A stretch of DNA of 64,000 nt from Mytilisepta virgata (Eukaryota; Mollusca; Bivalvia; Mytilida; Mytilidae): NCBI GenBank assembly GCA_028015205.1, contig CM051513.1, positions 48,054,841 to 48,118,840 on the forward strand, in the 5' to 3' direction. Below, one piece after another: positions 1 through 64,000 of the stretch. Numbering within the stretch: position 1 is the first letter of the stretch; each line of letters starts with the position of its first letter. Under the pieces are notes generated by a model. That model saw only the letters and a program-made list of their open reading frames with translations, was not told the origin of the DNA and made no database searches. A program made the translations under genes and the position numbers.

Positions 1-521
1 TTTATACTTATAATATAACTGATATAGTTGTCGGATAATAGCAGAAAACTGTGAAAATTGGTAAATTCACATTTCAGGGGCAATAACTCGAAGATGTAAT
101 ATCCAATTTGTCTGAAGATTTTTGGGTATATACATATTGTAGATCATGTCATGTTGATTATTATTATAAATTTATATGTATGACCTCACTACGTACTATA
201 GTCTTTGAGATAATGGTCAAAAACTGAAAACTGTAAACAGTTACATTTCGATACAGAAACTATTTTGACAGAAAATAAGTGATGGGAATACATTTCATGG
301 GTAAGCTAATAAGGCAAGTTTGGCTAACAACTTATATATATGTTGCTGCAATGTGGTCAATAAAAACTTGAAAATGCACGTAAAAAAGTTCCCCTAACAA
401 AACATGATTTCCCAACAAGTTAACACCTTATTTGAAGCAAGTGTTGTAACAATACAGATATTTCTTACAATATTCATATTTACACAGACACTTCATATTT
501 CTTTCATATTATATATGCTTA
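1..521. other. AT-rich sequence, nothing recognised
   Basis: I see no long reading frame, RNA gene or repeat unit here. The stretch leads into a 40-bp tandem repeat that abuts the stop codon of a minus-strand exon, so part of it may be 3' untranslated or flanking DNA of that gene. Confidence 0.4.
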
Positions 522-681
522 ACACTGAGACTGAATGTTGTGCAGTAATCTATACAAGTTTACACTGAGACTGAATGTTGTGCAGTAATCTATACAAGTT
601 TACACTGAGACTGAATGTTGTGCAGTAATCTATACAAGTTTACACTGAGACTGAATGTTGTGCAGTAATCTATACAAGTTT
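522..681. repeat. 40-bp tandem repeat, 4 perfect copies
   Basis: Four consecutive identical 40-bp units begin ACACTGAGACTGAATG and end AAGTTT, at 522, 562, 602 and 642. The array ends exactly where the minus-strand exon stop codon (680-682) begins, so on that strand the repeat starts the 3' untranslated region. Confidence 0.9.
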
Positions 682-873
682 AAGATGTGGCTAGATGACC
701 CTTTATTTCAAATTCGAAATGTTCGTTGCCGCATGCAATGATATGCTTTAGCTTTTCCACTTTTTCCTCTTCTACTCCAAACAAATGTAATTTCTTGATC
801 ACTTCAGTCAATGTTTCCATTGCCTTCATACCATCGTCTATGGTGTTGTCTAACTGATGTAGATTTTTTTTTT
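680..873 (-). CDS. Candidate terminal exon of unidentified gene
   Basis: The minus strand reads open for about 64 codons and ends in TAA at 680-682. The peptide is helix-rich and charged (…DDGMKAMETLTEVIKK…, …EEEKVEKLKHIIACGN…, ending GHLATS). Codon usage and composition look like real protein rather than a chance AT-rich frame. A CTCTCAG acceptor at 874-875 would give a phase-1 start; a second CAG acceptor at 854-855 gives a shorter phase-0 version. The phase-1 form matches the phase of the exon at 3157-3243, so this could be an alternative last exon of the same gene. I do not recognise the family. Confidence 0.4.
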
Positions 874-1290
874 CTGAGAGCCGATGCAGGTATTAAGAAT
901 GTTAAATAATGTAGATCTTGAAAATGTATCATAATCTTGGTCTTTACAATAAGCCATGTATGATTTATGAGGCTTGATGAAAAAATGCTTCGTACTACCT
1001 CTTTGGAATTTTCATTTCCACTCCCGACGAAAGTTTTTTTTATCTATATCCAACCACTTGATGGTACGTTGGGCTAGAAATAAAATAAATAAAATGCATT
1101 AGCTGAGGATGACTCAAAGGCATTCTGTATATCATTGGCAAATTTATCATTTAACCTGGTTTTTCGAAATTAGCATGCTTCCTTATTAGCTCTATCAATT
1201 TTTGAAATAGTAAGTCCAGGAATTAATGCAATAAGCTCCTGTTTGGTAAATTTTTGCACAAACAAGGATAGAATTTGAATGTGAGTGTGA
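874..1290. other. No recognisable feature
   Basis: AT-rich sequence without a convincing exon, RNA or repeat boundary. If the flanking minus-strand exons belong to one gene this is intron. Confidence 0.35.
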
Positions 1291-1299
1291 CTGTTATTC

Positions 1300-2070
1300 T
1301 GGTAAGTTTCTTTCCGTTTGGCCAAGCGATTTCAGAGGAGCAGATTTTTTTTTTATATCAGGCAATCAGAAACAAGAAATGCCAATGGCGGCCATATTTG
1401 TAGTCCAATCATGATGAAATGAGGAAACTGTTTAAAGGACCCCCCATATATGCTTCCTTTCAAGTTCTGTTCCATTTGGCCAAGTAGTTTCAGAGCAGAA
1501 GTTTATTGAAAACTCAGCCAATTAGAAACAACAATTGCCTATGGTGGCCATGTTTTTTGCCCTATCAAGATGAAATGAGGATTATTTGTAGAGGACCTCA
1601 TAAACATCATTCCTACAAACTTTAGTTCCAATTGGCCCAATGCTTTTAGAGGAGAAGATCTTTAAAGGAAAAGTTTACGCCGGACAACGACGACGGACAC
1701 CAAGTGATGGCAATAGCTCACATGGCCTTTTCCTATATGGTTTCAATGGAGACTGAGCACCTGTAGCCGTCGGGTGAGCGGATGATTCTTAACCAAAAGT
1801 GGATCGTTTAAGGAGGCCATTTAGAAGGGTATTGTTGTCATCAATCTTGCAAATTTTCAAAACATATCATAATGTAGTTTCAGAGAAGATTTTTGAAAAT
1901 TGTCCAATAAAAATTAAATATGGCATCTGTCAACCATATATATCATCCAACTGGAACCAATGGTGGATTGTTTGTAGAGGCCCTTCCATACATCAATCCG
2001 CCTAGTAGTTTTAGAGGAGAAGATCCAAATGTAAAAAGTTTACGGACGACGACGGATGACATAAGCTCAC
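1300..2070. repeat. Degenerate dispersed bivalve-type repeat, about 3 units
   Basis: Related blocks recur near 1310, 1480 and 1830. Each has a TTTCAGAGGAG(A/C)AGAT motif, a GGCGGCCAT-like block, and an end with ACGACGACGGA followed by AGCTCACATGG. Reverse-oriented relatives lie near 50790-51170 (CTCGTCTGAAACCACTGCCAATTGG, shown here only in part). No intact ORF spans them, so I treat them as intergenic repeat sequence. Confidence 0.6.
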
Positions 2071-2074
2071 ATGG

Positions 2075-2760
2075 CGTATTTGAGGTCAAGGTTAGGTGTC
2101 AGACTGATACTTGCCAAGAAGCATCTACAGACCATATACAGAGGATATAGGTATTACAGCTACAGAGAAATGGACTTAATCACAAAAATGTGACCCATCT
2201 GTGAAATCCAGATCAAGTCTATGTATTGCAGTTCCTGAGAAATGGACATTATCCAAAAAACATGAACCAAGTCACTCAAGCATGAAACAGAGGTCAAAGG
2301 AAAGGTGTCAGATTTGAAAGTGGTACATGTAAAATATCAACCAAATGCAGTGGGCCTAGTTAGTACAGTTGCTCAGAAATAGACTTAATATTTATTTTCA
2401 TTGTAACTAAATATTAAGTCACTCAGGCATGAAATTCAGGTCAAGTTCAGCTGAAACGTGTTAGACTGGCATGTATCCAACAAGAACTATCAATAGACCA
2501 CATAAGGTTTGTCTAGGTATTACAGTTTCTGAGAAATAGACTTAAGATGGAAGTCACTCAACCATGAAATTGAGGTCAAGAGCCAGGGACAGATGTCAGA
2601 TGGGCATGTAGTCAGAACTATCAATAGACCAAATATGGTGGGTCTAGGTATTACTTTTGCTGAGAAAGGGACATGAAATTGTAACTCAAGCATGAAATCA
2701 AGGTTAATGTCCAGAGAAAGAGTCAGACTGGCATGTACCCACTAACTGTGTGAGTAACAA
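2075..2760. repeat. Diverged tandem array, period about 140 bp
   Basis: Motifs recur in the order GTCTAGGTATTACAG, TTCTGAGAAATAGACTTA, AGTCACTCA, CATGAAATTGAGGTCAAG and GTCAGACTGGCATGTA at roughly 135-145-bp spacing, for about five diverged units. The same family occurs in opposite orientation at 51170-51875. Confidence 0.7.
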
Positions 2761-2904
2761 CTATATATATAACTAAATTTGAGTTACATGTATGGTACGA
2801 AGTGTTGAATCACGGACAGATGGAGGGACATCATTGGTATACCATCATGTCCCATCTACGACGGGCATATAAAACAATAGATTGCCTAAGTTTTACCAAA
2901 TACT

Positions 2905-3041
2905 TTAATGGCATTTATTCCTGTTTAGATGTCCCTGACAAAATTGGTCACAATAAGTTTTGATGTCTTCATCGTCCAATGTTTCTATTAAATTATCTAT
3001 TACCAAGACAGGATGAATTAAAGATTGTTTTTCAGGGGCAA
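2905..3041 (-). CDS. Candidate terminal exon of unidentified gene
   Basis: A minus-strand exon opens after an AAGTCAG acceptor (3042-3043) and ends in TAA at 2905-2907. With one base carried from the upstream exon it gives 46 codons, so the phase fits the donor at 3157 exactly. The peptide includes VAPEKQSLIHPVLVIDNLIE and CDQFCQGHLNRNKCH at the C-terminus. No canonical AATAAA follows closely. I do not recognise the family. The matching phase and the quality of the upstream splice sites are the main support. Confidence 0.45.
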
Positions 3042-3156
3042 CTGACTTATATGATAATTTCAGAAATAAATCAGTGATTACATATGCTTTGTATCATTGT
3101 CATATTATACAGATACTGAAACAGTTTAATAGTTAAATAGTTAAAACAAATCTTAC

Positions 3157-3243
3157 CAATATCTTCCTGTATATTTATTTTGACATGGCTCTTGTCACTT
3201 TCTACTAAATTCTTTATCTTCAGTGAGCATTGCTTGCATAGCC
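3157..3243 (-). CDS. Candidate internal exon, 87 nt, phase 1-1
   Basis: Minus-strand exon bounded by a good acceptor (CTTTTTTATTTGTAG, ending at 3244) and a good donor (ATTG|GTAAG at 3157/3156). It encodes LCKQCSLKIKNLVESDK and continues to QEDIG, with C-x-x-C at the start. Phase 1 in and phase 1 out; it joins in frame to the exon at 2905-3041 and also to the phase-1 form of the exon at 680-873. Upstream exons were not found with confidence. The family is unrecognised. Confidence 0.5.
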
Positions 3244-3765
3244 CTACAAATAAAAAAGGTGTATAACTATAAAAGGAATTCTTCACCTTTGGTTTATGAA
3301 ATAAAATCTATAAGACATAAGTCAAAGCAAAGTCAATGAAGCAGTAAATGTAGGTTAGGGTAGCATTATAGTAGCTGTCAGAACTGCATTTTTTTCTTCT
3401 AAAAAGGGGCTGTACATGTATATGTAATCTACAGATATGTGGGGTTCCAAAATGGAATATCCTCAACAAACTTAAGTTGTATATATTTGTATTGAACTTT
3501 TCCACTGGATAATTTTTTTCAAGTAGACAAAGTGCTGAACAAGCAGCCCGGCTCTGGTGTCTTTGATTATGAATTTAAATCTCACATACTGAAGATTTAT
3601 TAAAAGCTAAGGGAAAAAATTTACAAATGTAAAGTAGTTAATTCAAATGAATCCTTTGTTTGATTTTCCAAATATACTATTCTTTTTTTTATTGTACATG
3701 CAGAAGCAATATTTTAAGTTATATACATGTATCACTACAATTTTTACAAGGTCCTTGATTCACAT
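3244..3765. other. Intron or spacer, nothing recognised
   Basis: No convincing exon or repeat. Short AT-rich frames on both strands look like chance. Confidence 0.35.
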
Positions 3766-3847
3766 CACAGGCGCTTGTCTCCGAAAAAAAATTTTCTCTT
3801 GGCATACATGTATATAGTATTTTTTTTTTCTGAGACAAGAGCCTGTG
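3766..3847. mobile_element. 82-bp palindromic MITE with 8-bp TSD
   Basis: The ends CACAGGCGCTTGTCTC and GAGACAAGAGCCTGTG are near-perfect inverted repeats about 25 bp long with a short AT-rich centre. The element is flanked by the perfect direct repeat ATTCACAT (3758-3765 and 3848-3855). An 8-bp duplication is the hAT signature. A relative with the same centre (TTTTCTCTTGGCATA) lies near 28867-28972. Confidence 0.85.
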
Positions 3848-3855
3848 ATTCACAT

Positions 3856-4533
3856 GTATCTTTTGTGTAAAGTTGTCCATTTTGTGTCATTGTGTGTTTT
3901 TTTCCCAGGGTTGTTCTTTGTCCCTTGATTTCCCCTTTTCTTGACTTACACAATTTTTGCACCTGTCTTACGAAAACATGTACATATACATGTATCTATT
4001 AAGTCAGAAATGTTTTGGTCATTGGTGCAACCTTCCTTGTCTCAGAATTTTTTTTTTTTTTGGTTCCCAATTAGATATTTTAGTTATTAGATATAGGGGG
4101 ATTTTGAAAAGGAATATCCTGGCAATAAATAAGGGGACGTTTGTTTTGAGGAGAAGGGAATAAATATTCTGTCCTGCTGAAAATAAACATTCTGGTCTAG
4201 AAGTTTCATTTAACTTCTTGCACAGGAAAAAATATTCTGTCCTTAGCTGACATGAATATAAATATTTTAACCATTCCTAATCTCCCCCCCCCCCCTTTTT
4301 CGAAACAAACGGTCGTCCCCTTAGCCTGCCCAAGACAGGGTATTTGTTTGTGCTTTGCCATGGGATAAGATGTCTTAGAAACAGGTGTAAATGAAAATCC
4401 TTCACCCCACCCCCTAAATCTAGAGTATCAAATGTTTGTCCCCTAATTTCCGACACATGAACTTTGCTTGTAAGATTTGTACCTGATCCTACTGGAATAA
4501 CTTGTCTTGTATACAACCAGTTCTGCTAACACA
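3856..4533. other. No gene recognised; contains a C13 run
   Basis: AT-rich spacer with a run of 13 C at about 4284-4296. A minus-strand frame over 4277-4516 has repetitive, glycine-rich content and no splice support; I leave it out. Confidence 0.35.
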
Positions 4534-4702
4534 TCAAGGGTGAAGATCCTCGATCAGCCTGGCCTTGGCTTTGCTGGAAGAGGGGTGGCCTGGATATTGA
4601 CACTTTGCACGACAATTATGCGAATAAATTCCACAGAAGTCCCTGTGCTTTGTGCATATTCTAAGACTTGTTGATGAAACATAAATGGAAATTATTTCAC
4701 TC
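4534..4702 (-). CDS. Candidate Cys/His-rich terminal exon
   Basis: After an acceptor ending TTATATAG (4703-4704) the minus strand is open for about 56 codons to a TGA at 4534-4536. The peptide has a cluster RICTKHRDFCGIYSHNC followed by C, H and a basic SSSKAKARL stretch. The C-x2-H, C, H, C, C, H spacing suggests a zinc-binding module of loosely B-box type, but the match is only by pattern. No 5' splice donor is seen, so it would be a last exon, or it may be a pseudo-exon. Function unassigned. Confidence 0.33.
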
Positions 4703-5088
4703 CTATATAACATAAGGAGTCCTTCTGGAAAGTCACCATCATAGGAGTTTTCTGTACTATTCAGAGATTCGATGAGTGATTAGTATCTTTAGTGCATTCA
4801 GATATAATAAAATGGCTTGTTATATAGAGTTGTGTAATGCTTGGATAGTCCACATGCTCCTCTAAAATAGGAAAAGTTGCAAACTTCACTGCAAACAACG
4901 TCTGTCAAACCATCACCAGTGATCACTGGAAGCTGCCTTGAAACTTGAAACTTTTATTTCACTAAAGGCCTCACATGAGGCATAATAGTACAATAAATTT
5001 AACAACAAATATAATTAATGCATGAACAAACATATATACATATGAAGTTGATGTAATTGCAGCTGGAAGTTGAACATTACAAATATGA

Positions 5089-7258
5089 TTATTTGAATAA
5101 AGACATAACAATTTTGCAAAATTTTGCCAGGCCAATAAGTGTATATTTATCGTGACTATTCATTAACTCATACAGGCTAATAATGTTACTGTTGCTATAG
5201 ATATGAAGAGGTATAAATTTCTGTCTTTCAGCAGTAAAAAAAGTTACAATTAAATATGTAATGAAACTCATCACCTAGTTGTTCCTTATCACATAGATCA
5301 CAAATTCTTTCAGATCTATCAATAGAAAAAAATCTACCAGCCTCAATTGGCAAATTGTGACTTCCACATCTAAATCTAATAATATTATACATCAAATCAG
5401 TTGGGAGAACAGAGAGATATTTCTCAAAACCAAAGTCAGTCTTATAAATTCTATAATTGTTACACTTAGGTGAGTTAAAAATTTGTGCTTTCCAATTTTC
5501 AACAAATTTTTCACGAAGAAACTGTTTAACTTGTCTTGACAGAATAACATTTCTTTCTACAGTTTGGTTATTCCAACAATGAATATAACCACATTCAAGT
5601 AAAATGTCTTTGATACATAATAACCATTTAGAGTGATACACATCACCTTCGTCAAGTCTAACTAACATATCATATAAAGTGCGAGATATTTTCTCTTTTT
5701 TACCATTTAAAATACGTTGCCAAAAACCAATCATTCTGGATTTAATACAAATAGACATAGGTACTCTACCAAGCTCTCCATACACAATACAAGTTTGAGT
5801 ACATTTTTTAATCTTCAAAATATATTTGCAAAATTCTGTATGTAAAGATTCAATAATATCATTGTTTTCGTAACCCCACACTTCGGCACCATATAACAAT
5901 ATAGGTGCAACCATTGCATCAAATAATTGTAACAAAATATCAATTGGTAAACAAAGTTTTCTCGCTTTACACAATACATAAAACATGGCCTTCCTAGCCT
6001 GTTGGACTAGTCGAGCTTTATTTTTTGAAAATGTACCTTTTCTTGAAAAAACTGTACCCAGATATTGAAAATCTTCTATAACATCTATTTGTTCATTATT
6101 ATATAAAAACTGAGTATTCTCACACTGCCTATTTTTTGAAAATATAACAACATTGGTCTTAGCTACATTGACTTTGAGTTTCCAGGTTTCACAATACAAA
6201 AACATAGCATTTAGTGCAGATTGCAATTCAGCGGCAGATTCTGCAAAAATAACAGTATCATCTGCATATAGTAATAAATACAATTTAAAGTAAACTTCAA
6301 TATTATCATTATCAAACAGCAAGTGAGAAATATTACATACATCATTAAGACCATCATAGGCATGAGATAAGAACTCTGTCAGATCATTAAGAAAAATTGA
6401 GAATAACAAAGGAGACAGGTTTTCTCCTTGTCTGACTCCTACATTTGAGGCAAAATATTCAGAGAAATTATTACCTTCTCTTACACATGATTTTGCATTT
6501 TCATACAGATTCTGTACAACAATAAGCATTTTACCATCAATACCATTTCGTAACAATTTTTGCCATAGTAAAACTCTACTAACCGAGTCAAATGCTTTTT
6601 GAAAATCTACAAAGGCACAGTATAACTTTTTCCTTCTAAATAAGTATAGATCAATTAGACATTTCAAATTAAAAATGTGGTCAACAGTACCGTAACCCTT
6701 TCTTAAACCAGCTTGCTCTTCACATAACAAGCCTAAACTTTCAAGATACTTAAATAATCTATTATTGAGTATACAGGTAAATAATTTTCCAAAACAGCTT
6801 AATATAGTTATACCTCTATAATTGCCAGGATCTGCAGGGTCACCCTTGTTTTTAAATAGAGGGCATATATAACCCTGACACCATGTTTCTGGTACTATAC
6901 CGCTTTCAAAAACAATATTAAAAATTTTCATATAAACAGGTAAAAGTTTATTTACTGCATGCTTCAAAAACTCATTGAGTATCATATCTTTACTACAAGC
7001 TTTATCATTTTTCAGTGACTTAATTGCATCAAAAACCTCTTTTTCGCTGATAGGCTCATTAATAACAGTATTATATTCAGTAATATTATCAGGTAAAACA
7101 ATATCTACATCATTTTCATCTTTATTCAAGTTCTTGAAATGATCAAAAAATAAATTAATAGCTACTTTTTGCTGTGCTTTACCTTTGTCACAACCTCTAT
7201 TTAACATAGACCAATACGTTTTAGGGTCAGAGGTACGCAGACCTCGAAGTTTAGTCAC
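5089..7258 (-). pseudogene. LINE reverse transcriptase, frameshifted
   Basis: Encodes the RT of the LINE and copies element RNA at the target site. The main 676-codon frame (7258-5228) has, counted from 7258, the finger motif NYRGITILS near 147, AFVDFQKAFD near 215-224, GVRQGENLSP near 274-283 and the catalytic LLYADDT with YADD at 331-334, then thumb sequence and a C-terminal CDLC…DEFHYIFNC knuckle typical of mollusc LINEs. The frame breaks at an A7 run (about 5234) and continues in another frame to 5089 (…LAKFCKIVMSLFK), which is the expected LINE C-terminus. There is no ATG at the start of the open frame because translation should come from upstream. Confidence 0.85.
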
Positions 7259-7285
7259 AAATGCCTTTCTATACTCACAAAATTG

Positions 7286-7762
7286 TTATTGTAGTACTTT
7301 CTTGTATTCTTTACTTTTACATACCATATTCTGATGATTAACAACAGAGCGTACTCTATAATGATATTTTTTTGACCTGCGATACTCTTTACGTTTAACA
7401 TAGCATTCACTATTAAAATATTTCTTACAATGACTATATCTTTTGTTACATTTTTTCTGAGCATTACTATTAAATTTAACAAACATATCTGCATGTTCAG
7501 CAGCATCCTTAATAATACTAGTACAGTTTTCAACAATATCATTAATAGTTACAATATCTGTATTTTGAGTGTCAATTGACCTCAGTACATCTAAAAGTTC
7601 ATCAATACGGTTAGCATCAAGGTGGTCTGTTAATTCTGCAGCTCGGTCTCGGCACCATCTTGGTTTTACATGAGATTCACCTTCACAGGTGATTACAATA
7701 TTTGAGTCATTAATGTCTGTATCACTAATAGTACAATTAGGTCTTATGCCATATTGGATTTG
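7286..7762 (-). pseudogene. LINE ORF2 segment upstream of RT
   Basis: A continuous frame from the 5' truncation point gives the region between endonuclease and RT (QYGIRPNCTISDTDIND…, then DAAEHADMFVKFNSNAQKK, then a basic Cys/His-containing stretch). It runs to a TAA at about 7286 and would continue into the RT frame after a 1-2 nt shift in CTACAATAACAA. The RT-side frame resumes with QFCEYRKAF. There is no start codon because the 5' end of the element is missing. Confidence 0.7.
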
Positions 7763-8754
7763 GAGATTTTGTCCAAGGGAGATAACTCAAAGGAAAAGCA
7801 CAAAAAGTGGTCCTACTAGTTTTAGACAGTTTTATTAAATCAATACAAATGCGTCTTATTTGCATTTTTCATCAAATTGATTTCAATCTTTCAAATGATT
7901 TTATGAGCCATTTTATTTCCAATTGTGTTCGTAATTTAATTCAAATCAAAACCAAAAAGTGTAAATTTAGGACTAAAATCACCATTCTTCCAAGGCATAA
8001 ATTAACATCTTATCATCATTTGCCAAGCTTAATTTTTTGATATGATATAAAACATACTCAATGGTTATAACTGATATAAGTAACATTCATATCGGGGACA
8101 GGTCTTGCAAGTTTGAAGCAGATGAAAGCCTTGTAAATTCAGGTATGGAAAAACCCACTTTCGTGTCTGGGCTCCTGGCAATGTGCAAAATCGTTTAAAC
8201 CTTCATTTTTATGGATCATAACAAAGAAAAATAAATGAGTTTCAGCTGACATAACTTTTATAACTCTAGTACACCATTTAATATGTTTCTGTGTCATTCG
8301 TAAAAGGCATAAAAAGGTTGCATTTTTGCATGGTTTCATTATGAATTTACAGCATTATGCAAATGAGGCTGTTACTAAAAATAGATACGATTTTGGGACA
8401 AATTAAGTGGTAAAATTCTTTTATTTTAAGACAAGGACTAAGATGGTGTATCAGAATCTTTCAAGTTGTGACTGTTGATTTGGACGATTTTCTGAATATT
8501 GCATGGTTTTCTGGCGGATTGGCTCTTAAAATGTTTAAAAAGAGCCACATTTGGAGAGTTAGTCGGGATACAATCCCAATTTTAATGTAGGCTTCAGTGG
8601 GAAAGTTCGTAAATTCGAAATACAAGAAAAAGTCGTGATAATGGAACACAACAAACAAACGCTATAAGGATGCGTGTATAACTAAAATAAAAACCATATA
8701 ATAAACTAAACAAAAATTGGATAAGATAGCAGAGAAACTAAAGTATTAGAACTA
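7763..8754. other. Unassigned AT-rich DNA
   Basis: Short frames on both strands; none has a recognisable motif or splice sites. The sequence at 7763 marks the unrelated flank of the LINE insertion. Confidence 0.35.
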
Positions 8755-8880
8755 TGGAGTGACATCAGGTGCTTGGGAAGGGCGAGCATTTCCTGTTTCG
8801 TTATCGACATCAGTCACATTGCCAGTCACTCCTGTGAAGTGTCAGTTCCGGTGAGGTTGTTATGGTAAATATTTATTAAA
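8755..8880 (-). mobile_element. Short decayed fragment of an RT-encoding element
   Basis: The block GTGACATCAGGTGCTTGGG and what follows matches, with divergence, the fragment at 13795-13990 and, in reverse orientation, the 3' part of the better-preserved fragment at 55735-56250. Only the region downstream of the RT is present. Confidence 0.45.
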
Positions 8881-8904
8881 AGTACTCATGAAATAAGACC
8901 ATAT

Positions 8905-10455
8905 ATATGATGAGATTCAAGTTGATGTATATAAAAATTCTAATGCTTTGGATGTATTAACTCGTTTGTTCAATATATGTTTTAACTGTGGGAAAATACC
9001 AACAGTTTGGAGCAATCTTGTTCTAACACTTATCCCGAAGTCGTCCACGTCAGATCATCTTGACCGTATGTCATACAGGGAAATAACATTAGCTCCGTCA
9101 TCCTATAAAATTTATTGTGGTGTTCTTAATGCTAGACTGACATATAAGTTGGATGAACGATGAAAAGAATGGGTTCAGAAAGGGTCGCAGTACTATGGAT
9201 CATCTATCCATATTAACCTCAGTTATAGAAACAATGAAATAAACATTCATGGATTTCTATAAGGCATATGATTGGTTCGATAGAAATTTACTATTCACCA
9301 AACTTGTGTCATTGGGTATTAGTACGAAAATGTTAAATGCCTTGCTATCTTTGTATAATGACAAATGAATGATATACAATTGTGTGTTAAGATTAATAGC
9401 CAACTGTCAGAATGGTTTGAAGTGAAGTCAGGACTTAAAAGCGTTGCATTTTGTCACTTATTATTTAATATTTTCATCAACGATTTATTAGATGAGGTAA
9501 AGAGATTAAATGTTGATATTAAGATTGATGATTGAATATACAGATGATGTGGTAATTTTTTTGAGTGATAATGAAACAGCTTTACAAAATTATTAGATGT
9601 TCTAAATCAATGGTGTAATTTGAATGACTTAAGATAAATGAAAGATATTGCATTTTAGACCACAATCAATACAGAAAACAGTTTTTCAATTTATGTTTGG
9701 CAATAATATTATTGATATTGTAGACAGTTATGCATATTTGTGTTAGTTTTGATTGAATTTTTGAATTTTTAACGATATTTCATAAGCACTGGCAAAGTCT
9801 GCTAATAGAGTTCTAGGTTTATTAATAGCAAAGTGTAAAGCTAATGGCGGTTTTCAATATTCTGTTTTTACAAAACTTTTTGACGACGATCGAATATGGT
9901 GCCTCAATATGGAGCTGAAGAATTATACACGTATAAGTGCTCTTAAAATAGCTGTATGCATTTATTCATGGGTATTGGAAAATATACACCACATGTGTCT
10001 CTATATGGTGATATGGGTTGGAAGCCTTGTATAATTAAACAATGCTCATGTGTCTTTAGAATATGGTTAAGTTTTTTTTTTAATGACAACTGATAGATTA
10101 AATAAAAACGTATTTTTGTGGGCAAATAGATGGGGTAATAATAAATTCACAGTAAATTAAGAGAGCTCAATTTTGAATGTTTTTGTAATACAGAATTCTT
10201 TGTTAATAAAAATGTCATAATATACAATCTGACATTTATTAATAAAAGTGGATGACTGATTTAAATTCTAATGAGAATAGTAATTTGCGTACTTATAGTT
10301 TATTTCAATATGAATACTGTGTAGAAAGTTTTTTACACACTATTACTCCAGGAAGGTATGGGATGCTTTTGTTAAATTTCGATCTGACGTAGCGCCTATG
10401 TGGATAGAAACTGGCAGATATGAAGGCATTTCTAGCGAAAATAGATTTTGAATTG
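8905..10455 (+). pseudogene. Heavily decayed LINE
   Basis: Plus-strand frames, broken by many stops and shifts, give successive RT landmarks: LIPKSSTSDHLDRMSYREITL (the finger), NGFRKGRSTMDHL, FMDFYKAYDWFDR, SGLKSVAFCHLLFNIFINDL, and YTDDVVIFLSDNETAL at about 9535 in the position of the YADD box. Toward the 3' end KFRSDVAPMWIETGRYEG is the usual LINE C-terminal region. It belongs to a different lineage from the minus-strand LINE next to it. It has no coding capacity. It ends abruptly at about 10455, where DIRS-like sequence begins. Confidence 0.75.
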
Positions 10456-10465
10456 TATTTATAAC

Positions 10466-10669
10466 CATTCGTGCTTATACTTCCGTTCAGTATTCAACTT
10501 TTGGCAATGCAGTAAATATAGTAAAAAAGCTAGGTTTTAAGGCAGAAATGTCAAAAATGGATATATATTCCGCTTATAGAAATTTACCTAAGTACCCGGT
10601 GAATTCGATTTATTGGGCTTTAAATCTTGAAGAGGACAAACTGAAAGTTGTTTATATCTTTCAAAAATG
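10466..10669 (+). pseudogene. DIRS-type reverse transcriptase fragment
   Basis: One open stretch encodes TSVQYSTFGNAVNIVKKLG and then AEMSKMDIYSAYRNLPKYP. This combination (V-x-Y-x-T-F-D/G-x-A, then K-x-D-I-x-S-A-[FY]-R-x-L-P) is characteristic of DIRS-family RTs, where the D of MDIYSAY is a catalytic aspartate. The rest of the palm, including the YxDD box, is absent; the frame stops at about 10670. Only 60 bp separates it from the recombinase fragment, so the middle of the element has been deleted. Confidence 0.65.
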
Positions 10670-10723
10670 ATCGTTAATTGATCGGTCCTAGAAAAGGGTA
10701 ATGTGATATAAAGCAACTCTAAA

Positions 10724-10969
10724 TTGAAATCAAATTTATATTGTAAAGCAAACGAAAAAACTATCACCAGGTACCAGTTTCCCTATGTTTTAAAGAAAAC
10801 TGTTGCCTTTTTAGAATATAATCCTTCAGATATCAATACACATTCCTTACGTATAGGCGCAGAACCAAAGTCTTTTCTTGATGGTGTAAATGAAAATAGT
10901 ATCAAAGTAAAAGGTAGATGGGAATCATCTGCTTACAAAGGTTATATTAGAACTAACCTTATAGAGTAA
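10724..10969 (+). pseudogene. C-terminal fragment of DIRS tyrosine recombinase
   Basis: The 81-codon frame carries the C-terminal signature of tyrosine recombinases of DIRS-like retroelements: NTHSLRIGA (H-x-x-R, with the catalytic arginine), then KGRWESSAYKGYIR, holding the GRW motif and the nucleophile-region tyrosines. These enzymes integrate circular cDNA without a target duplication. The N-terminal part, with the first catalytic arginine, is missing. DIRS elements encode RT and recombinase, and both remnants lie in the same orientation 60 bp apart, so they came from one insertion. Confidence 0.7.
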
Positions 10970-11042
10970 TTAAACCTTATTTCAGAATACCTTAAAGAGA
11001 TTTTGGTAATTTGTGCTTCACTTGGATTGGACAAAAATGGTT

Positions 11043-11439
11043 TTAAGGATGCTCGCTGGTCATGTTTTGGTCTTTTTGTCAGATTTTCGGAATCCTCGGG
11101 CTTTATCCATTTCTTAAACATGAAATGTTTTGCCCATGAACCATACTTTTTCTTTTATAATTCAATCATATATACCTTAAAATGGTATTTGACAAAAATT
11201 TATGAAATCCTTTTTATTTTTTCATACATCTTTGAGAGACTGAAGTTGTCAATGCAAAGACAATGAAAAATCCAGAGAAAACCCATTTCCTGTAAATTTT
11301 CAAGGCCTTATAGCTCTAAAATGAGCACATGAACATATATTTTTTCTTGCTTATTTGTTTATTATTCATATGTTCTCTCAAACTAAAACACCTATTTCAA
11401 ATCCTATTTATTTCCTATTAGACCAGCGATCATCCTTAA
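11043..11439 (+). mobile_element. TTAA-flanked MITE, copy 1
   Basis: Ends TTAAGGATGCTCGCTGGTC and GACCAGCGATCATCCTTAA are inverted repeats with one mismatch over 19 bp, including TTAA at both ends. The interior resembles the copies at 41117-41488 (reverse) and 63485-63866 (same orientation). No transposase. TTAA at both ends would fit piggyBac-type insertion, although GG termini are not the usual piggyBac CC. Confidence 0.75.
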
Positions 11440-12660
11440 GTTGGTCTGGATAGGAATGTCATGTATAAAATGGATGAATTTGATAAGTTTGGTCAACACC
11501 ATTGTTAATTGAAGAGGTATAACTTTTGTTGTTGTTACTCAGTGTGGGGGGAAATGATACTGGTGAACCACCATATGAAATGTGTCTTGTCATTCTCTCA
11601 GAAGTTATTCAGCACTCACATTCGTGTGGTCAAGTATTTCACCAAAATTAGACCTAATTATGATAAAATTTGGAGGTTCTATAATATCATTAGGGAGCAA
11701 CCATTTGATTTTATGGGGGGGGTTTGATTCTGCCTAATTGTTTTCGTCAAATTTTGGTCCTAGATATTTTTTCGGGAGCTATTCCACCTACATTTTTATT
11801 TTCATTTAAACCCAAAAGGTCACAGGTCCTGCATTTTTTTTTCAAAACCTAAAAAATAATCATGTCTTTTTAATTGGGCAAAATCCTGTCCTATTTACAA
11901 TGTATCTCAAATTTGATCCTCCCCCCCCCCCCCCCCCTCCCCCGCGCACCACTCTTAAAAAAATCAAATGGTTCGAGCTATGGAAACTACTCGTGGGAGA
12001 CGAGAAGGTTGCGTTCATATTTACTTGAAATATGTGGTTCTGTGATCAAATATAGTTTTGAGGATAAGCATATCGGTCTTTTTAAAGGCAATGGAGTGCA
12101 CCTTTCTTTCATCGGCAAGGATATATTCTTAAATCAAATGCACGGTGCCCTAGAAATGTTTTTGAAATTTCCTAATTGTTTGGTTTTCCCTCACAATGAA
12201 TAATCAAGGGTGAAGGTTTGTTATTTACATGATATTATTAAAACGTTGTTTTAAATGATGTTGGTTGTGTTGAAATTGTTTTCAAGTTGATGTTGATATG
12301 ATTGAATATGTGTTGATTTCAGTTGTTAGATTTGTCATGCAATAAATTTAATGGCGGATTTCCAGTATTGCATCTAGATGCTCAACTGGAAATTTTGGCA
12401 AAATTTACCCCGTAGACCCAGGTATAACTTTGTTACTGACGGGTGCCCTTCAGTAACTTTATCGTCATCAAGTTGGTTGTGTTTCGTTGTTGAAAATAAA
12501 TGTCATGACAAATTTACAGCCAAATAATAAACCTTAATTCTATAATAATGTTGTGTTTAGCATTGACTATGCGAAAATAGTGGCCGAGGTTGAAGACCGA
12601 GTGCTTTGAAGATTCAGGTATGAATAATGATTTTTTAATATATGTTTAGTGGATGGGCAA
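11440..12660. other. Intergenic, nothing recognised; C17 run
   Basis: No gene or repeat boundary found. A run of 17 C lies at 11921-11937. A 109-codon plus frame (11874-12203) runs through the C-run and has a low-complexity proline stretch; I do not support it as a gene. Confidence 0.35.
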
Positions 12661-12667
12661 CACAAAC

Positions 12668-12950
12668 TTAAGAGGTTACAGAACACCAAAGGGAGTTAAT
12701 GAACTTTTAAAAATCAGTTTAACGTTTTATTCACATAATATTAGTAAAGAGAAATCAAGTTTGTCAATGATCAAAATTAGTGTTTGTCAAACTGCTATAA
12801 ATCCAATGAAATTATTCACGTAAATTGTGTGGTTCAAATTTCTTGAAATTTTTATATTTTTATCAACAGGTCAAAGGAAAAATTTCATCAAAATTTTATG
12901 AAAATTAAACTAGCCAAATTTATTTTAGTCAAAGTGTTGGGGACCCCCTT
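12668..12950 (+). repeat. Dispersed repeat, copy A
   Basis: About 280 bp from GGTTACAGAACACC to GTTGGGGACCCCCTTAA aligns at high similarity with 42714-42978 inside intron 5 of the F-box gene. No coding frame and no clear terminal repeats. Confidence 0.75.
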
Positions 12951-13180
12951 AATAAAAACCAAAATAACAATTCATGAGAAAAAGTAAAATGTACTTAAAT
13001 ATATATAATAATTGTTTAGTGATATATATTTATAGTTGCTATCGTTATTTATATGTATTCATATTGGAATGTACAATAATAAAATTTATGATTCTATATA
13101 TATATATTGTATATATATGGAATTAACAAATACATTTTGTATTCTGTATTACACCAGAAGTCTATTCTGTGATTTCTAGA

Positions 13181-13477
13181 CATAAACATGCAATATTTAT
13201 AATACCTTCAAATAGAAAAGGAAGCTAATCATTATTGATTATCTTTTAGTTATAGCAGGCCAACCACTTTTTTTGTAGAAATCTGGAGATGGGTTTTAAC
13301 ACTTTATATAGGGTATTGCACAATTTAAAAGGATGGGCATCAACTTTTTTTATGGAACAAAATTTAGCATGCACCGGCCCATTCCTCTGTAAATATTGAA
13401 CTGTCCCTAAAATCATTTTTGAAAGAAGGAAAATATTTCACTAAGGAGAGACGGATTTAATAGTTAAATAATACCTA
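13181..13477 (+). repeat. Left part of split host segment (unit A)
   Basis: Sequence from CATAAACAT to the ACCTA at 13473-13477 aligns with 28037-28312 (for example CCTTCAAATAGAAAAGGAAG and AAATTTAGCATGCACCGGCC). The rest of unit A resumes at 27375 after the nested transposons. Confidence 0.75.
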
Positions 13478-13794
13478 CAGGGGCGGATCCAGAGGGGCGA
13501 CATATCTTCTTTTTGGTTAACGTCACAGAAGCTTATGTATCTTCCGAAAAATTGAAAGTAATTATTATATTTTTACTGCTGTTGTCATGTTGTAGAACTA
13601 AATGTCAGGATCTGGTCCTCCGTGGTCTCTGTGCATGATTAGTGATTGTAAGAAAGAAGATCAATACACCTAAGGAGCAAACCAAAAAACACAATCCATT
13701 ACATCTAGACCGACAAGCCGGGAAGGAAAATGAACAACCACAAACACAACAAATAAACACTGAAAACTAGAAAACAATGAACAACACAAACTCC

Positions 13795-13990
13795 TATAAA
13801 ACCAGAAGTGAACTCAGGTGCTTAGGAAGGGTAAGCAGGTTCCTGTTCCATATACGACACCCGTCATGAAAGTCAATTCGCCATCCGGTGGTAGTCACAA
13901 TTCGGTGGAGGTGCTTGAAATGTTACCACAGTGGGAACAGGTCCAACATCATCTTCGATATTCGTGATGAAGACCGTAACATTTCCTAAG
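13795..13990 (-). mobile_element. Decayed RT-element fragment
   Basis: On the minus strand this matches the 3' part of the element fragment at 56025-56190, for example GGTCTTCATCACGAAT and CACTGTGGTAACATTT. It is non-coding now and lies inside the CAGGGGCG transposon. Confidence 0.5.
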
Positions 13991-14660
13991 TGATGAAATC
14001 AACTTATCCCTGATTGAAAAACGTACCATGAGCGAATTGAAAAGGGGACCCAAATTAAGTAATTAGACTTTCAATAATTAATAATTTTGTTTCGTCAAAA
14101 ATGTCATGCAAAATCACTGAAAGATGGCAGTTTTAAAGTTCAAAATATAATGATTGAAGTGGCTGCATTTTCGGTAACCAGTGCAGTTTGGATTCTTTGA
14201 CGTTACATGTATCAAATTTCAAAATGGATCTCAAACTTTTGTTCTTTTACACGGCCACCGAGGTGCTAAAAACAATCAACTGAAAGAAGAAATTTTTTGA
14301 CAATTATTAATATCTTCACGTTTTAAATAAAATAAATGACAATTTATTAAATTAAAGGTTTTAAATCTATATTTCAGAAGTCTCACTGATATAAATATTA
14401 TTTAAAAAATGTTGATGTACCTCTCATATGTCGGAACAGTTTAAACAATTCATGGTAGTAAAGATTTTTTAGATATTGTAAATGCCCATTTGTACTAACA
14501 ACACACTTAAGATATTTTTACTTACCAAATATATTAATTTAAAAAATCAGATAGACATCTTTTAATAATCTTTTGTTTGTGTTTAAAACAATACACGTCC
14601 GCTAACAATGAATCAATAAGTAATTAGCCATTGTATAAGAAGGGTACATGGTCAATTAAA

Positions 14661-14932
14661 CAGGGGCGGGTCCAGGTGAGGGCTAATGGGCGTACGCCCC
14701 CCCCCCCTTTTCAAAAAAAAAAAGAATTCGGCATAAAAAATATCAAACCCTAGCTGACACTTTAACTATAAAATATACATGCTTCAAGTCAGGAACCGTT
14801 ACATTAGTGCATTTAACAATTATTTTATGTTTTTTAGCAAAAAAAAAAGGTCCAAAAAATTTTTCGCCTCTCTCCGCTCGGCAAAATTTTTATTATACGC
14901 CCCCCCTTTCAAATATCCTGGAAACGCCCCTG
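14661..14932. mobile_element. 272-bp CAGGGGCG MITE with TSD TTAAA
   Basis: Ends CAGGGGCGGGTCCAGG and CCTGGAAACGCCCCTG are imperfect inverted repeats, flanked by TTAAA at 14656-14660 and 14933-14937. The same family lies inverted at 59129-59439, sharing the GTAACGGTTCCTGA-type interior. It is nested within the larger CAGGGGCG transposon. Confidence 0.8.
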
Positions 14933-15213
14933 TTAAACACTTGCAAATCTTCAAGGGGCACTGGTGGAAAATTAATTTTACTTTCTTCACTGTCATACAT
15001 TTCCATCTCATTAACTCTTATCTTTATTATCAGATTTGTAAAAAGTTACATACATGTTAATTTTCACAACTAGCTGGCAATCAACCATTACAATAGATAA
15101 CATGTTATAGTCACTTTCTTAAAATTTGGCTTTCGTAATTATGACCATGTTCAACGATGTGAAGCTTTGTATCTAGTAATTGTACATATAATTTTTTTTT
15201 TTTGGTGACCTCA

Positions 15214-17190
15214 TGTAACGAAAGCGGGGTTTACCCTGATCTGGGTCCGGCCTGCGCTTTCGCTCCAGGACTTCAGACAACAAAGTTGTAACTAGTTAAA
15301 TATCCATCAAGTATTAACGTAAATTCAAACCGAAGTTCACCAAAATATTTAAATATGCCCGCCACTAAATTTCAATATAAATTATAACCTAAGATATTTA
15401 TTTTCTAACCCGCTCTGTAATTTATATCATACTAGTCAATAAGCATGAAGCATACAAGTTAAGTCAATGATGTTGCATTTCTAAATGTATGTAGTCAATG
15501 AAACTGTATATTTTAGGAGAAGAGTTAATAAAGCACTATGTGAACTCGTGAAAAGTCAATGAAGTTCTACACTTTATGTGATATGAAACACCTCACATAT
15601 ACTATACTCTCTCATGTACACAGACGGACAGACTTCAAATAAGCATGAGCAACAACAAGCTCGAAGGGCTAACCAGATGTAATTTACAATACTCAACTCT
15701 ATATTTCATATATAACACCGTGGAAAATATTCACAGACAGATTTACAGAATATGAGCAAAAGTAGCTCACTCGAGCGCATGTGCCTGCCCGGGTACAATG
15801 CAATCTGAAAATAAACAGTTCCTATGTTAACCTGAGTCGACAGACAGACAGACCCTAAGAAGTGTGTCAACAAACAATGTAAACGTACAGCTCAAAGGGG
15901 GCACTTCAAGCTAAAACCTAAATAAATTTGATAACATCTTTTGAATTCTTTTCATCAAAGTTCAGGAACAAGACCAAAATATACCATGAATTTCCTATCA
16001 ATATAATCTGCCTTTTATTCAAGTAAATTTTAACCTAAACTAGTTCAATTCGAACTCAAGATTCCACTCGCCAATTTCTATAAATAAATATCTAATTTTG
16101 ACACTTCTGACTAATGGATTTGATAGAATCAAATCAGGGAAAATTCAACACCAGATGACCTTCAAACTGGGGAGATAACTGGCATAAGTAATCAAGATGT
16201 TTACATGATACAATTTATTAACAAGACCAACAAATATTTATTACAATCAATACTGTGTTTTAATAATCTGAATCTTTACAAGTTCTTCAGTTTTGTTTAT
16301 GTTAACATAGTGTCTGACCTGTGTCAATTTCAGTGTAAACTTAATTTATAAATAGAACAGGATACCAGTCAAAGTTTCCGGCTTGCTCCTTTTAAACTCG
16401 TTATAACAAATCAGGCCCAATCGCAATTCTGTAAAATATCTTTATCTCACAAAAAACGAATTTGTCCCAAAAGTTTTCAACCTGTAGTAAATTATTTATT
16501 AACCGTCAAATACAGGTAGTGTGCCAAACAGACGAAAACTAACCTTATTCAATCTGATGCGAACTACCCAAAAAGCTTCATCCTAAATATTCGGATTAAA
16601 TACGCGCTATAACACTTGAAAAATTCACCGACAAATGCCTAAATTCTCCACATGCCTCGATGCATATAAATATTAAGACAACGCGGCCATTACCTTTCGT
16701 AAATCACATTGGAGCAAGCCTGAAACTTTAAATTACGAGCCAAATATTTTACCAGGGGACATTTTCTTACCAGACAACGGTTCCACAGCCGTCAAATAAA
16801 TTTAAAGGTAGCAAAACTACGCGTTGGAGGGAGCCACCCCCTAAATTTTCAAGAAAATCACGACTGTACCTCCTTTCAGTTCTAAATCCTGGTCCAGAAT
16901 GCCATGCTAGCAGACAACCGCCTGCACGGACTTTTCAACCGCGGGAAACAATTTAAGCCTTCTGATTGGTCAAAACATCAAAAATACTTTTATTGGACCA
17001 AATTAATAAAACGGGGCTGAAAAACGGAGGAGAACGGGAAATGTAATATTTGTGAAATAAATTTTTATAAACAGATCGGCAAAACTTAAAATAATACAAA
17101 AATAACAAAACTAATAAACAAATAAAAATAATTGAATGGTAAAAAAAATAAATCTGTTGAAAAAAATAAAACCAAGTCTCAAACGTTACA
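15214..17190 (-). repeat. 3' LTR of the Gypsy element
   Basis: 1,977 bp. Each stretch I compared matches the other LTR at a constant offset of 10,119 with no difference seen. The terminal 7 bp form the inverted repeat TGTAACG/CGTTACA. A 97-codon frame crossing its edge is not supported as a gene. Confidence 0.95.
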
Positions 17191-17204
17191 TTACCCCCCT
17201 CCCT
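17191..17204 (-). other. Polypurine tract
   Basis: On the sense (minus) strand AGGGAGGGGGG followed by TAA directly precedes the 3' LTR TGTAACG. This is the plus-strand primer position of LTR elements. Confidence 0.8.
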
Positions 17205-17502
17205 ATCCGCAAGATATGTCCTCATATCATAGTGTTCCATCGGCATATTATTATTAGTTATATCCCTCCTTGCTTGACAACTGTGGAAACGTCGTGTTAT
17301 TCAATGCAGCAAAACAGTCATTGAATATCTTATAATACAATTCCAACTACAATTACATAAATATAAAAAAAATACTGCAGTCGGAAGAAAAAAAAAAAAT
17401 TACTCCACATTTATATTGGTACCAACCAACCACTCCATAAAAAAAATCAGTTTAAAAACAATTTCAAGTTATGCCAATCTCAGTCTTATTTTCAAAGTGT
17501 AA

Positions 17503-18081
17503 TTAGTTTGACAGTCGTCTTAACGCATATAAAGCAGCTCTCTTCAGGTCATAATAATAAGACTTTTGTTTTGATTTTTGAAGATGAATTCCATCTCCTG
17601 AAAGACAATGTATCTAACAAGTTCTTTTTGGGTTCCAAAATTTAACTGACGACGCAAAAGTGTTAGCAACTAATCTACTGATTGCAAAGTTAACCTGAGA
17701 CCTTCGAGCAGTGTATAAAGCAGGAGAAGTCCTACATACCAATCTATGAAATAATTTCACAACTATAATCTGCTGAACCCCTCTATCTAATAAAACTCTT
17801 AGAAGATGTTCAAAATTAATCATAAAAGTATTCAAATTGAAATCTTTACTATCAATATCATTGCCACCCACTTGTAAAATCACAACATCAGGGTGAATAA
17901 CGTCCAATAACCCTTCTGACAATAATTTATCTGTCAATTTTATAACATTAAAACCACCTTTTCCATACAAAAATCCATTAACCCAGGAAATATTATAATT
18001 AACTGGCAAATTATTTGTTCTACAATATTCTCCTAACCTTCTTATATAACTATGACCAATTGTTACAACCATTGGATTCAT
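17503..18081 (-). CDS. SGNH/GDSL-hydrolase-like ORF in the Gypsy element, one in-frame stop
   Basis: ATG at 18081 opens a 155-codon frame stopped by TAG at 17614-17616. The same frame then continues 36 codons to TAA at 17503-17505. Motifs match SGNH hydrolases: block I VVTIGHSYIRRL with serine 11, a glycine block GKGGFN near 40-45, block III LQVGGNDID with N74, and block V SGDGIHL with D163 and H166. Block V lies only in the part after the TAG. Such enzymes cleave esters; the substrate here is unknown. The ORF is in the sense orientation between pol and the PPT, where env genes sit in retroviruses. SGNH/esterase domains are known in ORF1 of CR1-type LINEs and, as I recall, in Ngaro-type retroelements, but I know of none as standard in Ty3/Gypsy. 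The stop could be mutation, readthrough or sequence error. Confidence 0.7.
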
Positions 18082-18167
18082 TTCAATATTTTATATTAAC
18101 CTCTCACTTATTGTACTAAGTTAATTTAATCTAATTTGTTACAGAGCTATATCTAAAATTCAGCAAC

Positions 18168-18190
18168 CCTGAAAAATAAATTAAAAAAAT
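18168..18190 (-). promoter_or_regulatory. Candidate 3' splice site upstream of SGNH ORF
   Basis: On the minus strand TTTTTTTAATTTATTTTTCAG is followed by GGTTGC, with AG at 18169-18170. It is a strong pyrimidine-rich acceptor 87 nt upstream of the SGNH ATG. It would allow the ORF to be expressed from a spliced subgenomic RNA in the way env genes are. Confidence 0.5.
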
Positions 18191-18959
18191 TATAAGTATT
18201 TTTGTTACCTAATATGTAAATTTTGTTATATGAAAAAAAAATTAGGTATATTTATGCCTGTTTCTATAACCATTTCTGATGATTAAATTTTTATACATAA
18301 TATCAATAAATTTGCAAAAATAAAAATGTCCTTCTTGATTTAGCACTCAATCCAAACAAAAGTTCTTTCTCCCAAAATAAGTATACGGCCAAACGAATAG
18401 GAATTCCAGCATTACCATCGTTGGAAGCTAAACTTGTTTAAAATTCTAGGCGGTTCATCTTCGGATGACATCTAACAGAATTATTTTCATTCAGGCACAG
18501 GAAAACGGACTTTAGTAAACTGCAAATGACAGGTTTTACTCGTATAATTAAGCCATACAAGACTCTAAAGTTGTGTAAATCATCAGGAAATTCCCTTCAT
18601 CTTGAACTCGAAACTATGTATAAAGTTCAATTTAATCAGCACATATTAAGACCTAAATGTACTTTAGTTGCACCTGGTATAATGCATTTCCATTCATAAA
18701 ATGGACACACAAATCTCAAGTCTCTCTGACAATACTCATTTAAGTTGAGCTCAAACAAGTATTATAACATGTAAAAAATGTCAGTACTCCAGCTTTAGTA
18801 ACTGTTTACTACATTGGACATAACTATCACTGTTGATTAGTAGAAGTTTGAAAAGTTCATAAAGAATCCGATTTTCCGTCATCTTAATCTTCACTCAGTA
18901 ATCCAGAGATAAAGTTCCATACAGTAATAATGAAAATAATCCTCAACATGTAATCTTGA
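18191..18959 (-). other. Gypsy 3' region, no gene seen
   Basis: AT-rich internal sequence of the retrotransposon without a recognisable frame. Confidence 0.4.
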
Positions 18960-19163
18960 TCATCCAGATACTTTAGGCAATCGCACAAATTCTATGTTAC
19001 CCTGAAGATACGGAAAATGGCAACAATAGTTCCATGGTTCATCAACGGGCGTAGACGGATAAGGGGAGACAACCACGATCCACCAAGCTCTACTCCAACG
19101 TTGTAAACCACGAATGAGTGCCAAATCCCTATCACCCTTAATTATTTTTTTTTTTAAACACAT
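18960..19163 (-). CDS. Unrecognised 67-codon ORF in Gypsy 3' region
   Basis: A minus-strand frame with coding-like composition, richer in G+C than its surroundings: GDRDLALIRGLQRWSRAWW, then PYPSTPVDEPWNYC. It starts at an ATG and stops at TGA (18960-18962). It lies between pol and the SGNH ORF in the same orientation. It may be a small accessory protein, an exon joined to the SGNH frame, or the residue of a longer decayed ORF. No family recognised. Confidence 0.35.
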   Translation of the reverse strand: MCLKKKIIKGDRDLALIRGLQRWSRAWWIVVVSPYPSTPVDEPWNYCCHFPYLQGNIEFVRLPKVSG

Positions 19164-19241
19164 TATAAATAGAATGAGGGTTTAGCCAAAAAATTAAAAT
19201 AAATTACCATTATATATTTACTTCAAATTCAGTACACAATT

Positions 19242-19464
19242 TTTTTTTTTTTTTTATTTTTTTTTTTTTTTTTTAATAGCAAAAATCAAACTTCAAATCT
19301 TTTAATATAAAATTTTAACTTTTCTTAATTTTCAAATAAGAAACCCTCTCTCTTTACATTACAGATCTTAATTAAAATATATGCATTTTTCAGGTTCAAT
19401 ACACTATATGTATATTATTTTCTCTACCCAAGATTTTATTTTTATGTTGTATTCTATACACAAG

Positions 19465-19491
<27 letters not shown>
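19242..19491. repeat. Two long T tracts (A on element sense strand)
   Basis: Near-pure T runs at about 19242-19275 and 19465-19490. On the element's sense strand they are poly(A)-like tracts lying 3' of pol and 5' of the small ORF and the SGNH ORF. Confidence 0.7.
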
Positions 19492-19495
<4 letters not shown>

Positions 19496-19499
19496 AAAA

Positions 19500-20156
19500 T
19501 TTAAAGTCTGACCTGGGATGTACCAACTTTTAAAAACATTAACTTAAATCACCAACAAAGGCATTTAAATTTATCACTAAAAAACTTCAATTTTTACATA
19601 GTTAATCGGGAACTTGTGTTGAACACCGGGCAATTTTGGCCACACAATGCGAACACAAGACCCAATCATCTAGGGACAATTTTAAAAAGAAAAAATACTA
19701 CAAGACCAAGTATGTCTCGTATAATCAAATATTTACAATTCCAAACATTCATTTCTGACACCAAAATATTCAGAAACTTGCATGTGAATTCCACATGGGG
19801 AACCCAAAATAGTAAAAACATTCAAATAATCACATCCCAGGCAAACCACTGTCATGTTACTTCAAATATTGCATACTTCATATATACACAAAAAAAAAAT
19901 CCTTCAAAATGTGGAGTTTACATTTGTATAATGGAGTGGTGGTGGCAACAATAACTATTATACACAAATATTTAAAACAATACAAAAACAAGACCAACGA
20001 GACATGATTCTGGACCACTGACTCGGAGTCGTACTCTTTTTAAATGTTTTTAAAATTCTTTAAAAATATTCTACAATATGGCTTTTAAAAAAATTCAGTT
20101 TTCATAAATGTTAATTTGAAAGTCTGAAAAGCTAAAACTTTATACTATATTTTGAA
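19500..20156 (-). other. Gypsy sequence after pol stop, no gene seen
   Basis: Untranslated internal sequence. A plus-strand frame at 19616-19954 is antisense and has no recognisable content. Confidence 0.4.
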
Positions 20157-23100
20157 TCAATAAACTAAATAATCTTGAAAACGGCGAGGCAATCGTCGTC
20201 TTCGTCTTCCCTGGCTAGGTAAAGGGGACCTTACCGATTGATCGAACACACCCCCCTCATCTTCTTCTCCCAATGAATCAGAATCCCCCTCCCTTTCCTC
20301 ATCTAAACTAGGTTGGGGAGTATTTACAGAATTCCCAATAATCCTAGAGGGATGTGGTATATGATAAAACTTTAACCTGTTAAAATGAACTACTTGCTTA
20401 ACCAGTGACCCCTCCCTCTGTACTACATAGTTCGCATCTGACAATTTCTTAACAATTCGGAAAGGGCCATCCCACAATTTTTGCAATTTAGGAGATAATC
20501 CTTTTTTTCTGCGGGGAGTAAATAACCATACTAAATCATTCTCTTTATATGGTTTCCCAGACTGACGCAAGTCATAATTGACTTTCTGTCTCCTCTGTTG
20601 TGTTTTCATATTTTCCCTAACATGTCTAAAAATACTGCCAAGTTTCTTCTGTAAACTAGTAATAAATTGTAAAGGGGAGGGCGACTCGGAAGGCAACTCT
20701 TCATACAAGAGAGTTAGTGGAACATTTATTTCCCGACCAAACATCAATTTATTTGGAGTCATGCCTGTAGTTTCCTGCACACTGGATCGGATAGCCATTA
20801 ATGCAAGGGGTAAACATTCATCCCAATCTGTCTGGCCTTCATCAATATAAGAGGCAATAACATTTTTGAGGGTATTATTCATTTTCTCAACTAACCCATC
20901 AGTCATAGGATGATATGCTGTTGTTCGAGTCTTATAAATTCCCAACAACTGACATAAATGCTGAAAAAGTTTGGACTCAAAGTTGGCCCCCCTATCTGTA
21001 AGCAAAATTTTTGGAACTCCAAAACGTGAAATAAAATTGTTGACCAAACACCTTGCCACAGTAGCACTCTCTTGATCAGGAATGGGATACGCCTCCACCC
21101 ACTTTGTAAAATAATCCATGACCACCAAAATGTATTTATTGCCGTATTTAGTAACAGGAAATGGCCCAGTTATATCCATTCCTACCCTTTCTAAAGGTTC
21201 TCCTACCCTAATATTTTCCAATTCTGCCCTATTCATTCGGGGGGGATTTTTCCTAGCACAACAAGTAGGACAACTTTTAATCCAATCCAAGACATCACTC
21301 TGTAAATTAACCCAATAAAATTGTTGTCGAACCTTAAGAACTGTTTTTCTAACACCCAAATGACCCCCAGTAGGACTATCATGAGCCATTGAGAGAATTT
21401 TTGGTTTTAAACTGCCTGGGGTAAGAATTAATAAGGAATCATCCCCCTCTAATCTAAACCATTTCCGGTATAAAATCCCATCTTTTATCTCTAACTGACC
21501 CCACATATTCCAATATGTTTTCACCACACTACTATGAGCCGAAACTTCTGAAAAGGGGGGTTTTTCTGTATTATTTTTTAGAAATCCCATAATTAAATGA
21601 ATATCAGGGTCCTCTTGTTGAGCTTTAATTATCTCCCCTGAATTGAGGCTTGTAGCTTTTATTGCAGCAACCTCAGGATATCGGGACAAGGCATCGGCAT
21701 TTTTATGACGAGGCCCCGCACGATATTCAAATTCAATATCATATGAAGCCAAAAATTCAATCCATCTAGCCACTTGGCCGTGAGGTTCCTTAAAATTTCT
21801 CAGCCAAGTGATAGATCCATGATCAGTTCTGACTGTAAATTTTCTACCATAAAGATAATGTTTGAAGTGTTTCACAGACTTTATAATTGCCAAAAGTTCT
21901 TTTCTTGTAGTACTATAATTCATTTCTTGGGGAGAATGAGTTGTGCTATAATAAGCAACAACCCTTTCTAACCCATCTGATCCAATTTGTGAAAGTACAG
22001 AACCTATAGCTTTGTCACTTGCATCACAGTCTAAAATGAAAGGTTTTGTAAAATCCGGGTATTGTAAAACTACTGTTTCAGTCAAAAACGTCTTCAATGA
22101 GTCAAATGCCCTCTGACAATTTTCATCCCAAGAGAATTTATTATTCTTTTTGGTTAAATCAAATAAAGGGGTTGCAATTTTTGAAAAATCACGAATAAAT
22201 CGTCTATAATAGGAAGCCAAACCTAGAAATGATCTAACCTCTTTTAATGTTTTTGGAACAGGCCAGTTTTTAATTTTTGCTACTTTATCTGGGTCACACT
22301 GAATCCCCTTCTCTGATACAATATGGCCCAGATATTTCACTTCTCTTTTAAACAAGTGACATTTCTTGGTTTTTAATTTCAATCCAGCAGATTTAAACCT
22401 TTTAAAGACAGTTTCCAAATTTTGAACATGTTCTTCAAAAGACTTGGAAAAAATTATGACGTCATCTAAATATATGAGACATATTTCCCAATGTAAACCA
22501 GACAAAATTTTCTCCATTAAACGCTCAAAAAAACTAGGGGCATTTGCCAATCCAAAAGGTAAGGTATTAAATTCATAAAGACCCCTTCCTGTGCTAAAGG
22601 CAGTCTTCTCTCTACTGTCGGGATGAACTGCCGCCTGCCAGTAACCACTAGCCATATCGACCGTACTATAATAAACAGAATTTTGGAGGGCATCTAGGCT
22701 AGAATCTACCCTAGGAATAGGATAGGCCTCTTTTTTGGGAATTTGTTCATTTAAACGTCTAAAGTCGATACAAAATCTGAATGAACCATCACTTTTCTTT
22801 GTGAGAAGCACTGGAGAGCAATATGGGCTCGATGAAGGACTTATAACTCCCTGTTTTAACATATCATTGATCTGTTTTTCAACTTCTTCCCTCATATGCA
22901 CTGGTAATCGGTAAGGACGAATTTTAAAAGGGGGGTTATCACCTGTATCAATAACATGTTGTAAAATATCAGTATGTCCTAACTTTCCATCCTCCCCTAC
23001 AAATATTTCCGAATAATTGTCTAATAGCTTCTCTACCTGAGACTTTTGACCCTCTTCTAGATTCTGATTAGTTTCATCAATAAGTTTTTGTAATAAAGAA

Positions 23101-23885
23101 TCCCTAGGTTTCTCCCCCTTTTCACTTATTTGAGTACAAATTTCTACTGGATGTAAAAGTCCAACCCCCATGTTTGCTGGAATTATACAGGGCTCTTCAG
23201 AAACATTCATCATTCTAATAGGAACTCGGTTACCCTTAGTATTAACTAATGTTCGACCGACCAAAACAGAATAATTTTGTGATAATAATGAACTCATTGG
23301 TTCTATTTGACCTTCCGGATACCAATCCCGACGAGGTTTAATTTTTCCCCAAACTATAATTTCAGAACTGGGAGGTATATATGTATCTTGTACTAATGAA
23401 ACCTTGCAACATAATTTCCTAGGCTCAGAAACCAACGTATAAATTTTCCCTTCAACTCTCAAAATCTTTTTCTTAAAATCAATCCGGGCACCAAATTTTT
23501 CCAAAAAATCAACCCCCAAAATTCCAGCTTGAGGTATATCAGCTACCACAACTTGTTGAGTAAAAATATGAGTACCTAATTTCAAATCTAAGGGAACTGT
23601 ACCCAGGGATGTAACAACTTCACCACTAACAGTTTCAAATTGTAAACCATTGTTCTGTAATGGATATTGACAAGATTTCCCTTGTGAAATACAATGAAAC
23701 ATCTCAGTATTTATCAAAGATATAGAAGATCCTGTGTCCAAAAGAAATCTAATTTTATCATCCCCAATTTTTGCATCCAAATACAATGCAGAAATAGTGC
23801 TATTTTTCAGGGCCCGGGTGTGTTCATTAGGCAGATGATTGGCCCCCTCACCTGCCTTTAATGGTTTAAAGGACGATATGGACAA
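20157..23885 (-). CDS. pol: Pol polyprotein: protease, RT, RNase H, integrase
   Basis: About 1,242 codons in the -1 frame relative to gag. There is no ATG at its start, as expected for a Gag-Pol frameshift product. Counted from 23885: aspartic protease FLLDTGSSISLI (DTG 50-52); RT with TVDMASGYWQ (D410) and IYLDDVIIFS (YLDD 472-475); RNase H with DCDASDKAIG (about 619-628), E663, TDHGS (D688) and HKNADALSR (D731); integrase zinc finger H835, H842, C872, C875 and the DDE core D904 (GMDITGPFP), D964 (LTDRGANFE), E1000 (DGLVEKMNNTLK). The C-terminus has a GPFRIVKK module and an acidic tail, with no chromodomain. All catalytic residues are present. It matures to the enzymes that copy and integrate the element. 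Confidence 0.95.
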   Translation of the reverse strand: MSISSFKPLKAGEGANHLPNEHTRALKNSTISALYLDAKIGDDKIRFLLDTGSSISLINTEMFHCISQGKSCQYPLQNNGLQFETVSGEVVTSLGTVPLDLKLGTHIFTQQVVVADIPQAGILGVDFLEKFGARIDFKKKILRVEGKIYTLVSEPRKLCCKVSLVQDTYIPPSSEIIVWGKIKPRRDWYPEGQIEPMSSLLSQNYSVLVGRTLVNTKGNRVPIRMMNVSEEPCIIPANMGVGLLHPVEICTQISEKGEKPRDSLLQKLIDETNQNLEEGQKSQVEKLLDNYSEIFVGEDGKLGHTDILQHVIDTGDNPPFKIRPYRLPVHMREEVEKQINDMLKQGVISPSSSPYCSPVLLTKKSDGSFRFCIDFRRLNEQIPKKEAYPIPRVDSSLDALQNSVYYSTVDMASGYWQAAVHPDSREKTAFSTGRGLYEFNTLPFGLANAPSFFERLMEKILSGLHWEICLIYLDDVIIFSKSFEEHVQNLETVFKRFKSAGLKLKTKKCHLFKREVKYLGHIVSEKGIQCDPDKVAKIKNWPVPKTLKEVRSFLGLASYYRRFIRDFSKIATPLFDLTKKNNKFSWDENCQRAFDSLKTFLTETVVLQYPDFTKPFILDCDASDKAIGSVLSQIGSDGLERVVAYYSTTHSPQEMNYSTTRKELLAIIKSVKHFKHYLYGRKFTVRTDHGSITWLRNFKEPHGQVARWIEFLASYDIEFEYRAGPRHKNADALSRYPEVAAIKATSLNSGEIIKAQQEDPDIHLIMGFLKNNTEKPPFSEVSAHSSVVKTYWNMWGQLEIKDGILYRKWFRLEGDDSLLILTPGSLKPKILSMAHDSPTGGHLGVRKTVLKVRQQFYWVNLQSDVLDWIKSCPTCCARKNPPRMNRAELENIRVGEPLERVGMDITGPFPVTKYGNKYILVVMDYFTKWVEAYPIPDQESATVARCLVNNFISRFGVPKILLTDRGANFESKLFQHLCQLLGIYKTRTTAYHPMTDGLVEKMNNTLKNVIASYIDEGQTDWDECLPLALMAIRSSVQETTGMTPNKLMFGREINVPLTLLYEELPSESPSPLQFITSLQKKLGSIFRHVRENMKTQQRRQKVNYDLRQSGKPYKENDLVWLFTPRRKKGLSPKLQKLWDGPFRIVKKLSDANYVVQREGSLVKQVVHFNRLKFYHIPHPSRIIGNSVNTPQPSLDEEREGDSDSLGEEDEGGVFDQSVRSPLPSQGRRRRRLPRRFQDYLVY
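23829..23870 (-). promoter_or_regulatory. Gag-Pol -1 frameshift signal
   Basis: The sense strand carries the canonical slippery heptamer T TTA AAC (plus 23864-23870) in gag frame, two codons before the gag stop. After a 6-nt spacer, AGGCAG (23852-23857) can pair with CTGCCT (23829-23834) across a 17-nt loop. The G/C-rich loop can further pair with GGGCCC at 23810-23815 to form a possible H-type pseudoknot. Slippage on the heptamer joins gag exactly to the pol frame (PLKAGEG). Confidence 0.8.
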
Positions 23886-25201
23886 TCCCTTTTAAAATGC
23901 CCTGGATCACCGCAGTACCAGCATCCCTGATCCCAATTCTGAGTTTGATTATATAGGAAGGTGGGGTCATACATGTTTGGATTCACATTTCCTGTGAACT
24001 GACTAACTCTTCCCCAATTTTGATCATAACCGCGTCCCCTTGTTTGGTTTTGATTCCTATTCCCCAGAAAATTTGATCTATTATTATTATTTTTAACCTT
24101 AGTTTCGCCTTTCGCCTCGCGTTTTGTTCCGGAAGATTTACTCACGGACAACCGGGCAACTTGTTCTTTTAATTCAGTTAACTGTTTTGACAAATCGGAA
24201 TAAACATCAGTTTCAGTTACAGATTGAATCCTAGGTCGCTTCTTTTCTAAAGCAACATATGATTCCTCTCTAAGTGCCAAGTCAACAGCAGTGGCTAAAG
24301 TTTTAGGACTAAGTCGTCGAACCTGTTTTTGAACTTCAGAATCACTAAGTGCATCAATAAAATACTGAATCGACATCTTTTGTTTCGAATCTGCGTCAAT
24401 AGTTGGGTATGCCTTAGCAACCAGACGAAAGACAGCAGATGACAATTGCTGTAAACTTTTGTACGATCCCTGAGACATACCATGAAGTTGACTTAAATAT
24501 ACCCCAGGGTCTTGAACTGGGTCGAATTTTTGAATTAAAGTTTCTTTGAGAGTTTTATAATCTCTCTTTTCTTCAGAGGTCATGTCATTATATAGTTGTA
24601 GAGCTTGTGCTCTTAAATATGTAGGTAAAATACAAGTGGATTCTTCATCACTCCACTGGTTTATTATTTTACAACCCTCAAAATTACTCAACCAATCCCT
24701 GATGTCTAATTGTTTACCATCATAACACATGGGGGTTGTTATCGGCTTGTTTGGACGTCTTAAAGTTGCAGAGTTGTCCGCGAGCTTAACATTGTCCGTC
24801 CTATGAGGTATTTGATCACGCGGATGAGGGTGGCTCCCTCGCTCCGATATCAATGGTGTACTAACACGAGGTTCACGTTTAGTCACGAACGCGTCCCACT
24901 CACGGGGAACATCAGGTGTTTCAAACTGATCACCAAGATATGTACTCTCATATCTTTGGACTTTATCCTCACCATGCTTATTTTCAACTATACGACTTGG
25001 CGAAAATGTAATGCGTCTTGCACCTTGAGGTGTTAACTCGGGCATATCAGGAGTCCCATTCTGTTTAGGGATAGCACCCCTACCAAAACCAGTTTTCCTA
25101 TCATGAACTGGGGTTTTATCAACTTCCCCTCTTCCTAACCCTACTCTACTAGCCGCCATCGACTTTTCATATCTATCTATTCTCCTCTTTAACTCCTCCA
25201 T
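23858..25201 (-). CDS. gag: Gag protein of the Gypsy element
   Basis: Structural protein that packages element RNA into particles. I start at the ATG at 25201 (context GAGATGG), giving 447 aa; the frame is open 5 codons further upstream but without ATG. Visible parts: a charged N-terminal segment (MEELKRRIDRYEKSM); a capsid-like region about 155-315 (DIRDWLSNFEGCKI, YLRAQALQLYNDM, KFDPVQDPG); a short coiled coil near 335-352; an N/R/G-rich basic stretch; and one CCHC zinc knuckle, CWYCGDPGHFKRDC, at 427-440 near the C-terminus. The stop TAA (23858-23860) lies inside the frameshift signal, and the ORF overlaps pol by 28 nt. Confidence 0.93.
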   Translation of the reverse strand: MEELKRRIDRYEKSMAASRVGLGRGEVDKTPVHDRKTGFGRGAIPKQNGTPDMPELTPQGARRITFSPSRIVENKHGEDKVQRYESTYLGDQFETPDVPREWDAFVTKREPRVSTPLISERGSHPHPRDQIPHRTDNVKLADNSATLRRPNKPITTPMCYDGKQLDIRDWLSNFEGCKIINQWSDEESTCILPTYLRAQALQLYNDMTSEEKRDYKTLKETLIQKFDPVQDPGVYLSQLHGMSQGSYKSLQQLSSAVFRLVAKAYPTIDADSKQKMSIQYFIDALSDSEVQKQVRRLSPKTLATAVDLALREESYVALEKKRPRIQSVTETDVYSDLSKQLTELKEQVARLSVSKSSGTKREAKGETKVKNNNNRSNFLGNRNQNQTRGRGYDQNWGRVSQFTGNVNPNMYDPTFLYNQTQNWDQGCWYCGDPGHFKRDCPYRPLNH

Positions 25202-25313
25202 CTCTGATAATTCCAATTCAACACAAAAATAAAAACAATAATATCCTTAAAAAATGAACCAATATTTATCAACCTCAATAAACCCAATTCACATTTATAA
25301 ATTAAAAGAGGGG

Positions 25314-25331
25314 GTCCCTACGTGGGCGCCA
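25314..25331 (-). other. Primer binding site
   Basis: TGGCGCCCACGTAGGGAC on the sense strand, one base inside the 5' LTR. It starts TGG, complementary to a tRNA 3' CCA, and implies a tRNA with a G discriminator base. It matches the lysine-tRNA-type PBS at 14 of 18 positions, so the exact tRNA is not settled. Confidence 0.8.
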
Positions 25332-25332
25332 A

Positions 25333-27309
25333 TGTAACGAAAGCGGGGTTTACCCTGATCTGGGTCCGGCCTGCGCTTTCGCTCCAGGACTTCAGACAAC
25401 AAAGTTGTAACTAGTTAAATATCCATCAAGTATTAACGTAAATTCAAACCGAAGTTCACCAAAATATTTAAATATGCCCGCCACTAAATTTCAATATAAA
25501 TTATAACCTAAGATATTTATTTTCTAACCCGCTCTGTAATTTATATCATACTAGTCAATAAGCATGAAGCATACAAGTTAAGTCAATGATGTTGCATTTC
25601 TAAATGTATGTAGTCAATGAAACTGTATATTTTAGGAGAAGAGTTAATAAAGCACTATGTGAACTCGTGAAAAGTCAATGAAGTTCTACACTTTATGTGA
25701 TATGAAACACCTCACATATACTATACTCTCTCATGTACACAGACGGACAGACTTCAAATAAGCATGAGCAACAACAAGCTCGAAGGGCTAACCAGATGTA
25801 ATTTACAATACTCAACTCTATATTTCATATATAACACCGTGGAAAATATTCACAGACAGATTTACAGAATATGAGCAAAAGTAGCTCACTCGAGCGCATG
25901 TGCCTGCCCGGGTACAATGCAATCTGAAAATAAACAGTTCCTATGTTAACCTGAGTCGACAGACAGACAGACCCTAAGAAGTGTGTCAACAAACAATGTA
26001 AACGTACAGCTCAAAGGGGGCACTTCAAGCTAAAACCTAAATAAATTTGATAACATCTTTTGAATTCTTTTCATCAAAGTTCAGGAACAAGACCAAAATA
26101 TACCATGAATTTCCTATCAATATAATCTGCCTTTTATTCAAGTAAATTTTAACCTAAACTAGTTCAATTCGAACTCAAGATTCCACTCGCCAATTTCTAT
26201 AAATAAATATCTAATTTTGACACTTCTGACTAATGGATTTGATAGAATCAAATCAGGGAAAATTCAACACCAGATGACCTTCAAACTGGGGAGATAACTG
26301 GCATAAGTAATCAAGATGTTTACATGATACAATTTATTAACAAGACCAACAAATATTTATTACAATCAATACTGTGTTTTAATAATCTGAATCTTTACAA
26401 GTTCTTCAGTTTTGTTTATGTTAACATAGTGTCTGACCTGTGTCAATTTCAGTGTAAACTTAATTTATAAATAGAACAGGATACCAGTCAAAGTTTCCGG
26501 CTTGCTCCTTTTAAACTCGTTATAACAAATCAGGCCCAATCGCAATTCTGTAAAATATCTTTATCTCACAAAAAACGAATTTGTCCCAAAAGTTTTCAAC
26601 CTGTAGTAAATTATTTATTAACCGTCAAATACAGGTAGTGTGCCAAACAGACGAAAACTAACCTTATTCAATCTGATGCGAACTACCCAAAAAGCTTCAT
26701 CCTAAATATTCGGATTAAATACGCGCTATAACACTTGAAAAATTCACCGACAAATGCCTAAATTCTCCACATGCCTCGATGCATATAAATATTAAGACAA
26801 CGCGGCCATTACCTTTCGTAAATCACATTGGAGCAAGCCTGAAACTTTAAATTACGAGCCAAATATTTTACCAGGGGACATTTTCTTACCAGACAACGGT
26901 TCCACAGCCGTCAAATAAATTTAAAGGTAGCAAAACTACGCGTTGGAGGGAGCCACCCCCTAAATTTTCAAGAAAATCACGACTGTACCTCCTTTCAGTT
27001 CTAAATCCTGGTCCAGAATGCCATGCTAGCAGACAACCGCCTGCACGGACTTTTCAACCGCGGGAAACAATTTAAGCCTTCTGATTGGTCAAAACATCAA
27101 AAATACTTTTATTGGACCAAATTAATAAAACGGGGCTGAAAAACGGAGGAGAACGGGAAATGTAATATTTGTGAAATAAATTTTTATAAACAGATCGGCA
27201 AAACTTAAAATAATACAAAAATAACAAAACTAATAAACAAATAAAAATAATTGAATGGTAAAAAAAATAAATCTGTTGAAAAAAATAAAACCAAGTCTCA
27301 AACGTTACA
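25333..27309 (-). promoter_or_regulatory. 5' LTR with candidate promoter and splice donors
   Basis: Sense strand reads from 27309 to 25333. U3-like features: TTTATAAAAATT near 27180, a GACCAATCAG CCAAT box near 27080-27090 and another CCAAT near 27115. Good 5' splice donors occur further in, CTG|GTAAGA at 26890/26889 and AAG|GTAATG near 26812. Either could pair with the acceptor at 18169 to make a spliced RNA for the SGNH ORF. The start of transcription is not defined by sequence. Confidence 0.6.
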
Positions 27310-27374
27310 CTCAACTGGGGGGGGGGGGGGCACGTGCTCCCTGTGCCCTCCCCCCTCAGCTAAATCCGCCACTG
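27310..27374. mobile_element. CAGGGGCG-ended DNA transposon, right portion
   Basis: Begins with the Gypsy TSD CTCA, has a G14 run (27317-27330) and ends CTAAATCCGCCACTG at 27374, followed by ACCTA. It is the other end of the transposon that starts at 13478. Confidence 0.7.
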
Positions 27375-27965
27375 ACCTAATTGAAAATATTACATGTTAA
27401 CATTTCTCATCCGGTAACAATTTCACCCAGAAAGAATTAACTCCCCCCCCCCCCCCTCTCTTTAACCAAAATTTCCAGTAATTAAGAAATTATCCAATAT
27501 GTTATCTATGATTTATAATTTAATTAAACCAAAAAGCAGAACTACAGTTCATTATTTTTTGTTAACAAAATTTATACATATACTAAATTTCAATTCTTAT
27601 CGAACTTCTGGATCGATTAGTATTATATTTTGAGTTGTCGTTCTTGGTAAAGTTTATTTAAATATTTGTTTAAAAGGTAGAAATTATGATCTTTTTCGTT
27701 ATGTATGTTTATAAAACTACAATTAAAAATTATTTTATTTCGTCAAAGTGTAAAAAAATGTCCATTTAATTATCGGTAAAAAAAGTTACTGTAAAATAAA
27801 GATTTTTTAAATACCTACCTATCATAATATTTTATTTAGTATAGCTTTCTTAACAAACCCAAATGAGATCGGATGTTGTCTCATTGATGCATAAGTATGT
27901 CACTACGGTGCATACGATAGATATTTAGACTTTCACTAGGCACCAAACGTCTAGTTACAAATAAA
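27375..27965 (+). repeat. Right part of split host segment (unit A)
   Basis: Aligns to 28315-28705 through shared blocks such as CATCCGGTAACAATTTCAC, TTTAAATATTTGTTTAAAAG and TAAAATAAAGATTTTTTAAA. Confidence 0.75.
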
Positions 27966-28036
27966 CTAAAAGTAGAAAGGAGTGTGAGAACCTACTGAAA
28001 GATGAAGAATAGCAATAAGATTACCACAGTTCCTTC

Positions 28037-28707
28037 GCATAAACATACCTTCAAATAGAAAAGGAAGGTAATTATTATTGATTATCGTTTAGTTATAGCA
28101 GGGCAACCCCTTTTTTACAGAAACCTGGAGATGGGTAAACATTTTTTTTAACAATTTAAAAAGATGGGCATCAACTTTTTTATGAAACAAAATTTAGCAT
28201 GCACCGGCCTATCCCTGACGTCATCCCTCTGATAAATATTGAACGGTCCCTAAAATCATTGTTGAAAGAAGAAAAAAATTCACTAAGGAGAGATGGATTT
28301 TAATAATAAAATAAAATATCTAATTGAAACTATTGCATATTAACATTTTTCATCCGGTAACAATTTCACTCAGAGAGAAATATGGCTTTCATGAGTTGAC
28401 GTTCTTCGTAAATTTTATTTAAATATTTGTTTAAAAGGTAGAATTTGTGAACTTTATTGTTATGTGTGTCAATAAACTACAATTAATAATTTTTTTCCAG
28501 TAAAATGTTTAAAATGTCCATTTACTTATCGACAAAAAAGTATTTGTAAAATAAAGATTTTTTAAATACCTACATAGCATAATATTTTATACAATATATA
28601 TTTCTTAACAAAATCTAAAGTGACCGAATATTGTTTAAGTAAATCATTACCGTTTACGATAGGTATTTACACTTTCACTAAGCAACAAGCGTCTAGCTAG
28701 TTACGAA
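28037..28707 (+). repeat. Host segment, unit B (uninterrupted)
   Basis: Roughly 670-bp diverged direct duplicate of unit A. It is continuous where unit A is split by the transposon, and so serves as an empty-site reference. Confidence 0.75.
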
Positions 28708-28866
28708 TGAACAATTTTATAAGTCTGGTTTTAGGTCTTCCAAATGTTTCGGTTTTAATGCTGCTGATGAGAGGTAACTCCTTGAAATGCGTCATATACT
28801 ATAGTTTTATTAACTGGCTGTTTCTATATTGGCACTGGTATAGATCCAAGGTTTGCTGTATAAAAT

Positions 28867-28972
28867 TTGCATCGAGACCCATAGTCTCAGGAAAAATAAT
28901 ATATATATATATATATCTTTTCTCTTGGCATATATATATATAGTTAAAAAAAAATCTGAGACAAGAGCCTGT
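28867..28972. mobile_element. Degenerate copy of the 82-bp MITE family
   Basis: The right end TCTGAGACAAGAGCCTGTG and centre TTTTCTCTTGGCATA match the MITE at 3766-3847. The left end is degraded (CATAGTCTCAGGAAAAA) and an (AT)n microsatellite has expanded inside. Confidence 0.55.
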
Positions 28973-28999
28973 GGTTTATTGCAATACGCAAAAATGACC

Positions 29000-29428
29000 T
29001 TGCCTTTAAATGTTTTGGGTTGTCTATCTTGAATTTATTATTTCTTCAAATTAGTAAATTACTGTACATTTTGACAATAAGATAATAAAATATTATTTTA
29101 AGAACAATGCACATATGTTTTATTTTAAATTGAAGGAAAACTTATTTCTTATTTTCTCTTTTTGAATATTAATTGCAATAAATTTTATTCATTGTACCGT
29201 TAATATATAAAGATAAAAAATTATATTTTCTATCGATTGACACTTATATCCGAATTTATTGCTCACAATGTTTTACGAGGTTTGGACCCAGCTGGACCGA
29301 CAGTGGTCTGGTTTCAACAACATAGGAAAATATTACGCCCACTTATCACCATAATTTCTTTACTTTATTGAAAAGCAATTATCCCCCATAAGGGCCAAAG
29401 ACTTACAAGCATACATTTATAACAAACA
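29000..29428. other. No recognisable feature
   Basis: AT-rich spacer with no frame or repeat boundary that I can support. Confidence 0.35.
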
Positions 29429-29489
29429 ATGAAAGTAAACTATACATTTAAATTTTACAATAATCATAATGTTTTTTCTTTATATATAT

Positions 29490-29925
29490 ATATACACTTG
29501 GTTATTCAGAGAGATCTTAGATTATGTACTAATTGTAAAGAGTTGGAAGACGAATATCACTTTTTCATCCATTGTAATGCCAATAAAAAATTTAGAACAG
29601 TCTTATTTCAACAATTAAACATTCCCCAAAACTTAGACATAAACAACTTAAATTTATATATTAAATCCATTTTAAACCCAAAACTTGAACTTCTACCATT
29701 CATTTGTGATTTTATAAAGCAGTCATTGGCATTGCGAAAATAGGGCCCACCTCGTTAAAGTAGAATTCAACAGTGCTTAAAATCTACTGTGCATAAAATT
29801 GTTTTATTTTGTCTATAAAACCATGTTGTCGTGTTTAATCTGTACATGTATTGCATTGTGTTTGTTAAATTGTGTGTTTTGCTTTGACCCGTATAGATGT
29901 ATTTTTTGCAAATAAATAAATAAAA
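29490..29925 (+). pseudogene. 5'-truncated LINE 3' end
   Basis: The frame reading RLCTNCKELEDEYHFFIHCN and ending IKQSLALRK at about 29743 is the Cys/His C-terminus of a mollusc LINE ORF2. It is followed by a 3' UTR ending in (AAAT)n at about 29908-29925. This is a dead-on-arrival insertion: RT itself is missing. It is distinct from the LINEs at 5-10 kb. Confidence 0.7.
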
Positions 29926-30049
29926 GTTATTGTCAATTTTGCATAAAATCCGAAGTAATTTCAAAACTTAGGGAATTTTATTTGATGTTATAGTTCCCGT
30001 TTGATGTGTGTGTATAACCCAATTTAAATACATACAATTACGGTTGACG

Positions 30050-30190
30050 AATCGGCTCCGAACTAATATTGGCTATGAAAGAGATTGAAAATTACTTCAG
30101 TGCGGATTTATATACACTCTATGAAATTAACGCGAATTAAACAAACACACTATATGGAGATAATATTACAGCGAATCACAATCTAACAGA
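30050..30190 (+). repeat. Dispersed repeat, single-unit copy
   Basis: CTCCGAACTAATATTGGCTA through ATAATATTACAGCGAATCAC matches 60705-60945, which carries a triplicated 51-bp part. Confidence 0.65.
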
Positions 30191-30369
30191 TTTCTTAAAT
30201 AAAATATCATAATTAGATTATGTAACATTATCAATTCTCATGCGAGATATAGACAGGCGTGTCAATACAACCCATTCACATTTATCTTAAATTGCGTAAG
30301 AATTTTGTACTAATTCAACTCATATAGAGTTAAACCGAAGTATCTTCACGAATTTGATAAATTCTTTGA

Positions 30370-30440
30370 AAGTTGTGCAAATTTCGTCGATTTACGACTC
30401 ATCAGTCCTGTTCAAGGCTTAATAAGTTGAAAAATAAAAC
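30370..30440 (+). repeat. Short dispersed repeat (TTTCGTCGATTTACGACTCA)
   Basis: Fragment of a family also seen near 34190, 34421, 36107, 59540 and 59857 (plus) and 62985 (minus). Confidence 0.6.
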
Positions 30441-30559
30441 AATACTTGAATCCAGAACGTTTAAATAAAATAAATTTCCTAATTGTTATCTGCACTCAAA
30501 GTTATACATGGATGATTACACATTTAGACATGGTAGGCCTACTTATCCACCACCTTTCC

Positions 30560-31158
30560 CCATCCATCTTCCAGGAACTGATCGGAATGACAAAAACGGT
30601 ATAAAAACAATAAGGGGGATACGATTCAGCAAGGATCTTCCATTGACATTTTCATGACATTTGGACATATGTGTCTTCTTGCTATGTAATTTAAAAATAT
30701 CAAAAGAAAAAAGTACCTTCTTGATATAAATTTCGAGTTATAAAGTTGAATTTTATGAATTTTAATCCAAAACTGCACTATTTTGTATTTTCGAGTCGTT
30801 CAACAAACAGGAATGTTTTCTTTCTTATTTGGCTCTAGATGTACTGGATCTTGTTTTACAAATTTTCCTATTGATAACGATTAGTCATCGTGTAATCTGA
30901 TTTGCGTTCTTCTTTTGAAGTACGAATGTTTGTGAAACAGGGGTTTCTGAAACAGGGAACCGAGTTACTGGGATAAAATCGAATATTAAACGAACTACCC
31001 AGTGGTTTTAAGTGGGTCCGAGCGATCGGTTAATTATGATTTTTTTATAGTATTCACGAGCTTGACTTTACCTTTATCAAATTTTGTAACTCCGATGCTT
31101 TGTCCAGACTCCTCAATCGACAATTTTACATTGTTCTATTTGAAGTAACATTTTTTTT
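30560..31158. other. No recognisable feature
   Basis: No supported gene, RNA or repeat. Confidence 0.3.
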
Positions 31159-31473
31159 TTAATATAAATTGGATTTATAAAAATAAAGAAACAACCTGAC
31201 ATTATGCATAGGCAAAGAAACCTGAATAAATTTATCAAATGACTCCAATGCTGAAATCGATCTTAAATATACGTCAGAAAATACTGCAGTTATCAGGTTA
31301 TAGGCTTTAGAATGAAATGAACATAATTTTAAACAAAAACACCAACAAGAAGCAATATTTTTTTTATTAAAACCGTTGACAACACTTGGAATATCAAGAT
31401 GATTTGCCGGAAATTCCTTTTTATATATCTTAAAGGAGACAGGATGATTGCCTTTATTTATATTGTAAAACAC
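31159..31473 (-). other. Unrecognised 104-codon open frame
   Basis: A minus-strand frame without an ATG at its 5' end (opens at GTG). It contains EFPANHLDIPSVVNGF and YLRSISALESFDKF, which read more like decayed protein than chance. No domain recognised and no splice sites clear enough to call an exon. It could be a remnant of a transposon ORF. Confidence 0.2.
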
Positions 31474-31830
31474 ATTTCTCCATGTTCCTGTCGATTCCGG
31501 TTGCTAACTGGCCCATGATCCATTTTTCATAAATAACAAAATAAACTATTCGGTAAGGGGCTGGACAATATTTATCGCAGGGCTAGGACCGATAGAAAAA
31601 CATTTATGGGGAGAAAAAACAGAATTTCCCCTGGTCTAGATCCCATAAAAAATAATTGTCCCAGGCATGTAGTTGTTTAAAACATGTCTTGTTCAATCGT
31701 AGTGAGCAAATAACTTACTTCAAAACACTGATGTTATTGTAAGTAGGAAAGAGAAGTTATTGATAAATCTAAATGAAGTGAGCACTAGTTTGCATAAAGG
31801 TCCGCGTAAAACCGCAACAAACAATCAATC

Positions 31831-31920
31831 TACAGGCATTTGTATTATACAAAAGACATCCCCATACAGTGTTGTGTGTTAGTGTATGGGGCTGCTTTTT
31901 ATATAATACAAATGCTCGTG
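31831..31920. mobile_element. 90-bp palindromic MITE with 8-bp TSD AATCAATC
   Basis: Arms GCATTTGTATTATACAAAAG and CTTTTTATATAATACAAATGC form a 33-bp imperfect stem around a 14-nt loop. Perfect 8-bp direct repeats AATCAATC flank it (31823-31830 and 31921-31928). Its termini, TACAGGC-x-TTTGT, resemble those of the 82-bp MITE at 3766. Confidence 0.75.
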
Positions 31921-32467
31921 AATCAATCCCGCATACTTGCCAACATATTTTTGCTAAACTCCATGATAAAATCGGCAAGGGGTCTGGGGACAGCTTAAGG
32001 TCCACGACGAAGCCCCCGGCCGAAACGATTTTAAGGTATTTGGAAGCTGTTTCCAGAGTGCAAAAATGTGAATAAATGTTTATGAATATTACTTTATATT
32101 GATTTAAAATATCTTAATTCTTGATATTTTGACTGGAACAGCAGTAATGCAAACACAAGATGTAAATACATATGGGTATCCACTGTGATGAAGACCTTGT
32201 GGTGACTTCTGAATTGGTGTCTTCATTAAGAGAACGGATTTTGTCTATCTTATATTGTAAATATAAGCTCTGAAAAAATCCCTGGGAAATTCAGAAATCC
32301 CAGATAATGTTACTGTCCACCCGGTTTCCCGGTAATGGGGTCAAATTTCCGGAGGTTCCGGGAGAAATCTGGAGCATTGGCATGTATGATCCAGGGGAAT
32401 ATCATTTCTGTGCAAATTGTTGAAGGGGGAGATAATCCAACTTACACAATGAACTTTGTACTACATG

Positions 32468-32664
32468 CAGGGGCGTATCCATGATTTTTGAAAGGAAGGG
32501 GGTGTACATTTTTAAATTTAAATGTAACGCCGAGCTAGGCGAGTCGAAAATTTTTTTGGACGATTTTATGATAAAAAAATCATATATAATATCGATAAAA
32601 AAAAATATTTTGACGATCAGGGGTTGGGGTATACCCTCTATGCCCCCCTCTGAAAACGCCACTG
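32468..32664. mobile_element. 197-bp CAGGGGCG MITE with TSD ACATG
   Basis: Ends CAGGGGCGTATCCATG and CTCTGAAAACGCCACTG, flanked by perfect ACATG (32463-32467 and 32665-32669). Same TIR type and TSD length as the elements at 13478 and 14661. Confidence 0.8.
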
Positions 32665-33046
32665 ACATGTATATACTTTGTAAACAGAACTATTTCTGAA
32701 AACTAGCTTGTATTTGGATATAACTTTACCTAGCCCCAGGATGTGCATGAAGAAACACAATCCCAATCCAAAATGTTTAAAGGGATAACCTTAATATAAA
32801 TATACATGTACCTTATACCTTGTAAATACAGCCCCTCCTTAGATGGATTTTGATGAATCTTTACACGATCGACATAATGAAATGTAACTGAGAATTGCTG
32901 AAGCGGAAATAATTTAACGTGTACTTTGAATTCACTCCTGAGTGGGGGTATCCTCGTGAGTGTGCTCACAGTTCAAGTTTTTTTTTGTTATTGGTTTGAT
33001 GTTATAGAAAGTTTTATTCATACTATTTATATTGGTTTAAAAAATA

Positions 33047-33506
33047 TTGTCTAAATACTTATACCCCCGCTCCAAGCCTTCTGAAGGTACGCCTTATCGT
33101 GGGATACGTTTTCGGACCAAGGTGATATCAACTTCCTGTTTATTTTTCGACCTTATCGCACCGGAGGTATCACTAGTGAGAAATGGCTCGCAGTACATCT
33201 ACATGTACAGAGACATGTTTGACTCATACAGAGACGAAATACGAAAGCATTAACTCGGACTGATGTCCTGGCATCAAGACATTAATACATAGAAATATCA
33301 AGAAAACGGCTAAACGCTTGAGAGAAGAGGAATACTACGAATCAAAAGAATCATGGGAATATGCCGTAGAAAAACGAAAATATCTGCTTAACCGTGTATT
33401 GAACGACTACACCCCATCACCACCTGAAGACAGCAATGACGGGAGAATTGGAACTAACATTAAAATATTACAAAAAGAAAAATTTTTTAAAAAATTTAAA
33501 AAATAA
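33047..33506 (+). pseudogene. Unrecognised ORF pair, possibly one broken gene
   Basis: Frames 33047-33253 (…IRFRTKVISTSCLFFDLIAPE…, RDMFDSYRDEIRKH) and 33318-33506 (MREEEYYESKESWEYAVEKR, YTPSPPEDSNDG, a lysine-rich end) have coding-like composition and are separated by about 65 bp. They could be one gene disrupted by stops. No domain recognised. Downstream, a block with AATGCAGCCTAT and AATGCAGAGTGG is repeated twice (33526-33660). Confidence 0.25.
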
Positions 33507-33789
33507 AAAAAAGGGAAGGAGGGGTAATGCAGCCTATATATGTTTATACATATATATAGCAAGGTACAAGCCCTGACAAATGCAGAGTGGCCTTAAAAAA
33601 TTGAGGAGGGCTAATGCAGCCTATTTTATGATAGCAAATCACAAGCCTGGATAAATGCAGAGTGGACTTTCAAATGACCCCGATGTAAGAACGCTCTTGA
33701 ACAGATCCAATCTTTGACTAACGACAATCGACCACCACTAGCAACAGCAGCGAAAACAGCGACAAGTAGCACCCCCCCCCCCAAAAAAA

Positions 33790-34030
33790 AAAACGGAAAT
33801 GAGCACGTGAGTATAGTCATGAGTAGCGATGAACAGCAAAGAGCAAGAGAAAAACAGCGATGAGCAAGAGAAGAGCAGCGATGACGAACAGCAACAGCAG
33901 CAGGAGCAGCAGCAGCAGCAAAACAGCAACAAGTAGCACCAAAAAAGCGAAATGAGCACGTGAGTATAGTCATGATGAGCGATGAACAGCAAAGAGCAAG
34001 AGAAAAACAGTGATGAGCAAGCGAAGAGCA
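33790..34030. repeat. AGC-rich low-complexity region with internal duplication
   Basis: Purine-rich CAGCA/GAGCAAGAG repeats. A roughly 65-bp block, GAGCACGTGAGTATAGTCAT and onward, occurs at about 33800 and again at 33953. Frames through it are Ser/Cys/Ala-rich artefacts. Confidence 0.65.
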
Positions 34031-34125
34031 GCTGTTTCCGGTCATGTGACTTCTGGTTCCGGTGACGTCACTTTCTCTGACGTTATTTCCGGTTTCGGTG
34101 ACGTCACTTCCGGCTCCACCACCAC
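34030..34125. repeat. Repeated TTCCGGTGACGTCAC motifs
   Basis: GGTTCCGGTGACGTCACTTT and GGTTTCGGTGACGTCACTTC occur about 40 bp apart, each containing the palindrome TGACGTCA (a CRE-like sequence). No gene is adjacent, so function is unknown. Confidence 0.5.
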
Positions 34126-34189
34126 CTCAAATACTAATTTGCCTTTGCCAATATACTATTACTATACCTGGATGTGAAATGTAACAAAC

Positions 34190-34470
34190 TCTTGATTTTG
34201 ATGCACAAGATGTGCACCCTGGCGTGCGCATTTCGTCGATGTAATACTCATCAGTTGTGTTCAAGGCCTAAAATGTTAAAAACAGAAAAAAACAACCCAC
34301 AGTGCACAAGCTTTGAGTGCAAATTCAAAAATCCAAAAATGAACAAAATGATACCCTCGGGGACTTGAAGTTCACCATCAGTGGCATCGATTCAGTGGAA
34401 AAAATAAAATTCTGCGTACCAGTTTTGATGCACAAGATGTGCACATTTCGTCGGTTTATATAGTTTCTAT
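34190..34470 (+). repeat. Two copies of GATGCACAAGATGTGCAC dispersed repeat
   Basis: Copies begin near 34196 and 34425. Each has the palindromic core GATGCACAAGATGTGCAC followed by CATTTCGTCG; the first continues through TCATCAGTTGTGTTCAAGGC. Confidence 0.65.
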
Positions 34471-34479
34471 CACCCAGAC

Positions 34480-35455
34480 GAAACAAATTATCTGCAGTAT
34501 CATGACTGCCATTTTTTTACTTGTTAGAGTATTCTCCAAAACATAGATGGGTCTACAGTAAAACAATCCTTCAATTTTTAAATTACAGTCAATTGTACAA
34601 TTTTAGTCTCCTGACCTCAGTTCTGATGACTGTTTTATAAAACTTAGTTTTTCTACTTGTTTGGGTGCCGATGGCGTTATATTAATAATACTTTTAATTT
34701 GTGTATTTTTTTTTTTTTTTTGTCCTGGTTCAAATTTTCCTTTTTATTTATTTAATTCTTTTTTGGGGGGGAAGGGGGGGGGCTTTTCCAACACTATTTT
34801 TTTTGTGGGGGCCCACACATTGGATTTCAGTGAACAGCTTGTGTAAGTTAATATACTCCACTTAAACAGATTTTGGTATGACAGTGTTGCGAAAAATCCA
34901 GCGTTCTGGCTTTTTCATTATATTTGTGACGTGTCCTCAAATTTTATTTAAATCTTTACAAAAATTTACCGGAAATTTGTTGGTCCGTCTCCGTTTATGA
35001 TTTTAGAATATGCCACTCAATCATTACTTCCTGTTTCCCTTCCCTCCTCCGACGTAAATAGCAAATATCAACAGGTAATAATTATAAGAAATAAATTCAG
35101 CATTCATTTTATCAGGGTCATAAAGGGGAATATGGACACATGTGGATTTAAAATGAAAGTGGTATTCACGATAAAAAACTGGAAAGATAAACATCTGGCC
35201 TGCACGTTAATATCAGTGTACACCACTGCCACAGGGACTCGTATACATGTATTTTTAATTTGCATATGATAAAAAACAAGAATTTCATTGGTCGGAAGGA
35301 CAAAATCATAAAAGTTTATACATCAATAAACCTGCATTTGGCAAGTATGTTCATGCGCTTTCTGATTATTTAAAGTTTCAAATGAGACATTAAATGTGAA
35401 GAAATTATGCTGTAAAAGAATAAATTTTAAGGATGATACTGACAATAATAGTTAA
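34480..35455. other. Spacer upstream of the F-box gene, nothing recognised
   Basis: Homopolymer-rich sequence with no supported frame; a 90-codon plus frame (34997-35269) has no recognisable content. Confidence 0.35.
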
Positions 35456-35499
35456 GATTTAATGAGAAATGGTTTAAAAATTGATGATAATTGCGTTTT

Positions 35500-35650
35500 C
35501 AATAATTCTGCTAAAATTTGCTACACGGACGTCACAGTCAAGTTTGCAACGTCATATATTAAACAACGCAAGTTGGATTCTTCAAACAGAAAAAAATCGG
35601 GCATTGCGTGGATTCTGTATGCTTCAGATTATGTTAAAATCTATCAAAAC
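35500..35650 (+). promoter_or_regulatory. FBXO31: Candidate promoter and 5' noncoding exon of the F-box gene
   Basis: Contains GACGTCAC (35528-35535) and AACGTCAT (35549-35556), two CRE-like sites 21 bp apart, and ends in a strong donor AAAAC|GTAAGT at 35650/35651. A matching acceptor (ATATTTTCCAG, AG at 36584-36585) lies just before the F-box exon. The exon would be untranslated, because a stop precedes the first ATG in that frame. Support is from splice sites only. Confidence 0.3.
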
Positions 35651-36106
35651 GTAAGTTTCCTTGTTTTTTTTTCGATTTGTAAATTACTCTGTTGACTTTT
35701 TTATTCAATTGCTGAGCTGCCAAAAATAGTACCAGATTCAAGATCGATGGATGTTGCCTGAAAAGGGCAAAGTTATTTTTTTTTATTTCGGTTAGGAACA
35801 ACTTTTCGATGTTTAAAATGGAATTATAAGGATAAAATACGATTTTGTATGAGTTTATTGATGTGTAAACTTGGCCTTTTCACTCACAAACTCAACATAA
35901 AGTCCTTCGGAAATATAAATACCTGAAAATAATTTGCACAGAAATAACTCTCTGTTTGTAATTACACAAGAGTAGTACGTCTTTAAAACCACATGACTAT
36001 ATTTATTCAGATCTATAAAATTTATGTAGCTAAAAAACAGGGCATATAGTGATACAGGTGACAATGGCATCCCTTATCATTGACAATATACATGTAGTAG
36101 GATCAA

Positions 36107-36260
36107 ATTCTTTGATACCAATTTTGATGCACAAAAATGTGCAATTTCGTTGATTTACGACATCAGTTGTACTCAAGGCCTAAAATGTGGAAAACCAAAA
36201 AAAAAAAAAAAAAACATGTTGAAAAGCAAATTCATAAATGCCAAAATGACCAAAAGGCTG
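36107..36260 (+). repeat. GATGCAC dispersed repeat copy
   Basis: ACCAATTTTGATGCACAAAA through ACTCAAGGCCTAAAATG, same family as at 34190 and 59540. Lies in the presumed first intron. Confidence 0.6.
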
Positions 36261-36637
36261 AGAGCTTTTTTTTAACTACATGTTGTGCCTATGGTGAATA
36301 ACATGCATGTCCCAAAAAGACAAAAGAACCATGAGCAGAATATGGGGTAACTTATGAAAAGGTTATAAATGTAATTGATGAGGACTTGCGAGATGTTCAA
36401 TAAAAGTTTCCAAACAATGGCAATAATATAATAGGCCTGTTATGCAAGAAACTATTAATCAGATAGTTAAGAAGGTTACAGTGGCTAAACTTGGTAAATA
36501 CATAATTTTTTTTCTGTTCATGATATTTTCATGACTTTTTCAAGTTAAAGACATTAATGTTCGTCGAATGAATTATATTTTCCAGAATGTTAACAACTAC
36601 ACAAGAGACTTAAATATGTTTAAATGGGATACATCAA

Positions 36638-36806
36638 ATGGACAATGTGAAAATGAGCACTGTTATAACAGACTTACCTCCGGAGTTAATATTTAGAATA
36701 TTGGAAAATTTATCAGCCATAGATATCGGACAATTTTCACAGACTTGTGTTCAATTGAAGGAGCTATGTCAGACAGATATAGTATGGCAGAAAATCTGTC
36801 AAAATG
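36638..36806 (+). CDS. FBXO31: FBXO31-like exon 1 (F-box)
   Basis: Residues 1-56. The F-box binds SKP1. The in-frame stop at 36611-36613 makes the ATG at 36638 the first possible start; a second ATG follows 5 codons later. Donor ATG|GTATTA at 36806/36807 (phase 1). Confidence 0.85.
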
Positions 36807-39800
36807 GTATTAACATATAATTTCATTAGCATATAAATTCAAGGCTAACAACACTTTCAACCTAAAGGGAGATCTCACTTCTCCCTAAGGTGATAACAGG
36901 GATAGGGAGACTAGAGAATTTAATTCACTGAACATTTACATTATATTTGCTTTGGAGAGATACTCGTCCCTGAGGCTTCTTCTGTCAGTGTGCTGAGCCT
37001 TGCAAATAATAATCAAGCTTACTTATACTAATTCCTTTTATTCTCTGTAACTCAAATTTTTTTTAATTCACTTTTTTGTCTGATCTGGTAGTTATTATGA
37101 ATGAAAAATGCATATTTGAAAACTAAGGATTCAATTAAGAATTTTTATGATAGCAATAAATTATATTAGGGTTCAAAGGTCTCCCAGTCCTGAAATCAAT
37201 TTCAGGTCACCTAACAGAAGTGTTTATCACTTTAAAACAAAGATTATATTAGATTTTCTCTTTCTAAGATCCCTCATTTCCAAAAATAAATTAGGATATC
37301 AAATTTTTAAGTCAAATTTTGATGAAATTATAAGCAATAAGTTTGAGGTCAAATTTTATTTTGACTGGATATAATAAACAATGAACTTTTAACCAAAATG
37401 TAATTGTTGTTTTGACAGTTTGTGAAATAAAAGCAGAAGAGTGGAAGACATCTTACTACAATTTATATACCAAAGGTGAGTCTCTTAATTCTATATAAAA
37501 TGTTATGAAAATATTGGTCACTAATTGCCAGAGTACATTATTATACTATTTGTAGGCATCGTTTCATAAATATTCTACAAAGTGCATTTTCAACATATTT
37601 TATTAAAGCAAAACCTTAAGGTATTTAATTTTTGTAAAATCTTTCAAAAGATTCCAATTCAAATTTTTTTAATGATTTAAAATCCAACAAACATGACAAA
37701 GGATTGTTACCTACAACAATGAAAACAAGAATAAAAATTTAATTACAATGTAAACAAATATTTTCATGAAAATCTTAAAATATCAAAAACTGTTGATTTA
37801 TAGAGTTCAAAACTCCATTAGTATACCAGACATTATTTAGACCTTTTTCTTTCATCATACATCTTATTTCTACAATATTTTTATATTTTCATAATATCAT
37901 ATTCTTTTTTTCATTATTAATTTAAATCCTTTACATCTATAAACAGATGAAAAATTTGAATTATATAAATTGATTGAGAAATAAGATTTGATCTAGTGTC
38001 CTGTAGCTTAGAACATTTAATAACAAAATGTAACTCATCTTCAATGTTCTGTATTGCAAAGATGACAAAATCTTTCCTGCAATGGACCATTCTGATAAGG
38101 ACCTTTTATAAAAAAAAAAATCAAGACATCTATAGCAAATGTCATCTTCGCTAGCCAAGGATTACGATTTACTTCTCTCTCTTCACCCTTGGCAGATAAA
38201 CCAGAATTTGCAAACTGCACGCGGCGACATCTTGCAGTTGAAAGTAGGCATGCCCACTCTGATTACATCACTACTGACCAATTAACACTGTACTGTTTGA
38301 ATTTGTAAAAATAACACACAAACGTACTTTGGCATTTCATAGCCTGAACGAGGCAAATAACCCAAAACCTCAATAAGTTGATTGAATACAGTAAACATAC
38401 AGTAAATATTGTTCTTATTATATGTTGGGAGCATTTCGCCATATTATTTGTTTATATTGTGGACATGTGGTCATTGTTTTCTGATTTGTGCAGCTAGTCT
38501 CAGCTGCATCCAATAAAAATAAGTAATGCACTGACCAAAAATTCCGGCTTAATCTGCCAAGGGAGAAGAGAGAGAAGCAAATCGTAACACTTGGCCAGGG
38601 AAGCTGTAGCAGATAAGGATGTTTTGGTTTGCAGTTAATAGTTACAACTAATATTGATCAATTTAGCACAAGTAAATTCCATTATGAACTAAATATTACC
38701 CTCTTGCTCTAATAACCTTTTTCTTTTTATCTTAAGCAAAACACATATGTGTGTTTGCGGTTTACCCGGCAGACCCTATTTTTCCGTTACCTACCGTTAA
38801 GTTTTTAGAATGTATCTCAGCTAAGAGGAAACATGTTTTATTAACCTCTAGTTTGTGTAACTTCTTTTTGTCAAAATTCATGCTCTGCTTTAATTGTTGT
38901 TAATTAGTTCATTCTCAGTTTCGATTCCAACTATATAGAACCAGAAATGAATCGGACAAAATATGATTTTTTTTTCCAGATTTTGAATTAGAATTCGAAA
39001 GAAATAATATAATGTAAAAAAGATTATTTGCAGACATACCAACTCTGTTTTTTATGGAATGTAACCAGAAACACACAATTTATCTTGGCCTGATTGGTTT
39101 TACATATTTATCAATCAAATTAAGAAGGAGATCAAGTTAAGTACAACCACTAGGTGTTTTCTAAACCCTAACCACATTTTTTTAATGCAAACCAGAAAAT
39201 TATTTTAGTATAGGTTACATTTGGATAACATGTTATACATTAAAAGGACTTATTTTCTTTCAGTTTTACATAAGTATGGTAAATGTTTAGGATTGTGGAG
39301 AAGAGAGTTAAATCCTTATGGTGGTTTACTGCAAGTTAAGGTAAGGAATGAATTATTATTCAGGGTTCTCACTAAGAATTTTTCATGATGAGTCCTGGGA
39401 CTCATCATTTTTCAGAATGGTGAGTCCCAGCTGATTTTGATGAGTCCAGGACTCACCATCACCACTTTTTTAACGTATATTTTTGCATGATTTTGACCAT
39501 GGTAGGGCTATAGTACTATTGTTAAAGTTTCATTAAAATCGTGTGCTGCCTTAAAATACTGTCATTTAAATCACGATAGAATGAAGTGAAATCAACGAAT
39601 TTGTTAAATTTTGTCTGAGTAAAAGTTTTCCGAAAGAAGGCAGACTTCAGGATTTTGACAGAATAGATGTATTCGTTTAAAAAATATTAAATATTTACCT
39701 GATTTCCAGATTTTGGCATCTCCTGTACATTCACCCATGTTATATTAATAGGACAAATTATAGAAATTTTTTAACCATGCACTATAAGCAACAACTATTT

Positions 39801-42800
39801 CAACCCATGAAAAAATTTTCAACAAATGAAGTATTTCTGAAGTCCATTGTTATCACAGTCACCTCATTGGTCTCATGATAGCGTGCTCAACCTAGAGTGC
39901 GCAATGTCACGGGTGTAATCCCCAGCCGAGTCATAGCAAAAAAATGTTAAATTGGTATTTGCTGCTTCCCTGCAAAGCACGCGGCATCTAGAAATAAGAG
40001 CAAAGGACTGGTCGGTATAATGTATCAGAGTGGGGTGATATGTCCTTCTGCTGACAGTAACCTCGTGAGCTAGCACGTTAAGATCCAGCTCAACGTGTCT
40101 ACCACAAAGCAGGGATCATATTCATATCACATCAACACGTTCTCGTCCTGATATGCTCCTAATGGTTGCCACTTGATGTTAAACAATAATTCATCTATCC
40201 ATCACAGTGACTATTTATATTAAATAATGTACACAATACACTAAAGGGAAATAATAAATACCTTTTCTTTCAAGGTTGACAGTCAAAGGCTTCTTGGAAT
40301 AGAATATCGTCCACCTATAATATCAAATATACAAGGCCCATTACGACCAAAGAATGTCTTTAGTATAAATCTGAATAAATCATTATCTAAAGCAGAGATA
40401 TTGTGTCTACATGGACAAGGAATGCCACATCAAGGTTCTATTCAGTTTGTAAGTATTCCCCTAAGTAGTGGCTGATCTACAAGAGTTCAAGAAAAACGAT
40501 CAATGGCCAAAAAAAGCTTTTCATGAAAAAGAAATTTTGAAAGAAAACTAAGTTTGCATTACATGTGTTTTGACATCACAGAACTAATAAACCCTTGCAA
40601 GCTGTACACCCCCTACTACATAGAAGCAGGGCCTCGGTGGCCTAGTGGTCTAGATAGTTCTTCATGACTACTAATGGGTCATTAGCCTGTCAACATTGAG
40701 GTTGTGAGTTTGAATCTCATCTGTGACAGGGTGTGTTCGACTCCAATCTAAATTAACAAGGATTGTCAATTTTATTACTGAAGGTTCGTGGTTCTCTTTA
40801 GGTACTCTGGTTTCTTCCACCAATAAAAACTGTGCGCCACAAAATTGCCCAATGTGCTGAAAATGGCATAAAACCCCAACTAAACAAAAAAACAAACTAG
40901 ATACTAGAATTTACTTCTTTTAACTAAATTCTTGTCCTCTTGTAGACATATTTTATAGGTAATTTGTTTACACTGAAACTGCACAGCTTACTGTGACATT
41001 ACTTCCACTAAAAATCATTGCTATCAAAGTTCTACTGTATATAAAATGTAATATATTCAATACTTTCAAAAAAGTTTTGTTTATAAGCCAACTTGTTGAA
41101 AAAGTACAGACTGATGTTAAGGATGTTCGCTGCTCAGTTTCAAAATAACAATAGTGGATTAATAAATGAACTAAATGAGAGAAAATAAATTATAGGTCCG
41201 TGTGCTTCTTTTCAAGATATAAGCCATTAAATATTTGGCGGAAAAAATATTTTCTCTTGATTTTACATAGCTTTATCATTGACAAGTTTTATTTCTCAAA
41301 AACCATTAAATAATAACAAGGATTTTATAATATTTTTACAAATGGCTTATTTTTCTGCATGCAAAATGTTTATGATAAGAAAAATGGGTATTAGTGGGAA
41401 AAATAATTTATGGCATTCAAATGGATAAGACCAGATGATTCTGAACATCTGACAAAAATTCAAAAACATGACCAGCGAACATACTTAAATAATTATCTTT
41501 CTGTTATTCCCTTTTCAGTCCTCAGATACAGGAGAGGGAGAATATTTTTTTATTTGGTCTTTCTTTGTGTGATTATTGTGTAATACATATACAGTTAAAT
41601 CTCACAGTGAACACATGAAAATGAATATAGAAGTCATTTAATGTTTATCTCCCTTGTCCAAAACTCGAGAATTTCCAGCTCCTTTTTAGTCAAACTTTGG
41701 CTATCTCGAACCCAATCCCATGGTCCCTTGCACTTCGAGATAACAAGTATCAACAGTTTTATAAATTATAGATTTCCTCACATACATGTATATTTCAGGA
41801 TAAAGAAAAAGTATGTTTTAAATGTTGTACGATGTCAAGTCATGTTCATCCAGAGGGATCAACTAGGGTATGTTGAAATATTTTATGTTATAGACTCAAT
41901 ATCAGAGATACTGTTTTATGAAATTACATTAAAAATTTTATTACGCACATGCTGCCTTCAGTGGTATGCCAGATTACCATAGAAGGCAATATATTGCCTG
42001 TGACATAGTTGAGGGGGATATTTTGTTTTGAGTATAGTAATCCCATACCACGCTCAACTGAATGCGTATTATGCTATACCACCCTATTGGCATATGGAGA
42101 GGGTATAATTCATTTGTGGTGTTATTCCTGTTGCTCGTAAAGGGTGAAAAGAAGGACGGAGCCTAGTTTAAGATGGATTTGAAATACCACATCTCTATCA
42201 AGCAATGAGAAATTTTTTTTCGTATAAAGTATAGTATAATGAAATACCCGTGATATCAGGTTTGCTTGCTCACGATTCTACGGCTTCCTCCGCCAATAAA
42301 AACTGGCTGCCGCAAAATATCCGAATCTGCTGAAAAACCCCAACTAAACAAACAAACAAATCAATTATAAACTAATTTTTGAATTTACAAATTTTGTTTT
42401 ATTTTTCAATAGGAATTTGAAGTTCTTATACGAGAAGAAACTGGTAACCATTCAATACCATTTACTAAGGATGATCAAGCGAGATTGGAGTGTTATATAA
42501 GTCATATGTAAGTAAAACAGGTAGGGGGTAATCACAATCTGAATTTCAGTCTAGTACAAAATAGGTTTTATATTCATATCATACTAACATGTTGTCATAA
42601 TGATATATATTTAATAATTACCACTGCATATTAAAATATTGATTCATCCATCCATCATTTTTTTTCTAGCTTCAAACTACTGATTATCTCCCATGTTTAC
42701 TTATAAATTCATTCAGGGTGTACAGAACACCTAAGGGAGTTAACTCTTTAAAAATCAGCTGAATGTTTTAATCACATACTATTAGTAAAGAGAAATCAAG

Positions 42801-45800
42801 CTTCTCAATGACCAAAATTAGTGTTTGTCAAACTGTTATATATCCAATGAAATTATTCCCGTAAATTGTGTGGTTCAAATTTCTTGAAATTTTGATATTT
42901 TTGTCAAAAGCTCAAAGTAGATATTTCATCATGATTTTATGAAAATTAAATGAGCCAAGTGTTGGGTACCCCCTTAAATGTACTAAATTTGGATTATTTT
43001 CTATATGCCATAACCACTTGCATGGTGGCATGGTGGCATGCCAAACAAAAGACTCAATTATTGTTATTTTGTGCATCTCTGCTAAGCATGAGATTTTGTA
43101 TAAGCACAAAGAGAGGTTTGCTTAGAGTCCTAATAATGTGTCTAAGTGGGGTGACATGTGTCCTGCAGACATAACTTTTGAGCTAGTATGTTCAAAATGC
43201 CAGCTCAGTGTGTCTAGTTCAAAGTACGATTTACATTTCAAACACAGTCATGTTCTGATATGCCTGTAATAATTAACTGCACATTAAGCAGTACACAAGG
43301 TAATCACAGGGCTCTAAGTGGTGCCTTATTTAGTCTAAATAATTTGGCACCTTGTAATTCATTATAATTTGCCAAATTGGCAATTAATTCTTTTAACATT
43401 TGCGACCCTAGAAATAAAGATTTTTGTCAGTCTTTGACTTTTGTCCCTCATGCGTTTGAATAATAAGAGAAAATTAGTCGTATCATGCACCTTAAAGTTT
43501 TATACTATGAACCAATGGTGCCTTGAACCAAATATATTATTTGAGGCCTGCTTAGCTTTAATGCACGAAGGAAATAAAACCTCAGAACCTTGACGGTACC
43601 AAATAAAAAGAACCGCCTCAGTGGTCTCGTGGTAGAGTGCTCGCCTCAAGTGCACAGCCACGGCCGTGTCAAACCAAAGTCATTAAAATTGATATTTGCT
43701 GCTTCTCCACCAAGCACGCTGCATATAGGAGTAAGAACAAAAATCTACTGGTTGTCTCAGAGTCAGTATAATGTGTCCGAGTAGGGTGATATGTCTTCCT
43801 GCAGACAGTTGCACCCGTGAGATAGCACATTAAAAATCCAGCTCAGCGTGTCGGTCTAGTACAAAGGATGGATCATATCATTATCATACATGTTCTCTTC
43901 CTGATATACACTTGGCTGCCACCGGACGTCAAACAACAATTCATCCATCCATCCATCCAAATAAAAAGGGAGATAACTCAACATTGAAAACTTTTGGTTT
44001 ATATAAATTTGCTCATAACTTGCATTCCAGGAATGAGTATATTCTGACACCAATAAAGATACAGCCACCTGACCCCGTCTATCCCATACAGCCAGGACTG
44101 TTTCTTGCACATTATAGTGTTCATGGGCTAGAAATGTTTCTGTTGAAATATGACATGGAGAAAAGAGAGGCTGAAGTTGTCAAAATCACAGTAAGTGGTA
44201 AAGTTTGACATCACAGATTTAAAGGGAAATTTAAAGGGATAGTTGTGATTAAAAAAGAAATTGTTTTATTACATTGATTATGGTGAAATAACAGGATTTC
44301 CGAGTGAAATCAAAACCAATAATTCACCAAGTGAAATCGAAGTAATGTACATAGGAAGTAATGTAACAATAGCCATCGCCAATGACAATGTAGATTTGCA
44401 TTTCAAGATTAGTTATACTATAATTATAACTGTTTTTTACTTCTCACAAGTGAAGGCCAGTGGTGGGACCATGCACTTGACTCCAATTTTAATGGACAAG
44501 AACAATGTTCCTGCACATGTGGGAACACATGGAAAAGACAGGAATTTCATTTTACGTACTCCCAATCAGGAAATTCAAAAGATTGCCACATTTCCTGTAA
44601 TATTCTTAAAAATTTATGAGAAGTCACACTGAAGTTTGGAATTTTAAAGTAATCTCCCTTACTCCATATTTTCTTCCCGTGTAATTCACCCAATACTGTG
44701 TGTTGTTGTTAGTTGACTTAGGACAAGATAATATTTTGTGCTAATTAATTATACTTGTGTTTAAAGTGGAACGACTATGTTATGATATAGTTATACCATT
44801 CTGTGATAGCTGAAAACATCCGTGAAAGTTATAAAAAAAATTAATGGCCTTGAAAAACTATCAGTTTTTGTCGCGGCAAGGATTACCGTAAATTGGGATA
44901 TTTTGGCTGTTATTTGCTTAAAACATGGATATTAAATTTTATTCACGGATTTGGTGCCAAATAAATTAAATATAACCACAGCCAAAATATCCCAATTCAC
45001 AGTACTGGTTTGAGTGCTGTAGACTGATGGTTCTATCTTGTTTATCTGGTTTACTCCATCAATAAAAATTGGCTGCCATTATCTACTCAAACTTTTCAGT
45101 CTGCAACCTTTTCTTTGGGAGGTTGAAGTAATTTCTCCCATTCTCCCATTATGCCATTTAAACATGTTTAGTTATGTGATAAAAGCATGATGGATTTCTA
45201 TTTTTAATATTCATACGAATAATTTATTTTTTGACAGGGTGACCCAAATGTCCCTTCAGGCGAAACTAGTATTTATGTTAATCTTCGTAAACCAGTCAAA
45301 TTAACGGTTGAAGAACAGATGGATTATAATCATGTGATGTCTATATCAGAGGAGGAAGTACCAGATGCCGATGAAATACAGCCCATGAGGCAGCCTTTTG
45401 TGATACTACCAAATTTTCAAACTTTCTTTGGAGATTTCAACACTGACACCTGCCAATACAGGTATATAGGTTTTCTAAGTCAAATTTTTTCAGTTTTTAA
45501 TTGATAGTTTGTCATCTTCGACTGCCTCTCAATAATCTGACCACCCCATATTTTTTTTCACCCGCTGCAACCCGACGGAGGGACTTAGTAATGGTCTGCG
45601 TCCATCCGTCCGTCCATCACAATTACTTGTGGAGGCATCTCCTCTGAGAATGCTAATCAGATTTTGTCCAAGCTTTGTAGGATTGTTAGTTACCATTGCA
45701 CCACGATTTTGATTCGACAAATTTTAAGGGATTTATGTGACTCTTACTGGTTTTGTGCATGTGACACTATAGGAATACTATGTCGACGCAACGCCTATGA

Positions 45801-48800
45801 GACCGCTGATAGGATTTTGTTAAAATTTTGTAGGATTGCTAGTCACCATATGTACTTGAGTCTCTCGCACCGCCATTTTCATTTGACAAATTTTACGGGA
45901 GTTATGGGACTTTAACTTTTTTCCTGTATTTGACACTATAGGAACACTTTGTGGACGTAACTCCTCTGAGACCACTGATCAGATTTCGTTCAAATATTGT
46001 AGGATTGTTAGTCACCACATGTTCTTGATCCTATGGAACGTGATTTTGATTCAATAAATTTTACGGTATTTATGGGATTAACGTTTTTGTGCATGTGACA
46101 CTATACAAACACTTTCTGGACGCAACTCCTCTGAGACCACTGATCGAATTTCGTTCAAATTTTGTAGGATTGTTAGTCAACTTTTGTACTTGATCCTATC
46201 GCACCGCGATTTTGATTCGACAAATTTTACAGAAGGTATGGGACTTTAACTTTTTCCTGCATTCAACACTATAGAAACTTTGTGGATGCAACTCCTCTGA
46301 GACTGCTAATCAGATTTTGTTCAAATTTTGGAGGATTGTTAGCCATCACATGTACTTGATCCTATCGCACCACAATTTTGATGAGACAATTTTTATGGGA
46401 GTTTAACTTTAACGTTTTTGTGCATGTGACACTATAGAAACACTTTGTGGATGCAACTCCTCTGAGACCACTGATCAGATTTTGTTTAAATTTTGTAGGA
46501 TTGTTAGTCATGTACATGTACATGTACTTGATCCTATGCCGCCATTTCAATAATACATGTATATATCTTGTGGGGCTTCGACTTTTCTCTGCGGCAGGGG
46601 ACATATGGCTACATGTAGCAATCTTGTTTAATTTGTCCTGAACAATTTTTTGTAATTTTTTCTTGTCCATTTCCGGTGAAATCTGTGATTTATTTCATGG
46701 TGTCTGTTTCCGGTTCACGAAAGATAAACAGTTTTTGCTTTCATACCTTTTGTTGGCCATCTGAAGTGAGAAAAGGGAATGATATGCATCCAATTTGATG
46801 ATACAAAAAGAATATTTAACATATACCTTGATATTGTGAGTGGCCTTGTCAAACATAAGTACCCTGTTCTGGACTTGCCAACAGCAAGAAATTGCCACAG
46901 TAGTATCATGGTAGCATGCTCACCTCAATTGCATAAGATGCGGGTTTGTTTTCTGGCCAGGTCAAACCAAAGACCTTAAAATTGGTATTTGCTGCATCAC
47001 TGCCAAGCATGCAGCATCTAGGAGTATGAACAAAGGACTTGTTTTACCAGAATGTGCAATTAACGTGTCCTGCACGGGTGTTATGTCTTCCTGCAAACTT
47101 TTACTTCGTGAGCTAGTACATTTAAAATCTGGTTCAGTTGATGATATAGTTTATATAGACAAGAAGTAGTAAGCAATCAGAAAAAATGTATATTGAGATT
47201 TCTAGGAAACTATTAATGACACACATAAAAACAATATGTGCATGTGTATGACATTACAATCAGGAATGTCACTTGGTTTATCAAATATGAAAATTTGTAC
47301 TTAAAGATTATCCAGTTTATCAAATCTAAATAATTTAATGATCTTGATTAGATTAATCTAACTATATTAATTGAAGAATCTTTACGGTCTTCTAAATAAC
47401 AATCGAAAGATATAGTTAATACTATGCTGTATACATGTACGACGCATTTCAAGGAGATACCTCTCATCAGCAGCATTAAAACCGAAACACCTACTTGACA
47501 GAATTATTGTTTGACAAATTTTCATACCTGTATCGCCAGAATGTGAAAGCATGTTCCAATTCTCTTCAAAGGTAACCACAGGTCTGAGAGTCTTGGGTCT
47601 ATTATGTTCCAATCCCCTTAAAGGGTAAGCACAGGTTTAAGAGTCTTGGGTCTATCATGTTCCAATCCCCTTCAAAGGTAACCACAGGTCTAAGAGTCTT
47701 GGGTCTATCATGTTCCAATCCAATTCAAAGGTAATCACAAGTCTGAGAGTCTTGGGTCTATCATGTTCCAATCCAATTCAAAGGTAACCACAAGTCTGAG
47801 AGTCTTGGGTCTATCACATTCCAATCCAATTCAAAGGTAACCACAAGTCTGAGAGTCTTGGGTCTATCACGTTCCAATCCCCTTCAAAGGTTTCCACAGG
47901 TCTGAGAGTCTTGGGTCTATCATGTTCCAATCCCCTTCAAAGGTAAGCACAGGTCTGAGAGTCTTGGGCCTATCATGTTCCAATCCCCTTCAAAGGTAAC
48001 CACAGGTCTGAGAGTCTTGGGCTTATCATGTTCCAATCCCCTTAAAAGGTAACCACAGGTCTGAGAGTCTTGGGTCTATCATGTTCCAATCCCCTTCAAA
48101 GGTAACCACAGGTCTGAGAGTCTTGGGTCTATCACGTTCCAATCCCCTTCAAAGGTAACCACAGGTCTGAGAGTCTTGGGCCTATCATGTTCCAATCCCC
48201 TTCAAAGGTAACCACAGGTCTGAGAGTCTTGGGCCTATCATGTTCCAATCCTCTTCAAAGATAACTACAGGTCTGAGAGTCTTGGGTCTATCATGTTCCA
48301 ATCCCCTTCAAAGGTAACCATAGGTCTAAGAGTCTTGGGTCTCTCATGTTCCAATACCCTTCAAAGGTAACCACAAGTCTGAGAGTCTTGGGTCTATCAT
48401 GTTCCAATCCCCTTCAAAGGTAACCACAGGTCTGAGAGTTATGGGTCTATCATGTTCCAATCCCCTTCAAAGGTAAGCACAGGTCTGAGAGTCTTGGGTC
48501 TATCATGTTCCAATCCCCTTCAAAGGTAAGCACAGGTCTGAGAGTCTTGGGCCTATCATGTTCCAATCCCCTTCAAAGGTAACCACAGGTCTGAGAGTCT
48601 TGGGCCTATCATGTTCCAATCCTCTTCAAAGATAACTACAGGTCTGAGAGTCTTGGGCCTATCATGTTCCAATCCCCTTCAAGGTAACCACAGAGAGTCT
48701 TGGGTCTAATCTATATCCAGTGAAAAGAAAAAGAAAAATAAAATGTCAATTTGAAAACTTCATGGATTCACATGAATTCTTCAACTGCATGCTTTTCCAT

Positions 48801-51800
48801 TTTCCTTGGATATGTTCCAGTTTTCTATACTTTTGGATTGCCAACTATTAAATTTCATTTCTTCACCCAGGTCCCCTGGGGGTAAAAGGCGTTTAAGTGT
48901 AATTTACACTTTAAAACAGGACAGGTATGCTTGAAATAATTTCTTGGCATCAAAGTTACGCTCGTACTGCCATTACTACGCAGAGCTTTCAAAAATCAAA
49001 GTGTCCAAGCTCACATTTGTTATCATGTATGTTGGATTATTGATACGACAATCATAAGGATGTGTTGATAAACTTTATTAATGTGATTGAAAACAGTGGT
49101 AATTGTGGCGATAATGCTAATGGTTCTTGTAACCCAGTTGATGCATTTTACCTCTTTGATTTCTAATTTTTGCTTTTTATATTGCTGCTGTTAGGAGGTT
49201 AAAATATCCACCTTTTTAAAAAAACTGAAAGTAATTACCCACTGATTCAAAAATGTTATCTGGGACTATGTTTACTAGATGAATCATACTGACCTATATT
49301 TCATGCTTCAGTTGCTTCGTTCAATATTCATTCTTAAAGAGATATTCTTATACTTGTAGATACTGTGCTAAAGGTAGAGTGGCAGGTACGGGGTATAGTA
49401 ATCCCTCATTTAGTTCAGGACATTTCTGTGTCATGTCAGAAGATGTTATTTATAATTTGTGGGTGTTAATGTATTGTATATTTGGTTATTATAGAATTAA
49501 AGATTTTAATTAAACTTTACAGTTCTGTTTTTATGTTAGAAAGTATAGATAGTTTTTTCAAACACTTAAGGTATCACCAAATTTTGGGCTTTACCTAACT
49601 AATTTAGACAAAAATTAGGGAAATATATATGTGTGTGATTTTGTGTGTGAGTGTGTTCCAGTCTGCACCTTTAGTCATTTACCAAAATCCAAAATCTAGT
49701 AAATCGAGATGTACTGTGAGGCCATTGTTCACTAGTGTCAGAACTCACGTTTTTCAGTAAGGTAGAAAACAAACAAGGTAGTTCTCAAACAATAAAGTTG
49801 ATGTCGCCTTGGTCAGAAAACGTATCTCGTGATATGGTGTACCTGTAGAAGGCTTGTAACAAAAATATCAAGTGGCTGTGATGAGTAGCTCCAGAGAAAA
49901 GTGTGAAAAAAAATTTACGGACAGATGCAAGACCATATATTTACTTCCAACTTGTGTAACTATTAGTATGATTTAGTAGGAGTAGCGTGCACACACACAT
50001 CATCACACACACAAATACACATTATCTAACTTGAAGTTCCCTCTGCATGAAATCCTTTTAATGAATTCCACATACTAAAAAGAATACTGCTACAATATAA
50101 TTCTCCAAGATATAAAATTAAAATACAGAACCCAATCTTTAATTTTTAAAAAATCTGAAAAATTCAACTTTTGTTTCTTTTCTAAATTATTTGTCATTTC
50201 TATTTTTGTTATCTTTGCTGGTGAATATTGATAAGAGGTTTAGTTGTGAATATAAGATTAATAAATTTGTTTTTCTTAATTCAAAATTTGAAAAAAATGA
50301 AACCTACGGTAATACAATATTATATTTATCTAGTTGCTCCACAGCAAATAATTTGATTTACTTAAATAAATAGCATGTATGATAAACTATTTGTCTTTCA
50401 CTTCACTTTTCTGTATTGAAAATTAATTGATTTTTTGTATTTTTATGTAAAACTATTACAGTACTGTGTAAATACAATAATATGGTTAAAATCCTGCCAC
50501 TCTATCTGTGCTCTATCTGTTTGTGGGGGGGGGGGGGGGGTTGGAGCTCCACAAAACCTCGCCACATTTTATTTCATTGTCTCGGTTAATTTTTAAGTTT
50601 ATTTATTGATATTCTGACATGATATTGTACAGTCATGAATTATTCTGGGGTCATTCAGGGCTTATGGCATGGTGTAGTTTTCCACCATTAAAGACATGTA
50701 GTGATCTCTGGGTGTTTGTTTGGTTATATACTTTTGATTTTGTGCTTTCTTTGTAACACCACTCCATGTCCGTTTTTCCCCATATTATCAACCAAAGGGC
50801 CAGTGTGAACTACTGTCATCACTTGTCGTCCATCGCCCGTCCGTCGTCTGTAAACTGTTTAAAAAATCTCGTCTGAAACCACTGCCAATTGGAACACTGA
50901 TTTGGTCACAATCATCCCTAGGGTGGCCAGTTTCAAAATTATATCAATTGATGCCGCCGACCAACAACATGACTGCCGTTACTATAAATAGAACTTTGGG
51001 GTAAAACTGGCAAAATGTTAATCGTTTACGGCTTTACATGTAAATATGAAGCTTATTTTTGTCTCGTCTGTGACAAAAAGTCGCGGAGGCGATCGAAAAC
51101 TTTTTTAAAACTTTATTAACTTTGCACATGTAATACTACAATTAAGATCTACTGTCCACAAGGTAGCTTATCGTACAAGGTTTGCCAACGTATATTTGTC
51201 TTGTGACCCTGACCTCATTTTCATGGGTACTGACTTCATAAACATGAATTAAAAATTTGCGTCCAAATTTCGTGGTTAAATCCATTCCTCAGCAACTGTA
51301 ATACCTAGGCCAACCATATTTGGTCTATGGATAGTTCTAAGTGGGTACAAATGTAAATGCCAGTCTGACACCTGGCTTGGGACCTTGACCTCAATTTCAT
51401 GCTCGAGTGACTTTGTCACTTTTTTGTTGTTAAGTCAATTTCTCAGAAACTGTAATACCTAGATCCACCGTATTTGGCCAATAGATATAACTTGGTGGGT
51501 ACATGTCTATCTGATACCTGCCTTTTAACCTTGACCTCAATTTCATGCTTGAGTGACCTGCGTCACATTTTCGTGGTTAAGTCCATTACTCAGAAACTAG
51601 AATACCTAGACCACCATATTTGATCAATAGATAGTTCTTGATGGGTACATGTCAGTCTGACACCTGGCTTGGGACCTTGACCTCAATTTCATGCTTGAGT
51701 GACTTTTGTAACTTTTTCGTGGTTTAGTCCATTTCTCAGAAACTGTAATACCTAAGCCAACCATATTTGGTCTATTGATAGTTCTTTGTGGGTACACAAA

Positions 51801-54144
51801 TGTACATACCAGTCTGACACCTGACTTGGGACCTTGACCTCAATTTTATCTTTGAGTGACTTTGTCATTTTTCGTGTCGCCTGCTGAACGCATGGTCGAC
51901 ATATACACTATCTGTCGTCTTGCGTCGTCACACTTTTCTTCTATCCTCAACTACTTGTAAACCGCTCAAATGAATTTGATGAATTTCTCTGTGCATTAAC
52001 CTTAATGCAAAGGTGTGAATATATATTTCATTTTTAGAAAAATTTTAATTTTTTTTTGTAAAACTTTACATTTTTGCAAAAAAGGGGGTGTCAAAACTTC
52101 TATCCTCAACCACTCCATAACCTCTCAAAGCAATTTGATGAAACTTTCTCTGTGCATTAACCTTAATGCACAGGTGTGCATATATATTTCATTTTTAGAA
52201 AATCTTAATATCTTTTGTAAAAATTGACGTCCGCAGGCGATACATGTCTTCCTTGGATGTCTCACACATTTTTTTTATGATAACCTAATGATTTTATCCA
52301 ATGATAACGAAGTTCAGTTTAGATATAATTAATTAAACTCTATATTATGCACAAAAACCTTACTAGGTCTTGTTTTTTTCTTACAGATATCTTAGCAAAG
52401 GGCAAATTGCATTTGCTGGATTTGAGAATCCCTCACATACACCTGGAAACTTTGCTGTTATCTGCAGTAACAATTTTATACACGTGTGGAATTATTTTCG
52501 TAGAATGTATTTGTTCTTAAGAATACTTTTGTGAAAAAGTTTGGTTGCTGTCCATCCCTTGAGTTCGTGGCATTTAGGAATTAACAATGATTTAGATTTA
52601 TTTATTACAGAAAATTGCAGTGTATTGTTACATAAATGAAAAAAAAATCTGTGTAAATTATATGGTTTTAAGATAAACAAGAAAACTGAATTTAATTTTG
52701 CGGAGGTTAAAAAGCCAATGAGAGAAGTTCACATATTCATTTTAAATATATCCGAAACTATCCACGATCATGACGATGATATCTTTTTTATTAGTTTTAA
52801 CGTAAAGTTTTGATCCTTTACGGCAAGGCTTGAGATGTAATAGTTTGCACTAGTCAAATCTCTGGATAGTAAAATTCGTTTTAAGTCAATTATAATTTTG
52901 ATACACTCGTAATTAAGTTATTAAAATCAATTTTATTATACCTCGTGTGTTATATATTAACGTGCCTAAAACAAAACATGTTAGTTATTACGGTCCTGTC
53001 AGTCTTCTGTTGTTCATTGCCAGTACATCTTAGTTGTGTATGTATCTAGTAATCAAAATACGCTCTCCGGGTGCGCTGAACTTACTTTCTCAAAAATCTG
53101 GTGATCAGTCTGAGTCGTTTAGAACCTGTTTAATAGCCTTTCTTCAGAATTAAATTTTGTTGCATGCACTTCAGTGAACATTTGTTGAGTGTTTATATAA
53201 CTAATACCTGCATATATGTTTGTGGGAATTTAATTGGTGCGGCCGGTTTATTGAGGGAACATTTTTTTGATTCTAAGTAAATAAATACAGAAATACCGGT
53301 CGATGTACTAGGGTTTAATGATGTACATTTTAATACAAAAATACAAATTGACATGGACTTTTGAATTCGACCGATATATTGGTTTTAATAGAGACAGGTT
53401 TTCAGAAGTAATACTGTATTATGACGCTATAACTGAAAATTCTGTTAAGCACAACCTTGTCTAAAACAATGAAACTAGCCATAAAAAGGCGAAGATGACA
53501 TTAGTGTACAGAATTCCCCCACCAACACACACACACACACGCACTTCCTCATGTTAATCGCGTTCTTTGGTTTGTAGAAATACATATAAGACAAACTATA
53601 CCATGTATACCTGCTACTCATTTTTCCTTCTCTCAGTAAATTTGTCGTACCGGACTCCTTTTGTGCAGTTTTTTCCCAACCAAGAACGCTGTCACGACAG
53701 AATGCATAAAGGACCTGCTAGGAATTAAAATTTGCAAAAAGATCTACTTGTATTAAAATCTCAAGTCCGTGTAACAATTTGTGATATAAAGTCTTAATAT
53801 AGTGATCAGCATTCTTCAACAATAGATATAATTACTATACAATAATGGTACATAGGGTATTTGTACGAATACGATCTTATTTCCGGTCTTTAATGTATTT
53901 TAACTATGGGTGTCATGGAACCAGTCTTGATCATAGTCGTACAAATGTTTTAAAACTGGTACACAGAACTTAAATTTATTTCAGATATTTTGGTAGAGGG
54001 AGGATCGCCGATGTTGGATACAGAAATCCAGACCTTCAGAAAATTCATGTTGTTATGTTCGAAAAATTAGATCAGTTTATAACAATGTGGGACTGGTACT
54101 ATGATATGGATGGGTTTTATCGAATTAAAGATATAGAGCAGTGA
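36638..54144 (+). CDS. FBXO31: FBXO31-like F-box protein, gene with three alternative last exons
   Basis: Substrate receptor of an SCF ubiquitin ligase. Coding exons: 36638-36806, 37419-37475, 39264-39340, 40275-40448, 42413-42507, 44031-44190, 45238-45461, then one of 49360-49513, 52387-52534 or 53985-54144. All introns are GT-AG, all phases agree, and each version is an exact multiple of three (369, 367, 371 aa). Residues about 9-50 are the F-box (DLPPELIFRILENL…IVWQKIC). Beyond it the FBXO31-specific barrel is clear: LGLWRRELNPYGGLLQV, the GxGxPHxGxIQ block, IQPGLFLAHYSVHGLEM, KITGDPNVPSGET, QPFVILP and G-x-N-P. Human FBXO31 is about 540 aa and longer at the N-terminus and in a low-complexity loop. 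An in-frame TAA at 36611 supports this start. Could be a divergent paralogue. Confidence 0.85.
37419..37475 (+). CDS. FBXO31: FBXO31-like exon 2
   Basis: 57 nt, phase 1-1, residues 57-75 (VCEIKAEEWKTSYYNLYTK). Acceptor TTTTGACAG, donor AAAG|GTGAGT. Confidence 0.8.
38146..38603. mobile_element. 458-bp MITE with about 60-bp inverted repeats, in intron 2
   Basis: Left end CTTCGCTAGCCAAGGATTAC and onward mirrors the right end (reverse complement CTTCCCTGGCCAAGTGTTAC), continuing through TTCTCTCTCTTC and CCTTGGCAGAT. No transposase and no clear TSD. Confidence 0.7.
39264..39340 (+). CDS. FBXO31: FBXO31-like exon 3
   Basis: 77 nt, phase 1 to 0, residues 76-101. Encodes LGLWRRELNPYGGLLQVK, a hallmark block of FBXO31. 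Acceptor TTTTCTTTCAG, donor AAG|GTAAGG. Confidence 0.88.
39854..40205 (+). repeat. tRNA-derived SINE, family A
   Basis: tRNA-like head (TGGTCTCATGATAGCGTGCT; B-box-like CGGGTGTAATCCCC), conserved middle (GCTGCTTCCCTGCAAAGCAC), and a CATC-type tail. Other family-A copies: 42549 (3' part), 43015, 43610, 46903. Confidence 0.7.
40275..40448 (+). CDS. FBXO31: FBXO31-like exon 4
   Basis: 174 nt, phase 0-0, residues 102-159. Contains LGIEYRPP and HGQGMPHQGSIQF, matching the FBXO31 barrel. Acceptor CTTTCAAG, donor TTT|GTAAGT. Confidence 0.85.
40627..40890 (+). repeat. tRNA-derived SINE, family B, nearly full length
   Basis: Perfect A box TGGCCTAGTGG (40638-40648) and B-box-like GAGTTTGAATCTC (40706-40717). 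The conserved core GGTTCTCTTTAGGTACTCTG and TTCCACCAATAAAAACTG follows, then an A-rich tail with CCCCAACTAAAC. The core recurs at 42262, 45005 and 54712. It resembles the metazoan MetaSINE-type core as I remember it. Confidence 0.75.
41117..41488 (-). mobile_element. TTAA-flanked MITE, copy 2, in intron 4
   Basis: Ends TTAAGGATGTTCGCTGCTC and GACCAGCGAACATACTTAA. Interior is the reverse complement of the copy at 63485-63866. Confidence 0.75.
42262..42360 (+). repeat. SINE family B 3' fragment
   Basis: CGGCTTCCTCCGCCAATAAA, then AACTGGCTGCCGCAAAATAT and CCCCAACTAAAC. Confidence 0.6.
42413..42507 (+). CDS. FBXO31: FBXO31-like exon 5
   Basis: 95 nt, phase 0 to 2, residues 160-190 (EFEVLIREETGNHSIPFTKD and onward). 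Acceptor TTTTTCAATAG, donor CATAT|GTAAGT. Confidence 0.8.
42549..42662 (+). repeat. SINE family A 3' fragment
   Basis: From GTCTAGTACAAA to a TTCATCCATCCATCAT tail, as in the 43610 copy. Confidence 0.5.
42714..42978 (+). repeat. Dispersed repeat, copy B (intron 5)
   Basis: Aligns with 12668-12950: GAACACC(T/A)AA(G)GGAGTTAA, AAATTAGTGTTTGTCAAACTG and GGTACCCCCTTAA blocks. Confidence 0.75.
43015..43300 (+). repeat. SINE family A, diverged copy
   Basis: Head replaced by a GGTGGCATGGTGGCATGCC stretch. Downstream GTGACATGTGTCCTGCAGAC and CCAGCTCAGTGTGTCTAG match the 43610 copy. Confidence 0.5.
43610..43960 (+). repeat. SINE family A, full-length copy with (CATC)n tail
   Basis: Head CCTCAGTGGTCTCGTGGTAG, middle CTGCTTCTCCACCAAGCACG, 3' part CCTGCAGACAGTTGCACCCG and the tail CATCCATCCATCCATCC at about 43944-43960. 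Confidence 0.75.
44031..44190 (+). CDS. FBXO31: FBXO31-like exon 6
   Basis: 160 nt, phase 2 to 0, residues 191-244. Encodes LTPIKIQPPDP, IQPGLFLAHYSVHGLEM and ends VVKIT, matching the family's YLPP…PGLFKGTYGSHGLE region. Acceptor TTGCATTCCAG, donor ACA|GTAAGT. Confidence 0.88.
44453..44632 (+). other. Unrecognised coding-like ORF in intron 6
   Basis: Downstream of a pyrimidine-rich TTTTTTACTTCTCACAAG, the plus strand reads ASGGTMHLTPILMDKNNVPA, then THGKDRNFILRTPNQE, to a stop at 44630. It could be a further alternative last exon (using an AG four bases later it joins exon 6 in phase 0) or a remnant of something else. It has no resemblance to FBXO31 that I can see and no 5' splice donor. The open frame extends upstream to 44261. 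Confidence 0.22.
45005..45078 (+). repeat. SINE family B fragment
   Basis: TGATGGTTCTATCTTG, GTTTACTCCATCAATAAAAA and TTGGCTGCC correspond to the family-B core. Confidence 0.45.
45238..45461 (+). CDS. FBXO31: FBXO31-like exon 7, last common exon
   Basis: 224 nt, phase 0 to 2, residues 245-318. Begins GDPNVPSGETSIYVNLRKP and ends QPFVILPNFQTFF…TDTCQYR, both FBXO31 hallmarks. A short acidic loop (SISEEEVPDADE) stands where the vertebrate protein has a long low-complexity insert. Donor CAG|GTATAT at 45461/45462 leaves phase 2, matching all three downstream acceptors. Confidence 0.88.
45555..46545 (+). repeat. Diverged tandem array, period about 165 bp, 6 units
   Basis: ACTCCTCTGAGACC-like blocks at about 45635, 45790, 45958, 46125, 46289 and 46455. 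Each is followed by ATCAGATTTTGTTCAAAT, TTGTAGGATTGTTAGTCA and TTTTGATTCGACAAATTTTA. Non-coding, in intron 7. Confidence 0.8.
46903..47145 (+). repeat. SINE family A copy
   Basis: AGTATCATGGTAGCATGCTC head, GGTATTTGCTGCATCACTGC middle; 3' part truncated. Confidence 0.6.
47385..47515 (-). repeat. Dispersed repeat related to 28705-28830
   Basis: GACGCATTTCAAGGAGATAC and TCATCAGCAGCATTAAAACC match, in reverse, CTCCTTGAAATGCGTC and GGTTTTAATGCTGCTGATGA near 28747-28800. Confidence 0.55.
47552..48712 (+). repeat. 53-bp satellite array, about 22 units
   Basis: Head-to-tail units starting GTTCCAATCCCCTTCAAAGG and containing TAACCACAGGTCTGAGAGTC and TTGGGTCTATCAT. Neighbouring units differ by a few substitutions; the last unit is shortened. 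The array lies in intron 7 between the last common exon and the first alternative last exon. Confidence 0.92.
48715..49359. other. Intron sequence, nothing recognised
   Basis: No supported frame or repeat. Confidence 0.4.
49360..49513 (+). CDS. FBXO31: FBXO31-like alternative last exon a
   Basis: Acceptor ATTCTTATACTTGTAG (AG 49358-49359), phase 2. Encodes RYCAKGRVAGTGYSNPSFSS and onward, ending GYYRIKDFN before TAA 49511-49513; the protein is 369 aa. It aligns with exons b and c at [KR]G[RQ][IV]A-x2-G[FY]-x-NP and shares its RIKD ending with c. AATAAA at 49791-49796 could be its polyadenylation signal. Confidence 0.75.
49514..50790. other. Intron or 3' UTR, nothing recognised; G16 run
   Basis: AT-rich sequence with a run of 16 G at 50525-50540 and a short (CA)n-like stretch near 49990. 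No gene supported. Confidence 0.4.
50790..51875 (-). repeat. Inverted counterpart of the 1.3-2.76 kb repeats
   Basis: From about 51170, units with TTTCTCAGAAACTGTAATAC, CCATATTTGGTCTAT, AGTCTGACACCTG and GACCTCAATTTCATGCTTGA recur at 144-157 bp, about 4.5 copies. They are the reverse complement of the 2075-2760 array. The preceding block matches the repeat at 1300-2070. Confidence 0.75.
51938..52235 (+). repeat. 159-bp tandem dimer
   Basis: CTTCTATCCTCAAC and TTTCTCTGTGCATTAACC to ATATATATTTCATTTTTAGA occur twice, starting at 51938 and 52097. Confidence 0.8.
52387..52534 (+). CDS. FBXO31: FBXO31-like alternative last exon b
   Basis: Acceptor TTGTTTTTTTCTTACAG (AG 52385-52386), the best of the three; phase 2. 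Encodes RYLSKGQIAFAGFENPSHTP, then GNFAVICSNNFIHVWNYF, ending RILL before TGA 52532-52534; the protein is 367 aa. The NPSHTPG…VWNYF pattern is the closest of the three to the vertebrate FBXO31 C-terminal segment (SPERTPG…FVW), so this may be the ancestral version. Confidence 0.8.
52535..53984. other. Intron or 3' UTR, nothing recognised
   Basis: No frame supported. A short (CA)n run lies at about 53523-53541. Confidence 0.4.
53985..54144 (+). CDS. FBXO31: FBXO31-like alternative last exon c
   Basis: Acceptor TTAAATTTATTTCAG (AG 53983-53984), phase 2. Encodes RYFGRGRIADVGYRNPDLQK, then VVMFEKLDQFITMWDWYY, ending GFYRIKDIEQ before TGA 54142-54144; the protein is 371 aa. The ending parallels exon a (GYYRIKDFN). 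The acidic and aromatic content differs from a and b, so the bound substrate could differ. Confidence 0.78.
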
Positions 54145-54402
54145 CGTCATGTGTTGTAATACGAGTTAGGAAAACATATTACGGAAATCTGATTGGATCT
54201 TTGAATATTTTATCTCTTACTGATCTTTTCAGTTCTAGCATGTCAGATAATTTAAAGTTTGAATTATAAGCGTTATATTGGAAAAGATTTCCATAGTATG
54301 AAAAAGAAGAATTTGTAAATTAACCTCCATGACCTCTGTTATACATATTTGTTATTTTTGTATTAAAGTTTAGATATTTGTATACAGGTGTATCTAGACG
54401 GA

Positions 54403-54408
54403 AATAAA
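54403..54408 (+). terminator. Polyadenylation signal AATAAA after exon c
   Basis: AATAAA 259 nt after the exon c stop, with ATTAAA at 54362 as an alternative. This is the likely distal 3' end of the F-box gene. Confidence 0.55.
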
Positions 54409-54711
54409 TGTATATAATAATATTTTTGAACTTTTTTGTCCCTTTAAATAACCTTATTAAAGCTGAACCATTCGTGAAGAAAGGGTTTTCTCATCCTAAA
54501 ATCGTGACGAATGCTTTTCCAGAAACCGGATAGTTGGCTGAAAGATGTTGATATCTATTACTAAACTTTAGTAACACTGTTATACATAATACCAACTCCG
54601 AATTGACATCTTTAATGATAGTGTGCTGCGAGCCCTAAATGGACCGATGAGGTAACCAAGCGTATAAACACTTCACCCAATCATCAAAAAGAGTGAGAAA
54701 CTAAAGAATTT

Positions 54712-54875
54712 GTTCGGCTCCGATCTTAATTGACAAGAATTGCTAATTTTCCTACCGAAGGTCGGTGGTTCTCTCCGGGACTCGGCCTTCCTCCACCAAC
54801 AAAAACTGGCCGCCGCGAAATAGCCAAATGGGCTGAAAACGTGAAACCCCAACTAAAAAAACAAATCAAACAAAC
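54712..54875 (+). repeat. SINE family B 3' part
   Basis: TACCGAAGGTCGGTGGTTCT, CTCCGGGACTCGGCCTTCCT, CACCAACAAAAACTGGCCGC and an A-rich tail; matches 40735-40890. Confidence 0.7.
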
Positions 54876-54879
54876 TGTC

Positions 54880-55734
54880 GCTCAGTTTGTTGCTAAAAGG
54901 CTCTGTCGTGTAACATTTAAGAAAGTGACCAACAGGTTCTTAGACGACCTTGAACATTGTCAAGGATCCACTCGATTCAATTTTGGGTTGAATATTTAAA
55001 TGAATACCCAATCTATTATATTTAAAGAAAGTTGAAATTGAAACAAACAAAAATATTAAATAATTACGGAATTTTCATTACATCATGCACACGCGCCTTT
55101 TTTTATAATGAATAGATAAAATAATATTTAGAAAATAATATGTAGAGCATAATGAAACTATAATTCAAAACGTGAACAATTGATTAGACTTTTTTTTGTA
55201 ATTTCAAATGTTTGAAATAAAAATTTATGTATCATTTCTTCTATGAATCTTATCGATTACAAACAATGCTTCCGGAGAGACATACATACACACGTGTTTT
55301 TGTTTTTGTTTGTTTTTGTATTTTTTTTATTAAAACAACACCGTCCTCATTTATGGTCAAGTCTTAATTGACTAGTTTTTTTGAACTTGTAGTCAGGTCA
55401 CATGTCCTCGGCTGACGCCTCCGACCTTGACCTGACCACTCGTGCTGAAAACCTATCCGACAACGGTTGTTACCGGATCGTTCTTTTGTTACCTGTGTTC
55501 TGTGTCTTATACATGTGTGCATTCTAAATTCGCATTGATCGAATTGAAGAATAATATATCATGTAAATCACAAAGTTTTCTGTAGAAAATACATTTAATT
55601 GTTGTTCACACTCATACAATGCCTCTTCCATGTCTTTAAATGTTGTGAGAACAAACCACCAATATCGGATATATTAAACAATTCTAATGAAATAATAATA
55701 AAATGAAATAAAATAAAATAAATTATGTAAACAT
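54880..55734. other. Intergenic, nothing recognised
   Basis: AT-rich with no supported frame. Confidence 0.35.
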
Positions 55735-56250
55735 ATTTTATCGAAGTCCGCTTCATATTTGGATTTGTTTCTTAAGATAGATAATGAGGGATCGACGACA
55801 AAACTGAATGAAAAATGTGAGGACTTCGACTTTCCTATTGTTAAATTTCCGTTCTTGAGTAGCAATATACCAGCATCGCCTGGTGTCTACGCTTCTCAGC
55901 TTATCCGATATTCAAAGGCATGTGTGAGATAGCATGACTTTCGACAGAGAGGATTCCCTGCTGTCACAAAAGCTTCTTAATCAGGGTTTTATCAGAGATA
56001 AGTTGATGACTTAGGAAATTTTACGGTCTTCATCACGAATTGATTGACCGTTACAGTGTTCAACTATCGAAGATATGTTCCCACTGTCGTAACATTTTAT
56101 GAGCCTCCACCAATTTGTGACTACCGCCCTATTGACTTTGTTGAACTTCAACACGGGTGTCGTATACGGAGCAGGAACTGTGTGCCCTCTCGAAGTTCGT
56201 GTTGTTCATTGCATTGTCTGCCTAATGGATTGCGTTTTCGGTTTGATCCT
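55735..56250 (+). pseudogene. Decayed RT-element ORF, C-terminal part
   Basis: The plus strand reads YLDLFLKIDNEGSTTKL, then EDFDFPIVKFPFLSSNIP and PASPGVYASQLIRYSKAC before stops and shifts accumulate. I recall this DFDFPI(V)NFPFL…SSPAYGVYISQLIRYARAC type from an abundant intronless RT-encoding repeat ORF of marine invertebrates; its class is not certain to me. The 3' continuation (56025-56190) matches the fragments at 13795-13990 and 8755-8880. No coding capacity remains. Confidence 0.55.
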
Positions 56251-56259
56251 TAATGAAAT

Positions 56260-56730
56260 TTGTCTTCTTTATTCGTATTCATTCCAAGGCTTCCGTTTCT
56301 ATTGACATGACAACATAACAGTATGTCACTGTGAAAATTTACAAAAGCAACCTGAACAGTAAAGCCAAAAAGCAGCCAAACGAATGGGCTTGTTTTAAAG
56401 CGTGGCCTGGGCTCAATGGTGTGGTCTTATAGACTATTTTTTAAATAGCCCCACCCCCCCCTTCCAACACCACCACCAAAAAATCTGTATATAAATAAAT
56501 ATAATAAGATTTAGATGCTTCTTGAAATTAAACTACACTTTTCGAACATATACATGGATATATTTTGATATATTGTTATTCAGGGAATATAGAACTTTCT
56601 GATTTTTTTTTTTTTTTTTTTTTTTTTTTGCTTAAGATTTTATTTAATCCTACATCTTAATAACTTAAGTAAAAAATATTGCTGAATGATTCCTGCAATA
56701 ATAAAACCAGAAATCTACATTTACAAAGTC
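56260..56730. other. Intergenic with a long T tract
   Basis: No gene seen. A run of more than 20 T lies at about 56606-56629. Confidence 0.35.
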
Positions 56731-56734
56731 GCCT

Positions 56735-57500
56735 CGTTTCCCCACAAATTTTGGTGGGAGGCTGTGTTATTTTCCCCGAGATGCACCGTGACACCAAGTA
56801 ATATTATTGTAGGTCGCTTGGAATCAGAAAACTTAACTCGGACGTAAAACTTAACCTAAGTCAATGAAGCGCGATAAGTAGTTCAGAGTGACATAATTTT
56901 GGGAGGAGGCTGTGTTACTCCCCAAGATGCACCCTGACACCAAGGAATATGATTGTAGGTCGCTTGGTATCATAGAACTGAACTCGGACGTAAAACTTAA
57001 CCTTAGTCAATGAAGCCCGATAAGTAGGTCAGAGTGACCTAATTTTGGTGGGAGGACGTGTTACTCCGCGAGATGCGCCCTGACATCAACTAATATGATT
57101 GTAGGTGCCTTGGTATCAGAAATCTGAACTCGGACGTAGAACTTAACCTTAGTCAATGAATCACGATAAGTAGGTCAGAGTGACTTAGTTTTAGGAGGAG
57201 GCTGTGTTACTCCCCAAGATGCACCCTGACACCAAGTAATATGATTGTAGGTAGCTCGGTATCATAGAACTAAACTCGGACGTAAAACTTAACCTAAGTC
57301 AATGAAGCGGAATAAGTAGGTCACAGTGACCTAATTTTGGTGGGAGGCTGTGTTACCCACCAAGATGCATCCTCACACCAAGTAATATGATTGTAGGTCA
57401 CTCTGTATGTTAAAACTGATTTTTGACATAAAACTTAAAAGCCAGTCAACCGTGTAATATAGGTCATGTGACTTTTGACTTATGTCACATGGTCAGTCTC
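56735..57500 (+). repeat. Tandem array, period about 147 bp, 5 units
   Basis: Units share GGGAGGCTGTGTTACTCC, AAGATGCACCCTGACACCAA, ATATGATTGTAGGT and ACTCGGACGTAAAACTTAAC. The GTGTTA anchor lies at about 56762, 56911, 57057, 57205 and 57348. A degenerate tail runs to about 57620. Confidence 0.85.
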
Positions 57501-57624
57501 GTCAACGTGCACCTGCACACAAAAATATATGATCCTATGTCAACTAGTAACCGAGAACTGGCTGCGGACGCATACGTGGACGCTGGGGGTACTCAATTAG
57601 TCACCCTCAACTTTGTTGAGGCGA

Positions 57625-58040
57625 ACTAATGAATAATTTATCAGATCAAACCAGGTTTTAGAACATGCCGAACGTATGGTTTTTTTGTTAGAATGGTTTA
57701 CAAATTAATCACTTTTTTTTCGTGTCAGTTGACATATTTGGCGTAAGTCCCATTCAAGAATATACATATAATGGCATTCAGTACGAATTTTTAATTTACA
57801 AGGTGTAATTACTGAATTATGTAACAATCAAAATATTAGACGGGTATGTTTCATGTGAAAAGGTGCAAGATTTTAATCAATGCCAATCAAGACAATTGAT
57901 ATACAGTCGTAAAAATGTCTCAGTCTACGGGTACCTTACAACAACTGAAATCGGCCGATTTATGTCCAAAATGTATTGCAACCTACGAAAACTGATTTGG
58001 GTCAAAATATATGGTGAAGAAAAAATATACCCCCGGCCAC
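57625..58040. other. Intergenic, nothing recognised
   Basis: No supported frame or repeat. Confidence 0.35.
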
Positions 58041-58042
58041 GA

Positions 58043-58150
58043 CATATTAATACGATTTACTAACTCGTAAAGCATGGTTTCGAGTTAATAAATCGTGACC
58101 ACGAATTAGTAAATCGTGGTTTGAGTTAATACATCGAAGCCACGAGTTAT
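58043..58150. repeat. Short CGAGTTAATAAATCGTG repeats
   Basis: Alternating direct and inverted versions of ACGAGTTAATAAATCGTG recur every 20-30 bp, so the stretch can fold on itself. Confidence 0.55.
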
Positions 58151-58159
58151 ATTTTTCTT

Positions 58160-59080
58160 TCTTCACCATAAATTGTGACACAGAAAATCTTTTGTAACAA
58201 TCTCTTTACTTTGTCGTCTCTTTTTAAAAAAATAAACTATTTAATGTATAGAGGTATAAATTGTTGATATTTATCTTTATAACCCTTTTTGCAACATGTA
58301 ACATGCCGACGTTTTAGCTTGTTGTGACTCGGATAACCTCTGTTTTTATGTTATATCTATCTCCGCATTATAAGCCTTTGAAGTCGGGCAGATCATATAC
58401 CTCTCGTGTCCTATATTTATTTAAACAAAGAATGGATATTATATACGATAGTATGCATACACGGTAATGTTATGGGCTTCTTCCAAACGGAATCTTTTTG
58501 TAATTGAAAACTTCAAATATATATATATATATATACAAGTGTGTACACTCGGGAGAACTTTTTGTGTTATAACTTGGTCAGGGTGTTTTAGGCTGAATTT
58601 GCACTTTAGTTCAGTTTGTTAGGTATGTAATATTTATGTATGTAGATAAATATTTTGTTTTACATCTATCACTGTTCCAGTCGAGTTATGCTACAAAAAT
58701 GTTCATTGTTCGCAATCAAGTTCGAATTTAGGTATTGTGTCTTTTACCGTTTCGATGTCATGCCTTGTTATAAAGGGAACATTATGAATTTTATACTAAC
58801 TTCAGTTTTCCATGGTGAAAGGGTTTAAAACTTCTACAAAATGCGTATTACCAAAACATGTAGATCAAGTTAAAACTCGGGTGTCGAGCATTTTACCTTT
58901 ATGGAGTTCTGCCCCTACATAAACTGTGATTTTTTTACTTTCCGCGCTCAAACGTGTTTTTGTTTTGACCAAATGGGTTTAAAATTATCCACAATCGTAT
59001 TATTACCACAATACGCAAATCAAGTGTTGAGCCTGTTTACATTTTTAACTTATTCCAATTTATAATGTAGACATTTGATT
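58160..59080. other. Intergenic, (AT)n tract, nothing else recognised
   Basis: An (AT)n microsatellite lies at about 58519-58535. No gene supported. Confidence 0.35.
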
Positions 59081-59128
59081 TTTACTGAGGGTAGGGGGGG
59101 GGGGGGGGGGTAGGATGAAATTTTAAAT

Positions 59129-59439
59129 CAGGAGCGTTTCCAGGATATTGGAAAGATGGGGCGTATAATATAATTTTCGCGGAGCGGATCGAGGCGAATA
59201 ATTTTTTGGACCTTTTAAAATAATTGTGAAATGCACTAATGTAACGGTTCCTGACTTGGAACATGCATATTTTATAGTTCAAGTGTCAGGGTTTGGTATG
59301 TGTTTAATTAATGAATATGATAAATTGCAATATTCAATACAATATAAGCAGATAACTATAGGTTTTTTGTTTTGTTTTTTTTTGAAAAGGGGGGGGGGGG
59401 GGCGTACACCCATTACGCCCTCACCTGGACCCGCCCCTG
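59129..59439. mobile_element. 311-bp CAGGGGCG-type MITE, inverted copy
   Basis: Ends CAGGAGCGTTTCCAGGATAT and TCACCTGGACCCGCCCCTG. Interior TAACGGTTCCTGACTTGGA and CGGAGCGGA blocks match the MITE at 14661 in reverse. The flanks TAAAT and GAAAT are an imperfect 5-bp duplication. A G14 run lies near the right end. Confidence 0.7.
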
Positions 59440-59539
59440 GAAATAAAATTTACTACGACGTTGCCAAACATGCTGTCTGACGTCTATATCCATATTTTAC
59501 CACAGATGTAGACTGAAAGCGTTTGCAGCAGGTCATATT

Positions 59540-59640
59540 AGAATACCAATTTTGCTGCACAAGATGTGCACGTGTCGTCGATTTACTATTTATCAGTTGT
59601 GCTCTAGGCATAAAAAGGTGAAAACTCCAAACATAATCCA
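59540..59640 (+). repeat. GATGCAC-type dispersed repeat
   Basis: ACCAATTTTGCTGCACAAGA, TGTGCACGTGTCGTCGATTT and TCAGTTGTGCTCTAGGC. A second fragment starts at 59857 (ACCAATTTTACTGCAC). Confidence 0.6.
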
Positions 59641-59899
59641 AAAGTCTGCCAGAATGGGTTATGCCAGACCCATCTAAGAACAGAGGTATGCACGAGGGAG
59701 ATACTCCTTAGTTTTTTGAAAATTTCACATTTTTATAACAGTTAATTTAAAGCATACATTTTGGGCTAGTATCGAAATACTAGCAACTTGAGCTGTGGAT
59801 ACCCCGTGGATTTGGACTCCACCAGCACCTGTATCGACTCAGTGGTTGAAAATAAATTATTTGATACCAATTTTACTGCACAAAAATGTGCACATAAAA

Positions 59900-60700
59900 G
59901 AGCCCAGAACTAGGGATAGTCTGACACATTATCAGACACAGTCTTATCATTTACATTATAAACGGCATTTGTCTTTTTGTCCTTCTATAACACACTCCCA
60001 CTTATTTTTTCTCATTTATAACATTTGGATATGGTTAGATTTTTACAATATGCTGGCTAATTTCAAAAGGACATGGTATGATTTGGTATAATATTTGGCC
60101 CCTTGAATTTCAAAATAAAAGAGTAATGTAAATCATACCCTCAGGTATCATTAATTACTCCTAAAGAGTGGTATTTTAAGGAACATGTTTTGTTTTCAAC
60201 AAGACATTTCTGCAAGAGCGGCAATATGCTGTCAAAGATGGCTAATATGGAAGAAATCAATGAAAAACACAAAAACACCTTTGAATTAAAATTTTGATAT
60301 GACCAACAGCCTTGCCCAAAAAGATATTTTATCGAAATGTGTCTTTAGGGAAGACAAACACTAGATCAAAAATCTTTTTGTGCAAGACTGTTGCTCATAG
60401 TTGTTTTGACCAAAATCTACTGTGAAAACACTCAATTTTCGACAAATCCTTGATTTAGCAGACGTTCATGACGTCGCTGTTGCATCATGGGAAGGAATTT
60501 TGTACAATGATTGATAGATTGTTAAAGATCGGTCATTATAAGATACAAATGATACAAATTTGAATCTGAAATCTTACTTTTAATTTAACATGTCAGATGG
60601 GGCAAAATAATGGCTAAAATCATACTTTGTCCTTTGGAGAATATGATTCAATTGAATAGATTCCGTTATTACATCGTTTAGATAAACACAACTGTATTTG
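59900..60700. other. Intergenic, nothing recognised
   Basis: No supported frame or repeat. Confidence 0.35.
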
Positions 60701-60710
60701 GAAAATCTGT

Positions 60711-60863
60711 TCCGAACAAATATTGGGTTTGAAAGACATTTAAGTTAGCTCAGAGCTGATTTCCGAACAAATATTGACTATGAAAGACATTGAAGTTATC
60801 TCAGAGCGGATTTCCGAACAAATATTGGCTATGAAAGACACTGAAGTTAGCTCAGAGCGGATT
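60711..60863 (+). repeat. 51-bp tandem repeat, 3 copies, inside a dispersed repeat
   Basis: TCCGAACAAATATTGGGTTT and onward repeats at 60711, 60762 and 60813. The surrounding element (to about 60945, ATAATATTACAGCGGATCAC) matches 30050-30190, which has one unit. Confidence 0.85.
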
Positions 60864-60949
60864 TTGCAGCTGTACTTGTATACAGTTGACGAGAATTAAG
60901 CAAATACACTAAGGAAATAATATTACAGCGGATCACACTCATAATGTAA

Positions 60950-62840
60950 AAATTTAATAGTATGAATGTTATGCACGTGAGGGATAAGTAAACGTGTTTA
61001 ATATTGCCAAGATTTTAAATTTAATGTCAATTTCATAGATTTTTGCTTGATATGTAAATAAATATATATACTATACACCTTGTTAAGCTTAGTACACACT
61101 TTAAACGCCTTTGTTTACATGTCTACGTATATCAAATTTAAATTAACCAAACTTTATCAAAAAACGATTTAAGAACAGATCACAGAATCTATGAAAGATT
61201 TTATGGATGTTAAAATTAAATTTTTAAAGGGAAAGTTGTTAATCATCTTTTGGTAGAAAATATGATAAACTGTTTTTATTCTTAGTTTAAAATGTGACCA
61301 CTGATTATTTATTCATGACTTACTGATAATGTATACAAAATGTAAACGTTTCTTTTGACGTATGTATTTAATATGTTAATGAAAAATCTGAACACATTTG
61401 ATTAAAACTGTATTTGGAAGTAAATCACTAAAACATGTTTAAAATTTGGTCACTGTATCCTACGTACACGCATTGCCGTAGCTTCCATTCTCGCTTGAAG
61501 CAGTGGGAAATTGATCTGTATGTCTCCATTTATTTCCCTCCGTTGGAATGGGCACAAGTATATATGTGGGCTAACAATTTGTTGGGTGTTCATAATTACA
61601 CGGTGGGGAAGGGGGGGTCCTTTATATGTGTGCGACCAACATTTTCGAATCCCACCCTATTAAGATATTCCAAATTCCACGAAAATCTAACCTAACCATA
61701 TATTAACCAACCCTTCCCTCACCCTTTCATATATTTTCTTACCTTGTATTTTTACTAATAGTCAGAACTAAAGATATTTCCATGCAGAGGGAAAAATAGA
61801 GCATGAAATTTTATTAATCTGGAATATGACCTAATCATATATATTTTATATAAAATAGTATAGCTTTTTTCCATATTTTAAATGAGAAAATATAGACCAT
61901 TTTGGGCCGCACATATGTATTTAGTAAATACTATTTACCATTATATAGGGAGTTATTTTCTGAAAAATAAATTGTGTGAAGACATCATTAAAAGCATATA
62001 CTGAAGAGTCTGCAAGATGTTTTGTTATAAATTAAAATATTATGAAATATTTGGCCTATTTTTCTCTTCATTTAGACATTTCAATCATGTCAACAGCTAA
62101 TAACGTTACTGCAATAGTGAATCTCATAATCACAGGTGTGAAAATTCTAACCAACTCTACCTTTAAAATATGGCATATCGGACAAATTACAATTTATTAT
62201 TGACTTTTTAAACTTCGACATAGCCTTGATTGTATTAATTTAAACTTGTACATAAACGCTTTCATTTCTTACCTTCGCACGCATCATTGGTCAGGTTATT
62301 GAAAACCCTGTGATAGGCTTCGGCATTTAATCGTGTATTGGGTTTCAAAGTTTATTCGTAAAAGGCTGTATAAATATTGTGTATTACGGAGTCAATCAGG
62401 TAGGTCTAAATTTACTACGTTGAAATTTGTATATAGAACATATTTTCGCAAAATGGACATGCAGAATGATTTTATCTTTTTAATGTAGAAATTGTTAGAA
62501 AACATTTTGTAAATAACTTTCGAATATTAATTTTCTTAACCGTTTACCTTGAACTTCATTATCACTTGATTAGGTTTTGTATATTAAACAAAATAGTGTT
62601 GGTACCCAATATTTTTTTTCAATATACATTTTAAGCTTATGTGATAATTTTAGATAAATTTCATGCGTTAAGGAGAATTCTTCAGTATACATTGTACATT
62701 TTAAGCTTTACCTACTTAATTAAAAAAACAAGAGTTTTATATTAGTTCTATTGCTTTAACGAGAATTTGGCAGTGTACATTTTCAGCTTTTCTTGCTAAA
62801 TTGCAAAGCACAGTTTGTTAAATTTGTGAAAACTAAGGAA
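60950..62840. other. Intergenic, nothing recognised
   Basis: AT-rich; frames up to 86 codons have no recognisable content or splice sites. Confidence 0.35.
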
Positions 62841-62984
62841 CACAACCCCCCCCCCCCCCCCCCCTCGTGCATAGCTCTGTCCTTAGATGGTTTTTGGCTT
62901 CATTTCTTTTTGGTCATTTTGCTATGTTTTAATTTGCTTTTCAACCTTTTGGATTGCTGTTTTGGTTTTCAACATTTTGGGCTT

Positions 62985-63060
62985 TGAAAACAACTGATGA
63001 GTCGTAAATCGACGAAATGTGCACATCTTTTGCATCAAAATTGGTATCGAAGAATTTTAT
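62985..63060 (-). repeat. GATGCAC-type dispersed repeat, reverse copy
   Basis: CTGATGAGTCGTAAATCGAC, GAAATGTGCACATC and GCATCAAAATTGGTATC are the reverse complement of the 34190 and 36107 copies. Confidence 0.65.
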
Positions 63061-63484
63061 TTTAGATTAATTGTATGCTTTTGGCAGTATGTACTTTAAA
63101 CTTTACAGTTTGACATTACACAATATTGTAGAAAGAACTAATTACCAAACCTACAGAGTTAGGTTAATTTTATAACGTAGAATTAGACAGTATATGTTTG
63201 ACTACCGTTTGCCATTTTCGCAGTTCTTCAACATATATGCATATTATATTGGCTGAATTTTTGTCCTAAAGAGACACAATGGATTATTATTATTGCAGGT
63301 TGCTTATTACATGGTTTGATTAAAATCCCTAAAATTTAATTTTCAATTTCAATACGCCAAAATCAGAAACAATTCAAAAGTCAAATGGTTAAACTTGAAA
63401 CTCATCAAATATACCAGCTATACACCATTTGTTGAGAAGCCAAATCTCCATAAAACAGCAGACTCTGTGTATTTTGATATTGAC

Positions 63485-63866
63485 TTAAGGATGTTCGCTG
63501 GTCGTGTTCTTGAATTTTTTTCAGATGTTCAGAATCATCTGGCTTTATCCATTGTATGCCACAAAAACCCATTTTTCTTTTCATAAATCTTTTGCATGCA
63601 GAATAATAAGCCATTTGTAAAAATCTTATAAAATCCTTGTTATTATTTAATGTTTTTCGAGAAATATAACTTATCAACGATAAAGCTATGTAAACTCAAG
63701 AGAGCATATTTTTCCCGTCAATTTTTCAATGGCTTATATCTCGAAAACAAGCACATGGACCTACAATTTTTTTTCGCTCATTTAGTTCCTTTATTAAACA
63801 ACTATCAGTATTTACCAGTCTTATGAAAAGCTTGTTATTTTGAAACTGAGCAGCGAACATCCTTTA
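63485..63866 (+). mobile_element. TTAA-flanked MITE, copy 3
   Basis: Begins TTAAGGATGTTCGCTGGTC and ends GAGCAGCGAACATCCTTTAG (the right TTAA is mutated). Interior aligns with copy 1 and, in reverse, with copy 2. A 90-codon minus frame across it is not supported as a gene. Confidence 0.75.
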
Positions 63867-64000
63867 GTGTTATTTTGCCGGTATATATTTCTAAAAAATG
63901 TTAAAGAAGCAGCATTTCCCTATCCCTGTGTTTTTACATTGATACATATAGATTCTCCTTCAAGTATGAGTGAGTTATGGAATTTCTCCACCCGAAATAG

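Follow-up and report, generated by a model that had tools for sequence, protein, structure and literature searches.

The window (the whole stretch of DNA analysed, 64,000 nucleotides) contains one complete copy of an LTR retrotransposon, which occupies positions 15214-27309 on the minus strand. Its components, in order of position, are the following:

15210..15213, read on the plus strand: target site duplication CTCA, left copy, flanking the LTR
15214..17190, minus strand: 3' LTR, 1977 bp, TG...CA, identical to the 5' LTR
17194..17204, minus strand: likely polypurine tract, judged from its purine-rich sequence 3 bases from the 3' LTR
17506..17613, minus strand: ORF3 frame beyond the stop, 36 codons with DGIH (translation)
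17614..17616, minus strand: premature in-frame stop TAG, unique to the window copy among the 18 listed copies
17614..18081, minus strand: ORF3, SGNH/GDSL hydrolase, 155 open codons with GHS, glycine block and GGND (Pfam and relatives; fold predicted from the intact relative P0001)
18082..20156, minus strand: pol-to-ORF3 interval, 2.1 kb, with acceptor-like sites at 18169 and 19002
20157..23885, minus strand: pol, with protease, RT, RNase H and integrase in a single open frame (Pfam)
23858..25216, minus strand: gag, 452 aa, with a Ty3 capsid-like match and a CCHC knuckle (Pfam)
23864..23870, minus strand: TTTAAAC, plausible -1 frameshift site in the gag frame, right before the gag stop
25314..25331, minus strand: primer binding site TGGCGCC..., with one base between it and the 5' LTR (sequence)
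25333..27309, minus strand: 5' LTR, 1977 bp (LTR comparison)
27310..27313, read on the plus strand: target site duplication CTCA, right copy, flanking the LTR

The LTRs end in TGTAACG...CGTTACA and, because the two are identical, the insertion in the window is very young. The TG..CA LTR pair, the primer binding site and the target duplication are those of a Ty3/Gypsy element, and so is the domain order of the 1242-aa pol frame (PR-RT-RH-IN, Pfam). The integrase is of the rve type (Pfam), and the tyrosine recombinase that replaces it in the DIRS order is not what this element carries. In gag, zf-CCHC scores above the Pfam cut-off, while the Ty3_capsid match (E 2.5e-5) stays under its own. The TTTAAAC heptamer is a plausible candidate for a -1 frameshift joining gag and pol, and we take TGGCGCC... 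to be a primer binding site of a known type. A long sense ORF was looked for in the interval between pol and ORF3 and none was seen; 315 bp separate the end of the ORF3 frame from the 3' LTR. Elsewhere in the window, a 676-aa open frame on the minus strand (5228-7258) resembles a LINE-type reverse transcriptase by eye, a tandem array with a period of ~53 bp occupies 47550-48708 (self-matches), and further self-overlapping repeats lie near 45.7-46.5, 51.3-51.9 and 56.7-57.4 kb. No tRNA or Rfam match was obtained for the window.

ORF3 is located on the minus strand in the same sense as pol, between pol and the 3' LTR and within one LTR pair. The sequence-only reading had described 17503-18081 as a single sense ORF in the env position with all four SGNH blocks, without naming the strand. 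Its position, its orientation, the enclosing LTR pair and three of the blocks (GHS, the glycine block and GGND, all in the open part) hold; but the frame is not one ORF, as a TAG interrupts it after 155 codons and leaves the fourth block, DGIH, with D163 and H166, past the stop. A readthrough signal was looked for by eye after the TAG, and none was recognised. Because the stop precedes the catalytic Asp/His block, the product of the window copy would presumably be truncated and inactive. The stop may date from the latest round of reverse transcription or from the time since insertion, or it may stem from a source element that others helped. As evidence for a gene, the length of ORF3 alone is modest (when the region was resampled 2000 times, a chance ATG frame of at least 155 codons came up in 4 cases, and the longest chance frame in a separate 500 resamples was 187), and homology is far stronger.

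By homology and predicted fold, ORF3 is an SGNH hydrolase. For the open part, the Pfam match is Lipase_GDSL_2 (E 3.3e-6, short of the cut-off that Pfam itself sets), and ORF3 matches the database relative P0001 at E 2.4e-79. P0001 (192 aa) is 79% identical, aligns without gaps over the whole frame and has all the SGNH blocks, its retrieval as an ORF being biased towards intactness; a second relative, P0002, is 85% identical and has a predicted start after the Ser block. Alignment A3 comprises 15 relatives and the window piece, and every one of these 16 sequences matches Lipase_GDSL_2 (E no higher than 0.01); wherever a member covers the Ser, Asn, Asp or His column, the residue is retained. Against the PDB, the A3 profile finds SGNH enzymes, including ZfL2-1 ORF1 (4c1b, E 1.4e-6) and PAF-AH. 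The structure model, made for the intact P0001 and not for the window's own protein, has a pLDDT of 93 and the alpha/beta/alpha SGNH fold, and it gives fold matches. The SGNH identity proposed from the letters of the DNA, which a profile search without any SGNH match could have overturned, is upheld by the Lipase_GDSL_2 match, the profile and the predicted fold. In a scan of hydropathy alone, neither the window piece nor P0001 showed an evident signal peptide or a membrane span (19-residue maxima of 1.31 and 1.44); the higher maxima of P0002 (1.67) and of P0006 and P0007 (1.8) are located in the enzyme core. ORF3 has few cysteines and few N-glycosylation motifs. The few named relatives, Pinctada, Mizuhopecten and Pecten, agree with the sequence-only reading in suggesting a bivalve host.

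The family was traced through 1.03 Gb of genome, in which the match lists for ORF3, LTR and pol are lower bounds. The open part of ORF3 has at least 82 matches, of which 19 represent 18 copies of the family (98-100% identity) and 63 are divergent. The 192-aa frame with GHS, GGND and DGIH is kept in 15 of the 18 listed copies, so the claim that all four blocks are carried, which fails for the window copy, is true of these 15; the Ser, Gly, Asn and Asp-x-x-His blocks that define SGNH membership occur in one protein in the same 15 and in P0001, and not in the window copy. The three altered copies are the window copy (stop), L014 (stop and frame change) and L018 (small duplication and changed end). 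Downstream of ORF3, the 3' LTR sequence aligns in all 18 listed copies, and upstream they are also colinear with the window element (L014 for only ~290 bases). A 610-base LTR query gave 51 matches at 40 places, 11 matches being second pieces of split ones. LTRs are found on both sides of 14 listed ORF3 copies and on one side of three, and none is listed for L004. Measured between low coordinates, the LTRs of 12 of the 14 two-sided copies lie 8.7-9.2 kb upstream of ORF3 and some 0.9-1.0 kb downstream of it; those of L002 and L015 are farther away. Equal scores of the two LTRs against the query, which young insertions should give, were obtained for 12 of the 14. Of the 40 listed LTR places, nine are more than 40 kb from any listed ORF3, and none of the nine pairs with another; an LTR pair lacking ORF3 is thus absent among the 40. 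Two listed copies in opposite orientation, L009 and L010 (C13:14.18-14.20 Mb), have their ORF3s ~6 kb apart.

Pol gives the same picture. It is found at at least 18 places at 97-100% identity, the next best among the matches listed being 47%, and comparison of the ORF3 and pol lists places ORF3 downstream of 17 of the 18 listed family pol places. At two of these, on C8, ~10 kb separate pol from ORF3, presumably through later insertions. The place without ORF3, on C9, matches the element only to window position 19240 and the next 4.3 kb hold nothing of it, so that a cut or a later insertion is possible there. A one-off insertion or chance frame is ruled out by the homology to P0001, the 18 listed copies, their colinear flanks and the pol places; related copies lacking the ORF, which would have spoken against the earlier claim that it is part of the element, did not appear.

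Selection was assessed from polymorphism in 16 copies with both pieces, homopolymer surroundings being masked; L014 (non-homologous upstream) was left out, as was L004 from the 16-copy count (partial pol). The p values are only a guide, given few sites, linked and non-independent copies and uneven mutation, and shared changes are taken to have passed through replication unless recurrent. Changes common to two or more copies occur at 1 of 576 sites in ORF3, against 34 of 2359 in noncoding and LTR sequence (Fisher p 0.009), and the sole shared ORF3 change is silent. The RT control behaves alike, with 4 of 1002 sites, all silent, against the same 34 of 2359 (Fisher p 0.007). Private changes (ORF3 15, RT 18, noncoding 54) display no depletion (p 0.65 and 0.43), those in RT being 13 N to 5 S. 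Without masking, 17 copies give shared changes at 1/576 against 41/2472 (p 0.0025) and private ones at 15/576 against 88/2472 (p 0.31). Across 17 copies, and with homopolymers counted, ORF3 has 2 indel events relative to the window copy, while the other three regions together have 108. Within ORF3 the N:S count is 11:4 with 2 stops, a per-site ratio of 0.75 that is close to neutral, as expected if most changes arose after insertion; by itself it gives no support. Together these counts hint that ORF3, like RT, is conserved during replication of the element and free to decay after insertion.

A rival view is that a successful element acquired the SGNH gene on a single occasion and multiplied it along with itself, with no benefit from it. 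The youth of the family, the near-neutral N:S of ORF3 and the alteration of 3 of the 18 listed copies, the window copy among them in spite of its very young insertion, are all compatible with such a passenger, and the available part of a study of rotifer LTR elements with similar genes reports no significant departure from neutrality (PMC5408684). However, shared changes are depleted in ORF3 as they are in RT, and P0001 preserves the whole frame and its blocks at 79% identity, although its retrieval favoured intact ORFs and P0002 begins past the Ser block; we regard a mere passenger as unlikely. We give still less weight to a protein used without catalysis, for example as a lipid- or protein-binding fold, in which case even the truncated window product might act. 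Rotifer Athena-L elements offer a precedent in GDSL derivatives without catalytic residues, according to the accessible text of PMC5408684, but here none of the 15 intact listed copies has lost GHS, GGND or DGIH, and no covering member of A3 departs from the catalytic columns.

The env position, together with a weak acceptor-like site 88 bases 5' of the ATG, might suggest a substitute envelope for cell-to-cell transfer. The hydropathy scan, the scarcity of cysteines and N-glycosylation motifs and the compact soluble enzyme fold predicted for the protein make this very improbable. Nor does ORF3 show the signal peptide, TM anchor and fusion protein of an errantivirus-like envelope: it is a predicted enzyme fold, signal and TM having been judged by hydropathy scan only. 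Hardly credible is the nested insertion of a separate mobile element or gene into one Gypsy copy; SGNH ORFs are indeed common in other repeats of the genome, but ORF3 occupies the same place in the 18 listed copies, with LTR pairs around it and colinear flanks (L014 over only ~290 bases upstream). An old insertion that has since turned into the gene would be equivalent to the capture model.

We therefore consider it probable that this is a recently active Ty3/Gypsy family with a captured SGNH/GDSL esterase as its third gene and as a normal part of the element. An orchid Ty3/Gypsy element has reportedly captured a demethylase domain. ORF3 would be made from its own, probably spliced, mRNA; the acceptor-like sites at 18169 and 19002 are weak candidates under splice matrices, a site as good as 18169 within 300 bases arising in 4.6% of 1000 resamples and several sites elsewhere in the element scoring higher. 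The product may be an intracellular (cytosolic) acyl or lipid esterase that would help particle assembly, trafficking or release at membranes and would be selected while elements replicate. This putative function is modelled on the ZfL2-1 LINE esterase. The 18 near-identical listed copies, 15 of them intact, and the RT control hint that the esterase is maintained, and comparing active sites would offer a straightforward test of its role.

The same genome holds other SGNH carriers. Two divergent families, L030/L031 and L032, have the SGNH ORF as their first ORF, followed by gag-like frames and by an RT together with RNase H; their RTs (L031-type against L032) are 48% identical. In L031 recombinase-like frames follow, with a weak Phage_int_SAM match (E 0.0026) and the motif GHSFRIGAA...GRW, which we take to be typical of tyrosine recombinases, while the sequence of L032 ends before that point. 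A recombinase-looking fragment at 10724-10966 (plus strand) of the window is 35% identical over 72 aa to the L031 recombinase-like frame and has no Pfam match. Comparison of the 63 divergent SGNH places with 75 L032-type RT places (75 of 2926 candidates scored) yielded 19 same-strand pairs, where ~0.06 would be expected by chance, with RT always 2.2-4.5 kb downstream of SGNH. Among the listed Gypsy pol places, those that come next in similarity (38-47% identity) number 19, and none of them has an SGNH place less than 15 kb away, so that SGNH is not a general need of such elements; the list scored 37 out of 6890 candidates, and of its 21 matches under 50% identity two were second halves. Two further SGNH families, present in several copies within repeats, showed neither Gypsy nor YR-type RT in the sequence covered: the L020 type (L020-L024, L026-L028) and the group of L029, L036 and L037. 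A weak LINE-type match occurs in L034 (31% over 84 aa), and a related antisense ORF is common to L024 and L037. In a tree of 27 SGNH proteins the clade of ORF3, P0001 and P0002 is solid (100/99), and ORF3 is not placed beside the YR-linked genes.

The presence of this gene type in a different retroelement order of the same genome speaks for accessory-gene exchange, and exchange of SGNH genes between retroelements is likely; the partners of the Ty3/Gypsy family may have been tyrosine-recombinase retroelements. More tentatively, and with somewhat more doubt than belief, retroelements of the host lineage might share a pool of SGNH esterases: YR elements would have it as first ORF, other mobile repeats would carry it too, and one Ty3/Gypsy family would hold it in the env position, kept by selection for a lipid-directed job met elsewhere by Gag, Env or ORF1.

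Searches for a direct counterpart were negative within their scope. No report of an SGNH/GDSL ORF in a mollusc Gypsy element was found in the literature searched, an incomplete library judged by titles and the starts of abstracts. The words "esterase" and "ORF" are absent from the available main text of a mollusc LTR survey (PMC6238403), as are "esterase" and "hydrolase" from the accessible part of PMC12440569, and SGNH occurs in PMC7599744 and PMC9025612 only in the reference lists. In viral contigs, no relative turned up with either pol or P0001 as the query.

Among known systems, the SGNH fold (by the 4c1b match) is shared with the ORF1 esterase of the CR1/L2-type LINE ZfL2-1, an enzyme with ester-hydrolysing and phospholipid-binding activity (PMC3905857, available part); that protein, however, is an ORF1 with a coiled coil in a gag-like position of a non-LTR element, whereas ORF3 is the third gene of an LTR element. 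The catalytic subunits of PAF acetylhydrolase Ib are cellular enzymes with 17-18% identity. Amphibian Ngaro-like elements (DIRS order) carry an SGNH ORF, as stated in the accessible portion of PMC9210276, and the sequence-only reading, which placed such genes in Ngaro-type elements, is thus right for amphibians. There the gene follows the YR recombinase gene, while in the window it follows the pol of an integrase-bearing Gypsy element, and in the YR-type L030/L031 and L032 it comes first, ahead of gag. The A3 profile matches the toad protein P0023 across 185 columns (E 3.9e-13), but the bacterial GDSL control P0024 aligns almost as well (E 6.9e-11), and the match to P0023 hence shows membership of the superfamily only. 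That P0023 is a Ngaro product is our own guess.

The closest parallel is offered by bdelloid rotifers. Within the available text of PMC5408684, Vesta LTR retrotransposons carry GDSL esterase ORF3s, GDSL ORFs are common to other retroelements of these animals, and the rotifer LTR elements are described as having captured GDSL and exonuclease ORF3s in which no sign of selection was found; the rotifer case is also cited in the part of PMC5718144 at hand. The element is consequently not the previously undescribed system that it was first thought to be. Vesta and the window element are both LTR elements with gag, pol and then a GDSL/SGNH ORF3 without an evident TM domain, a gene type found in other retroelement classes too. 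They differ in that the pol of Vesta has a dUTPase between PR and RT, while none is listed for the window pol at E up to 1 (Pfam), and in that Vesta belongs to another phylum and presumably another lineage, with neutrality reported there against depleted shared changes here. ORF3 is probably a capture independent of that in Vesta, the Vesta ORF3 having been compared by its published description. What is new here is a GDSL ORF3 in what appears to be another phylum than the rotifers, of a kind that is already known.
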